A DNA stretch of 64,000 nucleotides from Lachnospiraceae bacterium AC2031. GTDB lineage: Bacteria > Bacillota > Clostridia > Lachnospirales > Lachnospiraceae. The stretch's first letter is position 1. The number at the start of each line of letters is the position of its first letter. Shown here piece by piece: positions 1 to 64,000 of this stretch. The notes under the pieces are model-generated. The model was not told the DNA's origin. It saw nothing but the letters and a program-made list of their open reading frames with translations, and did no database searches. Location of the stretch: contig JIAB01000001.1 of assembly GCA_000687975.1 (NCBI GenBank), positions 2,580,001 to 2,644,000 of the forward strand, read 5' to 3'. The position numbers and the translations under genes are program-made.

Positions 1-1
1 T

Positions 2-1402
2 TTTGGACATGATATGCAGTATCGTGCCCTTAATATAAATGGCACATATGATGTTTGTACCTGTAGAGGTACGGTTCTTCTAGATGATAATGATGAACCT
101 AATTATTTTGTTGGGGTTATTCGTAATCATGGTATTCAAAGTCATGTTGATACGCTTACTGGTCTTCGTAATCAGTATGGAATGATGGAGGATCTTCAGT
201 ATAATATATCAAATCATACAGAGATGAGATTTACCATGGTTGGTATCAGTCACTTCTCAGAATTTAATGAAGTGTATGGATATCATTTTGGTAATAAGAT
301 TCTTCAGAACTTTGCCAGATATTTATATGATAAGATTGGAAATACTGGAAGCGTGTATCGACTTGATGGTACTAAGTTTGCTGTTATCAGCATGGAAGGA
401 ACAGCTGAAGGTATTAGAAACTATTATGAGATGGCCCGAAGTCATTTCAGAAAAGGATTTAAAGTTGAGGATAAGGATATAATCCTTGATCTTAATGCAG
501 GACATCTTCTTATTAATAATTTTGATATTGATTATCAGACAGTATATTCATGTGCCAATTATGCTTACAGCGAGAGCAAACAACGTAGGCAGGGCGATAT
601 GGTATTCTTTGCTGATGAACTGACAGATGATAACAGATTTCGTCTGGAGAAGTTTCATGCAATCCGTGGATCTATCATGCAGAACTTTAGTGGCTTCTAT
701 CTGGTATATCAGCCAGTGGTAGATTCGGAAAGCGAGGAACTTATTGGAGCTGAAGCGCTTCTTAGATGGAAGAATGAGAAGTATGGATTGGTTCCACCAG
801 ATGAGTTTATTCCTTTATTAGAGAAGGATCCGTTGTTCCCAGAACTGGGTGAATGGATTTTGAAGAAGGCTCTTACTGATTCAAAGGAAATATTGAAGAA
901 GTATCCGGATTTCGTGATCAATGTCAATCTGTCATATACGCAGCTTGAAAAGCCAGACTTTGTTGAAATGGTTATAAATGCTGTTGAAGAGTGTGATTAT
1001 CCGGCAGAACATTTATGTCTTGAGATAACAGAGCGATGCAGATTGCTGGATCTTGAACTTCTAAAGAATGTTGTAGTAAATCTTAGAGGACATGGCATAC
1101 AGATAGCACTTGATGATTTTGGAACAGGATTCTCTTCGGTAGGTATAGTAAAGAATCTTCCATTTGACACCATCAAGATTGACAGAAGCTTTGTTATGAG
1201 AATAGAAGAAGACGACAAGGAGAAAGAGCTGATAGAGCATTTCGTAAACCTTGCCGCAACCTTTGGCGCTAAAGTTTGTGTTGAAGGTATTGAAACAGAA
1301 GGGATGAAGAGTATCCTGAAGAATTATCCTGTAAAGAGTTTCCAAGGTTACTACTATGCTAAGCCACTTAAGCTGGAAGACTTCCTTGTGTGGAGAAACT
1401 AG
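2..1402 (+). CDS. PAS-GGDEF-EAL c-di-GMP signalling protein, 5' end missing
   Basis: The frame is already open at the first bases, so the N-terminus lies outside the window. Counting from the Met codon at position 14, residues 1-40 look like the end of a PAS/PAC sensor, 41-200 a GGDEF domain and 218-460 an EAL domain. The GGDEF signature is degenerate (RLDGTKF, about 116-122), so cyclase activity is unlikely. The EAL part keeps the residues expected of an active c-di-GMP phosphodiesterase: E247 in EALL, N305, E337, D367-D368 in LDDFGTG, K388, E424 and Q444. I infer a phosphodiesterase, with the GGDEF part perhaps only binding GTP. It may be cotranscribed with the next gene 29 bases downstream. 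Confidence 0.9.
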   Translation, partial: FGHDMQYRALNINGTYDVCTCRGTVLLDDNDEPNYFVGVIRNHGIQSHVDTLTGLRNQYGMMEDLQYNISNHTEMRFTMVGISHFSEFNEVYGYHFGNKILQNFARYLYDKIGNTGSVYRLDGTKFAVISMEGTAEGIRNYYEMARSHFRKGFKVEDKDIILDLNAGHLLINNFDIDYQTVYSCANYAYSESKQRRQGDMVFFADELTDDNRFRLEKFHAIRGSIMQNFSGFYLVYQPVVDSESEELIGAEALLRWKNEKYGLVPPDEFIPLLEKDPLFPELGEWILKKALTDSKEILKKYPDFVINVNLSYTQLEKPDFVEMVINAVEECDYPAEHLCLEITERCRLLDLELLKNVVVNLRGHGIQIALDDFGTGFSSVGIVKNLPFDTIKIDRSFVMRIEEDDKEKELIEHFVNLAATFGAKVCVEGIETEGMKSILKNYPVKSFQGYYYAKPLKLEDFLVWRN

Positions 1403-1431
1403 AATAGGAAGACAGGACTCGGTACTAATTA

Positions 1432-1893
1432 ATGGAGTATGTACAGGCGTTTTTTACAAATAGAATATTGATTGGAGGTCTGATTGGATGGGCCTCTGCA
1501 CAGATACTTAAGACAATTATTTTTCTTTTAGTTAATAAGAAACTGCAGCTGGAACGTCTCTTCGGAGATGGTGGTATGCCAAGTGGACATTCGGCAACCG
1601 TTTCTGCAGTAGCGTTACTTACAGGTTATGAATGTGGTTTTGGTTCTCCTATATTTGCAGTAGCATTTATTATGGCTATCGTTGTTATGCATGATGCTAT
1701 GGGCGTTAGACTGGAGACAGGAAAGCAGGCTAAGGCAATAAATGAGATGACTGAGTTTCTTGAGAAGTTAAGTGGAACTGAGTTATCTAATGAGGAAAAA
1801 CTGAAGGAGTTTGTAGGACATACACCTCTTCAGGTTGTTATGGGAAGTATTCTTGGAATCATTGTTGCCCTTATATTACATTTTGCTTTCTAA
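1432..1893 (+). CDS. Divergent PAP2 family membrane protein (DUF212, YuiD-like)
   Basis: A 153-residue protein with about four hydrophobic segments. The motif GGMPSGHSA (residues 46-54) and the following helix with HDAMGVR (about 86-92) are the hallmarks of the DUF212/YuiD family, distantly related to PAP2 phosphatases. Conserved Ser-His pairs suggest phosphatase-like chemistry at the membrane, but I know of no established substrate for the family. The length is normal for the family. No strong ribosome-binding site precedes the ATG, so translation may depend on coupling with the upstream c-di-GMP gene. Confidence 0.85.
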   Translation: MEYVQAFFTNRILIGGLIGWASAQILKTIIFLLVNKKLQLERLFGDGGMPSGHSATVSAVALLTGYECGFGSPIFAVAFIMAIVVMHDAMGVRLETGKQAKAINEMTEFLEKLSGTELSNEEKLKEFVGHTPLQVVMGSILGIIVALILHFAF

Positions 1894-1938
1894 AATCTTT
1901 GTGATTAATCATAAGAAGCTTTTTGGTAAGGAAGAGAC

Positions 1939-2883
1939 ATGAATATAGGAAATAAAGAATTTGATTTTGATTCCCATCGCGTATATGTGATGGGAATCTT
2001 AAATGTTACTCCTGATTCGTTTTCTGACGGAGGGGAGTTTAATAATATCGATGCTGCTTTAAAACATGTTGAGCAGATGATAAAGGAAGGCGCAGACATA
2101 ATAGATGTTGGAGGGGAGAGTACTCGTCCTGGACATCAGCAGATCAGTGCTGAGGAAGAGTCGGCCAGGGTCTCCGATGTTATATCACAGGTGAAATCTC
2201 ATTTTGATATTCCAGTATCTATTGATACGTATAAGGCTCCTGTTGCCAGAGCTGCAATCGATGCAGGTGCTGATGTGTTAAATGATATCTGGGGCTTCAG
2301 GTATGAGAGGTTTAATGAAGAGGACGCTGAAATCCGCAAGAAACATGAGGTGCCGGAGATTGCTAAGATCGCAGCTGAAGCTAAGATCCCTGTAATCCTT
2401 ATGTATAATGATAATCTTGGCAGAGATATAAATTCTCGAGATGAAAAGACTATTACCAGATTCTTAGAAGCAAATCAGGAGCGAAGCGCTGTAGAGCTTC
2501 TCAACAGTGTTAAGGAAGAAAATGTAGCCGACCGAATTGTATGGGGACTAAGAGAGAGCATCCGCATTGCTCATAGAGCTGGCATAAAGAAGGATAGTAT
2601 TATCGTGGATCCAGGTATTGGATTTGCTAAAACTCAGAAGGAGAATCTTCTTACCATGAAGTACCTTAAGAAGATCGTAGGTAAGGTTGGTTATCCAATG
2701 CTTCTTGCTACTTCTCGTAAATCAATGATCGGTAATGCACTTGATCTTCCAGTGGATCAGCGAGAGGAAGGTACTATCGTAACTACAATCCTTGGCGCAG
2801 AGGCAGGCTGTAACATGGTTCGTGTCCACGACGTTGAGAAGAATGTGCGTGCTCTGAAGATGCTTTATGCTATTAATGAATGA
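1939..2883 (+). CDS. folP: Dihydropteroate synthase
   Basis: FolP condenses dihydropterin pyrophosphate with p-aminobenzoate in folate synthesis. Motifs in order: GILNVTPDSFSDGG (residues 15-28), DVGGESTRPG (about 56-65), SIDTYK (about 94-99), NDIWG, VDPGIGFAKT (about 229-238) and TSRKSMIG, all usual parts of the TIM-barrel active site. At 314 residues it is longer than the common 265-285. The extra length lies in the middle (about residues 120-215), and the conserved LMHxxG loop is replaced by LMYNDNLGRD. The start follows AAGGAAGAG. No other folate gene is nearby. The stop codon abuts the zinc operon's first operator. The function call is firm, though the mid-region is atypical. Confidence 0.9.
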   Translation: MNIGNKEFDFDSHRVYVMGILNVTPDSFSDGGEFNNIDAALKHVEQMIKEGADIIDVGGESTRPGHQQISAEEESARVSDVISQVKSHFDIPVSIDTYKAPVARAAIDAGADVLNDIWGFRYERFNEEDAEIRKKHEVPEIAKIAAEAKIPVILMYNDNLGRDINSRDEKTITRFLEANQERSAVELLNSVKEENVADRIVWGLRESIRIAHRAGIKKDSIIVDPGIGFAKTQKENLLTMKYLKKIVGKVGYPMLLATSRKSMIGNALDLPVDQREEGTIVTTILGAEAGCNMVRVHDVEKNVRALKMLYAINE

Positions 2884-2886
2884 AAA

Positions 2887-2974
2887 TGAAAATCATTTTC
2901 ATTTTCCTTGACAAATATATATATGAAGTATAAAATGAAAATCGTTTTCAAATTGAATTTGAAAATGGTTTTCA
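2887..2974 (+). promoter_or_regulatory. Three Fur/Zur-type operator boxes upstream of zur
   Basis: Three 15-base boxes of 7-1-7 form are visible: TGAAAATCATTTTCA at 2887-2901 (perfect palindrome), TGAAAATCGTTTTCA at 2936-2950 and TGAAAATGGTTTTCA at 2960-2974. They fit the TGA(A/T)AATnATT(A/T)TCA pattern known for Fur-family repressors. Box 1 lies just upstream of the -35 element, box 2 begins on the last base of the -10, and box 3 lies in the leader. With znu genes downstream, zinc-dependent autorepression by Zur is the likely role. Fur or PerR binding cannot be excluded by eye. Confidence 0.85.
2908..2936 (+). promoter_or_regulatory. Sigma-A type promoter of the zur-znu operon
   Basis: TTGACA at 2908-2913, a 17-base spacer and TAAAAT at 2931-2936. 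This is a near-consensus promoter embedded among the Fur/Zur boxes, with transcription expected to start near 2943 inside box 2. Confidence 0.8.
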
Positions 2975-2998
2975 TTTTTGTTTATAGAGGGAAAAGCT

Positions 2999-3448
2999 TT
3001 GACGTTAGATCCAAAATCAAAAACTCAAAATAGATCTCAGTATAAGACCTGGCAGCGTGCCGAGATTACAGCATATCTTATGGCTACACAGGGCGAGCAT
3101 GTTACTGTAAATGATATAGTAAAGCACTTCGAGAAGACGGAGAAACCAATAGGACTTACAACAGTTTACCGCCATTTGGATAAACTGGTGGATGAGGGCA
3201 TTATCAATAAGTATAACCTTGATAATGGAAGCTCAGCCTGCTATGAGTACATTGATGCCGATCATACTCATGAGGGTTCTAATTGCTATCACTGCAAGTG
3301 TGATAAGTGTGGCAAGCTCATTCATCTTCGCTGTGAGGAGATTGAAGAACTGATGAAGCATATTGAGAAGAGTCATAGATTTATGATCAATCCTCGAAGA
3401 ACAGTGCTTTATGGTTTATGTGATGATTGCAGGAAGGCGGAGGCATAA
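2999..3448 (+). CDS. zur: Fur-family zinc uptake regulator
   Basis: A 149-residue Fur-family repressor. The winged helix contains the recognition segment GLTTVYRHL, and the C-terminal half has a structural zinc site (HCKCDKCGK and LCDDCRK, two CxxC pairs) plus His-rich metal-sensing residues (DADHTHEG). I chose the TTG at 2999 because GAGGG at 2987-2991 sits seven bases upstream. A TTG at 2978 would lie inside operator box 3 and has no binding site. It is directly followed by znuA, znuC and znuB and preceded by three operator boxes, so zinc-responsive autorepression is the best reading. PerR or Fur specificity is a less likely alternative. Confidence 0.88.
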   Translation: MTLDPKSKTQNRSQYKTWQRAEITAYLMATQGEHVTVNDIVKHFEKTEKPIGLTTVYRHLDKLVDEGIINKYNLDNGSSACYEYIDADHTHEGSNCYHCKCDKCGKLIHLRCEEIEELMKHIEKSHRFMINPRRTVLYGLCDDCRKAEA

Positions 3449-3456
3449 GGAAATAA

Positions 3457-4593
3457 ATGCGGATTATTATGAGAAAGAGTAATTTTAAGAAAAGTTTATT
3501 TATATCAAATATTAAAAGAGGAATTTCATTTGCTATGATCGGTGCTATGGCGCTGGGACTGTCTGCATGTGGAAGTGATACACCGGATGCAAATGCGTCT
3601 TCTGGTGATAAGCTTCAGGTTGTTACAACTATCTTCCCAGAATATGACTGGGTAAGGGAAGTTGTTGGACAGGGCGAGAATTGTGTTGATAAGAGTGCAG
3701 CTGATAAGGTTGAGATATCAATGCTTCTGGACAATGGAGTGGATCTTCATAGTTATCAGCCAACAGCAGCAGATATTGCGAAGATTTCTACTTGTGATGT
3801 TTTCATCTATGTTGGTGGAGAATCAGATGATTGGGTAGATGACGCGCTTAAGGAGGCAACCAATAAAGATATGGTTGTTATTAATCTTCTTGATGTTCTT
3901 GGTGATACAGTAAAAGAAGAGGAAGTAGTTGAAGGTATGGAAGCCGAGGAAGAAGAGGAAGAAGAGCATGAGCATGAGGCATCAGAGGAAGATGCGTCAG
4001 AGGAAGATGCATCTGAAGAAGATGGACATCATCATGAGGAAGGTGAGATAGAGTATGATGAGCATGTATGGCTTTCACTGAAGAATGCACAGATTCTTAC
4101 TCAGGATATTGCTGACAAGCTTTCATCTGTTGATGCTGAAAATGCTGAAGCATACAAGGCAAATGTTACTGCTTATAACGAGAAGCTTTCTGCACTGGAT
4201 GCAGACTATCAGAAGGCAGTAGATGATGCAAAGGTGGACACTATTCTTTTCGGAGATAGATTCCCATTTAGATATATGGTTGATGATTATGGAATCAATT
4301 ACTATGCGGCTTTTGTAGGTTGTTCTGCAGAAACAGAAGCAAGCTTTGAGACAGTTATCTTCCTTGCAGGAAAAGTTGATGAGCTTGGACTTCCTGCTAT
4401 TTGCACTATCGAGAAAAGTGATCAGAAGATTGCTGAAACTGTGAAGCAGAATACAAAGTCACAGGATCAGGAAATACTGACGTTTGACTCACTTCAGTCT
4501 GTGACTTCTTCAGATGTAGCGGCGGGAGAAGTATATCTTAAAAAAATGAATGACAATCTGTCAGTATTAAAACAAGCCCTTGGCGTAGAATAG
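3457..4593 (+). CDS. znuA: Zinc ABC transporter substrate-binding lipoprotein
   Basis: ZnuA/TroA-type (cluster 9) metal-binding protein, 378 residues, that captures Zn(II) outside the membrane for ZnuBC. A lipoprotein signal peptide ends in LSAC (Cys38). The fold is recognisable from VVTTIFPEYDWVREV, the HSYQP segment (first His ligand), the DEHVWLS segment (second ligand) and CTIEKSDQK near the end. Between about residues 150 and 200 is a very acidic, His-rich loop typical of zinc-specific members, here containing a three-fold ASEED repeat followed by GHHHEEGE. The canonical third His ligand near GDRFPFRYM appears changed. The start at 3457 has GGAA just after the zur stop; an ATG at 3469 is an alternative. 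Confidence 0.9.
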   Translation: MRIIMRKSNFKKSLFISNIKRGISFAMIGAMALGLSACGSDTPDANASSGDKLQVVTTIFPEYDWVREVVGQGENCVDKSAADKVEISMLLDNGVDLHSYQPTAADIAKISTCDVFIYVGGESDDWVDDALKEATNKDMVVINLLDVLGDTVKEEEVVEGMEAEEEEEEEHEHEASEEDASEEDASEEDGHHHEEGEIEYDEHVWLSLKNAQILTQDIADKLSSVDAENAEAYKANVTAYNEKLSALDADYQKAVDDAKVDTILFGDRFPFRYMVDDYGINYYAAFVGCSAETEASFETVIFLAGKVDELGLPAICTIEKSDQKIAETVKQNTKSQDQEILTFDSLQSVTSSDVAAGEVYLKKMNDNLSVLKQALGVE

Positions 4594-4601
4594 AGGATAA
4601 A

Positions 4602-5366
4602 ATGAATTATATAGAGGTCAAAGATATCACAACTGGATATGATGGAATCCCGCTCACAAAGCATATAAACTTTGTAGTAGAGAAGGGAGACTACCTCTCA
4701 ATCGTAGGTGAAAATGGAGCCGGGAAGAGTACTCTTATGAAGACTCTTCTCAGACTTGTTCCGCCTGTAAAGGGAGAGATTGTATATAGTGATGAACTGG
4801 GAAAAACGGATATAGGTTATCTGCCTCAGTCAACTGTAGTTCAGAGAGATTTCCCAGCTAGTGTGTGGGAGATAGTTCTTTCGGGAAATCTTGCCAAGTC
4901 TGGTCTTCGACCTTTCTATAATAAAGAAGAAAAGAAGCGAGCTATGGAGGCGTTACATAGACTCGATGCATGGGATCTTCGTAAGAAGACATTTAGAAAT
5001 CTTTCAGGTGGTCAGCAGCAGCGTGTGCTTCTGGCAAGAGCTTTATGTGCAACATCAAAGCTTATCCTTCTGGATGAACCGGTTAGTGGTCTTGATCCTA
5101 AAGTTACAGAAGAACTTTATAACATAGTAAAGACCCTGAATAAGGATGGAGTAACGATAATCATGATATCTCATGATATAAGCACGGCTGTAAAGTATTC
5201 AAGTCATATACTCCATTTAGGTCATAAGCAGCTTTATTTCGGTGATACAGAAGGATATCAGAAGAGTGAGGCATATAAATTCTTTTCTACAGTAGATGTA
5301 GAAGAAAAGGATGATACAGAGACAAATGAAATAAAAAGTGAGACAGGAGGTAATGAAAATGAGTAA
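4602..5366 (+). CDS. znuC: Zinc ABC transporter ATP-binding protein
   Basis: A 254-residue ABC ATPase. Walker A GENGAGKST (about residues 36-44), the Q-loop in LPQSTVVQRDFP, the signature LSGGQQQR (about 134-141), Walker B LILLDEP and the switch His in MISHD are all present. It powers import through ZnuB. It begins eight bases after znuA behind GAGG, and its last eight bases overlap the start of znuB, so the subunits are translationally coupled. The C-terminal tail (DTETNEIKSETGG) is hydrophilic and not conserved. Confidence 0.92.
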   Translation: MNYIEVKDITTGYDGIPLTKHINFVVEKGDYLSIVGENGAGKSTLMKTLLRLVPPVKGEIVYSDELGKTDIGYLPQSTVVQRDFPASVWEIVLSGNLAKSGLRPFYNKEEKKRAMEALHRLDAWDLRKKTFRNLSGGQQQRVLLARALCATSKLILLDEPVSGLDPKVTEELYNIVKTLNKDGVTIIMISHDISTAVKYSSHILHLGHKQLYFGDTEGYQKSEAYKFFSTVDVEEKDDTETNEIKSETGGNENE

Positions 5367-6198
5367 TCTTCAAACTTACTTCCAGTATAACTTTGTAATA
5401 TATGCGCTTATAGTTGGTGTACTTATTGCACTATGTGCATCACTCCTTGGTGTTACGCTTGTATTGAAGAGATATTCCTTTATTGGTGATGGACTCTCTC
5501 ACGTAGCATTTGGTGCCATGGCCGTAGCGGCTGTTTTAAAGATAACAAGCACAAATATTATAGTAATGCCAGTAACGATCCTTGTTGCGGTATTGCTTCT
5601 AAGAAATGGAAGCAAAGCCATGCTAAAGGGCGATGCGGCTATAGCAATGCTCTCTGTTACATCACTTGCTTTCGGTTATATGCTTATGAATAAACTGCCG
5701 ACATCTGCAAATGTATCAGGTGATGTATGTAGTACACTGTTTGGTTCACTGTCCATACTTACGCTTGATCATACAGAGGTTATGGTATGCATAGTACTGT
5801 CCGTTATTGTTATTGCTACATACGTGTTCTTATATAATAAGATATTTGCAGTTACATTTGACGAAACATTCTGCAGAGCTACAGGAGTTCCTGCTTCCAG
5901 ATATAATTTCCTTATTGCAGTTATTATTGCCATAATAATTGTACTTGGAATGAATCTCGTAGGAAGTCTTCTTATATCTGCTCTAATTGTATTTCCATCG
6001 CTTGCTGCTATGAGAGTAAGCGGAACCTTTAAAGGTGTAGTAATTTTATCAGTAATCTTTTCAGTAATATGTTCATTTGTTGGTATGCTGATATCTATGG
6101 TTGCATCAACACCAGTTGGGGCTACTATAGTTGCTATGGATCTTCTTTGTTTCATAATATCCTGGCTTGTAGGTCGCTTCATTATAAAACTTGATTAA
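5359..6198 (+). CDS. znuB: Zinc ABC transporter permease
   Basis: ABC-3 family permease of 279 residues with about eight transmembrane segments. The motif SFIGDGLSHVAFGAMA is the family hallmark near the N-terminus, and the late segment VGSLLISALIVFPSLAA contains the usual cytoplasmic coupling region. The ATG at 5359 is preceded by a strong AGGAGG at 5345-5350 with an eight-base spacer. Upstream in-frame GTG and ATG codons at 5338 and 5353 lie too close to or before that site. It overlaps the znuC end by eight bases and completes the Zur-controlled importer. Confidence 0.92.
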   Translation: MSNLQTYFQYNFVIYALIVGVLIALCASLLGVTLVLKRYSFIGDGLSHVAFGAMAVAAVLKITSTNIIVMPVTILVAVLLLRNGSKAMLKGDAAIAMLSVTSLAFGYMLMNKLPTSANVSGDVCSTLFGSLSILTLDHTEVMVCIVLSVIVIATYVFLYNKIFAVTFDETFCRATGVPASRYNFLIAVIIAIIIVLGMNLVGSLLISALIVFPSLAAMRVSGTFKGVVILSVIFSVICSFVGMLISMVASTPVGATIVAMDLLCFIISWLVGRFIIKLD

Positions 6199-6245
6199 GA
6201 AACATTTGTAGAGAACAAATATATATTGGAAGAAGGTTGAGACTA

Positions 6246-6977
6246 TTGAAAAAAAGAATTGCTAAAAAGGTATTAGCCGGAGTTTTGTCATGCGTGATGA
6301 TCCTTTCGTTTGTAGCGTGTGATAGCAATACCGATAGTGCCAGTAAGTTACAAAATGGAAATAGCGTAGAGGAAGCTATGAATCAGCAGATGGAAAAAGA
6401 AGATGCTGCTAAAACTACTGAGGAACTTCCTGAGACCTTGGTGGTTCCTCCAACTGAATCCTCTTCGGAGCAGGGTGGCGTAGAGAAGATAGATGAAGCC
6501 GCTGCAGAGGAGCTTTTTGGAAAGGGAAATGATTACGATCCTAAAGCTACTACTGAAGCTACAACTGAATCTGGAGCAACATCGATAGAAGATGCAAAGA
6601 CAGATGTGGATGTAGACCTTACAGTGATGAACAGTAATATGGTTTATTCAACTGTATATCAGATGATGGCTGATGCACCGAGCTATGTTGGAAAGACAGT
6701 TCGTATGAAGGGGTCTTATTATTCCACCTATGATGAAACAACTGACACCAGATATTTCTATATAATAGTGAAGGATGCAACTGCGTGCTGTCAGCAGGGA
6801 CTGGAGTTTGTCTGGGGTGATGGAACACATAAGTTTCCAGATGAGTATCCAGAGGATGGAACAGAGGCGGTGGTTTCTGGAACCTTTGAAACTTATAAGG
6901 ATAATCCAGATGATGTATATGAATATATCCATCTTGTGAATGCTTCATTTGAAGTGGTTGATGCTCCAACAAACTAA
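6246..6977 (+). CDS. Lipoprotein with OB-fold-like C-terminus and CC motif
   Basis: A 243-residue secreted lipoprotein. The signal peptide ends in FVAC, followed by a Thr/Glu-rich low-complexity linker to about residue 125. The C-terminal part (about 135-235) contains YVGKTVRMKGSYYS, then ATACCQQGLEFVW and AVVSGTFETYK. This resembles the OB-like domain of YcgQ/TIGR03943 proteins, which carry a similar CC motif and are zinc-linked in Bacillus. I chose the TTG at 6246 because AAGG at 6233-6236 is nine bases upstream; the TTG at 6237 touches the binding site. It lies 47 bases after znuB, so zinc-operon membership is likely. The function is inference. Confidence 0.7.
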   Translation: MKKRIAKKVLAGVLSCVMILSFVACDSNTDSASKLQNGNSVEEAMNQQMEKEDAAKTTEELPETLVVPPTESSSEQGGVEKIDEAAAEELFGKGNDYDPKATTEATTESGATSIEDAKTDVDVDLTVMNSNMVYSTVYQMMADAPSYVGKTVRMKGSYYSTYDETTDTRYFYIIVKDATACCQQGLEFVWGDGTHKFPDEYPEDGTEAVVSGTFETYKDNPDDVYEYIHLVNASFEVVDAPTN

Positions 6978-7030
6978 TTAGATAAGGTCGACTATAATAT
7001 AGACTGAAGAGGATATATAAAGGATATAAA

Positions 7031-7537
7031 ATGATCAACATAGTATTACATGAACCTGAGATACCATATAACACAGGAAATATTGGAAGAACCTGTGTGA
7101 TTACAGGAAGCCGTTTGCATCTTATCAGACCATACGGCTTCTTTTTGAATGATAAAATGATAAAAAGAGCTGGGCTTGATTACTGGTCAAAGCTGGATGT
7201 GATTGAGCATGATAACGTAGAAGCCTTCTATCAGTTCGTGGCTGAGGAGAGTGAATCACGACCAAGGATATACTATGCCACAACTAAGGCAAAGCATCGC
7301 TATACTGATGTTGAGTTTCATGATGGCGATTATATAATGTTTGGCAGGGAGAGTGCTGGAATTCCTGAAGAAATTCTGGTACAGCATCCAGAGGACTGCA
7401 TTCGAATACCAATGCTTCCAGAGGAACGCTCCCTCAATCTTTCAAATAGCGCGGCTATAATTCTTTACGAGGCTCTTCGTCAGTTGGATTTCCTAAATCT
7501 GGAATCTGAGGGCAATCTACATCATCTATCCTGGTGA
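7031..7537 (+). CDS. trmL: tRNA (cytidine(34)-2'-O)-methyltransferase
   Basis: SPOUT-superfamily 2'-O-methyltransferase of 168 residues, the normal TrmL length. It methylates the wobble ribose of tRNA-Leu with S-adenosylmethionine. Visible motifs are EPEIPYNTGNIGRTC at the N-terminus and the C-terminal trefoil-knot segments FGRESAGIPEE and IPMLPEERSLNLSNSAAI. The call is secure at family level. It follows the CC-motif lipoprotein after 53 bases and is probably a housekeeping gene independent of zinc. Confidence 0.92.
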   Translation: MINIVLHEPEIPYNTGNIGRTCVITGSRLHLIRPYGFFLNDKMIKRAGLDYWSKLDVIEHDNVEAFYQFVAEESESRPRIYYATTKAKHRYTDVEFHDGDYIMFGRESAGIPEEILVQHPEDCIRIPMLPEERSLNLSNSAAIILYEALRQLDFLNLESEGNLHHLSW

Positions 7538-7557
7538 TGCTAATTAGAGACTTGCGT

Positions 7558-7586
7558 GTGACATAATGCGTTATATGTGGTAGAAT
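7558..7586 (+). promoter_or_regulatory. Candidate promoter of the Hsp70-GrpE-like gene
   Basis: GTGACA at 7558-7563, a 17-base spacer and TAGAAT at 7581-7586, with transcription expected near 7593. Confidence 0.5.
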
Positions 7587-7599
7587 ATCCATATTGGGG

Positions 7600-7615
7600 T
7601 TCAAGGAACCTTGAA
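7600..7615. repeat. Inverted repeat in the leader of the Hsp70-GrpE-like gene
   Basis: TTCAAGG and CCTTGAA are perfect inverted seven-base arms separated by AA, just downstream of the predicted start of transcription. This position suits a repressor operator or a short leader hairpin. It does not match the CIRCE heat-shock operator. Confidence 0.5.
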
Positions 7616-7635
7616 AAAATACGGGGGTATATAAA

Positions 7636-9045
7636 ATGAAAAGTGTAATAGGCGTTCATTTTTGGGATAAAAAAGTTTTCTTATGTTGGTGTGAGGAAGA
7701 GTCGATAAGTACAGCTTCCTTTAATCTTCCGGCAGATCTTAGACGTGATGACATCCTGGAACAGGAATTTGCACTCACGGGAGTTCTTAAAGCAATTCGC
7801 GAATATCTCAAGGAGAAACTGAATATATATGATTTTGGTCTTGCTGTATGTGTACCTGATCAATTTGGAATCGAGGAGATTCGTAGGATTTATGAAGTGG
7901 GAAGTCAGTGTGGTATAGAGATTCTCAAGGTTGTAGATGAAACTCTTGCTTTCGCGCTTCATCTTTATGGAGAGTATGATTTCGACGGAAGAATGCTTGC
8001 AGCAGTTATTGCTGAGGGAAGACTTTCAATATCTGAATATGATTTTAGTGATAAGGGTGTTGAGAAGATATGTACATACATTGCAGGAAGATGGACAGGT
8101 GCTTCTATAGCAAGAGCTCCATTCCTTCATAGCTATTCACAGGGCCTTTTTGATGCAACTGAGGCTGGAATAGTTTTCGGCGCCGGAAGTATGAATGCAT
8201 GCATCTCTATGGAACAGTCTCTTAAATCTTATATCAAGGAAGGAACCTTCGTTAATTCAGAGATTGAATTTAAGATGAAGAGTAGTGATGATATCATAGA
8301 GGGACTTGGCTATATCTGTGGTAAGCTGGAAGGAAGAGATGCCTTCGCTGGGCTTGGTGTTTCAGATAACATTTCACCTTATGAATTATATGTTGGAATA
8401 AATGGGGAGATATTTTCCGCGGTTAAGCCTGAAACTTCACTTTCGAGAAATTCAGGTCTTGAGATAAAGAAGCTTCCTGAGTCGGCTGGATCTTCAGAAG
8501 CATTTACAGTTTATGAGAAGAAACAGGATAGACTTATTAAGATAGGAGGTTTGAATGTTCCAAAGGATAACCTCTCGGATTACTATAAAAAGTCTGTATG
8601 GGTTGGTATTGGAGCAGATGAGCATCGTGCCATGACTCTGCTTATTCAGCAGATGGATAGTGAAAAGTATATTGAGCTTCCTATTGGTACAGGCGATGAT
8701 GCGGCTGATAGCGGAGCAAAAGAGGAATCAATAGCTGAGTTTGTTGAGAAGATTCTTCCTATAATTGATAACCTGGAGTATGCTTCTAAGTTTGCACAGG
8801 ATCCAGACAATCCATATACTAAGGGTATTATTCAAAGCTATGAGAATGCTGTAAAGATACTGGAAGAAAATGGAATCACCATGATCAAGGGAGAGGGCGA
8901 GCCTTTTGACTTTAACCTTCAGAATGCTGTAGCTCATATAGCTGATGTGGATCTTCCTGAGAATACGGTTAAGCAGGTAATGCAGACCGGTTATGTTTAT
9001 AAGGGAAAGGTTATTCGTACAGCCTCAGTAATCGTTGCAAATTAA
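7636..9045 (+). CDS. Degenerate Hsp70-like protein fused to a GrpE domain
   Basis: A 469-residue protein. Residues 1-225 follow the Hsp70 nucleotide-binding domain outline: VCVPDQFGIEEIRRI (71-85) replaces VPAxFxxxQR, VDETLAFALHLYG (100-112) replaces NEPTAAAxxYG, and IVFGAGSMNACI (179-190) replaces LVGGSTRIP. The two phosphate-binding motifs (DLGTT, DLGGGT) are lost, so ATP hydrolysis is unlikely. Residues 235-335 resemble the Hsp70 beta substrate domain. Residues 362-469 are a GrpE core: ILPIIDNLEYA, GEPFDFNLQNAVAHI (421-435) and LPENTVKQVMQTGY, with the long N-terminal GrpE helix shortened. RBS GGGGG precedes the ATG. I infer a co-chaperone; I know of no characterised protein with this arrangement. 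Confidence 0.75.
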   Translation: MKSVIGVHFWDKKVFLCWCEEESISTASFNLPADLRRDDILEQEFALTGVLKAIREYLKEKLNIYDFGLAVCVPDQFGIEEIRRIYEVGSQCGIEILKVVDETLAFALHLYGEYDFDGRMLAAVIAEGRLSISEYDFSDKGVEKICTYIAGRWTGASIARAPFLHSYSQGLFDATEAGIVFGAGSMNACISMEQSLKSYIKEGTFVNSEIEFKMKSSDDIIEGLGYICGKLEGRDAFAGLGVSDNISPYELYVGINGEIFSAVKPETSLSRNSGLEIKKLPESAGSSEAFTVYEKKQDRLIKIGGLNVPKDNLSDYYKKSVWVGIGADEHRAMTLLIQQMDSEKYIELPIGTGDDAADSGAKEESIAEFVEKILPIIDNLEYASKFAQDPDNPYTKGIIQSYENAVKILEENGITMIKGEGEPFDFNLQNAVAHIADVDLPENTVKQVMQTGYVYKGKVIRTASVIVAN

Positions 9046-9062
9046 TTAAAGAACAAATAAAG

Positions 9063-9098
9063 AAAGTGACAAACAGCAAATGCTGTTTGTCACTTTTT
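9063..9098 (+). terminator. Rho-independent terminator
   Basis: A 16-base perfect stem (AAAGTGACAAACAGCA pairing with 9081-9096) around a tiny AA centre, followed by a T run, 17 bases after the Hsp70-GrpE-like stop codon. Confidence 0.9.
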
Positions 9099-9169
9099 GT
9101 TTTCTACATAATGATTCTATTACCTAATTCCTAAAATAGGATAAATAAATTTTATTTAGTATATATATA

Positions 9170-9580
9170 CTACTGTGGTCCCTGATACTGAGCTCCACCG
9201 AAGCCAAGTACAAGATAACCGATAAGTGGTAAAAGGATAAGAAGTGCGATCATTCCGCCGCCCTGACCAAATGCAGCTGCAAGCTTAATAGCAATAAGGA
9301 TTGCCCAAATAAGTGAACCTACACATGGGATAAGGATAAGAAGGAATAACCAACCATTACCTGTAGCAATCTTTGTTAACCAATAAACGTTGAGGAAAGG
9401 AACCCAAGCGTACCATGAAGTAACGCCAGCCTTCTCGAACATCTTCATAAGTGCAAGAGCCTCAACTACATATACGATAGCGTAGAAGATTAACTCGCCG
9501 ATAATCATTCCAGCGCTCATTTCCTGCTGACCATAACCATAGTCACCAAGAGAAGCAAAAGTTGTAAGTAGATTTAACAT
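9170..9580 (-). CDS. Small integral membrane protein (DUF5684-like)
   Basis: A 136-residue protein with about three to four membrane segments. EKAGVTSWYAWVPFLNVYWL followed by a GNGWLFLLILIP helix resembles the DUF5684 family, sometimes annotated as signal-peptidase-I-related but lacking a Ser-Lys dyad. No catalytic residues are visible. I chose the second ATG (9580) because GGGAGG sits nine bases upstream, whereas the first ATG directly abuts that site. It is alone on the minus strand, divergent from the zinc-ribbon membrane protein. Function unknown. Confidence 0.7.
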   Translation of the reverse strand: MLNLLTTFASLGDYGYGQQEMSAGMIIGELIFYAIVYVVEALALMKMFEKAGVTSWYAWVPFLNVYWLTKIATGNGWLFLLILIPCVGSLIWAILIAIKLAAAFGQGGGMIALLILLPLIGYLVLGFGGAQYQGPQ

Positions 9581-9655
9581 ATTAACCATCCTCCCTTTGA
9601 TAAAAAAAAGTGATTCATTATGTAGCCTGTGCGCTCACGGCACACACCTGTAGAC

Positions 9656-9684
9656 ACTATATCAAAAATCTTCCATTTATACAA
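9656..9684 (-). promoter_or_regulatory. Promoter of the small membrane protein gene
   Basis: Read on the minus strand, TTGTAT (9684-9679), a 17-base spacer and TATAGT (9661-9656) form a reasonable promoter, leaving a leader of about 70 bases. Confidence 0.55.
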
Positions 9685-9730
9685 GATTTTTCTTTATTTC
9701 ATTACTGGTTTCATGTAAAATAGGAGTGTA

Positions 9731-9748
9731 TGACAGTCTCCCCTGTCA
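9731..9748. repeat. Inverted repeat upstream of the zinc-ribbon gene
   Basis: TGACAG and CTGTCA flank six bases, 25 bases before the start codon and just downstream of a possible TAAAAT -10 at 9716-9721. It could be an operator or a leader hairpin; nothing else supports either. Confidence 0.4.
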
Positions 9749-9772
9749 CCAAAGAGAAAGGAAGGTTTTGGT

Positions 9773-11044
9773 ATGGCGGAAATCAATAATTACAAATGTA
9801 GTAACTGCGGGGGTATGCTACAATTTAGCTCTCAGAAGCAGATGATGGTTTGTACATCTTGTGGATCTGAGTTTGCTGTAGCACAGTTTGAACAGGCAGC
9901 AGCTATTTCTGGAGAACAGCAGTATCAGGCAAAGACTGATACCTGGGATGTTCAGGGTGAAGGGCTTGTTGTCTATGAATGTAAGAACTGTGGTGGTGAG
10001 GTAGTAGGAGACCAGACTATGGCTTCAACTAAGTGTCCTTACTGCGATAATCCTATCGTAATTTCAAGTAAGTTCGAAGGTTCGTTAAAACCTGATCTAG
10101 TGATTCCATTTAAACTTGATAGAAAAGCGGCAGAGCAGAAGCTTCGTAATCATGTTAATAGTATCAAGCTTGCACCTGCAGCATTTAAGTCTGGAAATCA
10201 TATTAAGGAATTGAAGGGAATATATGTTCCATTCTGGCTTTTTGATGCACAGTGTCATGCAAGTGCACGTTTCGAAGCTACCAAGGTTCATAAGTCATCA
10301 GACGCCAGCTATGATTACACTGAGACAGAATATTATGATCTTCTTCGTGAAGGAGATATGGTATTCGCAAATGTACCAGCTGATGCATCTAAGCAGATGG
10401 ATGATAACCTTATGGATTCTATCGAGCCTTATGATGTAAGCGCTGCAGTTCCATATAGTTCAGCATATATGGCTGGATATATGGCAAACAAGTATGATGT
10501 ATCACCAGCAGAGTGTCAGGTGAGAGCTGATGAGAGAATGCAGCAGACTGCAAAGGATTTGTTAAAGAATGAAGTTAAGGGATATAATTCAGTTCGTGAG
10601 ACTGCCGGAAACTTCTATAAATATAATGGATATTACAAGTATGCACTGTATCCAGTATGGATTCTGAATACAGTATGGAATGGAAATAAATATGTGTTTG
10701 CCATGAATGGCCAGACTGGTAAGCTAGTTGGAGATGTTCCTTATAGTAAGGGCAAGTTCTTTGGTGTTCTTTTCGGAGTTCTTGCAGTTGTTTGGGGAAT
10801 ATTGCTTGGTATTATGGCGGCAACAGGTAATTTTGCAGCTAAAGGAGTTATTGGAACAGGAGTGGTTGCTATCATAGCGGCACTGGTCGTTGCATTTTCT
10901 ATGAAGGGCAAAACTGTCAGTGTTCACAAAGGAACTAAGGCTTCTGACTTTGTTGTAAAGGGAAGCTTCAGGCTTACGAATTACTTCGATAACTTCGTTC
11001 GTAAGCAGGTTGATAAGAGACCAAAGCAGCAGAACAATAATTAA
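9773..11044 (+). CDS. TFIIB-type zinc-ribbon membrane protein
   Basis: A 423-residue protein. The N-terminus has four CxxC motifs (YKCSNCGG, MVCTSCGS, YECKNCGG, TKCPYCDN) making two zinc ribbons within the first 90 residues. The middle part (LVIPFKLDRKAAEQKL, GIYVPFWLFDA, YALYPVWILNTVW) is typical of a widespread Firmicutes and actinobacterial family annotated only as zinc-ribbon or TFIIB-like. Two membrane helices lie near residues 325-375. Despite the ribbon name it has no polymerase-binding features I can recognise. RBS AGGAAGG precedes the ATG. It nearly abuts the next gene, so the two are probably cotranscribed. Function unknown. Confidence 0.75.
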   Translation: MAEINNYKCSNCGGMLQFSSQKQMMVCTSCGSEFAVAQFEQAAAISGEQQYQAKTDTWDVQGEGLVVYECKNCGGEVVGDQTMASTKCPYCDNPIVISSKFEGSLKPDLVIPFKLDRKAAEQKLRNHVNSIKLAPAAFKSGNHIKELKGIYVPFWLFDAQCHASARFEATKVHKSSDASYDYTETEYYDLLREGDMVFANVPADASKQMDDNLMDSIEPYDVSAAVPYSSAYMAGYMANKYDVSPAECQVRADERMQQTAKDLLKNEVKGYNSVRETAGNFYKYNGYYKYALYPVWILNTVWNGNKYVFAMNGQTGKLVGDVPYSKGKFFGVLFGVLAVVWGILLGIMAATGNFAAKGVIGTGVVAIIAALVVAFSMKGKTVSVHKGTKASDFVVKGSFRLTNYFDNFVRKQVDKRPKQQNNN

Positions 11045-11045
11045 T

Positions 11046-12449
11046 ATGTTAGAAAATAAAGATAAAAACTTTATAGTGGGTCCTGTGAAAGATTTCATTG
11101 AGGACTATTCGCAAAGTAACAAAGTGCGCCTTCATATGCCTGGGCATAAAGGCGCCTTTGGTTATGATGGGGATATTACAGAGGTAACTGGTGCCGATAG
11201 CCTTTATGAGGCATCGGGTATCATTGCTGAGAGTGAGAGTCGGGCTGCACAGCTTTTTGGTACGTGGAGAACCTTTTATGGAACTGAAGGATCTTCGCAA
11301 ATGGTAAAGGCTATGTGCTATCTTGCGATAAAGAACTATTACTCAATGCATGACGGAGAAAAGATAAGACCAGTTATTTTGGCTACAAGAAATGCGCATA
11401 AATCCTTTATCTATGCATCCATGCTTTTAGGCTTTGATATCAAATGGATTCTCCCTGAAAGAAAGACTTATTCACTTTGTAAATGTGAAATCCTGCCAGA
11501 GGAACTGAAAAGCTTATTACAGCAGGAGAGTGATTCAAATATAATTGCAGTTTACATAACTTCTCCGGATTATCTGGGAAATATCCTTGATATTAAAGGT
11601 CTGGCTGATATAACTCATGAATATGATCTGCCTCTTTTGGTTGATAATGCTCATGGTGCGTATTTAAAACTAATGCAGGATAGCGATGGAAAGGATTTAC
11701 ATCCGATAACCCTTGGGGCTGATCTAGTCTCAGATTCGGCGCATAAGACCTTGCCTGTACTTACAGGTGGAGCATATCTACATCTTAGAGAAGAACTGTT
11801 TTCAGAAGAGACTGTCAGGAAAGCTCTTCTTATGTTTGGCTCAACCAGTCCGTCCTATAAGATTCTTGAATCCCTGGATCAGGCTTTAACCAGAATCAAC
11901 AGGGAGGAGTATCAGGAGACTGTAAAAAGGGTCGATTCATTAAAGAAGGATATTTCTTCTATGGGATATAGTCTTTATGGTGACGAACCATTAAAGCTTA
12001 CTATAGATTTTAGTGAGTCAAATGCTGAAGGACTTAGTATTCTATCGATACTAAGTAAGGAAGGCATTGAGTGTGAATATGCAGATCCTGAATATCTTGT
12101 AACTATGTGGTCTCCATATAATGATTACCCTGGGGATTATGATAGATTTTCTAAAATAATGGGAAGACTTGCAATACAGGTTTTACCTGCCCAGGAACTT
12201 CGAAAGAAGGGACACGCCTTCGAGATGTCATTTGGACTCCCAGAGGTGAGGTACCAGCCTCATGAGATAATGTATATGTCTCATCATACTGAAAGAGTGA
12301 GTTACGTGCTTATGGGTAAGGTTGCTGCAGACACTATGGTCGGTTGTCCTCCGGCGGTTGCGCCAGTGGTTGCTGGAGAAGTGATTGACGAAAATGTATT
12401 AAAGGTGTTAAAACATTATAATATAGAAAACATTGAAGTAATAGATTAA
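11046..12449 (+). CDS. Orn/Lys/Arg decarboxylase-like PLP enzyme
   Basis: Fold-type I PLP protein of 467 residues, the size of short Bacillus SpeA/YaaO-type decarboxylases. The N-terminal motif RLHMPGHKGAFG is the family hallmark. GTEGSSQMV binds the cofactor phosphate, VDNAHGAY carries the Asp that contacts the PLP ring, and SDSAHKTLPVLTGGAYLH contains the Schiff-base lysine. The substrate (arginine, lysine or ornithine) cannot be read from the sequence. The ATG at 11046 follows the previous stop by one base and lacks a clear binding site, so coupled translation is likely. A TTG at 11010 would overlap the upstream gene. Confidence 0.82.
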   Translation: MLENKDKNFIVGPVKDFIEDYSQSNKVRLHMPGHKGAFGYDGDITEVTGADSLYEASGIIAESESRAAQLFGTWRTFYGTEGSSQMVKAMCYLAIKNYYSMHDGEKIRPVILATRNAHKSFIYASMLLGFDIKWILPERKTYSLCKCEILPEELKSLLQQESDSNIIAVYITSPDYLGNILDIKGLADITHEYDLPLLVDNAHGAYLKLMQDSDGKDLHPITLGADLVSDSAHKTLPVLTGGAYLHLREELFSEETVRKALLMFGSTSPSYKILESLDQALTRINREEYQETVKRVDSLKKDISSMGYSLYGDEPLKLTIDFSESNAEGLSILSILSKEGIECEYADPEYLVTMWSPYNDYPGDYDRFSKIMGRLAIQVLPAQELRKKGHAFEMSFGLPEVRYQPHEIMYMSHHTERVSYVLMGKVAADTMVGCPPAVAPVVAGEVIDENVLKVLKHYNIENIEVID

Positions 12450-12463
12450 GAGGAATTGATATT

Positions 12464-13759
12464 ATGGTTGTTAGAGATGAAGTAAGAAAGATGAAACTGG
12501 TTGCTCCACTTGTAGCAGCACTTAGTAATGAGGCTAGATGCGCAGCTCTCGCTAAGATTGCTGAAAAGCTGGTGGAAAGACAGGATGAGATATTTGCTGA
12601 GAATAAGAAGGATCTTGCTGCTGCAGCAGAAAATGGAGTTGCAGATGCTATAGTTAAGAGACTTAAGTTCGACGAGGGAAAGCTTCGTGATGTTGTAGCA
12701 GGTATTAATCAGCTAATAACACTTGAGGATCCTATCGGAAAGGTTACTCTTGATAGAGAGATGGACGATGGGCTTAGACTTACACGTATCACTTGTCCTA
12801 TTGGTGTTATCGGTGTAATCTTCGAGGCAAGACCTGATGCATTGGTTCAGATATCATCACTTTGTATAAGAAGTGGTAACTGTCCAGTTCTTAAGGGTGG
12901 AAAAGAGACTACATTTTCTAACAGAATTCTTTTCGGCATTATTTATGATGCTGTTCTTGAGGCAGGATTCCCAGAAGGATGCATGCTCCAGGTTGAGCAG
13001 CATAATGAGATAGATGAGCTGCTTAAGTGCGATGGCCTTGTTGATCTTCTTATACCACGTGGATCAAATGCATTTGTAAGATATATTATGGATAATACTC
13101 ATATTCCAGTAATGGGTCATGCCGATGGAATATGTCATATATATGTTGATGAATATGCAGATTTTGATAAGGCTATAAAGATCATCATTGACGCAAAGAC
13201 TCAGTATACAGCTGCTTGTAATGCGGTTGAGACATTACTTCTTCATAGAGATGATAAGATTAAGAATGAGTTCGTTCCAAAGCTTGTTGCTGCTCTTGCG
13301 GAATCAGGTATCAAGCTTCGCGGAACTAAGGAAGTGACAGATCTTGTTACAGATACAAACCTTGAGTATGAATCTGTAGATGAGTCTGAGTTTAAGGAAT
13401 ATCTTGCACTTATCGTTTCGGCTAAGTTTGTAGATAATGTGGATGAGGCTATAGATCATATCAATCTTCATGGTTCTCATCATACGGATGCTATCATCAC
13501 TGAGGACGCAGAAACAGCTGAGAAGTTTATGCAGCTGGTTGATTCTGCTGGAGTTTACCAGAACTGTTCAACAAGATTTGCTGATGGATTCCGTTATGGA
13601 TTTGGTGCCGAGGTTGGAATCAGTACAAGTAAGATTCATGCCAGAGGACCAGTTGGTCTTGAAGGTCTTGTGACTTATAAGTATAAGATCGTTGGACATG
13701 GACAGATAGTTGGTGATTATGCAACTGGTAAGAGTCAGTTCCATTTTAAAGATCTATAA
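12464..13759 (+). CDS. proA: Gamma-glutamyl phosphate reductase
   Basis: ProA (431 residues, normal length) reduces gamma-glutamyl phosphate to the semialdehyde in proline synthesis. Aldehyde-dehydrogenase-fold motifs are visible: PIGVIGVIFEARPDALVQ, LKGGKE, VDLLIPRGSNAFV, and TAACNAVETLL with the catalytic Cys. The C-terminus contains GSHHTDAIIT and the GAEVGISTSK(I/L)HARGPVGLEGL family signature. RBS AGAGGAA precedes the ATG. proB, its usual partner, is not in the window. It is probably cotranscribed with the decarboxylase-like gene 14 bases upstream and ends at a strong terminator. Confidence 0.95.
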   Translation: MVVRDEVRKMKLVAPLVAALSNEARCAALAKIAEKLVERQDEIFAENKKDLAAAAENGVADAIVKRLKFDEGKLRDVVAGINQLITLEDPIGKVTLDREMDDGLRLTRITCPIGVIGVIFEARPDALVQISSLCIRSGNCPVLKGGKETTFSNRILFGIIYDAVLEAGFPEGCMLQVEQHNEIDELLKCDGLVDLLIPRGSNAFVRYIMDNTHIPVMGHADGICHIYVDEYADFDKAIKIIIDAKTQYTAACNAVETLLLHRDDKIKNEFVPKLVAALAESGIKLRGTKEVTDLVTDTNLEYESVDESEFKEYLALIVSAKFVDNVDEAIDHINLHGSHHTDAIITEDAETAEKFMQLVDSAGVYQNCSTRFADGFRYGFGAEVGISTSKIHARGPVGLEGLVTYKYKIVGHGQIVGDYATGKSQFHFKDL

Positions 13760-13784
13760 TAAATTAAATGTGATATATTGTAAA

Positions 13785-13821
13785 AAAGGACAAGTGGCCG
13801 ACGGCTGCTTGTCTTTTTTTT
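13785..13821 (+). terminator. Rho-independent terminator after proA
   Basis: GACAAGTGGCC pairs with GGCTGCTTGTC (two wobble pairs) around GAC and is followed by eight T residues. Confidence 0.9.
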
Positions 13822-13836
13822 CTATGTTATGGTCAA

Positions 13837-13865
13837 TTGACAAACCTACTGTAACAGTTTATAAA
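13837..13865 (+). promoter_or_regulatory. Promoter of the MATE exporter operon
   Basis: TTGACA at 13837-13842, a 17-base spacer and TATAAA at 13860-13865, giving a start near 13872 and a leader of about 50 bases. Confidence 0.75.
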
Positions 13866-13921
13866 TGAATATGTTTTGATAAAAGAAAGAAATGAAATTA
13901 GAGAAAGATTAGAGTTTTAAG

Positions 13922-15337
13922 ATGGAAAATTTAGATGAAACATATTTAGACAAAAGAACAGATATTGATGGTGAAGAAGAGGAACCGGCTAAAGATAATA
14001 AGATGGGAACCCTTCCTGTGAAGAAGCTTATAGTTTCCATGTCCCTTCCAATGATGATATCTATGCTGGTACAGGCCCTTTATAATATAGTAGATAGTAT
14101 TTTCGTATCACAGCTAAGTGAGCATGCTCTTACAGCTGTTACTATGGCATTTCCACTTCAGATGATGATCATCTCGGTTGGTAGTGGTACAGGTGTTGGT
14201 ATAAATGCTTTGCTTTCAAAGGCATTAGGAGAGAAGAAACAGAAGAGTGCGAACAAAGCGGCAAACAACGGACTGCTATTAACACTCCTCAGTTTTATAG
14301 TTTTTATTGCTGTAGGTATATTTGTTGCAGAGCCATTTATCGCGTCTCAGACTGATGACAGTATTATTATCAATATGGGTGCAGGTTACCTGTATACATG
14401 TTGTACTCTTTCATTGGGAGTATTCTTTCAGATGACATTTGAAAGACTCCTGCAGTCAACAGGACGTACTCATCTTAGTATGATCTCACAGATGGCTGGA
14501 GCGATAATCAATATTATCTTTGATCCTATCTTTATATTTGGTTTTGCTGGTATTCCTGCATTTGGTGTTATTGGTGCAGCATTTGCAACTGTACTGGGAC
14601 AGACAGTAGCAGCAATTATTGGACTTATACTTAATGTTAAGTATAATGTTGATATTCAGCTTTCTGTAAAGAAGATGTTTAAGCCATCCTGGAAGACGAT
14701 TGGAAAGATATATGCAGTTGGTATTCCTTCTATACTTATGATGGCAATTGGATCTGTTATGTCCTATAGTATGAACAAGATACTTGTTGTCTTTTCAACT
14801 ACAGCTGTTGCTGTGTTTGGTGTTTACTTTAAGCTCCAGAGTTTTATATTTATGCCTGTTTTTGGACTTAATAACGGACTTATTCCAGTCCTTGCATATA
14901 ATTATGGCGCTAAAAGTAAGGCGAGAATAAAGGAGTCAGTACACTTTGGAATGGTGCTTGCCATATCTATTATGGCTGTTGGAACTATTATCTTCTGGGC
15001 AATTCCAAAACAGTTATTTAGTTTTTTTAAGCCAACAGCTCATATGCTTCAGATTGGAATTCCAGCTCTTAGAATCATTAGTCTGTCATTTCCTATAGCA
15101 GCCCTATGTATTGCTATGGGATCTATGTTCCAGGCATTTTCAAAGAGTAAGTATTCACTTATAGTATCTATTGGTAGACAGCTTGTAGTTTTAATACCTG
15201 TAGCATGGTTTCTTTCTAAAACTGGAAATGTTCAGAATGTGTGGTGGGCTTTTCCTATAGCAGAAGGAATGTCATTTGCAATATCATTCTATTTCTACAA
15301 GAGACTTAATCGTAATATTGTAATGCAGTTAGATTAA
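13922..15337 (+). CDS. MATE family efflux transporter
   Basis: A 471-residue protein with about twelve membrane segments and the two-fold internal symmetry of MATE cation antiporters. The family start MSLPMMISMLVQALYNIVDSIFV follows a 45-residue acidic cytoplasmic N-terminus, and the second half restarts at VGIPSILMMAIGSVMSYSMNKILV. LQSTGRTHLSMISQM and FGLNNGLIPVLAYNYGAK are conserved. Family members export drugs or metabolites using Na+ or H+; the substrate is unknown here. The binding site is weak. The stop codon shares one base with the next start, implying coupled translation with a protein of unknown function. Confidence 0.92.
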   Translation: MENLDETYLDKRTDIDGEEEEPAKDNKMGTLPVKKLIVSMSLPMMISMLVQALYNIVDSIFVSQLSEHALTAVTMAFPLQMMIISVGSGTGVGINALLSKALGEKKQKSANKAANNGLLLTLLSFIVFIAVGIFVAEPFIASQTDDSIIINMGAGYLYTCCTLSLGVFFQMTFERLLQSTGRTHLSMISQMAGAIINIIFDPIFIFGFAGIPAFGVIGAAFATVLGQTVAAIIGLILNVKYNVDIQLSVKKMFKPSWKTIGKIYAVGIPSILMMAIGSVMSYSMNKILVVFSTTAVAVFGVYFKLQSFIFMPVFGLNNGLIPVLAYNYGAKSKARIKESVHFGMVLAISIMAVGTIIFWAIPKQLFSFFKPTAHMLQIGIPALRIISLSFPIAALCIAMGSMFQAFSKSKYSLIVSIGRQLVVLIPVAWFLSKTGNVQNVWWAFPIAEGMSFAISFYFYKRLNRNIVMQLD

Positions 15338-17148
15338 TGGGAAATAATAAAAAGAAGAAAAAAGAAAAACTAACACCTGCTGACGTGACAAGGTACATCT
15401 TTCTGGGAATCTGTCTGATTCCGGAAGGGGTTGTGCTTGTCACGTTTATTTGTAGTTTAGTTTATTTCTATACAGGGAATAACATTTCCGAAGCGAATAG
15501 AAATGATATAGTTCGAATGTATGATTTAGGCATTTCAGATATATTATTTCTTTCAACAACAATCGGTGGTATGGTAAGAACCGCGAAGAAGAAAAAACCT
15601 GTTCTGCTTACGGGACTTCTTATGAAGATAGCTATATTCTGTGTATTTATCGGAGTGCTATTAACTAAAGAAGATGTTCCTCACTCTGCATATTATACTT
15701 TCTTTGGTTTGGCAATCTTTATCTTTGCTATGATCGTTCTTATTTTCAAATGTGCTGGTAGGTCATTAGGAACTTCAGGTGATGCAGTTAGAAGTGAACG
15801 GCAGAGGAATAATAACTTGCAGCTTAAGTTTCATGGTTTTGATATGGAGAGTCTCCGTAAAAAAGCTACAGAAGAGTATCTATATCTGAAGAGCAAAACT
15901 CCTGAGCAGCTTGGTGGTGAAGATAAAAAGTTGATCGAAGAATATGCTGCAAATGAGGTGACTTACTTTATTACATGGCTCGTGACTCGTGGATATACAA
16001 GTGCATATTTCAAAAAGCGTTTCAATAATGATATGACACTTATAGAAAAGCATTTCGATAAAGATAAATGGGGATCGTCTCCAACAACATTTGTAAAAAC
16101 GTATCTAAAAAATAATTTAAGAAAATCTGATGTTGTTCCAAGCGTTCAGCCATTTTTGGATTGGTATCTTACTATTCCTGATTCAAAAGCCCTTAGCTTT
16201 ACGCACCCTGCTAAGAATATGATACTTAGGCGGGAAGCGGATATTAATAGAAATAAATATGTATTTGATTACTATAGATATGTTACTCAAAGAGATGAAA
16301 AGGGTATTCCTGTAAAATTCTGTCATGCTTTTTCCTGGGGGACATTTGAGAAACTGGCTAAGGTATTAGATGAAAGATATAAGACTTTTCTTGATACAGG
16401 TAATGAAGGACGAGGCAATACTAGTCTGGATAAAGGAAAGCATTATTCGAAAACCTATGATAAAGAATTATCAGTACAAGTAAAGAAGGATGTGGATGAT
16501 GCTTATGTAAGCAAATGTCTTAACTCTTTTGATGGTACTGAAGAACTGATTCATGATGAGTTGATCCAAAAGATAGAGTCTCTTCTAGAACTGGATCGTG
16601 TCTCTCTAGACAGAGATATAAAGGAGGCTCTTAATCCATTTGTTATAGAGATATTCCCGCCAAAAGATGAAGAGGTAATAGCTTATACTGTTACAGCAGA
16701 TGTAACAGGAGCTCATAAAGGTATGGCGGATAGATATACGGATGTGGAGCCAAGAGTAATTCTCTGCTGGGTTATCAAGAATAATGTACTAGTAAATGTA
16801 TATCCATTGATAGGAAGCTTTAGTCCTTGGGATTTTGAGGAAGAATACTCTTATAAGCGTAAGATTAGCAAGGGTCGGAAGAGAGAAGAATACATCGAAA
16901 CAAGAACGGTGCCGATAGCATTTTCTGATCAAAACACTGAGTATATTGCTCTTACTCCGGAGGTTAAGGAGCTTAAAGATTATTACGACAATATGGTAGA
17001 GGCCCTTATGAAGGAGCAAATGGTAGATCAGTACGCTTTTGAAGCATGCTATACTCCTGATAAACAGACTCTTTCAAAGATTATAATTAAAGGAATAAAA
17101 CAGGGGGAGACTCCTGAAATAGTTATCTCTGCGGAGATTGAAGTGTAG
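15337..17148 (+). CDS. Unknown 603-residue membrane-anchored protein
   Basis: I do not recognise this family. It starts on the base that ends the MATE gene (TAATG), so the two are almost certainly coupled. After a Lys-rich start (GNNKKKKKEK) there are three or four hydrophobic segments within residues 18-140. A long soluble, mostly charged region (about 150-603) follows, with no recognisable catalytic motif, coiled coil or repeat. The soluble part should be cytoplasmic if the topology is as drawn. It ends just before a REP-like hairpin. An accessory or regulatory partner of the MATE exporter is possible, but this is only inferred from position. Confidence 0.7.
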   Translation: MGNNKKKKKEKLTPADVTRYIFLGICLIPEGVVLVTFICSLVYFYTGNNISEANRNDIVRMYDLGISDILFLSTTIGGMVRTAKKKKPVLLTGLLMKIAIFCVFIGVLLTKEDVPHSAYYTFFGLAIFIFAMIVLIFKCAGRSLGTSGDAVRSERQRNNNLQLKFHGFDMESLRKKATEEYLYLKSKTPEQLGGEDKKLIEEYAANEVTYFITWLVTRGYTSAYFKKRFNNDMTLIEKHFDKDKWGSSPTTFVKTYLKNNLRKSDVVPSVQPFLDWYLTIPDSKALSFTHPAKNMILRREADINRNKYVFDYYRYVTQRDEKGIPVKFCHAFSWGTFEKLAKVLDERYKTFLDTGNEGRGNTSLDKGKHYSKTYDKELSVQVKKDVDDAYVSKCLNSFDGTEELIHDELIQKIESLLELDRVSLDRDIKEALNPFVIEIFPPKDEEVIAYTVTADVTGAHKGMADRYTDVEPRVILCWVIKNNVLVNVYPLIGSFSPWDFEEEYSYKRKISKGRKREEYIETRTVPIAFSDQNTEYIALTPEVKELKDYYDNMVEALMKEQMVDQYAFEACYTPDKQTLSKIIIKGIKQGETPEIVISAEIEV

Positions 17149-17152
17149 ACGG

Positions 17153-17191
17153 GGACAACCTGACGTGCAGTGGGGTCTGTCCCCACTGCAC
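17153..17191. repeat. REP-like GC-rich palindromic element
   Basis: GTGCAGTGGGG (17165-17175) and CCCCACTGCAC (17181-17191) form a perfect 11-base stem. An upstream GGGGACA (17153-17159) can alternatively pair with TGTCCCC (17178-17184). The GC content stands out from the AT-rich surroundings and only a weak T run follows. GGGGACA/TGTCCCC palindromes of this kind are known as REP elements linked to RAYT transposases. It might also act as a terminator for the preceding operon. Confidence 0.55.
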
Positions 17192-17203
17192 TTTCCATTT
17201 ACA

Positions 17204-17245
17204 ACAATATATTGACGGTTTACGACATTATTCGTCAATATGTTG
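17204..17245. repeat. Imperfect inverted repeat upstream of exporter operon
   Basis: CAATATATTGACG and CGTCAATATGTTG are complementary at 12 of 13 positions, separated by about 15 bases. They lie just before the TTAAGG repeats. This may be a second regulator site; no known motif is matched. Confidence 0.4.
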
Positions 17246-17250
17246 CTAAA

Positions 17251-17293
17251 TTAAGGTAATCTTAAGGAAAAATTTAAGATTTGCATATAGAAT
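17251..17293 (+). promoter_or_regulatory. Candidate response-regulator site and promoter of exporter operon
   Basis: TTAAGG occurs at 17251-17256 and 17262-17267, an 11-base period typical of OmpR-family regulators, with a weaker TTAAGA at 17274. A TAGAAT -10 lies at 17288-17293, and no good -35 stands 17 bases upstream, so an activator overlapping the -35 region would make sense. A similar repeat precedes the second exporter operon near 25083. Confidence 0.5.
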
Positions 17294-17314
17294 GATTTTG
17301 CTAGATGTGATACT

Positions 17315-17342
17315 ATTTACGAAGTTTTTAAGTTTCGTAAAT
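17315..17342. repeat. Leader hairpin of the HlyD-MacB operon
   Basis: ATTTACGAA and TTCGTAAAT form a perfect nine-base stem with a ten-base loop, followed by a short T run. It lies in the predicted leader, 58 bases before the start codon, and could be a weak attenuator. Confidence 0.4.
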
Positions 17343-17399
17343 ATTTTTATGTTTATGTAAGAAAACTAAAATGCAAAAGAAAGGTTGAAGGAATTTAAA

Positions 17400-18986
17400 A
17401 TGAGCGAACAGACAACTAATCAAACTTCTACTGAAGCTCCAAAGAAGGTAAATTGGAACGAACAGTATGGCAAGAAAAACGGCAAGAAGAAGGGCAAGAA
17501 AGGACTTATTATTGGTCTTGCTATTGCAGCTGTTGTTGTAGGTGTTATTGTCTATGGTTTTATTAAGGTAAAATCAGCTGTTCAGACAGCACAGGATACA
17601 CTTCTTGGAGATGGAACCCTTGTTGAAGCCTATGGTGAAAAGGATATGTCTACTTATGTAGATACAACTGGAACAGTAGAAAGTCAGAACACAGAGACAG
17701 TATATACAACTCTTCAGTATCCTGTTGAGGAGATTAAGGTCAGTGTTGGTGATCATGTAAAGAAGGGCGATGTTGTCTGCATAATAGATGATACTGAGAT
17801 TGAGACAAAGATCTCTGATCTTGAGGCGCAGGCTTCAGACGCCGACAGAGTTGCAGCTAAGCAGATTGAGCAGGCTAATCATACACTTAGTAATACTGCT
17901 TCTTCTAATAGCAGAACACTTGATAGTGCAAATCAGGGGATAAGTGAAGCAAAGAAAGCATTTGATGATGCTGATACAGATTATTATGAAAAGCTTGCAA
18001 CATATAATTCAGAGTATGAAAAGGCAGCAAAGGTTGCAACAAGCACAGATGCTATAGAGAATAATGCGTCTGTTAAGGCAGCAAAGGCCGCTCTTGATAC
18101 TGCAAGTGATACATGGTATGCAAAGCAGTATGCATATTATTCAGCAACAGATTCTTATAGTGATACAGCAGCTGCTGCATCAGAAAGCTATACTACAGCT
18201 AAGGATAGTGCTGATCTTACAATTATTAACAATACATCTTCATATTCTGCAACAGCATCTCAGCTTGCATCTTACTATGACATGAAGAATAAGACAGTTG
18301 TAATAGCACCTATCGATGGTATTGTTACAAATATTCAGGCAGCTGAGGGCGCTGTAGCAACAGGTCAGCTCATGACTATTATGGATGATAAGAACCTGGA
18401 GCTTAATGTTGAGATTAAAGAGAAAGATATCTTCCTTGTAAATGAAGGCATGGAAGTTGAGTTTTCTAACAGTGCACTTGAAAATGTGACTGGTACAGGT
18501 AAGGTTGAATCAATAAATGATTTCGCTGCACCAAGTACGGCTGTCTCAGCTAGTTCATCATCACAGACTGCTGCAGCTGCAGTTGACAATGCATTTAAAG
18601 CAAAGCTTGTTGTTACAGATTATACTGATATGCTTCTTGGTATGAAGGTTAAAGCAAGAATCTCAACTGGTGAAGAGATGAAAACAAATGCTGTTCCATA
18701 TACAGCTATTTCTGCAAGTGCCGAAGGTGATTACGTATATGTTGCTGAGGAAGCTGGAAATGGAATGTATACAGTTGTAAAGAAGACTATAACAAAAGGA
18801 ATGAGCGGAGATTATTATGTTCAGGTAACTGGTGGTGAGCTTGAGCCTGGCGATAAAGTTATTGTTTATCCAATGACAGTAACAGAGGGCGGAATTGTAA
18901 GTATTAAGGAAAAGGACGCTGATTCTAAGGATGGAAGCGTAGTCGAAGATAAAGATACAGAAGAAGAAACAACAGAAGATAAATAA
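17400..18986 (+). CDS. HlyD/MacA-type efflux adaptor protein
   Basis: A 528-residue membrane-fusion protein. A basic cytoplasmic N-terminus and one membrane helix (about residues 38-60) anchor it. A biotinyl-lipoyl-like half (VEEIKVSVGDHVKKGDVVCIIDD) leads into a long Ala/Ser-rich helical hairpin (about 150-280), and the second lipoyl half is VVIAPIDGIVTNIQAAEGA. A beta-barrel and an acidic C-tail follow. In Gram-positives such adaptors join MacB-type ABC permeases to move peptides or drugs. The ATG at 17400 has AAGGAA six bases upstream; a TTG at 17385 has none. The ATPase and permease genes follow directly. Confidence 0.9.
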   Translation: MSEQTTNQTSTEAPKKVNWNEQYGKKNGKKKGKKGLIIGLAIAAVVVGVIVYGFIKVKSAVQTAQDTLLGDGTLVEAYGEKDMSTYVDTTGTVESQNTETVYTTLQYPVEEIKVSVGDHVKKGDVVCIIDDTEIETKISDLEAQASDADRVAAKQIEQANHTLSNTASSNSRTLDSANQGISEAKKAFDDADTDYYEKLATYNSEYEKAAKVATSTDAIENNASVKAAKAALDTASDTWYAKQYAYYSATDSYSDTAAAASESYTTAKDSADLTIINNTSSYSATASQLASYYDMKNKTVVIAPIDGIVTNIQAAEGAVATGQLMTIMDDKNLELNVEIKEKDIFLVNEGMEVEFSNSALENVTGTGKVESINDFAAPSTAVSASSSSQTAAAAVDNAFKAKLVVTDYTDMLLGMKVKARISTGEEMKTNAVPYTAISASAEGDYVYVAEEAGNGMYTVVKKTITKGMSGDYYVQVTGGELEPGDKVIVYPMTVTEGGIVSIKEKDADSKDGSVVEDKDTEEETTEDK

Positions 18987-19000
18987 AGGATGTGTGCATA

Positions 19001-19783
19001 ATGAATAAAGTAATTGAAATGCAGCACATCAATAAGAAATACTATGAAGGTATGGAAAATGAGCTGCATATACTTCATGATATAGATCTTACAGTGCATG
19101 ATGGCGAGTTCGTTGCATTGGTTGGTGAGTCCGGTTCCGGTAAATCAACTATGATGAATATCATCGGAGCACTTGATCGACCTACATCAGGTCAGTACTT
19201 TCTTGCTGGTGAAGATATCTCTGAAATGGATGATGATCGACTTAGCGAGATTAGAAATAAACAGATTGGATTTGTGTTCCAGAGTGCATATATGATTCCT
19301 CGTATCTCTGCCGTAGAGAATGTTGAGGTTCCACTTATGTATGCAGGAATGTCCAGAGCAGAAAGAAGAGATAAGGCTATGTACCTCCTGGAGATGGTTG
19401 GTATGGGTGCAAGATATAAGCACAAGGCAAATGAGCTTTCTGGTGGTCAGAATCAGAGAGTTGCTATAGCTCGTGCACTTGCATGTGATCCTTCCATCAT
19501 ACTAGCCGATGAGCCTACTGGAGCTCTGGATTCCAAAACTGGACACCTGATTATGGATATATTCCATAAGTTACATGATGAGCAAAAGAAGACAATTGTT
19601 CTAATTACTCATAGTAAGGAGCTTGCGGCAGAAACACAGCGTGTTATAACCATCAGCGATGGATATATAATGAAGGATGCAGTGAATGAACTTTTCGAGA
19701 TGAGAAGAGCTGCTCGTAAGATGGATCCTGATGCGGATAAGATGAGTCTTGAGACGAGTTCACAGGAAGGAGGAGAAAACTAA
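19001..19783 (+). CDS. MacB/LolD-type ABC exporter ATPase
   Basis: A 260-residue ABC ATPase of the MacB/LolD branch. Walker A GESGSGKST, Q-loop FVFQSAYMIPR, signature LSGGQNQR, Walker B IILADEPTGALDS and the switch His in LITHS are visible. TGALDSKTG is typical of the branch that drives mechanotransmission with FtsX-like permeases. AAAGGA lies ten bases before the chosen ATG; a GTG at 18992 is possible but too close. It lies 14 bases after the adaptor, and its stop shares one base with the permease start. Confidence 0.92.
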   Translation: MNKVIEMQHINKKYYEGMENELHILHDIDLTVHDGEFVALVGESGSGKSTMMNIIGALDRPTSGQYFLAGEDISEMDDDRLSEIRNKQIGFVFQSAYMIPRISAVENVEVPLMYAGMSRAERRDKAMYLLEMVGMGARYKHKANELSGGQNQRVAIARALACDPSIILADEPTGALDSKTGHLIMDIFHKLHDEQKKTIVLITHSKELAAETQRVITISDGYIMKDAVNELFEMRRAARKMDPDADKMSLETSSQEGGEN

Positions 19784-21108
19784 TGTCATTTGCAGAAAAC
19801 CTCCGACTTGCGTGGTCTTGCGTTAAGTCTAACAAGATGCGTTCTATACTTACCATGCTTGGTATTATTATAGGTATCAGCGCAGTTATAACCATATCTA
19901 CACTTGGCTCTTCACTAAAGGAAACAATGTCGAAGACATTTAATGATATTCAATCAACAACACTTATGGGATTTCAATGGATTTATACGGGTGAAGAGGA
20001 CGTTGCTCCAGAAGTTCCTGTAGAGTTTAGTCTTGAGAATACATATGAATTTAAAAAGGCCTTTGATGGTCAGATTACTTCTGTAATGCTCACGGAAGGC
20101 GTTGGCGGAGCTAATTATTTCTATGGGGATGATAGAAATCCTTTTGGTGATAATAAGAAAACAGTATCTGTTACTGGCTATTCTGAAGGATATTGTGAGA
20201 TGAACAACACCAAGATTATCATGGGTAGAGACTTAGAATACCAGGATAGTTTTGATAATAGGAAGGTTTGTGTTGTTTCAGATAACTTTGTAAAATATGC
20301 ACTCAATGATATGGAAGATCCTATCGGAGAAAAGATAGAAGTTGAGACACTTGATGGTACTGTTATAACAGCTTATATTATTGGTGTATATGAGGTTAAT
20401 AAAAAGCAGACTAGTCTTACTGGTCAGGTAAAACAACCAGAAAAAGATATGCTTACGGATATGATCATTCCTGTAAGTTATGCTTGGGATTTAAATGATG
20501 TAGCTGAAAATAAAAGAAATGGATACTCATTAATTATTAATAGTGCTCCTGGAGTAGATAGTACAACACTTAAACAGGGAATAATTGATTATTTCGAATC
20601 GCAAAAGGATAAAGACAGTGAATATTATCTGTATTCTGAAAGTCTTGATGAGATGCTGAAAACTATAAGTAATGCACTAGATATTATTACAGTAATTATT
20701 TCAATTATATCAGCTATTTCACTTATTGTTGGTGGTATTGGCGTTATGAATATTATGCTGGTATCGGTTGTAGAAAGAACTAAGGAAATTGGTATTCGAA
20801 AGGCTCTTGGTGCTAAGAATAAAACAATTGAGTCTCAGTTCTTAGTAGAGTCAGTACTAATATGTGCTATTGGTGGAATTTTAGGAATTCTTCTTGGACT
20901 TCTGAATGGTGGAGTAATTGCTCTTGTTGCAAAGGCGATTATTGCAAATAATGAGAATTATGCATTCCTTTCGGTGAGTGTTGATCCTCCAATAATGATG
21001 ATCGTGGTGTCATTTGTATTCTCAACTCTTGTAGGTATTGTCTTTGGACTTTACCCAGCGAGAAGAGCTGCAAGACTTTCACCAATCGATGCACTTCGTT
21101 ACGAGTAA
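19783..21108 (+). CDS. MacB-type ABC exporter permease
   Basis: A 441-residue MacB-fold permease: one N-terminal helix (MRSILTMLGIIIGISAVITIST), an extracellular domain of about 230 residues, then three helices at the C-terminus. The motif VVERTKEIGIRKALGAK between helices and the ending YPARRAARLSPIDALRYE are diagnostic of the family. With the adaptor and ATPase it forms a tripartite efflux pump for peptides, drugs or lipids; the substrate is not predictable. The start codon overlaps the ATPase stop (TAATG) after GGAGGAG. Confidence 0.92.
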   Translation: MSFAENLRLAWSCVKSNKMRSILTMLGIIIGISAVITISTLGSSLKETMSKTFNDIQSTTLMGFQWIYTGEEDVAPEVPVEFSLENTYEFKKAFDGQITSVMLTEGVGGANYFYGDDRNPFGDNKKTVSVTGYSEGYCEMNNTKIIMGRDLEYQDSFDNRKVCVVSDNFVKYALNDMEDPIGEKIEVETLDGTVITAYIIGVYEVNKKQTSLTGQVKQPEKDMLTDMIIPVSYAWDLNDVAENKRNGYSLIINSAPGVDSTTLKQGIIDYFESQKDKDSEYYLYSESLDEMLKTISNALDIITVIISIISAISLIVGGIGVMNIMLVSVVERTKEIGIRKALGAKNKTIESQFLVESVLICAIGGILGILLGLLNGGVIALVAKAIIANNENYAFLSVSVDPPIMMIVVSFVFSTLVGIVFGLYPARRAARLSPIDALRYE

Positions 21109-21140
21109 GTGTTGACATATGTAATACGTTATTGTATGTT

Positions 21141-21176
21141 ATCAGTGGCTGGAACGATTCAGCCACTGATTTATTT
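21141..21176 (+). terminator. Terminator after the HlyD-MacB operon
   Basis: ATCAGTGGCTG and CAGCCACTGAT form a perfect 11-base stem with an eight-base loop, followed by a T-rich tract. Confidence 0.8.
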
Positions 21177-21191
21177 TATAACATGAAGTTA

Positions 21192-21217
21192 TATATGGTT
21201 CTGAAAAGAACTATATA
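21192..21217. repeat. Inverted repeat upstream of the acyl carrier protein gene
   Basis: TATATGGTTCT and AGAACTATATA match as inverted arms at 10 of 11 positions around GAAA. It lies 37 bases upstream of the start codon and may be an operator or leader hairpin. It does not fit the FapR operator consensus. Confidence 0.4.
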
Positions 21218-21253
21218 CCATCATTAGTTTATTTGAATAAGGAGTGAAGTATT

Positions 21254-21490
21254 ATGATATTTGATAAACTTGTAGAGATTATGATGGATCAGCTTTCAGT
21301 ACAGCCACAGGATATAACTCCTGAGACTTCATTTAAAGACGATCTGGCCCTGGATTCACTTGATTTGTATGACCTGGTTATGGCGCTGGAGGATGAGTTC
21401 AACATTGAGATGCCAACAGAGCGAGAAGCAGAGATTGAGACCATAGAGGATCTTATCCGTATTCTCAAAGAGCTTGGCGTAGAAGAGTAA
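21254..21490 (+). CDS. acpP: Acyl carrier protein
   Basis: A 78-residue acidic four-helix protein with the phosphopantetheine attachment motif LALDSLDLYDLVMAL (Ser35). It has the length and charge of a fatty-acid-type ACP and carries acyl chains as thioesters. A strong AAGGAGTG precedes the ATG. It is not beside fab genes but lies 104 bases upstream of an acyl-ACP thioesterase gene, with a terminator between. It could be a second, dedicated ACP rather than the main one. Confidence 0.9.
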   Translation: MIFDKLVEIMMDQLSVQPQDITPETSFKDDLALDSLDLYDLVMALEDEFNIEMPTEREAEIETIEDLIRILKELGVEE

Positions 21491-21512
21491 GAAGATTACT
21501 AAGGATTTAAAC

Positions 21513-21549
21513 GTGACAAGGTGCTGTCCGCGCTTTGTCACATTTTTTG
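21513..21549 (+). terminator. Terminator after the acyl carrier protein gene
   Basis: GTGACAA and TTGTCAC form the outer stem, with further GC pairs inside, followed by six T residues. Confidence 0.8.
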
Positions 21550-21594
21550 TGAAAAAATGGTAGATTTACACGTGTTACTAGTTTAAGGAGAGTT

Positions 21595-22374
21595 ATGTAT
21601 TCATATAATACCAGAGTAAGATATAGTGAGTTAGCTGAGGATAAGAAGGCCAGTCTTGTATCTATAATTAATTATTTTCAGGATTGTTGTACCTTTGAGG
21701 CTGAGGATGGTGGAATAGGACTAAAATGGCTTAAGGAGCATAATACAGCCTGGATGCTTACAGGCTGGCAGATCCATGTTGTGAGAAGACCAAAGTACTG
21801 TGAGCAGATTAAGGTGACAACCTGGGCATGCGGTTTTAAGTATTTTGTCGGAAAAAGAAGTTTTACTATAAGAACTGTGAATAGCGATGGCTCTGATGGA
21901 GATGTTCTGGTTTATGCAATGTCTGAATGGGCTTATGTAAATGTTATTAAGAACCTTCCTGAGAAGAATGTTCCTGAGAAGGAGATAGAAGTATACGGAC
22001 TTATTACTCCAATAGAGGAACGTTTTGAAGAGTTTGGCCTTGATGAGTATGTAAATGATAATTCTGATTTAGCGGTTCTTAAGGGAAGAATACAGGCTCC
22101 TGATGTAAGCGAGATGCAGGAGGAGACTCCTATAGTCGTAACAGCTGATAACCTGGATACCAATCACCATGTTAATAATGGACAGTATGTAGCTCTGGCT
22201 AAGTCTGTAATACCAGAAGAAATTGATGTAAAGCATTTCAGAGCAGAAATAAAGATGCAGTCTGTGCTGGGGGATGTGATAAAGCCTTATATTTATCGTG
22301 AAGAAGGAAGGATTCTTGTTATTCTGAACGATGAAGAGGGGAACAGAAAACTTACTACAGAGTTCTATATTTAG
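21595..22374 (+). CDS. Acyl-[acyl carrier protein] thioesterase (FatA-like)
   Basis: A 259-residue double hot-dog protein of the bacterial FatA/FatB-like (acyl-ACP thioesterase) family. It hydrolyses acyl-ACP to free fatty acid. The first domain starts YNTRVRYSELAEDKKASL, with the central helix around FQDCCTFEAE. The second contains NLDTNHHVNNGQYVALA, the conserved Asn/His catalytic segment. TGWQIHVVRRPKYCEQI is also typical. Chain-length preference cannot be read. A pairing with the upstream ACP is likely functional. RBS AAGGAGAG precedes the ATG. Confidence 0.88.
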   Translation: MYSYNTRVRYSELAEDKKASLVSIINYFQDCCTFEAEDGGIGLKWLKEHNTAWMLTGWQIHVVRRPKYCEQIKVTTWACGFKYFVGKRSFTIRTVNSDGSDGDVLVYAMSEWAYVNVIKNLPEKNVPEKEIEVYGLITPIEERFEEFGLDEYVNDNSDLAVLKGRIQAPDVSEMQEETPIVVTADNLDTNHHVNNGQYVALAKSVIPEEIDVKHFRAEIKMQSVLGDVIKPYIYREEGRILVILNDEEGNRKLTTEFYI

Positions 22375-22404
22375 TTAGTACTTATTTATATTGAATGGTA
22401 AGAA

Positions 22405-22440
22405 AAAAGAGTGTTTTCAAATTTATGAAAACACTCTTTT
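22405..22440. terminator. Bidirectional terminator between convergent genes
   Basis: AAAAGAGTGTTTTCA and TGAAAACACTCTTTT form a perfect 15-base stem with a six-base loop, with A and T runs on both sides. It can serve the thioesterase gene (plus) and cellobiose phosphorylase (minus). Confidence 0.9.
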
Positions 22441-22465
22441 AGTTTGCAATTAATTATCTTGTTGA

Positions 22466-24916
22466 TTAGCCAAGAACTACCTCAACCTTGTGAGTAGCAC
22501 CGTCACCAACAAATGGGATTATACAACCATCAACAGCCTTGCCGTCGATTGTAAGTGTAGCAACACCCTTCTGTACGTGGCTCGGATTCTTAACTTCAAT
22601 CTCATATGTGTCGCCACGGAACTGACGAGTAGCATTGAATCCGTCCCAAGCTGCTGGGATAGATGGATCAACCTTAAGACCATCCCAATCAGGTGTGATA
22701 CCGAGGATGTACTGGCTGATAGCTACAAAGTTCCAAGCAGCTGTACCTGTAAGCCATGAGTTCTTAGCCTCACCCTGACGTCCAGCATCCTTACCAGCAA
22801 CCATCTGAGCATATACATATGGCTCTGTTCTATGAAGATCTGAGATATCCTCAAGGAAAGCAGGAGCGATACGTGAATACCAGTCAAATGCCTTGTCGCC
22901 CTGTCCTGCATAAGCAGCAGCACAGATCATCCATGCATTGTTGTGGCAGAATACACCAGCGTTCTCTTTATATCCAGCAGGGTATGTTGAAATCTCACCA
23001 TACTCTATATAGTACTTTGTAAATGCAGGGTTGTTAAGAACAAGACCATACTTGCAGCCAAGTCTTTCTTCAACTGCATCGATAACCTTCTTGTCCCAAC
23101 CATCTTCCTTACCGATGTCTGACATGATACCGAAGCCCTGTGGCTCGATGAAGATCTTTCCTTCTTCACATTCCTTAGAACCAACCTTACGTCCAAGGTC
23201 GTCGTAAGCTCTGATGAACCAGTCGCCGTCCCAACCAAACTTCTTGATTGTTTCCTTCATCTTATCGATCTCAGCCTGTGCCTTAGCAGCTTCTTCCTCA
23301 TCACCCTTGTACTTGCAAAGAGCAACATACTCAGGACCTGTATAAGTGAAGAGTGTAGCAACAAAGATTGACTCAGCTACATCTGAGAATCCCTTATCAC
23401 CATACTTAGGTGATGTGTATGTCTGGAAAGATTCACCTGGTGTATCAGACCAGCATGAAAGGTTCAGACAGTCGTTCCAGTCAGCTCTCATTGAAAGTGG
23501 AAGTCCGTGAGGACCAACTTCCTTAACAACCTTGTAGAAGGACTGTTTTAAGTGATGCATCATTGGCTGAGCAAGTGATTCATCATTTCTATATGGAACC
23601 TGCTCATCAAGGATTGTGTAATCACCTGTCTCCTTGATATAAGCAGCTGTTGACATGATCATCCACATTGGATCATCAGAGAAGTTACCGCCGAGAGTAT
23701 CATTTCCCTTCTTAGTAAGTGGCTGATACTGATGGAAGCATCCACCGTCTTCGAACTGTGTAGCAGCGAGATCAAGAATTCTTTCACGAGCTCTGTCAGG
23801 AATCTGATGAACAAATCCAAGAAGATCCTGGTTAGAATCACGGAAGCCCATACCACGTCCGATACCTGACTCGAAGTATGAAGCACTTCTTGACATGTTG
23901 AATGTAACCATACACTGATACTGATTCCAGATGTTAACCATACGATCAACCTTTTCGTCTGGAGTCTTAACTGTATACTTAGAAAGAAGATCATCCCACA
24001 TCTTTACATTCTCAGCGAATGCAGCGTCAACCTTCTCTGCAGTGTTGTACTTTTCAATCATTGCATATGCTTTAGACTTGTTCATGCTGCCGTCAGCGTT
24101 CCACTTGTCAGCACCATTTTCAACATAACCAAGCATAAATACGAGAACCTTCTCCTCACCAGGAGCAAGTGTGATCTTGAGTGAGTGAGAAGCGATTGGT
24201 GACCAACCGTCAGCCTTTGAATTATTTGAAGCATTTGCAAATACAGCATCAGGTCTGTCGAATCCGTTGTAGAGACCCATAAAGCTCTCTTTATCACAAT
24301 CATAGCCGTCGATATCAGCATTTACTGTGTAGAATGCGAAGTGATCACGACGCTCTTTGTACTCTGTCTTATGGAAGAGTGTTGATCCCTCAACCTCAAC
24401 CTCACCAGTATTGAAGTTTCTCTGGAAGTTTGTTGAATCGTCCTCAGCGTTCCACAGACACCACTCAAGGAATGAGAAGAGTGTGAAGCTCTTTGGAGCA
24501 GTTCCTTCGTTCTTGAGAACAACCTTCTGGATTTCTGCATTTTCGCCCTGAGGTACGAAGAATGTAACCTCAGCCTTAAGCTCTTTCTTTTTACCAGTAA
24601 TTATTGTATATCCCATACCATGACGGCACTGATAGAAGTCAAGCTCAGTCTTTACTGGAGACCAGCCTGGATTCCATACTGTATCATCATCATTAATATA
24701 GAAATAACGTCCCCCCATATCTACAGGGATATTGTTATAACGATAACGTGTTATTCTACGAAGACGTGCATCTTTATAGAAATGATATCCTCCTGCTGTG
24801 TTGGAAATAAGTGAGAAGAATCCTTCTGTTCCAAGGTAGTTGATCCAAGGATAAGGAGTTCTTGGGGATGTGATGACGTATTCTCTTTTAGAGTCATCAA
24901 AGTAACCGAATTTCAT
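22466..24916 (-). CDS. Cellobiose phosphorylase (GH94)
   Basis: An 816-residue GH94 enzyme, the standard length for cellobiose phosphorylase, which converts cellobiose and phosphate to glucose-1-phosphate and glucose inside the cell. The N-terminal beta-sandwich carries [23 protein letters not shown]. The catalytic (alpha/alpha)6 barrel contains [18 protein letters not shown] (351-368), RADWNDCLN (477-485, with the general-acid Asp) and later [13 protein letters not shown] and GTAAWNF. RBS GGGAAGG precedes the ATG. It is a single-gene unit with its own promoter and a cre-like site. Cellodextrin phosphorylase would be longer and is a less likely alternative. Confidence 0.93.
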
Positions 24917-24966
24917 GCGTTAGCACCTTCCCTTTCTTAAAAAATGATAAGTGTTGCGACGTCACT

Positions 24967-24980
24967 TGTAAGCGATTTTA
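24967..24980. promoter_or_regulatory. cre-like or LacI-family operator upstream of cellobiose phosphorylase
   Basis: TGTAAGCGATTTTA fits the catabolite-responsive element consensus with one mismatch at the conserved C. It lies about 30-40 bases downstream of the predicted transcription start, a roadblock position. Binding by CcpA or by another LacI-family repressor is inference. Confidence 0.45.
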
Positions 24981-25013
24981 GTATTGATTACATTTAGCGC
25001 CGCAGATAAAATG

Positions 25014-25042
25014 ATTATATTATAGATAGGGGTAAAAAACAA
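25014..25042 (-). promoter_or_regulatory. Promoter of cellobiose phosphorylase
   Basis: On the minus strand, TTGTTT (25042-25037), a 17-base spacer and TATAAT (25019-25014). The leader would be about 90 bases. Confidence 0.6.
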
Positions 25043-25082
25043 TAAAAAGTATCTGCTACATGTTTTGATATCATGTCTATGC

Positions 25083-25126
25083 TTAAGGACTTCTTAATAA
25101 GTCCAGTGGTATAACAGTGCTATAAA
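25083..25126 (+). promoter_or_regulatory. Candidate response-regulator site and promoter of second ABC exporter
   Basis: TTAAGG at 25083 and TTAATA at 25094 form an 11-base-period direct repeat similar to that at 17251, followed 27 bases later by TATAAA at 25121-25126. An overlapping palindrome GGACTT-N6-AAGTCC lies at 25087-25104. Confidence 0.4.
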
Positions 25127-25166
25127 CGAAAGATATTTGGAACCAAATAAGACTAAGGAGAGAGAA

Positions 25167-25988
25167 ATGAAAACTACTATTCTGTCAGCAAAGGATGTTC
25201 AGAAGTCATTTGCAAATAATGGTGAGATCACATCAGTTCTTACAAATGTAAATATGGAAGTTTATGATGGAGATTTCACTGTTATCATGGGTTCGTCAGG
25301 TTCTGGAAAATCAACACTGTTATATGCACTTTCTGGAATGGATAAGGCTACTGCAGGAGAGGTGATATATACCAGACCAGCTAGTAAGAAGGATAAGCAT
25401 GGTGAAAAAGAAGTTAACATAACTTCTTTAAAAGAGAAAAAGATGAGTGATATAAGAGTGAAGGATTTTGGCTTTGTATTTCAGCAGATGCATCTGGTAA
25501 GCAATCTTTCTTTACTGGAAAATGTGGCTGTCACAGGTTACTTAAATAAGGAAAGAAATGCGGCTGATACAAAGAAGAGAGCCGAAGAACTTCTAGAACG
25601 TATGGGACTTTCAGATGTTAAGACTCATATTCCATCCCGTGTATCAGGGGGTGAGCAGCAGAGATGTGCTATTGCAAGAGCGGTGATAAATGAGCCTGCT
25701 ATTCTTTTTGCTGATGAGCCAACAGGTGCTCTTAATAGAAGAAACACAAAAGAGGTTTTAGATCTTTTGACTGAACTGAATAATAATGGACAGAGCATTG
25801 TAATGGTCACTCATGATATAAAAGCAGCCCTTCATGGTAATAGGATACTTTACCTGGATGACGGTAATATAGTTGGTGAGCTGGAGCTTTCTCGTTACGG
25901 CGAGAAGGATTCTGAAGGAAATCTGCTTCAGGATAAGAAGGCTCGAGAGGCACAGGTAAATGCCTGGCTTGAGTCTCTGGACTGGTAG
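25167..25988 (+). CDS. ABC exporter ATPase of a two-component-linked system
   Basis: A 273-residue MacB/LolD-branch ATPase. Walker A GSSGSGKST, Q-loop FVFQQMHLV, signature VSGGEQQR, Walker B ILFADEPTGALN and switch His in MVTHD are present. A C-terminal extension of about 30 residues (GEKDSEGNLLQDKKAREAQ) follows the core. AAGGAGA precedes the ATG at 25167; an earlier TTG at 25137 has no site. The permease follows nine bases later, then a response regulator and kinase. This layout is common for antimicrobial-peptide sensing or resistance modules. Confidence 0.9.
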   Translation: MKTTILSAKDVQKSFANNGEITSVLTNVNMEVYDGDFTVIMGSSGSGKSTLLYALSGMDKATAGEVIYTRPASKKDKHGEKEVNITSLKEKKMSDIRVKDFGFVFQQMHLVSNLSLLENVAVTGYLNKERNAADTKKRAEELLERMGLSDVKTHIPSRVSGGEQQRCAIARAVINEPAILFADEPTGALNRRNTKEVLDLLTELNNNGQSIVMVTHDIKAALHGNRILYLDDGNIVGELELSRYGEKDSEGNLLQDKKAREAQVNAWLESLDW

Positions 25989-25997
25989 GTGGCTGCT

Positions 25998-28406
25998 ATG
26001 GAAATTATCACACTTGTTAAAGCAGGGATTAGAAATAGAAAAGGTATAATGATCGGCTTTATGCTTCTTACTATACTGATCGTTGTCAGCGTCATTTCTA
26101 TGATCGGTGTCAGGAAGAACTACGAATCTGCAAAGGAAAAAGCGTTTGAGATAGAAGATAAAGGTGTTATTGCAAGTTATTTTAAGTATGATTCTTTCTC
26201 TGACGAATTAAAGGATAAGGTTTTAGCAGAGGATACAGTTGATTTTATTGAATGCTATGACGCTCTTTGTGGAGTGAATATTGCTGTAGGCGATGAGACA
26301 GATGGAAATGGATTCGTTGTTAGTAAGATGATGGATACGCTCCCTATCTTTAATGATAAGGTTGATTCTTTATATATGCCAGGTAGTGAGGAGTATTCTA
26401 AATTAAAGCTTCAGAAGGGGGAGATATACGTCCCTTATGGTCTTCAAAATAAGCTTTCAGCGGATATTGGAGACAAGATAACTATGGATTTTCTTGGACA
26501 GCCTGGTAAGGAGTTTACCATTAAGGGTTATGTTCAGGAAGCATTTATGGGCTCATCCATAATAGGCTATAAGTTTGTTTATATTAGTGATGAGGATTTT
26601 GATGAAATATATTCTTCGGTTTTGGATAATTTTAAGGATCCGGATAATGATAAATGGGCCTATGGAAAAACTGTCTTTGTTCATCCATCTGAAAAGGCAG
26701 ATAAGTCATCAGATAAATTCCTGCGTGAACTGACCTTAGATACTAAGTTTAATGATAAAGGTCAGATGGTTATTACGAGAGAAACCTCTGAACATTATAC
26801 AGGTATCTTTATAAATATTATGCTTGCCGCAATTACTGGATTTGCTGTGCTTTTGTTCGTAGTCTTCCTTATAGTTGCTGCTCATAATATCAGCACTGAG
26901 ATGGAGATAGATTATAAAAATATAGGAATACTCAAGAGTCAGGGCTTTACTGATAGGACCATCAGATATATATATGTACTTGAGTATCTGGCTGTTGAAT
27001 TATTTGGAATTATCTTAGGTGTAATAATATCTATCCCATTAGAAAGGTATCTTAGTCGTGTGTTCTTCAGTCTTACGGCTATACTTCCTGGGAAGAGTGT
27101 ACCTGTGGCGGAGATCCTTCTCTTTTCTGCACTTCTGTTTGTGATAACATTTTGCTTTATTTATATCTTTACAAGAAAGGTTTCAAGAACTTCACCAGTA
27201 AAGGCAATATCCAACGGAAGGGAAGATTTCTACTTCGATAGTCGACTTAATGCGCCTGTAAGAAAAGGACTTATGGGATTCTGGCTGGGACTCAGACAGA
27301 TTACATCCGCACCAAAGAGATATATTAGTGTTGTTATTGTAACATCTCTTCTTGTTTTTACTATTATTACTGTGGAGCTGATGAGTGGCTTTATAAAGTC
27401 GAGGAATGCGCTTCAGTCCATGGGAGAACCTTTTCTGGATATAGAATTTGCTTTTAATGGTGCGGAACCAGAATGTACGGTAAAGGATATAGAGGATATA
27501 GTAGAAAAGTATACCGATATTAAAGGAAGAGTTTATAAGTCTCATATATATGTTTCTGTCAATGGTGAAAACATTCAGGCTCAGGTTAAGGCCTACCCAG
27601 AGGAACTTTCATCACTTGTTAAGGGACGTGATGTGAAGTATGACAATGAGATAGTCATTACTGATCAGGTAAAGAATCTTCTTGATATTGATATTGGAGA
27701 CGAAGTAACAATAAGTAGAAATGATTATACAGCTGAGTATATGGTTGTTGGTATCTATCAGACTATGAACGATACTGGAAAGGCTATCAGTATGTCGTTG
27801 GATGGTCTTAGCAGACTTAAAGAGGATCCAACTGACAAGTATAATATTAATCAGCTGGGAATGTATGGAATGGTTGTGGAAGATGCCACAGTTGGAGAAA
27901 AGGTTGTCGAAGAGGTAAAGGAAAAGTATGGTGATGATATAGATATAGAAGCTCATGACTTCGAGAAAGATGCCAACGAATTTCTGGATATGTTCTATGT
28001 TGCATCTATGGCTTCAGAATACACTATATATACATTGTCTTTTATCTTTGCGCTCATTACTGTAATCATGGTATCTGCTAAGGCATTTATTCAGGAAAGA
28101 ACAGATCTTGGAATCTATAGAGCTACAGGGTTTAGCGTAAGCAAGGTGAGAAGACAGTTCGCTTGCAGATTTATGATTGTTTGTATGATTAGTTCTGTAA
28201 TAGGAGCGGTTCTTGGACGTCTATTTTCGGCGGATATGCTATCGTCGCTGTTCGCTATGTTCGGTGTATCACATGTTGAATTAGAATATGATTTCTGGTT
28301 CTTCTTTAAGCCTTGCCTGCTTTTCATTGCTGGCTATTATGTCTTTGGATACATTGCTTCACGTAAGGTAAAGAAGCTGAGCGCGCGTGAACTAATAACA
28401 GAATAA
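25998..28406 (+). CDS. FtsX-type ABC permease with two FtsX domains
   Basis: An 802-residue permease. One helix at the N-terminus (IMIGFMLLTILIVVSVISMIG) is followed by a large extracellular domain (about 40-270) and three helices (about 280-400) with the cytoplasmic loop IDYKNIGILKSQGFTDRTIR. A second copy follows: a helix near 440-460, an extracellular part, then three helices with ERTDLGIYRATGFSVSKVRRQF. This duplicated FtsX plan differs from BceB, which is shorter with one extracellular domain. The start at 25998 follows GGTGG, while the GTG at 25989 sits on the upstream stop. It probably exports or detaches a peptide or lipid ligand; the substrate is unknown. Confidence 0.88.
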   Translation: MEIITLVKAGIRNRKGIMIGFMLLTILIVVSVISMIGVRKNYESAKEKAFEIEDKGVIASYFKYDSFSDELKDKVLAEDTVDFIECYDALCGVNIAVGDETDGNGFVVSKMMDTLPIFNDKVDSLYMPGSEEYSKLKLQKGEIYVPYGLQNKLSADIGDKITMDFLGQPGKEFTIKGYVQEAFMGSSIIGYKFVYISDEDFDEIYSSVLDNFKDPDNDKWAYGKTVFVHPSEKADKSSDKFLRELTLDTKFNDKGQMVITRETSEHYTGIFINIMLAAITGFAVLLFVVFLIVAAHNISTEMEIDYKNIGILKSQGFTDRTIRYIYVLEYLAVELFGIILGVIISIPLERYLSRVFFSLTAILPGKSVPVAEILLFSALLFVITFCFIYIFTRKVSRTSPVKAISNGREDFYFDSRLNAPVRKGLMGFWLGLRQITSAPKRYISVVIVTSLLVFTIITVELMSGFIKSRNALQSMGEPFLDIEFAFNGAEPECTVKDIEDIVEKYTDIKGRVYKSHIYVSVNGENIQAQVKAYPEELSSLVKGRDVKYDNEIVITDQVKNLLDIDIGDEVTISRNDYTAEYMVVGIYQTMNDTGKAISMSLDGLSRLKEDPTDKYNINQLGMYGMVVEDATVGEKVVEEVKEKYGDDIDIEAHDFEKDANEFLDMFYVASMASEYTIYTLSFIFALITVIMVSAKAFIQERTDLGIYRATGFSVSKVRRQFACRFMIVCMISSVIGAVLGRLFSADMLSSLFAMFGVSHVELEYDFWFFFKPCLLFIAGYYVFGYIASRKVKKLSARELITE

Positions 28407-28425
28407 CTAGAGAGTTTATGTTATA

Positions 28426-28465
28426 ATAAGTCAGTGGGCTTTGCCCCGCTGACTTATATTGTTTT
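28426..28465 (+). terminator. Hairpin between exporter permease and response regulator
   Basis: ATAAGTCAGTGGG pairs with CCCGCTGACTTAT (one wobble), followed by ATTGTTTT. It looks like a partial terminator. A TATAAT at 28423-28428 overlaps the stem, so a separate regulator promoter is also possible. Confidence 0.5.
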
Positions 28466-28479
28466 GGGAGAATAAGCTT

Positions 28480-29157
28480 ATGAGAAAGATACTTATTGTC
28501 GACGATGATATTGCTCTTTCGGATATTACAAAAGAAATGCTGGAAAACTATGAATATGGGGTAGAACAAGCTTTTTCAATTGAAGAGGCCTTTGATATGC
28601 TAACTGATAGAAAGTTTGATCTGATACTTTTAGATATTAATCTTCCGGACGGAGAAGGCTATGAGATTTGTCAGGAACTGAGAAAGGTTTCTACTGTGCC
28701 TGTTATTTTCGCCAGCGCAAGGACAAATGTGGATGACAGGGTTACAGGTTTTGAAATAGGCGGTGATGACTATCTTCCAAAGCCTTACTCTATGAAAGAA
28801 CTTCTTGTGAGAGTAAATGCCCTTATCAGGAGGACCTATGGCTTCGAAGAAAAACAGGAGAAGATAACATTTGGCGATGTTGAAGTTGATCTCTCTTCAA
28901 GAAGTGTGAAGAAGGGGGAGAAGACTATAAATCTTTCTCTTAAGGAGTTTGATCTACTGGCTTATCTATGCCGGAATATGGGAACGCCTGTGGAAAAGGA
29001 TAAGCTGATTTCTGAGGTGTGGGGAGCGTTCAGTGAAGTGGATGCATCAACACTTACCGTGCATATAAGATGGCTGAGAGAAAAACTGGAGAATGATCCT
29101 TCGAAGCCAGAACACATTAAGACAGTATTTAAAGTGGGGTATGTTTTGGATGAATAA
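28480..29157 (+). CDS. OmpR-family response regulator
   Basis: A 225-residue regulator. The receiver domain has the acidic pair DDD near the N-terminus, the phospho-acceptor in LILLDINLPDGEG, the conserved Thr/Ser position (FASARTN) and Lys in LPKPYS. A winged-helix DNA-binding domain follows (about 125-225), with LSLKEFDLLAYL, VSEVWG-like SEVWGAFSEVDASTLTVHI and KTVFKVGYVL. The ATG at 28480 follows GGGAGAA. It overlaps the kinase gene by eight bases. It likely controls the adjacent exporter and possibly the HlyD-MacB operon, since both promoters carry 11-base direct repeats. Confidence 0.93.
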   Translation: MRKILIVDDDIALSDITKEMLENYEYGVEQAFSIEEAFDMLTDRKFDLILLDINLPDGEGYEICQELRKVSTVPVIFASARTNVDDRVTGFEIGGDDYLPKPYSMKELLVRVNALIRRTYGFEEKQEKITFGDVEVDLSSRSVKKGEKTINLSLKEFDLLAYLCRNMGTPVEKDKLISEVWGAFSEVDASTLTVHIRWLREKLENDPSKPEHIKTVFKVGYVLDE

Positions 29158-30337
29158 AAAGCTTCTACTATTTGTATTTGTATATTCCATAATACTTTTG
29201 ATAGTTGCAGGATTTGTGATCTCCCGTATTAGCGGAGATATGAAGGAATTTACCGGAGATGGCAGCATGGCTGGCACTATTTCTGTGGAAATGAATGAGG
29301 TGGAAAACCTTATATTAAGCGGGGACCTGGATGCGGCAAAGCAAAAGTGTGATGAGGTATCAGGTCTTGCCAGGGAGGCTGGAGGAGCATCATATAAAGG
29401 AATCCAGATGATCTGGATATTTGTTGGTGTAAATGTGGTTGGTATCATCATTATGGCGTGTTATGTAAACTACAGAGTTCTGAAGCCATTTGATGATATG
29501 AAGTCATTTGCAAATGAAATCTCCAAGGGAAATCTGGATGCAAGTCTAAAGATGGATAGAGGAAACTTCTTTGGCGATTTCACCTGGGCATTTGATAATA
29601 TGCGTAAAGAGATATCAAAGTCCAGAAATGCTGAGAAGACTGCTATAGAGAATAATAAGACTGTAATAGCCACACTTTCCCATGATATCAAGACTCCGGT
29701 TGCTTCGATCAGGGCGTATGCTGAGGCCTTTGAGGCAAATATGGATTCTACACCTGAGAAGAGACAGAAATATCTTTCCATACTTATGGAAAAGTGCGAT
29801 GAAGTCTCAAGACTCACTAATGATCTGTTCTTACATTCCATCTCAGAGATGAACAGACTGGAGGTAAAAGATGAGACCTTCGATGTTATAGACTTTATGA
29901 GAAAGGACGTAAGAAAGCTTTTTGTAGAGGATGAAGAGGTTGACATAATTCTTCCTGATAGAGATTCCCTCGGTGAAGACAGCCGAGTAATGATTCATGC
30001 TGATTCCAAGAGACTCCTGCAGGTTATGGAGAACCTGAAGAACAACGCTGACAAATATGCAAAGACTCGTGTTGAGATAAAACTCGAGCTATTATCAGAA
30101 GAAGAGAACAGTTCAACTGATCAACATATAAGGATTCATTTCCGTGACTTCGGTTCTGGAATTCCAGAGGAGGAGATTCCATTTATCACTGGAAAGTTCT
30201 ATAGAGGAAAGAATGTTGGGGGTGAGCCAGGATCTGGCCTGGGCCTTTACATAGTGAATGAACTTGTTCAAAAGATGGGCGGTAAACTCAGACTAATAAA
30301 TATGAAGCCTGGACTGGATGCCACTGTTGAATTGTAG
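29150..30337 (+). CDS. Sensor histidine kinase
   Basis: A 395-residue membrane kinase. Two helices (about residues 5-25 and 85-108) enclose a short extracellular part of about 60 residues. A HAMP-like linker (YRVLKPFDDMKSFANEISKGNL) and the HisKA motif LSHDIKTPVASIRAYAEAF with the phosphorylated His follow. The ATPase domain shows the N-box MENLKNNADKYA, G1 DFGSGIPEEEIP and G2 GEPGSGLGLYIV. The start overlaps the response-regulator stop by eight bases. The partner is the upstream regulator, and the signal may be relayed by the neighbouring FtsX-type exporter, as in Bce-type modules (inference). Confidence 0.92.
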   Translation: MNKKLLLFVFVYSIILLIVAGFVISRISGDMKEFTGDGSMAGTISVEMNEVENLILSGDLDAAKQKCDEVSGLAREAGGASYKGIQMIWIFVGVNVVGIIIMACYVNYRVLKPFDDMKSFANEISKGNLDASLKMDRGNFFGDFTWAFDNMRKEISKSRNAEKTAIENNKTVIATLSHDIKTPVASIRAYAEAFEANMDSTPEKRQKYLSILMEKCDEVSRLTNDLFLHSISEMNRLEVKDETFDVIDFMRKDVRKLFVEDEEVDIILPDRDSLGEDSRVMIHADSKRLLQVMENLKNNADKYAKTRVEIKLELLSEEENSSTDQHIRIHFRDFGSGIPEEEIPFITGKFYRGKNVGGEPGSGLGLYIVNELVQKMGGKLRLINMKPGLDATVEL

Positions 30338-30366
30338 TTTACATTTATAGAAGCGTGATATATAAT
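30338..30366 (+). promoter_or_regulatory. Promoter of the HIT protein gene
   Basis: TTTACA at 30338-30343, a 17-base spacer and TATAAT at 30361-30366, directly after the kinase stop codon. Confidence 0.75.
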
Positions 30367-30420
30367 TTTAGTTCCTAGAAATATTTACAGAATAAACCCA
30401 AGGTTAAAAGGAGAATAGTT

Positions 30421-30837
30421 ATGATTAAGGATGATTGTATATTCTGCAAACTCGCAAATGGAGTTTTTCCTACTAATAAGATTTATGAGGATGATGACTT
30501 TACAGTAATACTTGATGCAGCTCCTGCAAATAAGGGACATGCGCTGATCCTGCCTAAGCAGCACTTTGCAAATCTCTTTGAGATTGATGACGCTGTTAGT
30601 GCAAAGGTTATGCCTCTTGCAAAGAAGATAGCAACTGCTCTTAAAGATGAATTGAATTGTGATGGTATAAATGTGGTACAGAATAACGGAGAGTCTGCTG
30701 GACAGACTGTATTCCATTTTCATGTACATGTTATTCCAAGATATGACAGCGATGACTTTAAGATAGGATGGCCACAGAATGAGCCAGATGCTGACGAGCA
30801 GGCGGCTTTCGCAAAGAAGGTTTCAGAAAGACTGTAG
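30421..30837 (+). CDS. HIT family nucleotide hydrolase
   Basis: A 138-residue histidine-triad protein of the Hit/HinT type. The active-site triad is HFHVHVIP (His99, His101, His103), and ALILPKQHFANL is the usual partner segment. An N-terminal CIFC pair may bind zinc with downstream His residues. Family members hydrolyse AMP-linked nucleotides such as phosphoramidates or dinucleoside polyphosphates; the natural substrate is uncertain. AAGGAGAA precedes the ATG, and it has its own near-consensus promoter. Confidence 0.92.
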   Translation: MIKDDCIFCKLANGVFPTNKIYEDDDFTVILDAAPANKGHALILPKQHFANLFEIDDAVSAKVMPLAKKIATALKDELNCDGINVVQNNGESAGQTVFHFHVHVIPRYDSDDFKIGWPQNEPDADEQAAFAKKVSERL

Positions 30838-30876
30838 AGGGGTTCCTGCTAAAGAAAAGTATTTAGGAGAAATAAT

Positions 30877-31887
30877 ATGGCATATACATCAGAACTTAAG
30901 AAGTATAAAGATAAAGATGTGATTCAGCTGAAGGCTGGAAGATATACAGCAACTATTGCGCCATTTCTTGGCAGTAATATAATCTCAATGGTTGATGTGG
31001 AAAATGATATCAACTTTTTTAGAAAGGACGAAAGTCTTAGTATAGAAGAGCTTAAGAACAGTGCGGAGGTTTATGGTTTCCCAACACTTCTGTATCCTAA
31101 CAGACTTAAGGATGGAATCCTTAAGACAAGCGATGCTGAGTACACATTTCCTATTGTAGATATAGAAGGACATAATGCACTTCATGGTTTTCTTCATAAA
31201 AGAGAACATAGTGTAGTTGATATGAGAGTGGTTGGCGATACAGCAATTGCCAAGACTGAATATCTATATGATGAAAAGGATCCTTTCTTTGAGACATTCC
31301 CAGTTAAGTTTAAAGCAGAATTTACATTTAAACTTTCAGATGAAGGAATGCATTATGAGTTCACAGTAACTAATATGTCTGATAAACAGCTTCCATATGG
31401 TGTCTGCAATCATACAACAATGAATGGACCATTTACATCAAACGGAGAACCACTTGGAACTCGTCTTTTTGTAACTATTGGAGATAAGTGGCCACTTAAT
31501 CAGAGAAATCTGCCAACTTGTGATTTCATATCTCTTGATAATCATGACAGACAGTATCTTACAGGTTCAATGATCCCTGTTAAGCATGTGATCAATAATG
31601 ATGTTTATAACTGTGAGACCTATGAGGTGGACGGACTTCCTTTCAGAGGTGCTATAGCAACAGACGTAGCAACAGGAAATGAAATCCGCTATGAGGTAGA
31701 TGATAACTTTAGATTTTGGGTTATCTGGAATGACGGTGGTGAGAAGGGATACTTCTGTCCAGAGCCATCTACTTGGATGATCGATGCACCAAACCTTCCA
31801 CTTCCTGGAGAGGAATCTGGATATGAGGAGCTTGCTCCTGGCAAGGCCAAGACTGTAAGACAACATATTTATAGCGTTATCAAATAG
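30877..31887 (+). CDS. Aldose 1-epimerase family protein
   Basis: A 336-residue beta-supersandwich (galactose mutarotase-like) protein. Recognisable parts are TATIAPFLGSNIISM near the start, the substrate-loop segment YPNRLKDG (about 72-79), DIEGHNALHGFLHKREH with a conserved His, and the middle PYGVCNHTTMNG with the second His. WVIWNDGGEKGYFCPEPSTW lies near the end with the candidate catalytic Glu. It may interconvert sugar anomers, which fits the disaccharide phosphorolysis encoded nearby. The exact sugar is not predictable. AGGAGAA precedes the ATG, 39 bases after the HIT gene. Confidence 0.82.
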   Translation: MAYTSELKKYKDKDVIQLKAGRYTATIAPFLGSNIISMVDVENDINFFRKDESLSIEELKNSAEVYGFPTLLYPNRLKDGILKTSDAEYTFPIVDIEGHNALHGFLHKREHSVVDMRVVGDTAIAKTEYLYDEKDPFFETFPVKFKAEFTFKLSDEGMHYEFTVTNMSDKQLPYGVCNHTTMNGPFTSNGEPLGTRLFVTIGDKWPLNQRNLPTCDFISLDNHDRQYLTGSMIPVKHVINNDVYNCETYEVDGLPFRGAIATDVATGNEIRYEVDDNFRFWVIWNDGGEKGYFCPEPSTWMIDAPNLPLPGEESGYEELAPGKAKTVRQHIYSVIK

Positions 31888-31893
31888 TTTTAG

Positions 31894-31922
31894 GTGACAA
31901 AAGCCTAAAAATCTTATATAAT
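31894..31922 (+). promoter_or_regulatory. Promoter of metK
   Basis: GTGACA at 31894-31899, a 17-base spacer and TATAAT at 31917-31922. A small hairpin (TTTTAGG and CCTAAAA, 31888-31910) overlaps the -35 region, and GTGGC/GGCCAC forms a short stem in the leader. Confidence 0.6.
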
Positions 31923-31987
31923 ATTATATTGTGGCGTCTGGCCACGCGTAGTACTATAAATTATTTTTTTAAGGGGAGATTAAAAAA

Positions 31988-33175
31988 ATGGAGCGTAGGT
32001 TTTTTACATCCGAGTCCGTTACAGAAGGACATCCGGATAAAATCTGTGATCAGATTTCTGATGCAGTTCTCGACGAACTTCTTCGTCAGGACCCAAACAG
32101 CCGTGTAGCTTGTGAGACAAGCTGTACAACAGGACTTGTCCTGGTTATGGGTGAGATTACAACAAACGCAAATGTAGACTTCCAGAGAATTGTAAGAAAT
32201 ACTGTAAGAGAAATCGGTTATGACAGAGCAAAGTATGGTTTTGACTGTGATACATGTGGTGTAATGGTTGCACTTGATGAGCAGTCACAGGATATTGCAC
32301 TTGGAGTTGATAAGGCTCTTGAGGCAAAGGAAAATCAGATGAGCGATGAGGAGATTGAGGCAATCGGTGCCGGCGATCAGGGACTTATGTTCGGATATGC
32401 TACAAATGAGACACCAGAGCTTATGCCATATCCTATCTCTATGGCTCACAAGCTTGCACTCAAGCTTACAGAGGTTCGTAAGAATGGAACACTTTCATAT
32501 CTTAGACCAGACGGAAAGACACAGGTAACAGTAGAGTATGATGAGGCTGGAAAGCCAGTTAGACTTGATGCTGTAGTTCTTTCTACACAGCACAGTGCTG
32601 AGGTATCTCAGGAACAGATTCATGAGGATATCAAGAAGTATGTATTTGATCCAGTTCTTCCAAAGGACATGATCGATGAGAACACAAAGTACTTCATCAA
32701 TCCTACAGGACGTTTCGTAATTGGTGGTCCTCACGGAGATTCAGGTCTTACAGGACGTAAGATCATTGTTGATACTTACGGTGGATATGCTCGTCACGGT
32801 GGTGGAGCATTCTCAGGTAAGGATCCAACAAAGGTAGATAGATCTGCATCATATGCAGCTAGATACGTTGCTAAGAATATTGTTGCAGCAGGACTTGCTG
32901 ATAAGTGTGAGATTCAGCTCTCATATGCTATCGGTGTTGCAAGACCTACTTCAATCATGATAGATACATTTGGTACAGGAAAGCTTTCAGATGAGAAGAT
33001 TACTGAGATCGTTCGTGAGAACTTTGATCTTAGACCAGCTGGAATCATTAAGATGCTTGATCTTCGTCGTCCTATCTACAAGCAGACAGCTGCTTACGGA
33101 CACTTTGGTCGTACAGATATCGATGTTCCTTGGGAACATACAGATATGGCTGAGAAGCTTGCTTCTTACTTATAA
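31988..33175 (+). CDS. metK: S-adenosylmethionine synthetase
   Basis: MetK (395 residues, normal length) makes S-adenosylmethionine from methionine and ATP. Family signatures are visible: [25 protein letters not shown] at the start, [12 protein letters not shown] in the middle and [19 protein letters not shown]-like [20 protein letters not shown] later. AAGGGGAG precedes the ATG. It lies 20 bases upstream of a carbamoyltransferase-like gene without a terminator between, so the two are probably cotranscribed. The short leader shows no SAM riboswitch. Confidence 0.97.
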
Positions 33176-33195
33176 ACCTAAAAGAGGTACGTATT

Positions 33196-34131
33196 ATGAA
33201 GAATATGCTGAACTTCAGCAACTTCTCTGCTGAGGAGTTAATGGAGATTTTAGATATAGCACAGGATATGAAGAAGAATCCTGAAAAGTATGCTGACAGC
33301 TTAAAGGGAAAGAAACTTTATTCTCTTTTTGAGAAGACATCAACAAGAACATTTCTTTCTTTTGCAACAGGTATCACAGAACTTGGAGGAACTTACTTCA
33401 ATCAGCTCTGGGAGGATTCAAACTTTGTTCTCGGAGAGCCAGTTTCTGAGATTAAGTATGTTTGCAGAAATGTAGATATCATTATGGCACGTCTTGTTAA
33501 GAATGAGACAGTAGAGCTTTTTGGTGAGAATGTTACAGTTCCATTTATTAATGGATGCGATAGTTCTTATCATCCATGTCAGATTCTTGCAGATGCTCTT
33601 ACTATTATTGAGAAGTTCGGCACACTTGATATTAACTTTATGTATATTGGTGCAAAGAATAATGTCTTCAATTCACTTGTTGAGTTTTTTGCTAAGATGC
33701 AGAAGGGTAAGATTTATGGTCTCACTCCACTGGTAAACAACACTGCTTGTGGTGATGATTTCTATGAGGCAGCAAAGGCAACAGGCTACTATGTTGAGCT
33801 TGATCCTACAATGTCTATGGAAGAGGCTAAGGATTATGCAAAGAAGATGAATGTTGTTTACACAGATACCTGGGTAGATATGGAGTTCTTTAATAATCCT
33901 GCATATCAGCAGCAGAAGGAAGAAACCTTAGCTAAGATGATGCCTTATCAGATCAATGATGAATTCCTTGAGGGCAGCGATGCATTAGTATTCCATGACA
34001 TGCCTATGCATGTTGGTTTTGAGATTTCTGAAAGTGTTGAGAAAAAACACATGGAAACAATACTTGATGAAGCAGAAAATAGACGTCATGCTGAAAAAGC
34101 TGTTATGTACTATTTGCTAAAAAAATGTTAA
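33196..34131 (+). CDS. Divergent ornithine carbamoyltransferase-like protein
   Basis: A 311-residue aspartate/ornithine carbamoyltransferase homologue. Carbamoyl-phosphate contacts are retained: FEKTSTRT (45-52, canonical STRTR reads STRTF) and HPCQ (126-129). The ornithine side is partly changed: GAKNNVFNS keeps the Asn and TDTW keeps the Asp (224), but the SMG loop reads DME (228-230), and the usual HCLPxxR reads HDMPMHV (267-273), losing the catalytic Cys. The C-terminal EAENRRHAEKA matches OTC. Carbamoyl phosphate binding is likely, but the acceptor is probably not ornithine, or catalysis is lost. It follows metK by 20 bases with AAAGAGG as RBS, and a terminator follows. Confidence 0.75.
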   Translation: MKNMLNFSNFSAEELMEILDIAQDMKKNPEKYADSLKGKKLYSLFEKTSTRTFLSFATGITELGGTYFNQLWEDSNFVLGEPVSEIKYVCRNVDIIMARLVKNETVELFGENVTVPFINGCDSSYHPCQILADALTIIEKFGTLDINFMYIGAKNNVFNSLVEFFAKMQKGKIYGLTPLVNNTACGDDFYEAAKATGYYVELDPTMSMEEAKDYAKKMNVVYTDTWVDMEFFNNPAYQQQKEETLAKMMPYQINDEFLEGSDALVFHDMPMHVGFEISESVEKKHMETILDEAENRRHAEKAVMYYLLKKC

Positions 34132-34145
34132 TATAATACAAACTA

Positions 34146-34186
34146 AAAAATGAGTCACCTGCATCTGTCAGGATGACTCATTTTTG
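34146..34186 (+). terminator. Terminator or attenuator immediately upstream of pyrB
   Basis: AAAAATGAGTCA (34146-34157) pairs with TGACTCATTTTT (34174-34185), with inner CCTG/CAGG pairs. The T run merges into the pyrB ribosome-binding site. It may end the metK transcript or attenuate pyrB. Confidence 0.85.
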
Positions 34187-34199
34187 TAAGGAGAATCAA

Positions 34200-35114
34200 A
34201 TGAAACACTTAATTGATCCTATGGACTTATCGGTTGAAGAGTTGGATGAAATTCTGGAACTTGGAGAAGAAATGTATACTCATCCAGAGAAGTATGCAGA
34301 ACTTGCAAAGGGTAAAAAAATTGCAACTCTTTTCTATGAACCATCTACAAGAACTCGTCTCAGCTTTGAGTCAGCAATGCTTGATCTGGGAGGAAATGTA
34401 ATTGGTTTTTCTTCAGCGAATGACTCGTCTGTTTCAAAAGGAGAATCAGTAGAAGATACAGTTAGAACTGTAGGATGCTTTGCAGATGTTATCGCCATGA
34501 GACATCCTAACGAAGGTGCACCAAAGCTTGCATCTATGGTATCACCAGTTCCTATAATTAATGCGGGAGATGGTGGTCACAATCATCCTACACAGACTCT
34601 TACAGATCTGCTTACTATCAGAAGAGAAAAGGGTAAGCTTGATCATATGACTATTGGTCTCTGTGGTGACCTTAAGTTCGGTCGTACAGTTCACAGTCTT
34701 ATAAAGGCTATGTCCAGATATGCAGGGGTTAAGTTTGTACTTATATCACCAAAGGAACTTCGAGTTCCTGACTATATAATCTCAGATGTTATAGAGCCTG
34801 CTGGTCTTTCATATGAGGAGGTAGAATCCCTCGAAGATAATATCGGTAAATTGGATATTCTATATATGACAAGAGTTCAGAGAGAACGTTTCTTCAACGA
34901 AGCTGACTATGTTCGTTTGAAGGATACATACATTCTGGATAAGAAGAAGATGAAACTGGCAAAGGATGACATGATAATCCTTCATCCACTTCCAAGAGTA
35001 AATGAGATCTCGCCATCTGTAGATGATGATCCAAGAGCCTGCTACTTCCGACAGGTTAAGTACGGTAAGTTCGTTCGTATGGCTCTTATCAGCAAACTTC
35101 TTGAACTTAAATAA
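34200..35114 (+). CDS. pyrB: Aspartate carbamoyltransferase catalytic subunit
   Basis: PyrB (304 residues) makes carbamoyl aspartate, the first committed pyrimidine intermediate. [13 protein letters not shown] (residues 48-60) is the carbamoyl phosphate site, [15 protein letters not shown] the 80s loop, and [15 protein letters not shown] the HPxQ site. [13 protein letters not shown] and [10 protein letters not shown] carry aspartate-binding residues. The ATG at 34200 has AAGGAGAA upstream. The regulatory subunit follows 13 bases later, so the enzyme is the class B type with allosteric control. A terminator-like hairpin abuts the start region. Confidence 0.97.
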
Positions 35115-35127
35115 GAAAGGAAATGCT

Positions 35128-35550
35128 ATGAAGATAGATAGTATACAAAATGGAATAGTTCTAGATCATATTACTGCAGGAAATGCTATGCGTCTTTACT
35201 ATGATCTTGGTCTCGACAAGCTGGACTGCAGCGTTGCTATGATGCAGAATGTGAAATCAGGAAAGATGGGAAAGAAGGATATCATCAAGGTTGATAAGGA
35301 TGAATATGATATTGATCTGGATGTTATCGGATATATCGATCCCGGAGTAACAGTATGTATCATTAAGGATGGAGTTACCATTGAGAAGAAGAAAGTTGAT
35401 CTTCCAAAGAAGCTTATAAACATCCAGAAGTGTAAGAATCCAAGATGTATCACAGCTATAGAGCCAAATATTCCTCACATCTTCAATCTGACAGATGAGA
35501 AACGAAGAATATATAGATGCATATACTGTGAAGACAGTGCTCGACCATAA
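35128..35550 (+). CDS. pyrI: Aspartate carbamoyltransferase regulatory subunit
   Basis: PyrI (140 residues) binds nucleotides and modulates PyrB in the dodecameric enzyme. The allosteric domain begins with IQNGIVLDHITAGNAMRL. The zinc domain has four Cys in KCKNPRCIT and YRCIYCED that hold it to PyrB. I chose the ATG at 35128 because the family N-terminus starts there and GAAAGG lies upstream; the frame is open earlier only by overlap with pyrB. Together with pyrB it forms a compact two-gene unit. Confidence 0.95.
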   Translation: MKIDSIQNGIVLDHITAGNAMRLYYDLGLDKLDCSVAMMQNVKSGKMGKKDIIKVDKDEYDIDLDVIGYIDPGVTVCIIKDGVTIEKKKVDLPKKLINIQKCKNPRCITAIEPNIPHIFNLTDEKRRIYRCIYCEDSARP

Positions 35551-35562
35551 AGGAGTGCCAAT

Positions 35563-36291
35563 ATGATAAAAGCAAATAATCTTTCAATGGTGTACGGGAA
35601 AGATTTTAAGGCGGTGGATGACCTGTCCTTTGAGATTAAGCCTGGTGAGATAGTTGGATTTGCCGGACCTAACGGAGCGGGAAAAACCACCGCTATTAAA
35701 ATGCTTACTGGAATACTGAAGCCTACACAGGGAAGCGCTGTGATCAATGGCTTTGATATCGTTAAGGAACCTATAAAAGCAAAGGAGAGTTTTGCATACG
35801 TTGCAGACAATCCTGACATTCTGCTTCAGCTTACAGGTATAGAATATATTAATTATATCGCTAACCTATATAAGGTTCCGCTCGAGACTCGTGAGGAACG
35901 TATAAATGAGCTGGCTGAGAGATTTGGCATAAAGGACAGTCTTGGACGTCCTATGAAAGAATACTCCCATGGTATGCGTCAGAAGACCATGGTAATCGCA
36001 GCTCTTATTCATAATCCTCCTGCATGGATTCTGGATGAGCCTATGACAGGACTTGACCCAACAGCTGCATTTGAACTTAAACAGATGATGAAGGAACATG
36101 CCGAGAAGGGAAATGCGGTCCTTTTCTCAACACATGTTCTTGAAGTTGCTGAGAAGTTGTGTGACCGAATCATGATAATAAATCATGGCCATAATCTATA
36201 TCAGGGAACAGTGGATGACCTTAAGGCAAAGCATCCTGGTGAAGACCTTGAAGCTATCTTTATCAAGATGATCGGAGAAATCACGGAGTAG
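35563..36291 (+). CDS. ABC transporter ATP-binding protein
   Basis: A 242-residue ABC-2-type exporter ATPase. Walker A GPNGAGKTT (about residues 35-43), Q-loop YVADNPDI, signature YSHGMRQK (an SHGMRQ form usual for ABC-2 exporters), Walker B WILDEPMTGLDP and switch His FSTHV are seen. AAAGGAG precedes the ATG. It is followed six bases later by its putative permease. The EcsA/YtrB-like look suggests export or membrane homeostasis, but the substrate is not predictable. It starts 12 bases after pyrI, so it may be in the pyr transcript. Confidence 0.9.
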   Translation: MIKANNLSMVYGKDFKAVDDLSFEIKPGEIVGFAGPNGAGKTTAIKMLTGILKPTQGSAVINGFDIVKEPIKAKESFAYVADNPDILLQLTGIEYINYIANLYKVPLETREERINELAERFGIKDSLGRPMKEYSHGMRQKTMVIAALIHNPPAWILDEPMTGLDPTAAFELKQMMKEHAEKGNAVLFSTHVLEVAEKLCDRIMIINHGHNLYQGTVDDLKAKHPGEDLEAIFIKMIGEITE

Positions 36292-36296
36292 TTTGT

Positions 36297-37967
36297 ATGA
36301 ATACAGTTGGTGTTAGATCACTTATCAAGATTCTTAGTAAGAACTCGGAAATGAAATTGCCAGACCGTACGCTTTATAGGGTACTGGCGCTTATCGCTGC
36401 ACTTGGCATCATGATTCCGTGTACACTTATTGTGGGATTTATTAGTTTTGTTATGACAGAAGCTCTGTATGAGGCGGGAAGCCCTGGTGGCGGTATGCTT
36501 TTCGAGATGCAGATTCTGTCGGCCTTTTCTATGATATTTGGTATTCTTGTTATTTTCAGCGTGATGTTCTTTTCATCTGATAGAGAACATTTTGTGACGC
36601 TTCCAATACCAAGTCACCATCTTATGATGGCAAAGTTTTTCTATGCATATATGGCAGAGAGTGTTATGGAATTCATGGTGCTTCTTGCTGTATTTATTGG
36701 TTATGCTATAGCGATTGGACGAAATGTGGGTATAAAAGCTGCCCTTCATCCGGTTTCACTTATCGCATCACTTATCGGTGTATTTCTTATACCGCTTGTT
36801 CCAATGATCTACTGCGCAATATTCAGTCTTATACTTATGGCAGCACTGAGCCGTGTGAAGACTGCAAAGATTTTCTATCGAATGTCTACCATATTTCTGC
36901 TTCTTTTTGCGGGGCTGTTCCTTTTATCTTTAAGAGGAATTGGTGATGTAAATATGGAAAACTATGTTGAGTCTCTGGGAAGTGGAAGCAACATACTTCT
37001 TAGATCGCTCAATATAATATTCTTCCCTGTACCATGGCTGTCAAATGCTATCTCAGAGGGAAGTATTCTATGGTTACTGGCCAGCCTTGCAGGTAATGCA
37101 GTTCTTCTTCTGATCCTGTATTTCCTTGGAAAGGCATTGTATCAAAAGGGACTTTATACAGCGGCAAGCCTGGGATCGTCTAAAAAGGCTGAGATTAAAG
37201 CAAAGGATATATCCAGTAGCTCGCAGTTTACGGCAAGTCTTCAGAAGGAGCTTCGAGTAATTCTTAGGACGAAGGCATTTTCCGGTAACTGTGCATATAT
37301 CAATATTCTTTGGCCGGTTGGAGTATTCCTTCTGTTCCACTTCACAAGGAATAAGGGATTCCTTGCTGCGTTTATTGAGATGTACCAGATGGGTAGGGAA
37401 AGAGCAGAAATGATTCTTCTAATGGTGATGATCTCGATTGCATTTATCGCCACAGCTCTTAATTCACTTGCATCCACTGCATTTACAAGAGAAGGACAGC
37501 ATCTGGCACTTATTAAGTTTATTCCGGTGCCATATGAGATTCAGGCGTATGCAAAGGCAACTGTAAGTCTGATGTTTACATATCCGATGCTTCTTCTTTC
37601 AGATATTATGATATGTCTATATATGAAGGTTCCATTCTATATGTGCATTTATTATGCAATTCAAATGCTGCTTGCACATATAATATCTATGGTAATAGGT
37701 ATGCTGATGGACAGCTCCTCACCATATGTTGAGTGGGATGATGAATATAGTGCGCTAAGAGGAAATCTAAATACTTTCTTCAATATGGCAATAATGATGG
37801 TTCTTTCCATGGTGATAGTTGGACTGGGGCTTCTTATATACGAGCTTCTAAAGATGCCGATAGTTGCATTCCATTTGATCATCTTTATGATACTTGCTGT
37901 TGTAGCCCTTAGACTTGTAATAAAAGGGAAGATAACTATAATTGCAAATATGGAAAAAATGAGTTGA
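36297..37967 (+). CDS. Large ABC transporter permease
   Basis: A 556-residue polytopic protein with about twelve predicted membrane segments, arranged in two halves. FSSDREHFVTLPIPSHHLMMAKFFYAYM near residues 95-125 resembles the PIxxxxxxxxKF coupling segment found in YthQ/ABC-2-like permeases with an internal duplication. QKELRVILRTKAFSGNCAYINILWP restarts the second half. It lacks other domains. A GGAG at 36285 precedes the ATG by eight bases. It pairs with the ATPase six bases upstream. The substrate is unknown. Confidence 0.85.
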   Translation: MNTVGVRSLIKILSKNSEMKLPDRTLYRVLALIAALGIMIPCTLIVGFISFVMTEALYEAGSPGGGMLFEMQILSAFSMIFGILVIFSVMFFSSDREHFVTLPIPSHHLMMAKFFYAYMAESVMEFMVLLAVFIGYAIAIGRNVGIKAALHPVSLIASLIGVFLIPLVPMIYCAIFSLILMAALSRVKTAKIFYRMSTIFLLLFAGLFLLSLRGIGDVNMENYVESLGSGSNILLRSLNIIFFPVPWLSNAISEGSILWLLASLAGNAVLLLILYFLGKALYQKGLYTAASLGSSKKAEIKAKDISSSSQFTASLQKELRVILRTKAFSGNCAYINILWPVGVFLLFHFTRNKGFLAAFIEMYQMGRERAEMILLMVMISIAFIATALNSLASTAFTREGQHLALIKFIPVPYEIQAYAKATVSLMFTYPMLLLSDIMICLYMKVPFYMCIYYAIQMLLAHIISMVIGMLMDSSSPYVEWDDEYSALRGNLNTFFNMAIMMVLSMVIVGLGLLIYELLKMPIVAFHLIIFMILAVVALRLVIKGKITIIANMEKMS

Positions 37968-37985
37968 TACACTAGAAAATGCCAT

Positions 37986-38071
37986 CAAAAAAAGCATCAA
38001 AAAAGCATTAAAACAATTACGAAGATATTACAAAAAGCACAAAATGTTAAAAAAACTTTACAAAAAAGCAT
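37986..38071. repeat. Repeated A-tract units upstream of murA
   Basis: The unit CAAAAA(A)(A)GCA(T/C) occurs four times, at about 37986-37997, 37998-38008, 38031-38040 and 38061-38071. The last lies in the spacer of the murA promoter. Such phased A-tracts could act as UP-element-like or bending DNA, or bind a regulator. Confidence 0.5.
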
Positions 38072-38085
38072 TTTATGTATATAAT
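38057..38085 (+). promoter_or_regulatory. Promoter of murA
   Basis: TTTACA at 38057-38062, a 17-base spacer and TATAAT at 38080-38085, with the start near 38092. Confidence 0.75.
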
Positions 38086-38162
38086 ATAATAGTTTTAGTA
38101 TGAAATATTATGTAAATCACATGATACTTCAAAAAACCAATCAAAAGGATGACCATTTAATC

Positions 38163-39482
38163 ATGGGACATAGTGAAGAACAATACGTCATTAGAGGCGG
38201 TAAACGCCTTGAAGGAGAAGTTGTTATCGCGGGTGCAAAGAATGCCGCTCTTGGTATACTTGCCGCAGCTGTAATGACTGACGACAAAGTAACAATAGAA
38301 AATGTACCATATGTTTCCGATACAAGAACACTTCTCAAGGCTATTGAGAATATCGGAGCTACGGTAGAATATAAAGATAAACATACAGTAGTTATTTGTG
38401 GAAAAGGCATAAGAGAGAGACAGCCAGTTGATGATGAATACATCAGAAAGATTCGTGCTTCCTATTATCTTATAGGAGCTCTTCTTGGTAAGCATAAGTA
38501 CGCAAATGTTGCTCTTCCAGGTGGATGTGATATAGGATCTCGTCCTATAGATCTTCACATAAAGGGATTCGAAAAACTGGGAGCAAAGACAGAGATAGTT
38601 GCAGGTGGAAGCATCATCGCAGAAGCTACAGAGCTTCACGGTGCACACATCTATCTTGATACTGTATCAGTAGGAGCTACCATCAATATCATGATGGCTG
38701 CAGCACTTTCTCCAGGAAAGACTACTATCGAAAACGCAGCAAAAGAGCCACATATAGTTGATGTAGCAAACTTCCTCAACACTATGGGCGCTAATATAAA
38801 GGGTGCAGGTACTGATGTTATTCGTGTTCGTGGAGTTGAAAAGCTTCATGGAGCTGAGTATTCCATAATTCCAGATCAGATTGAGGCTGGAACATTTATG
38901 GCAATGACAGTAGCTACACGTGGAAATGTACTTATCAAGAATGTAATCCCTAAGCACCTTGAGGCTATATCCTCAAAGCTTGTAGAGATGGGAGCACATG
39001 TGATTGAGTACGATGATTCCGTAAGAGTTATGGCAGATGGTGCTCTTAAATCTACTCAGATTAAGACACTTCCATATCCTGGTTTCCCAACAGATATGCA
39101 GGCTCAGATGTCAGCAATCCTGGGACTCTCAGATGGAACAAGTATCGTAACAGAAAGTATCTTCGAGAATCGATTTAGATATGTTGCTGATCTTACACGT
39201 ATGGGTGCTAAGATAAGAGTTGAAGGAAACTCAGCCATCATAACAGGCGTTAAGAGTTATAATGGTGCAGTGCTCAGAGCTACAGACCTGAGAGCTGGTG
39301 CAGCACTTGTTATCGCAGCTCTTTCAGCAAATGGAGTCAGCACTATAGAAGATATTAAGTATATCAAGCGAGGCTATGAGGATTTCGCTGATAAGGTTAC
39401 CGCTCTCGGTGGAATGATGAAGACTGTTGAAACTGAACAGGAAATTCAGAAGGCTAAGCTGGAACTTGCCAGCAACTTCTAG
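38163..39482 (+). CDS. murA: UDP-N-acetylglucosamine 1-carboxyvinyltransferase
   Basis: MurA (439 residues) transfers enolpyruvate to UDP-GlcNAc, the first committed step of peptidoglycan synthesis. EQYVIRGGKRLEGEVVIAGAKNAAL at the N-terminus carries the conserved Lys-Asn, and LPGGCDIGSRPIDLH contains the active-site Cys (about 122), predicting fosfomycin sensitivity. The C-terminal repeat has FPTDMQAQ and DLRAGAALVIAAL. The ATG at 38163 fits the family start, although its AAAAGGA site is a long 13 bases away. Earlier in-frame ATGs at 38100 and 38121 would add an unrelated leader peptide. A terminator follows. Confidence 0.95.
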   Translation: MGHSEEQYVIRGGKRLEGEVVIAGAKNAALGILAAAVMTDDKVTIENVPYVSDTRTLLKAIENIGATVEYKDKHTVVICGKGIRERQPVDDEYIRKIRASYYLIGALLGKHKYANVALPGGCDIGSRPIDLHIKGFEKLGAKTEIVAGGSIIAEATELHGAHIYLDTVSVGATINIMMAAALSPGKTTIENAAKEPHIVDVANFLNTMGANIKGAGTDVIRVRGVEKLHGAEYSIIPDQIEAGTFMAMTVATRGNVLIKNVIPKHLEAISSKLVEMGAHVIEYDDSVRVMADGALKSTQIKTLPYPGFPTDMQAQMSAILGLSDGTSIVTESIFENRFRYVADLTRMGAKIRVEGNSAIITGVKSYNGAVLRATDLRAGAALVIAALSANGVSTIEDIKYIKRGYEDFADKVTALGGMMKTVETEQEIQKAKLELASNF

Positions 39483-39486
39483 AGAT

Positions 39487-39530
39487 AAAAAAGTGTGTCA
39501 CAGAAATCAATTCTGTGACGCATTTTTTGT
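39487..39530 (+). terminator. Terminator after murA
   Basis: GTGTGTCACAGAA pairs with TTCTGTGACGCAT (one mismatch or wobble), flanked by an A run and six T residues. Confidence 0.9.
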
Positions 39531-39551
39531 TTGGGGGAGATTACATTTTTC

Positions 39552-39580
39552 TTTCATAATGCCCCTATCTATGTTAAAAT
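39552..39580 (+). promoter_or_regulatory. Candidate promoter of metG
   Basis: TTTCAT at 39552-39557, a 17-base spacer and TAAAAT at 39575-39580. The leader holds a small GCGTTT/AAACGC hairpin but is too short for a T-box. Confidence 0.5.
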
Positions 39581-39634
39581 AACCTCTAGCGTTTCGTTTC
39601 CATTAGACTAAAAACGCAAGGGAGGATTAAAGAC

Positions 39635-41644
39635 ATGGCAAAAAAACCTTATTACATTACAACTGCCATAGCTTATGCATCAGGTAAGCCTCATATCGGC
39701 AATACCTATGAGATTGTATTAGCAGACAGTATCGCAAGATACAAGAGATTCATCGGTTATGATGTTCGTTTTCAGACTGGTACCGATGAGCACGGACAGA
39801 AGATTGAAACTAAAGCTTTTGAATCACTCAGTACTCCAAAGGAGTTTGTAGATGAGAAGGCTAATGAGATAAAGCGTATCTGGGATCTGATGAATACCTC
39901 ATATGATAAATTCATCAGAACAACAGATGATTATCATGAGAAACAGATACAGAAGATTTTTAAGAAGCTCTATGATCAGGGCGATATTTATAAGGGTTCT
40001 TATGATGGACTCTACTGTACACCTTGTGAGTCATTCTGGACAAAGTCACAGCTTGTAGATGGCTGCTGTCCTGACTGTGGAAGACCAGTTAAGGAGGCTT
40101 CAGAAGAGGCTTACTTCTTCAAGATGAGCAAGTATGCTCCAAAGCTTATCAAGTATATCGATGAGCATCCAGAGTTCATTCAGCCTGAATCTCGTAAGAA
40201 TGAGATGGTTAACACATTCCTTAAGCCAGGTCTTCAGGATCTTTGTGTATCAAGAACTTCATTCAAATGGGGCATCCCAGTTGACTTTGATCCGAAGCAC
40301 GTTGTTTATGTTTGGATAGACGCACTTTCAAACTACATCACAGGTCTTGGCTATGATGTGGATGGTAACAGTGATGAACTGTATAAGAAGTATTGGCCAG
40401 CTGATCTTCATCTGATCGGTAAGGATATCCTTAGATTCCATACAATCTATTGGCCAATCATGCTTATGGCACTGGGTGAACCACTTCCAAAGCAGATCTT
40501 TGGACATCCATGGTTACTCCAGTCTGATGGCAAAATGAGTAAATCACGTGGTAATGTATTATACGCAGATGATATGGTTGATCTTTTCGGAGTTGATGCC
40601 GTAAGATACTTCCTGCTTCATGAGATGCCATTTGAAAACGATGGTGTTGTTTCATGGGAGCTTCTTATCGAGCGTGTTAATTCAGATCTTGCCAATGTAC
40701 TTGGCAATCTGGTTAATAGAACAATATCTATGTCTAATAAGTACTTCGGCGGCGTTGTAACCAATACTGGAATCAACGAAGAAGTAGATGATGATCTTAA
40801 GAGAGTTGCTCTTGATACAAGACTCAGAGTAAATATCTGCATGGATAAGCTTCGTGTTGCTGATGCTATGACAGAGGTATGGAATCTCTTTAAGAGATGT
40901 AATAAATACATTGATGAGACTATGCCATGGGCTCTTGCTAAGGAAGAGGATAAGAAGGGAAGACTTAATACTGTTCTCTATAACCTTATTGAGAGTATCA
41001 CTATGGGTGCATCACTTCTTGAACCATTTATGCCTGATACTTCAGCATCTATCTTGAGACAGCTTTCAGTTGAGAAGAGAACTGTAACAGAGATGGGACA
41101 GTTTGGTCTTTATCCAAATGGTAATAAGGTTACAAGTGAGCCTGAGATTCTCTTTGCTAGAATAGATACAGAGGCTATGCTTGCTGAGATAGAGAAGCGT
41201 TTCCCATCAAAGCCTGTTGAAGATGAAAAGGCTGAGGCAGAAGCAGAAAAGAAGAAGGCGGAAAAGAAAGCTAAGGAAGATAGAACAGAACCTGTTAAGG
41301 TTGAAGCTGTTCAGAAAGCTATTCTTACAATAGATGATTTTGATAAGATGCAGCTTCAGATAGGAGAGGTTCTTTCCTGTGAGGAAGTTCCAAAGTCAAA
41401 GAAACTTCTTTGCTCTCAGGTTCAGGTTGCTGGAAAGGTTCTTCAGATCGTATCTGGAATAAAGAATTACTATAAGCCTGAAGATATGGTAGGTAAGAAG
41501 GTTGTTGTTATTACTAACCTTGCACCAGCTAAGCTGGCTGGTGTTTTATCAGAAGGAATGCTTCTTTGTGCTGAGGATGACGAAGGCAATCTTGCTCTCC
41601 TTACTGCAGATAAAGATGTTCCTGCAGGCTCAATGATCAGCTAA
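39635..41644 (+). CDS. metG: Methionyl-tRNA synthetase
   Basis: A class I synthetase of 669 residues that charges tRNA-Met. The HIGH-like motif is HIGN (residues 20-23), and the KMSKS motif is in DGKMSKSRGN (about 295-304). A Cys-rich zinc knuckle (CTPCESFW to CCPDCGRP) is in the connective peptide. A Lys/Glu-rich linker near 530-550 leads to a C-terminal tRNA-binding (Trbp111-like) domain starting at LTIDDFDKMQLQIGEV, which promotes dimerisation. GGGAGG precedes the ATG. Confidence 0.97.
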   Translation: MAKKPYYITTAIAYASGKPHIGNTYEIVLADSIARYKRFIGYDVRFQTGTDEHGQKIETKAFESLSTPKEFVDEKANEIKRIWDLMNTSYDKFIRTTDDYHEKQIQKIFKKLYDQGDIYKGSYDGLYCTPCESFWTKSQLVDGCCPDCGRPVKEASEEAYFFKMSKYAPKLIKYIDEHPEFIQPESRKNEMVNTFLKPGLQDLCVSRTSFKWGIPVDFDPKHVVYVWIDALSNYITGLGYDVDGNSDELYKKYWPADLHLIGKDILRFHTIYWPIMLMALGEPLPKQIFGHPWLLQSDGKMSKSRGNVLYADDMVDLFGVDAVRYFLLHEMPFENDGVVSWELLIERVNSDLANVLGNLVNRTISMSNKYFGGVVTNTGINEEVDDDLKRVALDTRLRVNICMDKLRVADAMTEVWNLFKRCNKYIDETMPWALAKEEDKKGRLNTVLYNLIESITMGASLLEPFMPDTSASILRQLSVEKRTVTEMGQFGLYPNGNKVTSEPEILFARIDTEAMLAEIEKRFPSKPVEDEKAEAEAEKKKAEKKAKEDRTEPVKVEAVQKAILTIDDFDKMQLQIGEVLSCEEVPKSKKLLCSQVQVAGKVLQIVSGIKNYYKPEDMVGKKVVVITNLAPAKLAGVLSEGMLLCAEDDEGNLALLTADKDVPAGSMIS

Positions 41645-41685
41645 TCGTATTTCTTATCTGAAAAAGGCTAAAAGGAAAGATTTAA

Positions 41686-42402
41686 ATGAAAGTAAAAAAG
41701 ATACATAGTCTGTTAGTTTGTGTCGTTTTGCTACTAAGCTTAACAGGATGTGGAGCAAATACATCAAACTATCAGGCGTATGTAAAAAGTGTTATAACTT
41801 CAAATTATCTGGGAGTAACTGATGAGTATGTCAGACTTACTGGAGCTAACGAGGAAGACGCAGAATCAACTTATCTGCAGAATGTAACTCGACTTGCAGA
41901 TAACCTGTCAATGTACTATAACCTTGATATTTCTGCTGATCCAGAGCTGGCACCAGCCATGGTTGATCTGGCGAAACAGATATATAGTAAAGCAAAGTTT
42001 GATGTTGGAACACCTTACAAAGATAACAATATCAATTATGTTGATGTAACTATATATCCAATAAATATCATCAATCAGACAAACTCTGATGTGGCCGCCT
42101 ATGTGGAGGGATTCAATCAGGCTCTTGCTAATGGCGATTATAATGATTACACAAAAGAAGAGTATGAGTACGAGTTTGCCAGTGGTATCATAGGAATTCT
42201 TGCTGGAGCGGTTGAGGATATAGATTACTCAACTCCTGAGACTGTAAAGGTGAGAATCATTACAACTGAGGATACCTATTACATCGGCAGTGAAGATTTT
42301 GTAAACATTGATAAATACATTATTCTGACAAAACCATCAGAAAATGCAATCCCAGATGCTACTTTGGGAGATGCAAGTCCGGCTGATGCTACACAGGACT
42401 AA
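41686..42402 (+). CDS. Uncharacterised lipoprotein
   Basis: A 238-residue secreted lipoprotein with the lipobox LTGC (Cys22). The mature part contains SNYLGVTDEYVRLTGANEEDAE, DVTIYPINIINQTNSDVAAYVEGF and an acidic Pro/Ala C-tail. The body looks like a mixed alpha/beta cystatin-like fold, but I do not recognise a named family. AAAGGAAAG precedes the ATG. It lies 41 bases after metG, probably on the same transcript, and ends before a terminator. No function can be assigned. Confidence 0.75.
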   Translation: MKVKKIHSLLVCVVLLLSLTGCGANTSNYQAYVKSVITSNYLGVTDEYVRLTGANEEDAESTYLQNVTRLADNLSMYYNLDISADPELAPAMVDLAKQIYSKAKFDVGTPYKDNNINYVDVTIYPINIINQTNSDVAAYVEGFNQALANGDYNDYTKEEYEYEFASGIIGILAGAVEDIDYSTPETVKVRIITTEDTYYIGSEDFVNIDKYIILTKPSENAIPDATLGDASPADATQD

Positions 42403-42420
42403 AAGTTAATAAAAATATTC

Positions 42421-42455
42421 AAGGGTGTTGCTATTTTGGGGTAACACCCTTTTGA
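42421..42455 (+). terminator. Terminator before the glmS leader
   Basis: AAGGGTGTT and AACACCCTT form a nine-base stem with a 13-base loop, followed by a short T run. Confidence 0.75.
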
Positions 42456-42529
42456 TTTGATATTGATGCACAATATGTGGTATAATAGCCACGGCTGTTT
42501 TGTAAAAGGGGAAACAGCTTTGGAAAGCT

Positions 42530-42800
42530 TCAGAAAGCTTAGCGCCACAGTGCTTGATTACGTAGTAATCAAGCACAGTAGAAAAATGCGAAGCATTTTT
42601 CGTAGTAAGCCGCAGTGCCTTTAAGGCACATGGGTGCCTTGACGGGCAGGCGGCGTACACTGTGTTTGAAAACTTGTAACTTAAGCACCGACGAGGTAAG
42701 GAGTTATCGAAACGACACGTTCTATCGTGATCGAAAAAACTCGGCGGATGCTCCTTCGGACATGCACATTCGTGATCTATATCTTTAAAAACTGCAGGCA
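42530..42800 (+). ncRNA. glmS ribozyme with an expanded insertion
   Basis: The glmS leader contains the conserved ribozyme pieces in order: AGCGCC with the expected cleavage site between A42541 and G42542, CGACGAGG at 42689-42696, GGAGTTATCGA at 42701-42711, and CTCGGCGGATGCTCC at 42740-42754. GlcN-6-P promotes self-cleavage and so lowers glmS mRNA. Between AGCGCC and GACGAGG there are about 140 bases instead of the usual 40-60. They include a GTGCTTGATTAC/GTAATCAAGCAC hairpin, an AAAAATGC/GCATTTTT hairpin and a GTGCC-rich one. The exact 5' and 3' limits are approximate. It fills most of the 509-base gap before glmS. Confidence 0.88.
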
Positions 42801-42911
42801 ACTGTAGAACAGAGGGATGTAGAGCGTGCACTTTTTTATGCGTCTCGTTTTGAGTCGTGTAGATATCTCGGTTTCGAGGTTATTTTATCGTGCACGAAAG
42901 GAGAATATGAT

Positions 42912-44729
42912 ATGTGCGGAATTATTGGATTTACAGGTAATGAACCTGCAAAGGATGTACTTATTTCGGGCTTACAACAGCTTGAATATAGAGGATATGA
43001 TAGTGCTGGTATAGCAGTGCTGGATCCTAAGACAGGTATTATATTAAAAAAGAGAACAGGCAAGGTAGAGGAGCTTAAGAAGGCGGCAGAGGAAGATAAG
43101 ACCGATGCTACCTGCGGTATTGGTCACACAAGATGGGCAACCCACGGTGGTGTAACAGAGACTAATGCGCATCCTCACAGACAGGGTTCTGTAACTCTTT
43201 GTCATAACGGTATTATTGAAAATTATAAAGAACTCACTACAGAGTTCGGTCTTAAAAATCAGCTTAAATCTGAGACGGATACAGAAGTTGTAGCCGCTCT
43301 TCTAGATAAGATGTATGAGGGAGATCCATTTAAAGCTATAAAGAAGACGGTTGATCTTTTAGCTGGTTCCTTCGCTCTTTGCATTATGTTCGATGATCAG
43401 CCAGGCAAGATATTCGCAATTAGAAATGTCAGCCCTATGGTTGCTGCTTCTTTCGAAGGTGGTTCGATCATCGCATCAGATCTTACAGCAGTCATTAATT
43501 ATTCCAAGAAATATTTTGTAGTGCCAGAGTATCACGTCCTTGAGTTATCACAGGACGGTATTGTTGTGCGTGATCTTAAGGGACGTGCTGTTGAACCTGA
43601 AATGCTTGAAGTTAACTGGGATATTAAATCAGCTCAGAAGGGCGGATATCCACACTACATGCTTAAGGAAATAAATGAGCAGCCTGAGGCGCTTGAAAGA
43701 ACAGTTGCACCAAGAGTTCAGGATGGACTACCATTCCTCGCTGATGATGGAATCGATGATGATATTCTGAAGAGCCTTCAGAATATAGTGATAATTGCCT
43801 GCGGTACAGCTATGCACGCTGGTATGGTTGGTAAGTCACTTATTGAGACAAAGCTTCGTGTGCCTGTAACAGTTGAGATAGCATCTGAGTTCAGATATAA
43901 GGATCCTATTATTGATGAGAAGACACTTACCATAGTTGTTTCTCAGTCAGGTGAAACCATAGATACACTTGAGGCTCTTCGTCTTGCGAAGCAGAAGGGC
44001 AGCAAGGTACTTTCAATCGTAAATGTTAAGGGCTCAACTATAGCAAGAGAAAGCGACTATGTGCTTTATACACATGCTGGCCCTGAGATTGCAGTTGCCA
44101 GCACAAAGGCATATACAGTACAGATTGCAGCTCTCTATATATTTGCAGCAAGACTTGGACTTGTAAAAGGCGTGCTTTCTGAAGAAGAAGCGAGAGAGTT
44201 TATGACAAAGCTTTCTGGTGTTGGTGCAATCATGGAGAAGACCATAGAGGCATCAAATGATATCAGACGTATTGCAAATCATATAAAGACTGCACCAGAT
44301 GTGTTCTATATCGGACGTGGTATCGATTATACCCTCAGTCTTGAGGCATCCCTTAAGCTGAAGGAGATTTCATATATTCATTCAGAGGCATATGCAGCAG
44401 GTGAGCTTAAGCATGGAACCATAGCTCTCATTTCAGAAAATGTTCCTGTTATTGCTATAGCAACTGAAGAGCATGTATATGCAAAGGTTATCTCAAATGT
44501 AAGAGAGGTAAAATCAAGAGGAGCATATGTAATTCTTATCAGCCAGGAAGGAAAGCAGGAGAGCAAAGAAGTATGCGACAAGCAGATTTATATCCCTCAG
44601 GTTGATAGTACCTTTGGCGTATTTGCAACTGCTGTAATACTTCAGCTTATAGCTTACTATACATCTGATGCAAAGGGACTTGATGTTGATAAGCCTCGTA
44701 ATCTTGCAAAGTCTGTTACGGTTGAATAA
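42912..44729 (+). CDS. glmS: Glutamine-fructose-6-phosphate aminotransferase
   Basis: GlmS (605 residues) makes glucosamine-6-phosphate from fructose-6-phosphate and glutamine. The Cys2 nucleophile is in MCGIIGF, with YRGYDSAGIAV and HTRWATHG of the glutaminase domain. Two SIS domains follow (ACGTAMHAG and SQSGETIDTLEALR; later EASLKLKEISYIHSEAYAAGELKHG), and the C-terminus ends LAKSVTVE. AAAGGAG precedes the ATG. The leader ribozyme gives feedback control by the product. The next two genes fit the following steps of UDP-GlcNAc synthesis. Confidence 0.97.
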   Translation: MCGIIGFTGNEPAKDVLISGLQQLEYRGYDSAGIAVLDPKTGIILKKRTGKVEELKKAAEEDKTDATCGIGHTRWATHGGVTETNAHPHRQGSVTLCHNGIIENYKELTTEFGLKNQLKSETDTEVVAALLDKMYEGDPFKAIKKTVDLLAGSFALCIMFDDQPGKIFAIRNVSPMVAASFEGGSIIASDLTAVINYSKKYFVVPEYHVLELSQDGIVVRDLKGRAVEPEMLEVNWDIKSAQKGGYPHYMLKEINEQPEALERTVAPRVQDGLPFLADDGIDDDILKSLQNIVIIACGTAMHAGMVGKSLIETKLRVPVTVEIASEFRYKDPIIDEKTLTIVVSQSGETIDTLEALRLAKQKGSKVLSIVNVKGSTIARESDYVLYTHAGPEIAVASTKAYTVQIAALYIFAARLGLVKGVLSEEEAREFMTKLSGVGAIMEKTIEASNDIRRIANHIKTAPDVFYIGRGIDYTLSLEASLKLKEISYIHSEAYAAGELKHGTIALISENVPVIAIATEEHVYAKVISNVREVKSRGAYVILISQEGKQESKEVCDKQIYIPQVDSTFGVFATAVILQLIAYYTSDAKGLDVDKPRNLAKSVTVE

Positions 44730-44748
44730 TTAAAAGGAGATAGAAGAT

Positions 44749-45408
44749 ATGTATACGATAAAAGATTTATACGATCTTGATCATACCTTAGCAAAGGATT
44801 ATCTTTCCCAGTTTACCTATCCATGGGAAGCTTTAAAGGGAATAAAAGATTTTATATTAGAACTTGGACCAACACTGGGCGATGAATATGAGGAAAGAGA
44901 AGAACATGTATGGGTTCATAAGACTGCTACAGTTTTTCCATCAGCATATCTTGGAGCTCCATGTATTATTGGACCAAACACAGAGGTTAGACATTGTGCA
45001 TTTATTCGTGGTTCAGCACTTGTAGGCGCTGACTGCGTTGTTGGAAATAGCGTGGAACTTAAAAATGTAATTCTTTTCGATCATGTTCAGACTCCACATT
45101 ATAATTATGTAGGTGATTCAATACTTGGATACTTCAGTCATATGGGTGCTGGAAGTATTACCAGCAATGTTAAGAGTGATAAGAAGCTGGTTGTGGTACA
45201 TGATGGTTCAGACCATATCGACACTGGCGTTAAGAAATTCGGAGCTATGCTGGGTGATTATGTAGAGGTAGGCTGTAATGCAGTCTGCAATCCGGGAACA
45301 GTTATAGGAAGACATTCAAATGTTTATCCAACCTCCTGCGTAAGAGGCGTTGTTCCTGAGAATTCCATTTGGAAAGATAGTGGAATAGTGATTCATAAGG
45401 AGGATTAA
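44749..45408 (+). CDS. Left-handed beta-helix acetyltransferase-like protein (GlmU C-terminal-like)
   Basis: A 219-residue protein. Hexapeptide repeats from about residue 57 to 200 (ATVFPSAYLGAPCIIGPNTEVRH, VGADCVVGNSVELKN) form a left-handed beta-helix. HYNYVGDSILG and NVKSDKKLV resemble the acetyl-CoA half of GlmU, and an N-terminal stretch of about 50 residues replaces the uridylyltransferase half. Placed between glmS and glmM with AAAGGAG as RBS, it could acetylate GlcN-1-P. It is sometimes annotated as UDP-GlcNAc pyrophosphorylase, but I see no nucleotidyltransferase motif. The function is inferred from fold and position. Confidence 0.7.
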   Translation: MYTIKDLYDLDHTLAKDYLSQFTYPWEALKGIKDFILELGPTLGDEYEEREEHVWVHKTATVFPSAYLGAPCIIGPNTEVRHCAFIRGSALVGADCVVGNSVELKNVILFDHVQTPHYNYVGDSILGYFSHMGAGSITSNVKSDKKLVVVHDGSDHIDTGVKKFGAMLGDYVEVGCNAVCNPGTVIGRHSNVYPTSCVRGVVPENSIWKDSGIVIHKED

Positions 45409-45413
45409 TTAAA

Positions 45414-46760
45414 ATGGGTAAATATTTTGGAACGGATGGTTTCAGAGGAGAGGCTAATAAAGACCTGTCATTTGAACATGCCGTAAAAATCGGACGTTTC
45501 CTTGGTTGGTACTACGGAAAGAGACAGAACAAGAAGGCCAAGATTGTTATTGGTAAGGATACAAGAAGAAGCTCATACATGTTTGAGTATGCTCTCTGTA
45601 CAGGTCTTATGGCCAGTGGTGCAGATGCATATATCATGCATGTAACAACAACTCCTTCTGTAGCATATATAGCAAGAGTTGATGACTTTGACTGCGGAAT
45701 CATGATATCTGCTTCTCACAATCCATATTACGATAATGGTATCAAGCTTCTTAACGGAAATGGTGAGAAGATGGATGAGGAGACAATCCTTAAAGTCGAG
45801 GAATATCTTGATGGAAAGATTGAAGTTCCAATCGCTGAGAGAGATGATATCGGTCGTACAGTTGACTATGTAGCAGGACGTAATCGTTACATCGGTTATC
45901 TGATCTCTATGACTAAGTATAGCTTTAAGGATGTTAAGGTAGGACTTGATGTAGCCAACGGAGCTGCATGGCAGGTGGCTAAGGGCGTTTTTGATGCACT
46001 TGGTGCTAAGACATATGTGATAAATGATAGTCCTGACGGCTATAATATTAATACAGACTGCGGTTCTACACACATAGAGCATCTTCAGAAGTTTGTGGTT
46101 GAGAAGGGTCTTGATGTTGGTTTCGCATATGATGGCGATGCTGACAGATGTCTTGCAGTAGATGAGAAGGGTAATGTTCTTTCAGGTGATCATATACTCT
46201 ACATCTATGGTACATACATGAAAGAGAGAGGTAAGCTTCTCAACAATAAGATCGTTACTACTGTTATGAGTAACTTTGGTCTTTACAAGGCTCTTGATAA
46301 AGTTGGTATAGAGTATGATAAGACTGACGTTGGTGATAAGTATGTTTATGAAAACATGCAGAAGACTGGAAATCGTATAGGCGGAGAACAGTCAGGACAT
46401 ATCATTTTTACAAAGTATGCAACTACTGGAGATGGAATTCTTACAAGTCTTAAGATGATGGAGGTAATGCTGGCTAAAGAGAAGTCGATGTCTGAGCTGG
46501 CAGAACCACTTGTGATCTATCCACAGGTTCTTAAAAATGTAAGAGTTAAGAGTAAACCTGAGGCACAGAATGACCCTGATGTACAGGCTGCAGTTGCTAA
46601 GGCTGCTGAGGAATTAGGAGATAGTGGACGCATCCTTGTACGTGAATCAGGAACCGAGCCAGTTATACGAGTTATGGTAGAAGCAGAGACTGATGAAGTG
46701 TGCGAAAAGTATGTTGATTCAGTCATAAAAGTGATCGAAGAAAAGGGTCATTTGGTATAA
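45414..46760 (+). CDS. glmM: Phosphoglucosamine mutase
   Basis: GlmM (448 residues) converts GlcN-6-P to GlcN-1-P. The phosphoserine loop is ISASHNP (Ser101), the metal loop is FAYDGDADRCLAVDEKG, the sugar loop is GGEQSGHII, and the phosphate-binding RESGTEPVIRVMVE is near the C-terminus. The family start GKYFGTDGFRGEAN is intact. AAGGAGGAT precedes the ATG, five bases after the acetyltransferase-like gene, so all three amino-sugar genes form an operon. Confidence 0.96.
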   Translation: MGKYFGTDGFRGEANKDLSFEHAVKIGRFLGWYYGKRQNKKAKIVIGKDTRRSSYMFEYALCTGLMASGADAYIMHVTTTPSVAYIARVDDFDCGIMISASHNPYYDNGIKLLNGNGEKMDEETILKVEEYLDGKIEVPIAERDDIGRTVDYVAGRNRYIGYLISMTKYSFKDVKVGLDVANGAAWQVAKGVFDALGAKTYVINDSPDGYNINTDCGSTHIEHLQKFVVEKGLDVGFAYDGDADRCLAVDEKGNVLSGDHILYIYGTYMKERGKLLNNKIVTTVMSNFGLYKALDKVGIEYDKTDVGDKYVYENMQKTGNRIGGEQSGHIIFTKYATTGDGILTSLKMMEVMLAKEKSMSELAEPLVIYPQVLKNVRVKSKPEAQNDPDVQAAVAKAAEELGDSGRILVRESGTEPVIRVMVEAETDEVCEKYVDSVIKVIEEKGHLV

Positions 46761-46845
46761 GTTTTTTTGAAAAAATAATGTGCATAATAAACAGACGTAT
46801 GTTATACTACACTTTAGGATTTTTATGTGAAAGGGGTATCTAGAT

Positions 46846-47757
46846 ATGGCATTAGATATAAAAACCGTGTCCTTCGGCGGATATGATAAAAATGCAACTG
46901 AGACTTATGTTTCAGAGCAGAAAAAGAAGTATGAGGACGAGATTGCTAAGCTTAAGGATGATGCAACAAAGCTTAGTGAAGCTGTTAAGGGACTTCAGCA
47001 GATGCGTGAAGCTAACATGACAGAGTCTAAGAGTACAATAGATAATCTAAAGACAGTAAATGAGCAGCTTCAGAGTGAAGTTGAACAGTTAAAAGCTGAT
47101 CTTGATGCATATAAGACAAGAGAGATGGAGTCTGCTTCTAGATACGAATCTATCTCAAGAACACTTCTTTCAGCTAGAGAGAGTGCTGATGCACTTACTC
47201 AGAAGACTACAGCTGATTGTGAGGCTAAGATGGCTGAGACAACAGCTCAGTGCAAGAGCATGATCGAGGAGACAAATGCTCGTTGTGATCAGCTTAAGTC
47301 AGCTACAGAGCAGGAGTGTGATCGCCTTCTTTCACAGACACAGAGCAGCTGTCAGGAGAAGCAGGAGACTACATACGCTGAGTGTGAAAGTCTTAAGAGA
47401 AAGACTAAGGAAGAGACAGATCAGCTTAGCTATGAGACAGAAACAAGATGTGAGACTCTGAAGACTCAGACAGAAGCAGCTTGTGAAAATCTGAAGAACC
47501 AGACAGAGGCAGCTTGCGAGAGACTTAAGGAAGATACTATAGCTGAGTGTGAGAGACAGAAGGCTGAAGCAAGAGAAGAAATTCGTCAGAATAGAACTAT
47601 CGTAAAGAGAGAATTTGATTCTATCGGTGGATTTATGGCACAGCTTCAGGCTGCTCTTTCAGATGTTAATCTTGCTGTTGATGAAACTAAGAAGATCACA
47701 GACAGTGCTTTTTCAGATTTAAGCAGCAGTTCATCAATTAATGATGCAAACGATTAA
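46846..47757 (+). CDS. DivIVA-like protein with cysteine hendecad coiled coil
   Basis: A 303-residue cytoplasmic protein. The N-terminus (LDIKTVSFGGYDKNATETYV) resembles the DivIVA membrane-targeting segment, followed by a heptad coiled coil (about 22-110). From residue 125 to 235 there is an 11-residue repeat of the form C-E-x-L-K-x-x-T-x-A-x. Cys stands at 125, 136, 147, 158, 169, 180, 202, 213, 224 and 235, with Thr at 191. Cys, Leu (+3) and Thr (+7) would line the core of a hendecad coiled coil. A Ser-rich tail follows. It lies upstream of a sensor and mreB. A role in cell shape or division is inference; I know of no characterised counterpart. Confidence 0.75.
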   Translation: MALDIKTVSFGGYDKNATETYVSEQKKKYEDEIAKLKDDATKLSEAVKGLQQMREANMTESKSTIDNLKTVNEQLQSEVEQLKADLDAYKTREMESASRYESISRTLLSARESADALTQKTTADCEAKMAETTAQCKSMIEETNARCDQLKSATEQECDRLLSQTQSSCQEKQETTYAECESLKRKTKEETDQLSYETETRCETLKTQTEAACENLKNQTEAACERLKEDTIAECERQKAEAREEIRQNRTIVKREFDSIGGFMAQLQAALSDVNLAVDETKKITDSAFSDLSSSSSINDAND

Positions 47758-47786
47758 TATATACGTTAATAATATATGAAAGATAG

Positions 47787-47830
47787 ATCGGGTAGCTGGC
47801 TGGAGTAATGGATAGCTACCCGATTATGTG
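47787..47830 (+). terminator. Hairpin after the coiled-coil gene
   Basis: ATCGGGTAGCT and AGCTACCCGAT form a perfect 11-base stem with a 16-base loop. Only a weak T-rich tail follows, so termination may be partial. Confidence 0.55.
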
Positions 47831-47862
47831 TGTTGCATAAACTTATAAAGGAGGGCTGACGG

Positions 47863-49203
47863 TTGAAGGAAAGCATAAGAAATAGTCAGATATCAAAAGA
47901 TTTTCTTATGAAGAACCATGTCGATGAGATAGTTAACAGCTTTGCTGGTGTAAGCGAGCTTTACAGCGTTGTCGTCGATATTAATGGTCATACTCTTGTT
48001 GAGCCTACAGGTCCTGCCACATATTTGGGTGAGTTTCACGAGATAATACTTAATCCAAAGTATTCAAAGCTGTATGCAGACACAGTAAATTGTCTTATAG
48101 ATTCCAAACAGGCAATGTATTCTGAGATAGATGATGGGAATCCTGATAGCCGTTTTGCGGCTGCACCAATCTTTGTAAAAGGAACCTTTTATGCAACCTG
48201 GATTCTCTATGCCCATAATAAATCTCAGAATCAGAGATTGTTTAAGACTTTTGATCATATGTCCAGCGTTGCAAAGTCTTTATCTGATGTTATTACCAGG
48301 CTTTATGAAGATTCTATTATTGCAGGTGAAGAAGAAGAAATAAAGACTGAATATGTGTTCGAGCATGGTGCCAAGGACATTATGAACAATGCTCTTGATG
48401 CTATATACAGTGGCGACAGGTCAAGTATATTTAAGTTATATGATCAGGTGGGTGAACTCCTTGATGTTGATTATATGGTTTATTATGCTATAGATACAGA
48501 TAGACCAGGATATATGAAACTTGTTGATTATTGGGCTAAAAATGGCAAAGGCAAAGAAGCTGAATCAAAATTTGCCTGGGATAGTGACCACTATGATATA
48601 GAGATTCAGAATAAGATTAAGAAAGACTGCCTCGTTGTTGATAAGAGCAACATGACCAACAAGATGAGAGTTGAGGTCTTTCAGGGAAATGTTAAAGCTA
48701 TCATGGTTTTTCCTGTGTATATTCGTGATCAGTATCAGGGGCGCTTGATATTTATTGAGAATACAAAAGAAAGAGTTTGGACAGAGTGTGAGATAGCATT
48801 TGGCAGGGAGCTTACCAGCATGCTGGCAAGAGCTACTGCAATTCAGATGCGCTTATATAGAGGCAATAAGAATATAAAGCTATTCACTGAGCTTTTTGAT
48901 ATTCTTCCGGAATACATATTTGTTCGCAGAAGAATAGATGGAACAGTAATTTATATGAATTCAGCCCTTAAGAATAAATTGGGTTCTGATATGATTGGTC
49001 AGAATAGTTACAGACTTATTCCTAATACGAGAGAAGGGCTGGAAGATATTCGAACAACACAGGCTCTTCCTTTAGGAGTCGATAAAGAATTATTTACCAG
49101 ATATATTGATATGTTAGGTGCTAACTTTAAGGTTGCGCAGTTTAACATGAGATGGAAAAATCTGGAAAAGGTGGAGATTCTTATTCTTACACCAGAATCA
49201 TAG
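47863..49203 (+). CDS. Output-less sensory protein (PocR/GAF/PAS-like)
   Basis: A 446-residue soluble protein with only sensory-looking parts. Residues 25-140 (LYSVVVDINGHTLVEPTG to FVKGTFYATWILY) resemble the PocR-type ligand domain. Residues 190-340 (IFKLYDQVGELLDVDYMVYYAID, AIMVFPVYIRDQYQGRLIFIENT) resemble a GAF domain. Residues 345-440 (LFDILPEYIFVRRRIDGTVIYMNSALKNKLG) look like a PAS domain. No GGDEF, kinase or DNA-binding output is visible. It starts with TTG after AGGAGGG. Position between the coiled-coil gene and mreB suggests a link to cell shape, but this is inference. Confidence 0.65.
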   Translation: MKESIRNSQISKDFLMKNHVDEIVNSFAGVSELYSVVVDINGHTLVEPTGPATYLGEFHEIILNPKYSKLYADTVNCLIDSKQAMYSEIDDGNPDSRFAAAPIFVKGTFYATWILYAHNKSQNQRLFKTFDHMSSVAKSLSDVITRLYEDSIIAGEEEEIKTEYVFEHGAKDIMNNALDAIYSGDRSSIFKLYDQVGELLDVDYMVYYAIDTDRPGYMKLVDYWAKNGKGKEAESKFAWDSDHYDIEIQNKIKKDCLVVDKSNMTNKMRVEVFQGNVKAIMVFPVYIRDQYQGRLIFIENTKERVWTECEIAFGRELTSMLARATAIQMRLYRGNKNIKLFTELFDILPEYIFVRRRIDGTVIYMNSALKNKLGSDMIGQNSYRLIPNTREGLEDIRTTQALPLGVDKELFTRYIDMLGANFKVAQFNMRWKNLEKVEILILTPES

Positions 49204-49251
49204 AGTAATTAGTTCTAGTTATTTAAGGACTTTAGATAGAGAGGAATTAAC

Positions 49252-50247
49252 ATGGCAAATCTTGATATTGGAATTGACTTAGGTACATCAAACATCCTTG
49301 TGTATGTACGTGGCAGAGGAGTTGTACTTAGTGAGCCAACAGTTATAGCCTATGATAAGGATTCAGAGAAGATTGTTGAGATAGGTGAAGAAGCAAGACT
49401 TATGCTTGGAAGAACTCCTGGCAATCTTATAGCAGTAAGACCACTGAAGCACGGTGTTATCTCTGATTATACAAAGGCAGAGGAGATGATCAAGTACTTT
49501 ATCAAGAAAGCTATTGGTCGTAACTTCTTTGGAAGACGTCCTAGAATCTCGATATGTGTTCCATCAGGAGCTACAGAGGTTGAGAAACGTGCTGTTGAGA
49601 CGGCTACTTATAATGCTGGTGCAAGATTCGTTAATATAGTTGAAGAACCTATAGCAGCTGCCATAGGAGCAGGAATCGATATTGTGAGACCTGTAGGTAA
49701 TATGATCGTTGATATCGGTGGTGGTACCACAGATATAGCAGTAATATCAATGGGTGGAGCAGTTGTAACTTCTTCTATTAAGGTTGCCGGTGATGATTTC
49801 GATGATGCAATCATCAAATATGTTCGAAAGAGACACAGCCTTCTTATCGGTGAAAGAAGTGCTGAGGATGTTAAGATAAACATTGGTACAAGCTACAAGA
49901 GACCTGAGAATATTTCTATGGATGTTCGTGGTCGTAATCTTGTTACAGGACTTCCTAAGACTGTTACAATCACTTCAGATGAGACAGAAGAAGCTCTGAG
50001 AGAACCAACAGGTCAGGTTGTTGAAGCAATCCATGCAGTGCTTGAAAAGACACCTCCTGAACTTGCTGCAGATATAGCAGATAGAGGCATTGTACTCACA
50101 GGTGGTGGTTCGCTGCTTCATGGACTTGAGCAGTTAGTGGAAGAAAAGACTGGAATTACAACTGTTACAGCAGAGGATCCAATGTCTGTTGTTGCAGTAG
50201 GTACAGGTAAGTATATAGATTACCTGGCTGAACAAGATTTATTATAG
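49252..50247 (+). CDS. mreB: Rod shape-determining protein MreB
   Basis: MreB/Mbl-type actin homologue, 331 residues. Phosphate-1 motif GIDLGTSNI, VVLSEPTVIAYD, connect segment VCVPSGATEVEKRAV, phosphate-2 VDIGGGTTDIAVIS, and the adenosine segment VLTGGGSLLHGLEQ are intact. It polymerises under the membrane and guides the elongation machinery. mreC and mreD, its usual neighbours, are absent here; recD2 follows. GAGAGGAA precedes the ATG. Confidence 0.95.
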   Translation: MANLDIGIDLGTSNILVYVRGRGVVLSEPTVIAYDKDSEKIVEIGEEARLMLGRTPGNLIAVRPLKHGVISDYTKAEEMIKYFIKKAIGRNFFGRRPRISICVPSGATEVEKRAVETATYNAGARFVNIVEEPIAAAIGAGIDIVRPVGNMIVDIGGGTTDIAVISMGGAVVTSSIKVAGDDFDDAIIKYVRKRHSLLIGERSAEDVKINIGTSYKRPENISMDVRGRNLVTGLPKTVTITSDETEEALREPTGQVVEAIHAVLEKTPPELAADIADRGIVLTGGGSLLHGLEQLVEEKTGITTVTAEDPMSVVAVGTGKYIDYLAEQDLL

Positions 50248-50257
50248 TGAAAAAGTT

Positions 50258-50279
50258 AGGAGTGGATAAAACCACTCCT
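50258..50279. repeat. Hairpin between mreB and recD2
   Basis: AGGAGTGG and CCACTCCT form an eight-base perfect stem with loop ATAAAA, between the mreB stop and the recD2 ribosome-binding site. No T run follows, so a processing or pausing role is as likely as termination. Confidence 0.5.
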
Positions 50280-50303
50280 ACTCTGATTTATGAGGGAAAA
50301 CAT

Positions 50304-52631
50304 TTGGTTTTAGAGGGTTATATAACTAAAATAATCTACAGCTCAGAAGATTCAGCTTATGCTGTGTTCGTGGTGGAACAAAGTGATGGAGATGAAGTGG
50401 CTGTTGGATATGTTCCTGGAATAGCTGAAGGAATGTATATTCAGGCTGAAGGCGAATATGTTCATCATCCTCAGTACGACCTGCAGTTTAAGATTACATC
50501 CAGTGAGCTTAGTATGCCTTCAGATATCGAAGGTATAGCCACCTTTCTGGGGTCGGGAATCATTAAGGGCATAGGCGAGGTTCTGGCTAAAAGAATAGTA
50601 AAGAAATTCGGTGAAGATACCCTTCATATTATTGAGATGGAACCAGAGCGTCTGGCTGAGGTTAGCGGTATATCTGAAAGGATTGCTAATAAGATTGCGG
50701 TCAGCTATATCGAGAATAAGTCATACCGCGGTGTCATTATGTATCTTGGTAAGTACGGAATAGGAGTAAATATGGCTATGAAGATTTACTCCGAATTTGG
50801 CGAAGAGATTTATGAGGTTGTTCGTAGAAATCCTTATGAGATAGCTGAACGTGTATCAGGAATCGGCTTTAAAACTGTGGATAAGTTGGCGCTTAATGCT
50901 GGTCTATCAGAGGATTCTGATGAAAGAATCTTTGCGGCTATTCTTTTTGAGATGAACCATATAATGAGTTTTGGCCATATATATCTTCCGGAAAATGAGC
51001 TGAAGCGTAATGTGTATGAACTCATTTCTCCCGAAGCGTCTTATGATGAATTTGAAGAGCGTCTTGATATCATCATTTTCAAGATGGAAAAGGACGGCTC
51101 TATTATTATAAAGAATCTGGAAACAGAGAGTTCTGAAACTATTCGTATTGTCTATGCAAAATGGAATTATTACATGGAGCTTGACAGTGCGAGACGTCTC
51201 CTTGGTCTTAAACTGGATTATGATGTGAAAGAGTCTGAGGTAAAGGCGGCTATAAAAAATGTTGAGAAAGAGCTTGAACTTGAACTTGCTGCAGAACAGA
51301 GAGATGCTGTATATAATGCAGTGTGCTCAGGTGTATCGGTTATAACTGGTGGACCTGGAACTGGAAAGACGACAATCATAAATGCAATCATAAAGTATTA
51401 TGAGAATAGGGCAGATAAGATAGACCTTGCTGCACCTACAGGAAGAGCGGCAAAGCGTATTACAGAGTCAACGGGTTATAAGGCACAGACAATCCATAGA
51501 TTGCTGGAGTTTTCTGGTGAACTTGCGGAGGATGGGGCTAATCGTTCTGCCGGATTCCAGAGAAATACCACTAATCCGTTGGATTCAGATGTGGTTATAA
51601 TAGATGAAGCGTCTATGCTTGATTCATCACTGTTTTATTCTTTGTTAAAAGCACTGACTCAGGGTATGCGACTTGTACTTGTTGGAGATACAGATCAGCT
51701 TCCATCAGTTGGAGCAGGAAATGTACTTCATGATATTATCGACAGTAACTGTTTCCCTGTTACGACACTGGATAAGAACTTTCGTCAGTCGGATGACAGT
51801 AGGATTATAGAGAATGCTCATAAGATAAAGAAGGGAGAACATCTTGAAATAAAGAATGATTCCAAGGATTTCTTCTTTATTGCACATAACACTAATAGAG
51901 AGATAGCTGATGAGTGTGCTCTTCTGGTAAGTCACGACCTATCTAATTATTTAAATGTATCTCCTCTGGATATAGAAGTTCTGACACCTACCAGACAATA
52001 TGAGCTTGGAGTAGAAGCCCTCAATAAGAAACTTCAGGCAACTATCAATCCACCTGCTCCAAATAAGAGAGAAAAGGTGCGTGGTGATGTTGTATTCCGT
52101 GAAGGCGATAAGGTTATGCAGATACGTAATAACTATAAGTTGGAGTGGAAGATTTATACTGGAAAGAAGCGTGATGTCGTACTTGATGAGGGTATAGGAG
52201 TCTTTAACGGAGACATGGGTATCCTGACAAAGGTAAATGATTTCGATGAGGAGGTTGAGGTTACCTTTGATGATGGTAGGATAGTAATATATGCGTATAA
52301 TCAGCTGGATGAGCTGGAGCATTCCTTTGCCATAACAATTCATAAATCTCAGGGCTCTGAGTATCCAGCAGTTGTAATTCCTGCATTTAAAGCAACAGAG
52401 AAGCTTCTCACAAGGAATCTTATCTATACGGCTGTAACACGTGCAAAACAGCTTGTTGTAATTGTTGGAAATCTGGGTGTTATCAATAGGATGATTGATA
52501 ATACCTATGAACAGAGAAGATATACTACATTTAAAACAAGAATTATGGAACTTGCTTCTGAATCGGAAGATCAGGAGTATATGTCACTCTTTGATGAAGA
52601 TGTGGAGTGGGATGGATTAAGGGATGAGTAA
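50304..52631 (+). CDS. recD2: ATP-dependent RecD2-type DNA helicase
   Basis: A 5'-3' SF1B helicase of 775 residues. The N-terminal OB-like part starts LEGYITKIIYSSEDSAYAVF, and helix-hairpin-helix segments follow (FLGSGIIKGIGEVLAKRI, ERVSGIGFKTVDKLA). The motor has Walker A TGGPGTGKTT, PTGRAAKRI, DEASMLD, GDTDQLPSVGAGNVL and the final AITIHKSQGSEYP, VTRAKQL. I chose the TTG at 50304 because GAGGG lies seven bases upstream and the family N-terminus starts there. A GTG at 50247 overlapping the mreB stop has no site and would add 19 residues. It overlaps comF by eight bases. Confidence 0.92.
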   Translation: MVLEGYITKIIYSSEDSAYAVFVVEQSDGDEVAVGYVPGIAEGMYIQAEGEYVHHPQYDLQFKITSSELSMPSDIEGIATFLGSGIIKGIGEVLAKRIVKKFGEDTLHIIEMEPERLAEVSGISERIANKIAVSYIENKSYRGVIMYLGKYGIGVNMAMKIYSEFGEEIYEVVRRNPYEIAERVSGIGFKTVDKLALNAGLSEDSDERIFAAILFEMNHIMSFGHIYLPENELKRNVYELISPEASYDEFEERLDIIIFKMEKDGSIIIKNLETESSETIRIVYAKWNYYMELDSARRLLGLKLDYDVKESEVKAAIKNVEKELELELAAEQRDAVYNAVCSGVSVITGGPGTGKTTIINAIIKYYENRADKIDLAAPTGRAAKRITESTGYKAQTIHRLLEFSGELAEDGANRSAGFQRNTTNPLDSDVVIIDEASMLDSSLFYSLLKALTQGMRLVLVGDTDQLPSVGAGNVLHDIIDSNCFPVTTLDKNFRQSDDSRIIENAHKIKKGEHLEIKNDSKDFFFIAHNTNREIADECALLVSHDLSNYLNVSPLDIEVLTPTRQYELGVEALNKKLQATINPPAPNKREKVRGDVVFREGDKVMQIRNNYKLEWKIYTGKKRDVVLDEGIGVFNGDMGILTKVNDFDEEVEVTFDDGRIVIYAYNQLDELEHSFAITIHKSQGSEYPAVVIPAFKATEKLLTRNLIYTAVTRAKQLVVIVGNLGVINRMIDNTYEQRRYTTFKTRIMELASESEDQEYMSLFDEDVEWDGLRDE

Positions 52632-53358
52632 TAGTAAAGTACTATCTTCAGAGGTGAAAGAAAAGTTTTTGGACATTTTCTTTCCGCCTAGATGTGCTAT
52701 ATGTGACGAGGTTTTAATTACTGGAAGCGGACATATATGTAGTAAATGCCGTTCAAGCTTAAAGTTAATCCAGGGTCCTACATGCTATAAGTGTGGGAAA
52801 GAGGTAGCAAATGAAAGCGTAGAGTACTGCGATGACTGCATGAAGCGTCCTCGGTCATATGTGAAGGGTTTTCCTGTATATAAATATGTGCCTCCACTTA
52901 CAGATTCTATTATGGCGTTAAAATATGCAGGAAAGAAAGAATATGCTGAATTTTTTGCTGATACCATATATGAAAGATATAAGATGACATTTGGCAAGAT
53001 GGATATAGACGCCTTGGTGCCAGTTCCGATTAATAAGAGTAAGCTTATTACTCGTGGTTACAACCAGGCTGAGCTTATAGCTGGCTTTCTGGGAAAGAAG
53101 ATGAATATCCCAGTAAAGAGTGATATAATAGACAGGGTTTCGGATACAAAGGCTCAGAAAGGGCTGACTCCTGAACAACGAGAACATAACCTTCATAGTG
53201 CTTTTGCGGCTGTGAGGAAAACCGATATCAGGACAGTATTGCTTGTAGATGATATCTATACAACTGGCGCGACTATTGAAGCCTGTACCCAAGCTTTGAT
53301 GGATGCAGGCGTTGATAAGGTATTCTACACCAGCGTTGCAATAGGTGAGGGTTATTAG
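52624..53358 (+). CDS. comF: ComF-type phosphoribosyltransferase-like protein
   Basis: A 244-residue ComF protein. The N-terminal zinc-binding part has CAICDEV, HICSKC, CYKCGK and YCDDCMKRP. The phosphoribosyltransferase core contains VPVPINKSKLITRGYNQAELIA and LLVDDIYTTGATIEAC (PRPP loop). ComF is required for DNA uptake in Bacillus and widespread beyond competent strains. It overlaps recD2 by eight bases, a sensible pairing with a DNA helicase. Confidence 0.92.
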   Translation: MSNSKVLSSEVKEKFLDIFFPPRCAICDEVLITGSGHICSKCRSSLKLIQGPTCYKCGKEVANESVEYCDDCMKRPRSYVKGFPVYKYVPPLTDSIMALKYAGKKEYAEFFADTIYERYKMTFGKMDIDALVPVPINKSKLITRGYNQAELIAGFLGKKMNIPVKSDIIDRVSDTKAQKGLTPEQREHNLHSAFAAVRKTDIRTVLLVDDIYTTGATIEACTQALMDAGVDKVFYTSVAIGEGY

Positions 53359-53399
53359 AATATTTAGCAAACATAGTGAAACATAAGAGGTAAAAAAGG

Positions 53400-54479
53400 A
53401 TGGAAAAATTAAGATTAGCATTGTTTTTTGGTGGTATGTCCAGCGAACATGATGTGTCATGCGTTTCTGCGGCAACAGTTGCGGGAGTTTTAGACTCTGA
53501 GAAGTATGATGTGACATATATAGGAATTACAAAAGAAGGCAAATGGCTTCTTGTTGAGGATGTGAATACTATAGCTGATCGAAGCTGGGAGAACGGAAAT
53601 GTATCAGCAATTCTTACACCTGATACAAGTCATAATCTTGTTATAAAGAGAGTTTCTGAGAATGGCGAGGCGTCCTTCGAAGAGAGAAAGGTGGATATAG
53701 CATTTCCTATGCTCCATGGTCTTTTTGGAGAAGATGGTACTATTCAGGGACTCTTTGAGATGGCGCATATTCCATATGTTGGTTGTGGACATCTTGCATC
53801 AGCAATCACTATGGATAAATTTTTCACAAAGGTAATAGCAGATTCTATCGGTGTGGCTCAGGCAGATTACGTTGGAGTAAGAAGCTACGAGACTGCAGAT
53901 TCTTATATAGATGAGACGGTTAAGAGAGTTGAGGCAAAGAGAGAATATCCTATGTTCATAAAGCCTTCTTGTGCTGGATCATCTGTAGGTATTACAAAGG
54001 CTCATGATCGAGATGAGTTGATCAAGGGACTAAAACTTGCGGCTCAGCATGATAGCAAGATTCTTGTTGAGGAATCTATTGATGGAAGAGAGATAGAATG
54101 TGCTGTATTTGGTTATGGTGATAACACCTATGCAACAGGGGTTGGAGAAATCGTTGCTGCAGCAGAGTTCTATGATTTTGATGCTAAGTATAATAATGCT
54201 GATTCTCTTACAGTAGTGGATCCTGATATTCCAGAAGATAAGAGAGAGGAAATTAGAAAGAAGGCTGTAGAAATCTACAGAGCCTGTGATGGATTTGGTT
54301 TCTCTAGAGTTGATTTCTTCCTTGAAAAAGGAACAGATAGAGTTGTATTTAATGAGATCAATACTATTCCTGGACATACTGCCATAAGCATGTATCCTAT
54401 GCTTATGGAGAAGGCAGGACATACTATGAAGGAGTATGTTGAAGAGCTTATTCAGATGGCTTTTCAGAGGCACGCATAA
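53400..54479 (+). CDS. ddl: D-alanine-D-alanine ligase
   Basis: An ATP-grasp ligase of 359 residues making D-Ala-D-Ala for peptidoglycan. FFGGMSSEHDVSCVSA binds substrate, LHGLFGEDGTIQG and YVGCGHLASAITMDKF follow, KPSCAGSSVGI is the phosphate loop, ESIDGREIECAVFG and FNEINTIPGHTAISMYP hold metal and substrate residues. YDFDAKYNN in the omega-loop region fits a D-Ala rather than a D-Lac ligase (inference). AGAGG lies nine bases before the ATG. Its last 32 bases overlap the convergent protease gene. Confidence 0.95.
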   Translation: MEKLRLALFFGGMSSEHDVSCVSAATVAGVLDSEKYDVTYIGITKEGKWLLVEDVNTIADRSWENGNVSAILTPDTSHNLVIKRVSENGEASFEERKVDIAFPMLHGLFGEDGTIQGLFEMAHIPYVGCGHLASAITMDKFFTKVIADSIGVAQADYVGVRSYETADSYIDETVKRVEAKREYPMFIKPSCAGSSVGITKAHDRDELIKGLKLAAQHDSKILVEESIDGREIECAVFGYGDNTYATGVGEIVAAAEFYDFDAKYNNADSLTVVDPDIPEDKREEIRKKAVEIYRACDGFGFSRVDFFLEKGTDRVVFNEINTIPGHTAISMYPMLMEKAGHTMKEYVEELIQMAFQRHA

Positions 54480-55323
54480 TAAAGATTATTAGGCTTGCGG
54501 CCAGTAAGATAAAGGAAATAACTGCAACTAGAGCAGCGTGATATACATTTCCATAAAATGCTTCAGGTATTACATAAAGGCTTCCGTTTACTATCATATG
54601 TAGAAAAATAGACGGAACAAGTGATTTGAAGCGGATGGCAAGCAGGCCGAAGAGCATGCCAAATATGAAAGCATAACATAACTGAACAATGTTGATATGA
54701 TATATACCAAAGAGGAGAGCCTGGATAGTACAAGCTATTATCAGGGCTCTTTTTTTGTTTCCCAGTACTCTGTTCAGATATCTGAGGATCAGACCTCTAA
54801 AGGCAAGTTCCTCAGCAACAGGGCCTATGGTGATAGTTGTTATGATAAACAGTGGGGACAAACTTCCTGTAAAGGTTTCCATCATATGCTTATAAGAGGC
54901 AAATGTGGTTGGATACAGTGTACCTAGTATAAAAAGTATGCCATCAGTTCCAAGTTGTATACAAAATCCGGCCAGCAGCATAATTATTATGCTGGTTGGC
55001 CGAAATGTGTATTTCAATGATTTCTTTACAGAGAGTTTTCTCTGAATTACTTCCTCTTCGTGTTTCTTGTCATCATATCTGTAAAAATCTTTGATGTAGA
55101 TCCAGCCTAGCGCTATAAGTGTTAATACGAAACGAAGGAAGTTATAGAGTCCTTCGTTAACTATGGCCGTATCTGAGTCTAAGACATTTACTCCGCCAGT
55201 TATTACTGTGACAGCAAATGCGGCGAAATATGCTATGACATAGATTGCTACTATAATAGGAAGTATGCTCAGGGCTTTGATAAGATTAAATATATTATAT
55301 GGTAATTTTCTTTTCACGGTCAC
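54448..55323 (-). CDS. CPBP family intramembrane metalloprotease
   Basis: A roughly 291-residue protein with about eight membrane segments. The CPBP (Abi) motifs are GPVAEELAFRGLILRYL (EExxxR) and a downstream FGIYHINIVQL with the conserved His, plus PSIFLHMIVNG. Such proteins resemble Rce1/CAAX proteases, but bacterial substrates are mostly unknown; some protect against self-made bacteriocins. The start is uncertain: GTG codons at 55323 and 55317 lie within the end of the upstream gene, and longer versions only add a Lys/Arg-rich stretch read out of frame from that gene. It overlaps ddl by 32 bases. Confidence 0.82.
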   Translation of the reverse strand: MTVKRKLPYNIFNLIKALSILPIIVAIYVIAYFAAFAVTVITGGVNVLDSDTAIVNEGLYNFLRFVLTLIALGWIYIKDFYRYDDKKHEEEVIQRKLSVKKSLKYTFRPTSIIIMLLAGFCIQLGTDGILFILGTLYPTTFASYKHMMETFTGSLSPLFIITTITIGPVAEELAFRGLILRYLNRVLGNKKRALIIACTIQALLFGIYHINIVQLCYAFIFGMLFGLLAIRFKSLVPSIFLHMIVNGSLYVIPEAFYGNVYHAALVAVISFILLAASLIIFIMRASEKPSE

Positions 55324-55891
55324 GTTTCTTCTTTTCTTCAGCCTTTTGTTTCTTAATCTCTTCTTTACTCTTCTTAGCTTCCATCTCATAATCAAGCTGC
55401 TTCTGATAATCAGCCTGCTTACGGAGAATCTTTTCGCGAAGTGTTAACTTACGCTTCTTTCCGTTTTCAGCTTCCTGCTGCTGAAGCTGCTTTGTTTTCT
55501 TGTGAAGAGTCTTAACGCTTGTGATATAGATACCACTAAGCATAACTTTAACTTCTCCGTGCTGTGGAACATCGTCGAATATTGCTTCGTCACAGATAAG
55601 AGTCATAATCTGAGGACCAACCTTAGCCTTAACTACTGGAAGCTTGGCTTTCTGATAACGCTTAGGAGCCTGATCCATAACAGCCTTAGGAAGCTTGGCA
55701 TCCTTCATTGGCATGATCTTTTTATCAATGATGAACAGGGTTGCAGGCTGTGATGCCGCATCAATCTGTTCTCTTTGCTCCATTTGCTTTTTCTGCATGT
55801 TGTTACCAACGAAATAGAGCGCGATCATTGCACCTACTAAAACAACGGCTACAATGATAGCAATGATTAATGGTGTACTAATTAATATCAT
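55295..55891 (-). CDS. Unknown single-pass membrane protein with Lys/Glu-rich tail
   Basis: A 198-residue protein. A single N-terminal helix (residues 3-27, LISTPLIIAIIVAVVLVGAM) is followed by a short folded region (about 50-125) and a strongly charged helical tail (KKSKEEIKKQKAEEKKKR). I do not recognise a family. The tail suggests nucleic-acid or protein contact at the membrane face, but this is speculative. AAAGGAGAA precedes the ATG. Its final bases contain the likely start of the CPBP protease gene. Confidence 0.7.
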   Translation of the reverse strand: MILISTPLIIAIIVAVVLVGAMIALYFVGNNMQKKQMEQREQIDAASQPATLFIIDKKIMPMKDAKLPKAVMDQAPKRYQKAKLPVVKAKVGPQIMTLICDEAIFDDVPQHGEVKVMLSGIYITSVKTLHKKTKQLQQQEAENGKKRKLTLREKILRKQADYQKQLDYEMEAKKSKEEIKKQKAEEKKKRDREKKITI

Positions 55892-55936
55892 AAAGTTTCT
55901 CCTTTTAAATACGTCTCATATAAAGAGGTATATTTT

Positions 55937-56668
55937 TTAGTGTTTATCTAACATTGTACGGAGTCTGTTTGGAATGTCCTCATAGAACTCGTTACATGTA
56001 TCCTTATCCATCTCATGTGGATAAACAGGTGCGCTAAACTCGAAGATAACTGTCTTCTTTTTGAGCGCTATAGGTTTGTTGTTTTCGAAAACATCATCAG
56101 TACCAGTTGCAGCAACCAGGACTATTGGACTCTTAGAGTTTTTAGCCATACGGTAACCGCCTTTTTTGAAAGGAAGAAGTTCCTTTGTATGACTTCTTGT
56201 ACCTTCTGGATAAAGACCAAGGGATAATCCCTTGCTCATATATTCTGTACCAGTTTTAATACTCTCAAGTCCAGCGCGTACATCTTTTCTATCCATAAAG
56301 ATAGAACCGATATCCATGACCCATCTACTGAAAAGTGGAACCTTTTTGAAATCGCTCTTGGCGATAAAGCCCATAGGTCTGTCTACTATTGTCTGGAGGA
56401 TGATAACATCAAAAAAACTACGATGATTTCCGATGAAAAGTACTCCCTGTTCTTTTGGGATCTTTTCAAGGTTTTCAGCTCCACGAACCTCAACCTTTGT
56501 ACCTGCAATATTCAGGACTCCCTTAAAGAAGCTCCTGACTATCTTCCAGCTTTTGTTCCATCCTTTTTGCTGATCTTTCTTTGACAGAAGCCAGAGATAG
56601 ATGTGATAAGGATAGAGTAGTACGACTGAAAGAAAAGCATATATAGCAGCAAATATGAGTCTGATCAT
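55937..56668 (-). CDS. plsC: 1-acyl-sn-glycerol-3-phosphate acyltransferase
   Basis: A 243-residue PlsC-family acyltransferase that adds the second acyl chain in phosphatidic acid synthesis. An N-terminal membrane helix is followed by the catalytic NHRSFFD box (His82 to Asp87), FMDRKDVRAG in the glycerol-phosphate region, and YPEGTRS (about 153-159). Family and length are typical. TAGGAGG precedes the ATG. It is 45 bases from the neighbouring gene of unknown function and 17 bases after malQ, so all may be one minus-strand operon. Confidence 0.93.
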   Translation of the reverse strand: MIRLIFAAIYAFLSVVLLYPYHIYLWLLSKKDQQKGWNKSWKIVRSFFKGVLNIAGTKVEVRGAENLEKIPKEQGVLFIGNHRSFFDVIILQTIVDRPMGFIAKSDFKKVPLFSRWVMDIGSIFMDRKDVRAGLESIKTGTEYMSKGLSLGLYPEGTRSHTKELLPFKKGGYRMAKNSKSPIVLVAATGTDDVFENNKPIALKKKTVIFEFSAPVYPHEMDKDTCNEFYEDIPNRLRTMLDKH

Positions 56669-56685
56669 TTGTGCCTCCTAAAAAA

Positions 56686-58251
56686 CTAACGGCCGAACAT
56701 CTTAGCGGTTTCATAAAGACGTTTTGAAAGGTGTTCGGTAAGCGCCTCTTTCTTATATCTCCAGGACCAGTTGCCTTCGCCTATACCTGGGGTGTTGAAT
56801 CTAGCCCAGGAATCGAGTTCGAGGACATCCTGCATAGGTACAATAGCCATAGTGGCTACAGAACCGAAGCATGCTCGGATCATTACCCAGCAGATATCAC
56901 TGGCATCGGTACTAAAGTATCTTCTTAATTTGTCTCGTGACTGTTCAAAACAGTTCTTATACCAGCCAAGCGTTGTGTCATTATCGTGAGTACCAGTGTA
57001 GCAAACACAGTTTCTTACGTGGTTATGTGGCAGGAAGTTGTTCTCATTTGGATTTTCAAACGCAAACTGAAGTATCTTCATACCAGGGAAACCAAACTTA
57101 TCTCTAAGCTGTACTACAGAGTGGTCTATCTCTCCAAGATCCTCGGCTATGATAGGCATATGATAACCAAGAGTTGATTCCAGCATGGTAAAGAAATTTT
57201 CACCTGGTGCTTTCATCCACTTACCATTTATTGCAGTTTCTTCTCCATATGGTACTGCCCAGTATTTATCGAATCCTCTGAAGTGATCTATTCTCAGATA
57301 GTCTGTATACTGAAGCTGGTGCCTAATGCGAGAGAACCACCATTCATAACCTGTCTTTTTGTGCTCGGACCACTTATATAGTGGATTTCCCCAAAGCTGG
57401 CCGGTTGCTGAGAAATAATCAGGTGGTACACCTGCAACAACAGTTGGATAGCCTTTGGTATCCAGACTGAAGAGCTTTTTGTTTACCCACACATCAACAC
57501 TGTCCCAAGCAACAAAGATAGGGATGTCGCCAACAATTCTTATGCCTTTATCGTTTGCATACTTCTTAAGTCTTGCCCATTCATAGTCAAAGAAGAACTG
57601 AAGGAATTCATAGTAACCTATTTCTTTCTCAAGCTTCTTTTCCCATTTTTTCCTCTGGGCTTCGTTAGGATTCTTTAATGAATCCTTCCACATATACCAA
57701 GGCTCACCGTTATGATAATCCTTTCCAGCCATAAAGAGTGCATAATCATCAAGCCAGTCTTTGTTATTCTCTTTAAAATCTGCATAAGCCTGCATAAGCT
57801 CTTCACTGGAAGAGAAGCCATCGAGGATATCCTCGTCCAGAAAACGCGCATATGCTTTTTTGTATAGCTCTGTTTTGAACTGAATAACATCACCGTAGCA
57901 GATATCCTCTGGATTCCACTGTGGCATATCTTTAAAATCATCATCACAAAGAAGATTAAGCTCTCTTAAGTGATCAAGACTTATTATAAGTGGCTGTCCG
58001 GCAAATGAAGAAAATGGCTGATATGGCGAGTCGCCAAAACCTGTATGTCCTAGAGGGAGTACCTGCCAGAGTTTCATTCCTGAACGAGCCATAAAGTCGA
58101 TGAATTCAAATGCTTCTTTACCAAGATCACCAATCCCATAAGGACCTGGAAATGAAGTTGGATGGAGAAGTATTCCTGCCAGTCTCTCAGGCCCCATGTC
58201 TACGCTGGCAGTAATATCAATATCCATACTCGCTGTATTGTCACTATTCAT
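56686..58251 (-). CDS. malQ: 4-alpha-glucanotransferase
   Basis: GH77 amylomaltase of 521 residues that disproportionates maltodextrins. ILLHPTSFPGPYGIGDLG begins the barrel, WQVLPLGHTGFGDSPYQPFSSFA follows, RIDHFRGFDKYWAVP holds the nucleophile Asp and IIAEDLGEID the acid/base Glu. YTGTHDNDTTLGWY and FNTPGI complete the active site. A short extra N-terminus (about 20 residues) precedes the family start. GGAGGAA precedes the ATG. It supplies glucose and longer glucans for intracellular phosphorolysis. Confidence 0.96.
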   Translation of the reverse strand: MNSDNTASMDIDITASVDMGPERLAGILLHPTSFPGPYGIGDLGKEAFEFIDFMARSGMKLWQVLPLGHTGFGDSPYQPFSSFAGQPLIISLDHLRELNLLCDDDFKDMPQWNPEDICYGDVIQFKTELYKKAYARFLDEDILDGFSSSEELMQAYADFKENNKDWLDDYALFMAGKDYHNGEPWYMWKDSLKNPNEAQRKKWEKKLEKEIGYYEFLQFFFDYEWARLKKYANDKGIRIVGDIPIFVAWDSVDVWVNKKLFSLDTKGYPTVVAGVPPDYFSATGQLWGNPLYKWSEHKKTGYEWWFSRIRHQLQYTDYLRIDHFRGFDKYWAVPYGEETAINGKWMKAPGENFFTMLESTLGYHMPIIAEDLGEIDHSVVQLRDKFGFPGMKILQFAFENPNENNFLPHNHVRNCVCYTGTHDNDTTLGWYKNCFEQSRDKLRRYFSTDASDICWVMIRACFGSVATMAIVPMQDVLELDSWARFNTPGIGEGNWSWRYKKEALTEHLSKRLYETAKMFGR

Positions 58252-58318
58252 GTTGTAATTTTTCCTCCAAAGTAATATTTCCCCTATATATTACTTTTTA
58301 AACCTTATATGTTTCTTG

Positions 58319-59506
58319 CTAGAACTTGAAAGCCTGCTCAAAGAGAGGTATAGCCTTCTCAATCATTTCGGTTGGTACACAGTATGAGATTCGGAAGTGT
58401 CCAGGACACTGGAAGCTGTCACCAGGTACCGTGATAAGACCAAGTTCACGAGCTGCCTTCCAACACCATTCGTTTGCGTCTCCGTCTGATGATGGAACAC
58501 GAGGCATCATATAGAAGGTTCCCATAGGTTTAACAACCTTATAACCAATCTGGGTAAGTGCATTGTAGAGAAGATTAGCGTTCTTTTCATAAATGCTAAG
58601 ATCACTTGTCTCATCGATTACTCTTTCAATGGCAAACTGCATCAAAGCTGTTGGACAATTATGACCTGTGAATCGTGAAACCTGTCCAGCCATAGGAACG
58701 ATAAGATCCGCATCCTTAGCTGCTGGGTTAACTGCCATATATCCGATACGTTCACCAGGAAGTGAGAGTGACTTACTGAAAGAATAGCAGCAGATAGAGT
58801 TATTATAGAATTTAGAAGGAAATGGACTATCCACACCTTCAAAAACAATCTCTCTATAAGGCTCATCGGTGAGAAGGAATATCTCGTGACCGAATTCTTC
58901 CTGCTTCTTGGTAAGAATAGAAGCAAGTCTCTCAATAGTTTCAGTAGTATATACAATACCCGAAGGGTTATTAGGTGAGTTGATAAGAACTGCAGCAACC
59001 TTCTCGTCACACATCTCTTCAAACTTTTCAAAGTTGATCTGGAATGTGTCGTAGTCTGCAGGTACAACCTTGAGTGTAGCACCTGTTCCGCTGACATATG
59101 GATTGTACTCTGGGAAATATGGTGCAAAAGTAAGAACTATATCGCCTTCTCCGGCAACACATCTAAGTGCATGTGAAAGAGCACCTGCTGCACCTGAGGT
59201 TGGGAAAATATGAGCTGCAGTATAGTTCATACCGAAACGACGATTTAATGAATCAGCAATAGCCTTCTTGGTTGAATCCTGACCAAGTGTTGGACTGTAA
59301 CCATGAAGCTTTACTGGATCGCCTTCCTTTACTATATCGATAAGTGCCTGAGTAAAGCTTTCTGTTGTAGGAACAGATGGATTTCCAATAGAGAAGTTGA
59401 ATACGCTATCTGGTCCTTTTTCTGCTGCTCTGGCACGAGCAAAATCAAAAAACTGACGGATGACTGATTCCTTACCAGTCATTTCCTTATAGAATTCTGA
59501 TACCAT
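58319..59506 (-). CDS. Class I/II aminotransferase
   Basis: A 395-residue PLP aminotransferase of fold type I. FNFSIGNPSVPTTESF at the start, PTSGAAGALSHALRC binding the cofactor phosphate, INSPNNPSGIVY, and the Schiff-base lysine in YSFSKSLSLPGERIGY are visible. The C-terminus has FRISYCVPTEMIEKAI. It resembles the AspC/PatA group (aspartate or aromatic), and the substrate cannot be settled. I chose the ATG at 59506 since CAGGAGG is at the right distance; a longer start at 59542 has none. It has its own promoter. Confidence 0.88.
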   Translation of the reverse strand: MVSEFYKEMTGKESVIRQFFDFARARAAEKGPDSVFNFSIGNPSVPTTESFTQALIDIVKEGDPVKLHGYSPTLGQDSTKKAIADSLNRRFGMNYTAAHIFPTSGAAGALSHALRCVAGEGDIVLTFAPYFPEYNPYVSGTGATLKVVPADYDTFQINFEKFEEMCDEKVAAVLINSPNNPSGIVYTTETIERLASILTKKQEEFGHEIFLLTDEPYREIVFEGVDSPFPSKFYNNSICCYSFSKSLSLPGERIGYMAVNPAAKDADLIVPMAGQVSRFTGHNCPTALMQFAIERVIDETSDLSIYEKNANLLYNALTQIGYKVVKPMGTFYMMPRVPSSDGDANEWCWKAARELGLITVPGDSFQCPGHFRISYCVPTEMIEKAIPLFEQAFKF

Positions 59507-59576
59507 AATTACCTCCTGAAAAATATCCTGTTTAAAGGACAATTAAACTATGATATATTAAAAAACACAGTAAAAT

Positions 59577-59605
59577 ATTATAGCCGATTTGTTTTAATAA
59601 TACAA
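59577..59605 (-). promoter_or_regulatory. Promoter of the aminotransferase gene
   Basis: On the minus strand, TTGTAT (59605-59600), a 17-base spacer and TATAAT (59582-59577), leaving a leader of about 65 bases. Confidence 0.65.
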
Positions 59606-59659
59606 GAAAATTGCTATATAAATATGATAGATTATGATACTAGAAAGGTACGTGTTTTT

Positions 59660-60484
59660 ATGCAAGTTTTCGATACACATGCACACTATGATGATAAGGC
59701 ATTTGATGAAGATAGAGATGAACTTCTGGATGGAGCTCTCCTTCAGGAACTAAATCTTGAATATGAGACTGCGGATGGTAAGTTAGAGGAGAAAAAATAC
59801 AAGGTGTCAAATGTGGTCAACATTGGCTGTAGTATTAAGTCTTCCATAACCTCATCTGAAATGTCCAAGAAGTATGATTATATGTATTCAGTTGTAGGTG
59901 TTATTCCTCATCATGTGGATGGCATGACAGAAGAGGATATTGATACACTTCGCAACTTGGCAAAAGAGAATAATAAGGTAGTAGCTATAGGTGAGATAGG
60001 ATTGGATTACTACTATAATGAGCCGGCCAGAAATCTTCAGAAAGTATGGTTTGTCAGGCAGATGGAACTTGCCAGGGAACTGGGACTTCCGATAGTTATT
60101 CATAGCAGGGAGGCAGCTCAGGATACTGTGGAATTAATGAAGGCTGCCAAAGCTTCTGAGATAGGTGGAGTTGTACATTGCTATTCGTATTCTGAGGAGA
60201 TAAGTCGAGAGTTTTTGAAGATGGGATTCTTCTTTGGAATTGGAGGCGTGATAACATTTAAAAACTCTAAGAAGCTACGCAGGGCTGTGGCAAGTATTCC
60301 ACTTGAATCCATAGTTCTGGAGACAGATAGTCCATACCTTACTCCTTCTCCCAATAGAGGAAAGAGAAATGATTCAAGATATCTGCCGTATGTTATTCAT
60401 GAGATAGCAAAAATCAAGAATATTCCCCCTGAAGAGGTGGCTGAAACGGTATACCAGAATGCGCTTAAACTGTATAGGATATAA
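59660..60484 (+). CDS. tatD: TatD family metal-dependent hydrolase
   Basis: A 274-residue TIM-barrel DNase/hydrolase. VFDTHAHYDDKAF carries the metal-binding HxH, VAIGEIGLDYYY holds the bridging Glu, PIVIHSREA the third His, GGVVHCYSYS the fourth, and ETDSPYLTPSP the final Asp. It probably trims DNA or acts in DNA quality control. The usual TatD start is here extended at DGALLQELNLEYETADGKLEEKKYKV, a slightly larger insertion than usual. The ATG at 59660 fits the family; a GAAAGG site is 12 bases upstream. Confidence 0.9.
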   Translation: MQVFDTHAHYDDKAFDEDRDELLDGALLQELNLEYETADGKLEEKKYKVSNVVNIGCSIKSSITSSEMSKKYDYMYSVVGVIPHHVDGMTEEDIDTLRNLAKENNKVVAIGEIGLDYYYNEPARNLQKVWFVRQMELARELGLPIVIHSREAAQDTVELMKAAKASEIGGVVHCYSYSEEISREFLKMGFFFGIGGVITFKNSKKLRRAVASIPLESIVLETDSPYLTPSPNRGKRNDSRYLPYVIHEIAKIKNIPPEEVAETVYQNALKLYRI

Positions 60485-60507
60485 GGTGCGAACAATGTAG
60501 TTTTTTC

Positions 60508-60536
60508 TTTACATATTTTGACGCTCATAATATAAT
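60508..60536 (+). promoter_or_regulatory. Promoter of the tandem GGDEF gene
   Basis: TTTACA at 60508-60513, a 17-base spacer and TATAAT at 60531-60536. Confidence 0.75.
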
Positions 60537-60595
60537 TAAAGTGGTGTTTTTATAAAAGTATTTGGGGTTTTATAAGATATCGAAAGGGGTAGGAT

Positions 60596-61501
60596 ATGAA
60601 CGCTGTAATTGAAAGCTTAACAAAGGCTTGTAAGACTGATAGTGGAGTTTTAGCACTTATAAATGTGGACAACTTTGCTCTGTTTAACGACATTTATGGA
60701 ATGGAATGTGGAGACAAAGTAATCCAGAAATGCATTCAGGTAATTGATAAGGTTACTGAGGGGGATGATATCAAGGCAAGTCTCGGTGGAGATGAGTTTG
60801 TGGTATTTGCTAAGAACCTTAAGGATAAGGGCGAGCTTATTGCCATGACAGCATATATCAATGAGAAGCTTGCTTATTATATTACTGATCTTGTAGGTGC
60901 TGACAACACAGTATCTCTTGGAGTATCTACAGGAGCGGTATTTGTACCAGAGTATGGTGACAGCTATGAGGACCTTTTCCACAAGGCTGATAAAGCACTG
61001 GCAACTGCTAAGCAGATAGGTAATCATGGATGTTCATTCTATGAGCCATCACCTAGAGATAGGGAAATGGTATATGATATCGGTAAGATTACCGAGAAGC
61101 TTGATGAGGACAGTGAGCTTCGTGGAGCTATGTGGCTTGATAGCGTATATTTTGGAATCGTTTACAGATACATAAGAAGATATCTGAGTACCTATGGCGA
61201 GGATGCTGCTAAGATGCTTATTACTCTTGATCTTACAGCTGACAATATAGGTGAGGAACATTTCCATCAGATAGTTAAGGAGTTTGGAAAGGTTGTTGTT
61301 TCCGCTCTTAGACGTAGTGATGTTGTATTCCAGAGTAGAAGTAATCAGTTCTTCCTTCTTCTTCCAAAGATGAACGAGGAATATATTGATAAGATGAGCA
61401 GCCGAATAAAGAAAAAGTTTAGAGAGGCTGGGCTCGATGATGTTATGGATATAGACATCAGTTATGAACTCATTATCTCAAAGAAAGAAGATGAGATGTA
61501 A
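60596..61501 (+). CDS. Soluble tandem GGDEF protein, second domain degenerate
   Basis: A 301-residue cytoplasmic protein without sensor or membrane domains. The first GGDEF domain (1-155) is intact: LINVDNFALFNDIYG, SLGGDEFVVF (62-71) and FHKADKALATAK. The second half (about 175-295) follows the same fold (ITLDLTADNIGEEHFHQIVKEF, then LRRSDVVFQSRSNQFFLLLP), but its signature reads SRSNQF, so it should not be active. One active and one inactive copy may form an internal dimer that regulates c-di-GMP synthesis. RBS AAAGGGG precedes the ATG. Its own promoter is near consensus. Confidence 0.85.
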   Translation: MNAVIESLTKACKTDSGVLALINVDNFALFNDIYGMECGDKVIQKCIQVIDKVTEGDDIKASLGGDEFVVFAKNLKDKGELIAMTAYINEKLAYYITDLVGADNTVSLGVSTGAVFVPEYGDSYEDLFHKADKALATAKQIGNHGCSFYEPSPRDREMVYDIGKITEKLDEDSELRGAMWLDSVYFGIVYRYIRRYLSTYGEDAAKMLITLDLTADNIGEEHFHQIVKEFGKVVVSALRRSDVVFQSRSNQFFLLLPKMNEEYIDKMSSRIKKKFREAGLDDVMDIDISYELIISKKEDEM

Positions 61502-61528
61502 ATCATCTAAATAATTAGTGGACGATAT

Positions 61529-62392
61529 ATGGATAAGAATAAAATGCTAAGTAATCCGCAGGAGACCATCAAGGTTATACAGGAAAATGGATTTACTTTT
61601 CATAAAAAATATGGGCAGAATTTTCTTATTGATTCACACGTGATTGATAAGATTATTTCTGTGGCTGATTTAGACAAAAATTCCAGGGTTCTAGAAATAG
61701 GCCCTGGAATTGGTACGTTAACCCAGTATCTTGCAGAAGCAGCAGGTGAGGTTGTCGCAGTCGAAATAGACGATAAGCTGATACCTATACTTAGTAAGAC
61801 TCTTGCTGAGTATGATAACGTTAAAGTTATTCATGGGGATATTTTAAAACAGGATACAGAAAAGATATTCGGAGGAGCTCCATTTAAAATTGTGGCTAAT
61901 CTTCCGTATTACATAACCACTCCAATCATTATGAATCTACTGGAGTCGGGAGTTCCTGCGGAGTCTATAACTGTAATGATCCAGAAAGAGGTTGCTGAAA
62001 GAATGCAGGCGTCTCCAGGAAGTAAGGACTACGGAGCACTGTCGCTTGCTGTTCAGTATTATTCTGAACCATATCTTGCGGCAAACGTACCTCCAAATTG
62101 TTTTATGCCAAGGCCAAATGTAGGCTCAGCTGTGATCAATCTAAAGAGACTGGAGACTCCTCCTGTATCTGTAAAGGATCCTGAGCAGATGTTTAAACTG
62201 ATCAGAGGTGCCTTTAATCAGAGGAGAAAGACTTTGGCAAATGCTGTTGGTAATTATGATGGTGTTGCCTTTAGCAGAGAAAATGTTGAGGCAGCTCTTG
62301 TAGCTTTAGGATTAGATACCAGGGTAAGAGGAGAGGCGCTGACTTTGGAACAGTTTGCGGCCCTGTCCGATGAACTGGATAATCAAAAATAA
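61529..62392 (+). CDS. rsmA: 16S rRNA dimethyladenosine transferase
   Basis: RsmA/KsgA (287 residues) dimethylates two adjacent adenines in helix 45 of 16S rRNA. FHKKYGQNFLID at the N-terminus, SAM-binding VLEIGPGIGTLTQYL, VVAVEIDDKL and catalytic NLPYYITTPI are all present, and FNQRRKTLANAV in the C-terminal domain is typical. The Shine-Dalgarno site is weak (GTGGAC). It precedes tadA by 14 bases, so two RNA-modification genes form an operon. Confidence 0.96.
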   Translation: MDKNKMLSNPQETIKVIQENGFTFHKKYGQNFLIDSHVIDKIISVADLDKNSRVLEIGPGIGTLTQYLAEAAGEVVAVEIDDKLIPILSKTLAEYDNVKVIHGDILKQDTEKIFGGAPFKIVANLPYYITTPIIMNLLESGVPAESITVMIQKEVAERMQASPGSKDYGALSLAVQYYSEPYLAANVPPNCFMPRPNVGSAVINLKRLETPPVSVKDPEQMFKLIRGAFNQRRKTLANAVGNYDGVAFSRENVEAALVALGLDTRVRGEALTLEQFAALSDELDNQK

Positions 62393-62406
62393 TAGAGATA
62401 TATGAT

Positions 62407-62889
62407 ATGACAGAAGACGAGAAGTACATGAAGCAGGCCATTAAACTGGCTCAAAAAGCATATGACAATGGGGATGTTCCCATAGGTTGTGTGATTGTCC
62501 ATGAAGGAAAAGTTATAGCCCGAGGTTATAACAGACGTAATAAAGATGGACAGGTTTTGGCTCATGCAGAGCTTATGGCTATTCGTAAAGCTTCAAAGGT
62601 CCTTGGTGACTGGAGGCTGGAGGAATGCACCATGTATGTAACTCTGGAACCATGTCAAATGTGTGCTGGCGCAATAGTTCAAGCAAGGATACCCAAAGTA
62701 GTTATGGGATGTATGAATCCTAAGGCAGGATGTGCTGGCTCTATACTTAATCTATTGGATATAAAGGAATTCAATCATCAGGTTGAAACTGTAAAAGGAG
62801 TGCTGGAAACGGAGTGTTCAGAACTGTTAAAGACCTTCTTTAAACAGCTTAGACAGCAGTCAAAGGACGAAAAAAATGAGAGGACTTGA
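62407..62889 (+). CDS. tadA: tRNA adenosine(34) deaminase
   Basis: A 160-residue zinc deaminase making inosine at the wobble position of tRNA-Arg. The active site is HAELMAI (His53, Glu55) with PCQMCAGAI (Cys83, Cys86), and MGCMNPKAGCAGS is the family loop. Length is normal. The stop codon overlaps the -35 element of the SRP RNA promoter. Confidence 0.95.
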   Translation: MTEDEKYMKQAIKLAQKAYDNGDVPIGCVIVHEGKVIARGYNRRNKDGQVLAHAELMAIRKASKVLGDWRLEECTMYVTLEPCQMCAGAIVQARIPKVVMGCMNPKAGCAGSILNLLDIKEFNHQVETVKGVLETECSELLKTFFKQLRQQSKDEKNERT

Positions 62890-62914
62890 CTGATATAGGT
62901 AGATTATGTATACT
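62886..62914 (+). promoter_or_regulatory. Promoter of the SRP RNA gene
   Basis: TTGACT at 62886-62891, a 17-base spacer and TATACT at 62909-62914. The -35 overlaps the end of tadA. The start would be near 62921, so a short 5' trim is expected. Confidence 0.8.
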
Positions 62915-62932
62915 TAAATAGTTATAAAATTT

Positions 62933-63195
62933 CCGCGCAGCCGGGGAGATAGCGGTGCCCTGTACCTGCAATCCGCTATAGCAGGGGTGATGGCCGGCCT
63001 CGAACTGTTTCTTGCGAGGCTGCCCTTAGTAAGTGACGTTGATATTCAGGTCTTACGCGACAGGAACCTATGAACCGTGTCAGGTTGGGAACAAAGCAGC
63101 ACTAAGTAGGACCTCTCTGTGCGCCGTGAGGTTGCCTGGGTTGAGTAGGCTGCTAAGGTAACGCTCGTTTGGGCTTTGCAAAGCTGGTCGCGCGG
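62933..63195 (+). ncRNA. ffs: Large-type bacterial signal recognition particle RNA
   Basis: A GC-rich, roughly 263-base RNA gene in AT-rich surroundings. Its ends pair (CCGCGC with GCGCGG), and the 5' part contains GGTGCCCTGTACCTGCAATC, matching the Alu domain of Bacillus scRNA. The S domain shows GTGTCAGGTTGGGAACAAAG followed by CAGC and later GGTTGCCTGGG, with a GGAA tetraloop that binds Ffh. This is the long Firmicutes form, not the 4.5S form. It fills most of the 394-base gap between tadA and the HD-domain gene. Confidence 0.95.
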
Positions 63196-63283
63196 CTTTA
63201 AAAAAATGTGGCAAAATTCGTTAAAAAGTGCTATGATAATAGATGTGTTTTTGCGACTACTTATAATGTTAGGGGTATAAGGA

Positions 63284-63874
63284 ATGGATTACTCAGAAGT
63301 AATAGAGTTTGTCAAGAAGACGACTTCTGAAAATAATAGATCTGAACAATATCCATTTAGGAACAGCTATGATCACACCATGAGAGTTTATCGGTGGGCT
63401 ATACGACTTCAGGCCAAGCTTGGAGGCGATTTGGATGTCATTGTCCTGGCTGCACTGCTTCATGATATTGGTTGGGAAGCTGATAGACCTTGTAATGAAG
63501 TCAGCGCCGAGGTGGCTGTTGAATATATGGATAGTATCGGGGTAAATCCTGAGATAATCGTTAAAGTTGGTGAGATAATAATGATGTGTCCAGATAAAGA
63601 TAGTGATAAAGATCTGTCTTTGGAGTGCCGCATTGTTATGGATGCAGATCTTCTTGATGAGGTTGGCGCAGTTGGAATTATGAAGGACTGCATGACAACA
63701 GCTCTTGAAGGTGATGCTAGTTATAAAAAAGCATATTACAGAGTTAAAGAGTTCTACAGACAATATAAACCACTTGTAAGATGTTGCAAGACTGAAACGG
63801 CGAGAACCGAATACTCAAAGAGAATGCAGCTAATTGAAGGATATATTTATCAATTAGAAAAAGAAATCTTTTAA
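63284..63874 (+). CDS. HD-domain phosphohydrolase
   Basis: A 196-residue HD-domain protein. The metal ligands are visible in SYDHTMRVYRWA (His), VLAALLHDIGWEADR (His-Asp) and CRIVMDADLLDEVGAVG (distal Asp). This is a compact single-domain hydrolase of the type annotated as putative phosphohydrolase; natural substrates may be nucleotides, and no second domain is present. A short AAGGA precedes the ATG. It is the first gene after the SRP RNA. Confidence 0.88.
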   Translation: MDYSEVIEFVKKTTSENNRSEQYPFRNSYDHTMRVYRWAIRLQAKLGGDLDVIVLAALLHDIGWEADRPCNEVSAEVAVEYMDSIGVNPEIIVKVGEIIMMCPDKDSDKDLSLECRIVMDADLLDEVGAVGIMKDCMTTALEGDASYKKAYYRVKEFYRQYKPLVRCCKTETARTEYSKRMQLIEGYIYQLEKEIF

Positions 63875-63916
63875 AGATATAAAAAATATTTTTTAATTAG
63901 CAAAAGGAGTAAAAAA

Positions 63917-64000
63917 ATGGCTAATAAACTTGGAAGAATTATAATAGGTATCATTATTATTTGTGCTCTTGCAGTAGTTATATTCATGGTTCTGCCGGGA
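63917..64000 (+). CDS. Start of a membrane protein, 3' end missing
   Basis: AAAGGAG precedes the ATG at 63917, and the frame stays open to the end of the window (28 codons). The visible part is MANKLGRIIIGIII followed by a hydrophobic helix. It is a signal or membrane anchor; the family cannot be determined from this piece. Confidence 0.6.
   Translation, partial: MANKLGRIIIGIIIICALAVVIFMVLPG

Follow-up and report, generated by a model that had tools for sequence, protein, structure and literature searches.

Gene Q and its neighbourhood

The window, i.e., the whole stretch of 64,000 nucleotides of Lachnospiraceae bacterium AC2031 that was analysed, carries at positions 46846..47757 of the forward strand a gene of 303 amino acids, here given the working label Q, which is read as a DivIVA-like rod with a cysteine hendecad ladder. 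Its open reading frame, coordinates and strand, set down in an earlier note, proved correct. An N-terminal DivIVA/GpsB-like motif, FGGYDK, falls within residues 1–25 (46846..46920, forward strand) and is delineated by invariant residues and profile matches, and a heptad stalk spans residues 15–113 (46888..47184, forward), as judged from a hydrophobic period of 3.54 and the small number of indels. The Cys-Leu-Thr hendecad ladder occupies residues 125–245 (47218..47580, forward), where eleven slots hold ten cysteines, and is defined by register, conservation, codons and period. Behind it lies a helix of residues 251–290 (47596..47715, forward), recognised from its conservation and its hydrophobic period of 3.51.

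The cysteines of Q stand at residues 125, 136, 147, 158, 169, 180, 202, 213, 224 and 235 and slot 191 is occupied by Thr, exactly as had been reported; the protein contains no other cysteine. The described tendency of Leu to stand at +3 and Thr at +7 was likewise recovered (eight of the 13 units sampled and 11 of 12, respectively), the unit being C-x2-L-x3-T-x3 with a Lys-rich position +4. A chance origin of the ladder was rejected: when residues 96–260 were shuffled 20,000 times, ten cysteines never fell into one residue class at any period from 5 to 20. The eleven 33-base units share pairwise identities of 0.27–0.85 and are thus too diverged for the ladder of Q to be a recent DNA duplication.

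Downstream of Q lies a PocR/PAS-type sensor-like gene of 446 amino acids (47863..49203, forward), which is assigned from PocR and PAS matches below threshold, as are its matches to every model tried, followed by an mreB/mbl-type actin homologue (49252..50247, forward) that scores 451.9 bits against MreB_Mbl. The proximity of Q to mreB, part of the original observation, is therefore that of a second gene downstream, in the order Q, sensor, mreB. A scan of named genome records yielded 106 relatives of Q, the best 80 of which, at 79 loci, constitute the set of 79 homologues used here. In these best 80 of 106, a homologue of the sensor was present at 79 of 79 loci and directly downstream of Q, by a loose test, at 78, and the full order was kept at 75 of 79, the other four contigs ending 416–1586 bases after Q; the comparison of neighbours across relatives that had been suggested thus reveals a conserved mreB neighbourhood. 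The sensor-like protein evolves fast, with 17–80% identity across loci; those of L229 and L230 are about 800 amino acids long and contain PAS domains that score over the cut-off. Other genes near the locus are presumably recD2, comF, ddl, metG and glmS, and glmM was seen in only 13 of the 79 fetched stretches (best 80 of 106). The same order beside mreB is found in Ser-type and mixed relatives (genomes G216 and G149), with genes further on that we take to be flagellar.

As far as BLAST at E 1e-4 can tell, Q does not accompany mreB throughout the bacterial family, and that idea was rejected. Among 40 stretches upstream of mreB, taken from 119 other genomes of the family and including three that were ended early by contig ends, a Q-like gene was present only in G149 (BLAST E 1e-4), and the sensor was found in G091, G171 and G149.

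Conservation and spread of the cysteine ladder

A match to Q was found in 58 of the 61 genomes of the genus, AC2031 counted, and in all 31 genus genomes with a completeness of 90% or more and a contamination of no more than 5%. Across the bacterial family, 15 of 298 genomes gave a match (E up to 1e-3), some of which are other ladder-bearing proteins. The records of the 79 loci (best 80 of 106) are titled Lachnospiraceae, Eubacterium, Clostridium, Clostridiales, Clostridia, Eubacteriales and, in one metagenome-assembled genome, Bacteroides sp.; the Q relatives titled Eubacterium include E. ruminantium ATCC 17233 and FB3002.

The cysteines of these proteins are held closely in register: 771 of the 802 in the 79 homologues (best 80 of 106) lie in the main register of their own protein, and the 77 Cys-type homologues among the best 80 of 106 have 6 to 13 in-register cysteines each. 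Where a slot of these 77 (best 80 of 106) lacks cysteine, its residue is T, A, V, L, M or I, with Ser in just two cases, a tally over related rows that are not independent; this is the pattern expected for a buried core position. In a separate set of 34 homologues, of which 29 belong to the genus and five come from outside it or are not yet listed, mean identity to Q is 0.91 at the Cys slots, 0.66 over residues 114–250 and 0.74 over residues 1–113, making the Cys slots the most constrained class in the ladder, and 28 of the 34 have Thr at slot 191. The codons are more telling still. In Q and 22 close homologues drawn from the 79, 2382 comparisons of Cys codons showed 37.9% synonymous and 0.6% non-synonymous differences; non-synonymous pairs made up 11–37% at the ten remaining positions of the unit (18.0% for Leu, 11.3% for Thr). 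Since the Cys codons differ synonymously but hardly non-synonymously, the thiol appears to be under purifying selection, and we read its conservation as selection on the thiol itself beyond small size.

Homologues that keep the 11-residue period without the cysteines, named in the earlier note as evidence that would count against its reading, do exist in part: L129, L130 and L038 have Ser in the slots with the period kept. The period thus outlives the cysteines, and the presence of Ser-type orthologues in the mreB locus means that the locus can do without thiols. In L042 the ladder is mostly lost. A tree built without the ladder separates L129, L130, L038 and L042 from 66 Cys-type rows by one branch (100/97), although its root is arbitrary, the branch leading to L042 is very long and a long-branch warning was issued; 12 of 82 rows, in which the cutting motif is absent, were left out of the tree set, and L129 equals L130 in the parts used.

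Cysteine ladders also occur on other proteins of the same bacterial family, some of them beside signal peptidases. A second group, labelled KEL-SR after its N-terminus, has ladders of at least four cysteines in nine of the 28 members listed, which are only those BLAST matches that carry the motif G[SNTDA]I[AM]. Five ladder genes for coiled-coil proteins of the KEL-SR group (L220, L221, L222 and L226; four stretches from three genomes) adjoin a type I signal peptidase gene or lie one gene from it, and the large protein beyond in L220 and L221 has the domain CHAP, or CHAP, Cna_B and SpaA. The recurrence of the ladder on a second protein group marks it as a module rather than a curiosity. Several single cases deserve mention. 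L039:1435-3033 (reverse strand) encodes a 533-residue KEL-SR protein with 19 cysteines in one 11-residue register, one stretch of which reads X. By eye, L046:1426-2343 (reverse strand) joins a DivIVA-looking start (KGYRPDEV) to a KEL-SR part and a seven-Cys ladder, and the ladder protein of L044 has a DivIVA-looking start of its own; DivIVA models did not match either start, and L046 had no match to any family model. Also by eye, the KEL-SR relatives L144, L146, L148 and L154 have Ala-type instead of Cys-type hendecads. A mobile or phage origin was rejected: the 209-residue ladder of L039 gave no phage match and one plasmid match, at 18.9% identity, to open reading frames without a ladder.

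At E up to 1e-8, the ladder profile matched 11 of 298 family genomes and two of 398 phylum genomes; both of the latter are family members, AC2031 itself and one other, and no ladder was thus found outside the family in the 398-genome phylum sample. The profile misses short ladders, such as the six in-register cysteines of L043 in G107, which is not among the 11. Antisense reading frames of E/K-rich repeats (L040, L042, L045, L049 and L158) yield spurious ladders of 4 to 6 in-register cysteines, so only sense-strand proteins were used, and they are a caution for frame-blind scans. A putative gene of 81 amino acids, L160:1507-1749 (reverse strand), consists of near-identical 11-residue units with six in-register cysteines and a different composition. 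The ladder is real, kept by selection and, in the genomes sampled, confined to one bacterial family.

Coiled-coil geometry and the N-terminus

The hendecad coiled coil proposed at the outset is supported by two features of the letters. In the stalk, hydrophobic residues recur with a period of 3.54, which rises to 3.66 in the ladder and returns to 3.51 behind it, and all 82 ladder indels relative to Q are of 11, 22 or 33 residues, counted over sequences and so not independent events. The period and the indels together identify a heptad stalk that gives way to a hendecad coil, and the Q family has both the 3-4-4 apolar spacing and the 11-residue insertions by which hendecads are recognised. In residues 16–113, only three indels, of 3, 3 and 7 residues, were counted (79 homologues, best 80 of 106). 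Anchor spacing was measurable in 65 of 80 rows, 15 being left out, and one of the 65 has the anchor shifted by 3 (63 and 148 versus the usual 66 and 145). AlphaFold2, run on 18 sequences as a single chain, predicts helices at residues 15–177 and 181–288 with a mean pLDDT of 84.6 and a pTM of 0.43.

In the idealised geometry of a 3-4-4 hendecad, Thr is central, and Cys and Leu lie about 33 degrees to each side. The suggestion that Cys, Leu and Thr stack along the core does not hold in the form given: in this geometry Thr is a central knob flanked by Cys and Leu. An idealised parallel dimer would bring the C-betas of facing cysteines to 5.5–6.2 Angstrom, and with an idealised rise the Cys layers would be 16.5 Angstrom apart in a ladder about 165 Angstrom long. 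The only PDB sequence found by the ladder profile up to E 10 is 6h9l (E 0.18; E 5e-4 with the whole-protein profile), an uncharacterised protein that is presumably a relative of CCDC90/DUF1640. Its hendecad stalk has I-L-T at +0, +3 and +7 and, like Q, a 3-4-4 unit with a central Thr; however, Ile stands where Q has Cys, and the match is weak.

A likeness of the N-terminus to DivIVA is indicated at the level of profiles, though it is weaker than had been claimed. K6, T7, F10, G11, G12, Y13, D14 and K15 are invariant in 18 Q-family sequences, and Y13 is nearly invariant in another set of 18 N-termini (alignments A1 and A3 comprise 18 chosen sequences each, and A2 nine). A profile of the 18 N-termini retrieves GpsB first from the PDB (E 8e-4) and DivIVA (2wuj) at E 6e-3, with Hsp70 chains, taken for chance matches, in between. 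Against AC2031's own DivIVA, a separate gene at genome position 202238-202624, the profile gives an hhalign probability of 72.8% (E 3e-5). The NCBIfam GpsB model is matched by 18 of 18 N-termini and the DivIVA-domain model by 14 of 18 (E up to 0.1). Against this, the Pfam DivIVA model PF05103 scores 24.1 bits in Q, the cut-off being 28, and covers residues 65–156 rather than the N-terminus; in a Ser-type orthologue, TIGR03544 reaches 21.1 bits (cut-off 22) and the Wag31 model 54.2 bits (cut-off 260), and none of the curated Pfam and NCBIfam DivIVA models attains its cut-off in Q or the relatives tested. The strict motif GY[DN]xx[QE]V[DN] (PMC9858780) is absent from Q (GYDKNATE) and from the family consensus (GYDKKAVE); a relaxed form is present in the family, in which GYD and mostly V are kept and the flanking positions differ. 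The motif of Q is followed by a heptad coiled coil with its predicted helix from residue 15. Given profile likeness yet scores below curated cut-offs, the N-terminus of Q is probably homologous to the DivIVA-like superfamily, membership in which is not thereby proven.

Possible role of the rod and comparison with known systems

The reading we favour, with confidence evenly divided for and against, is that Q is a FilP-like/DivIVA-like cytoplasmic scaffold rod with a thiol-bearing core that works with the MreB/Mbl elongation machinery. The FGGYDK motif and the heptad stalk would form a parallel homodimer able to sit at the membrane, and beyond the stalk a long, nearly straight hendecad rod would extend, with a core of Cys (a), Leu (d) and Thr (h) where other DivIVA-like hendecads have an Ala-rich one. 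Thr would serve as the small central knob-to-knob residue with Cys and Leu packed on either side, and at intervals of about 16.5 Angstrom a Cys would face the other chain. Most likely, the thiol would be kept because it lets identical chains dimerise tightly and in register in the reducing cytoplasm of an anaerobe, and reversible chemistry on the paired thiols may be possible. Synteny with mreB is compatible with a partnership rather than proof of interaction. A wider proposal, offered tentatively, is that Lachnospiraceae possess a thiol-lined class of cytoskeletal rods of their own, built into two or more protein frames. Cys pairs stacked along the core, switchable through disulfide, persulfide or metal, may then make MreB-driven cell shape and, on the second frame, the export of surface proteins responsive to redox or metal state.

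The paired cysteines could instead be joined across the two chains as disulfides or persulfides, giving a redox-controlled zipper by which exposure to oxygen would stiffen or lock the rod, which we consider doubtful. Lachnospiraceae are anaerobes, and all ladder holders found in the family and phylum profile scans come from records of this family; the codon evidence for a thiol beyond small size, the adjoining sensor-like gene and the closeness of facing cysteines in the idealised parallel dimer are likewise consistent with such a zipper. However, the modelled C-beta distance is longer than the usual disulfide spacing of about 3.4–4.6 Angstrom, T, A, V, L or M can replace Cys at individual slots, relatives have Ser, and the cytoplasm is reducing. 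It is also unlikely, in our judgement, that Cys is the lineage-typical filler of a small core slot in a generic hendecad rod with no special role for the thiol. The Ser of L129, L130 and L038, the Ala-type hendecads of some KEL-SR relatives and the small or apolar substitutes found at individual slots would suit a filler, but Cys is kept more strictly than the Leu and Thr of the same unit, and nearly all homologue cysteines hold the register (771 of 802 in the best 80 of 106).

Binding of Cu(I), Zn, Cd, Ni or an iron-sulfur cluster by the Cys layers, in the manner of thiolate-lined bundles, appears improbable. Cu(I) binding is reported for the Cys-lined four-helix bundles of Csp3 (PMC5171941) and Ni binding for three cysteines of a designed trimer (PMC10299331), and the thiol conservation seen in the codon comparison would suit a metal ligand. 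Nevertheless, the spread of ladder length from 6 to 13 (77 Cys-type homologues, best 80 of 106), with single losses, argues against one fixed metal site, a dimer would offer two thiols per layer with the next layer 16.5 Angstrom away, and neither of the two constant neighbours, the sensor and mreB, is a metal gene. It is highly improbable that the 11-mers build, in place of a coiled coil, an amphipathic helix of the apolipoprotein type that binds lipid: an Apolipoprotein model scores 21.5 bits (cut-off 90) and apolipoprotein chains are among the weak PDB matches, but the C-T-L apolar stripe spans only about 65 degrees in idealised geometry, +4 is Lys-rich, and the periods before and after the ladder are heptad-like.

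As the scaffold rod favoured here, Q would be a candidate, so far uncharacterised, for a partner of MreB in these rumen anaerobes. Its in-register cysteines along a core of about 165 Angstrom provide a natural test of how the chemistry of a coiled-coil core determines which partner a rod selects and how the rod behaves towards redox. In agreement with the earlier note, no described protein of this kind was found in the openly licensed PubMed Central papers searched. Csp copper storage proteins resemble Q in turning many cysteines into a helical core (PMC5171941, PMC10155185); they are four-helix bundles, whereas Q is predicted by AlphaFold2 as a near-continuous single helix with C-x10-C spacing, and no Csp model is among the Pfam and NCBIfam matches of Q up to E 0.1. 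The DivIVA and GpsB proteins of Bacillota show a tentative N-terminal profile similarity to Q, which differs in its scores below curated cut-offs and in its long Cys hendecad rod.

The closest parallel in architecture is provided by actinobacterial FilP and Scy, members of the DivIVA-like superfamily in which the motif is followed by heptads and then by extended hendecads (Martinez-Goikoetxea and Lupas 2023, PMC9858780). Each hendecad repeat directs one of its core residues straight at the counterpart in the other chain, which is why dimers need small residues there, particularly Ala (PMC9858780). Q shares with FilP/Scy the GYD-type N-terminal motif, the heptad stalk, the extended hendecad rod (period 3.66) and small core residues. 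At the motif, the Q family has GGYD and usually A-V-E where FilP/Scy have E-V-D, and none of the 79 loci (best 80 of 106) carries an actinobacterial title. Whereas FilP and Scy are actinobacterial and have an Ala-rich core, Q belongs to Lachnospiraceae, has a Cys-Leu-Thr core and lies in the neighbourhood of mreB.
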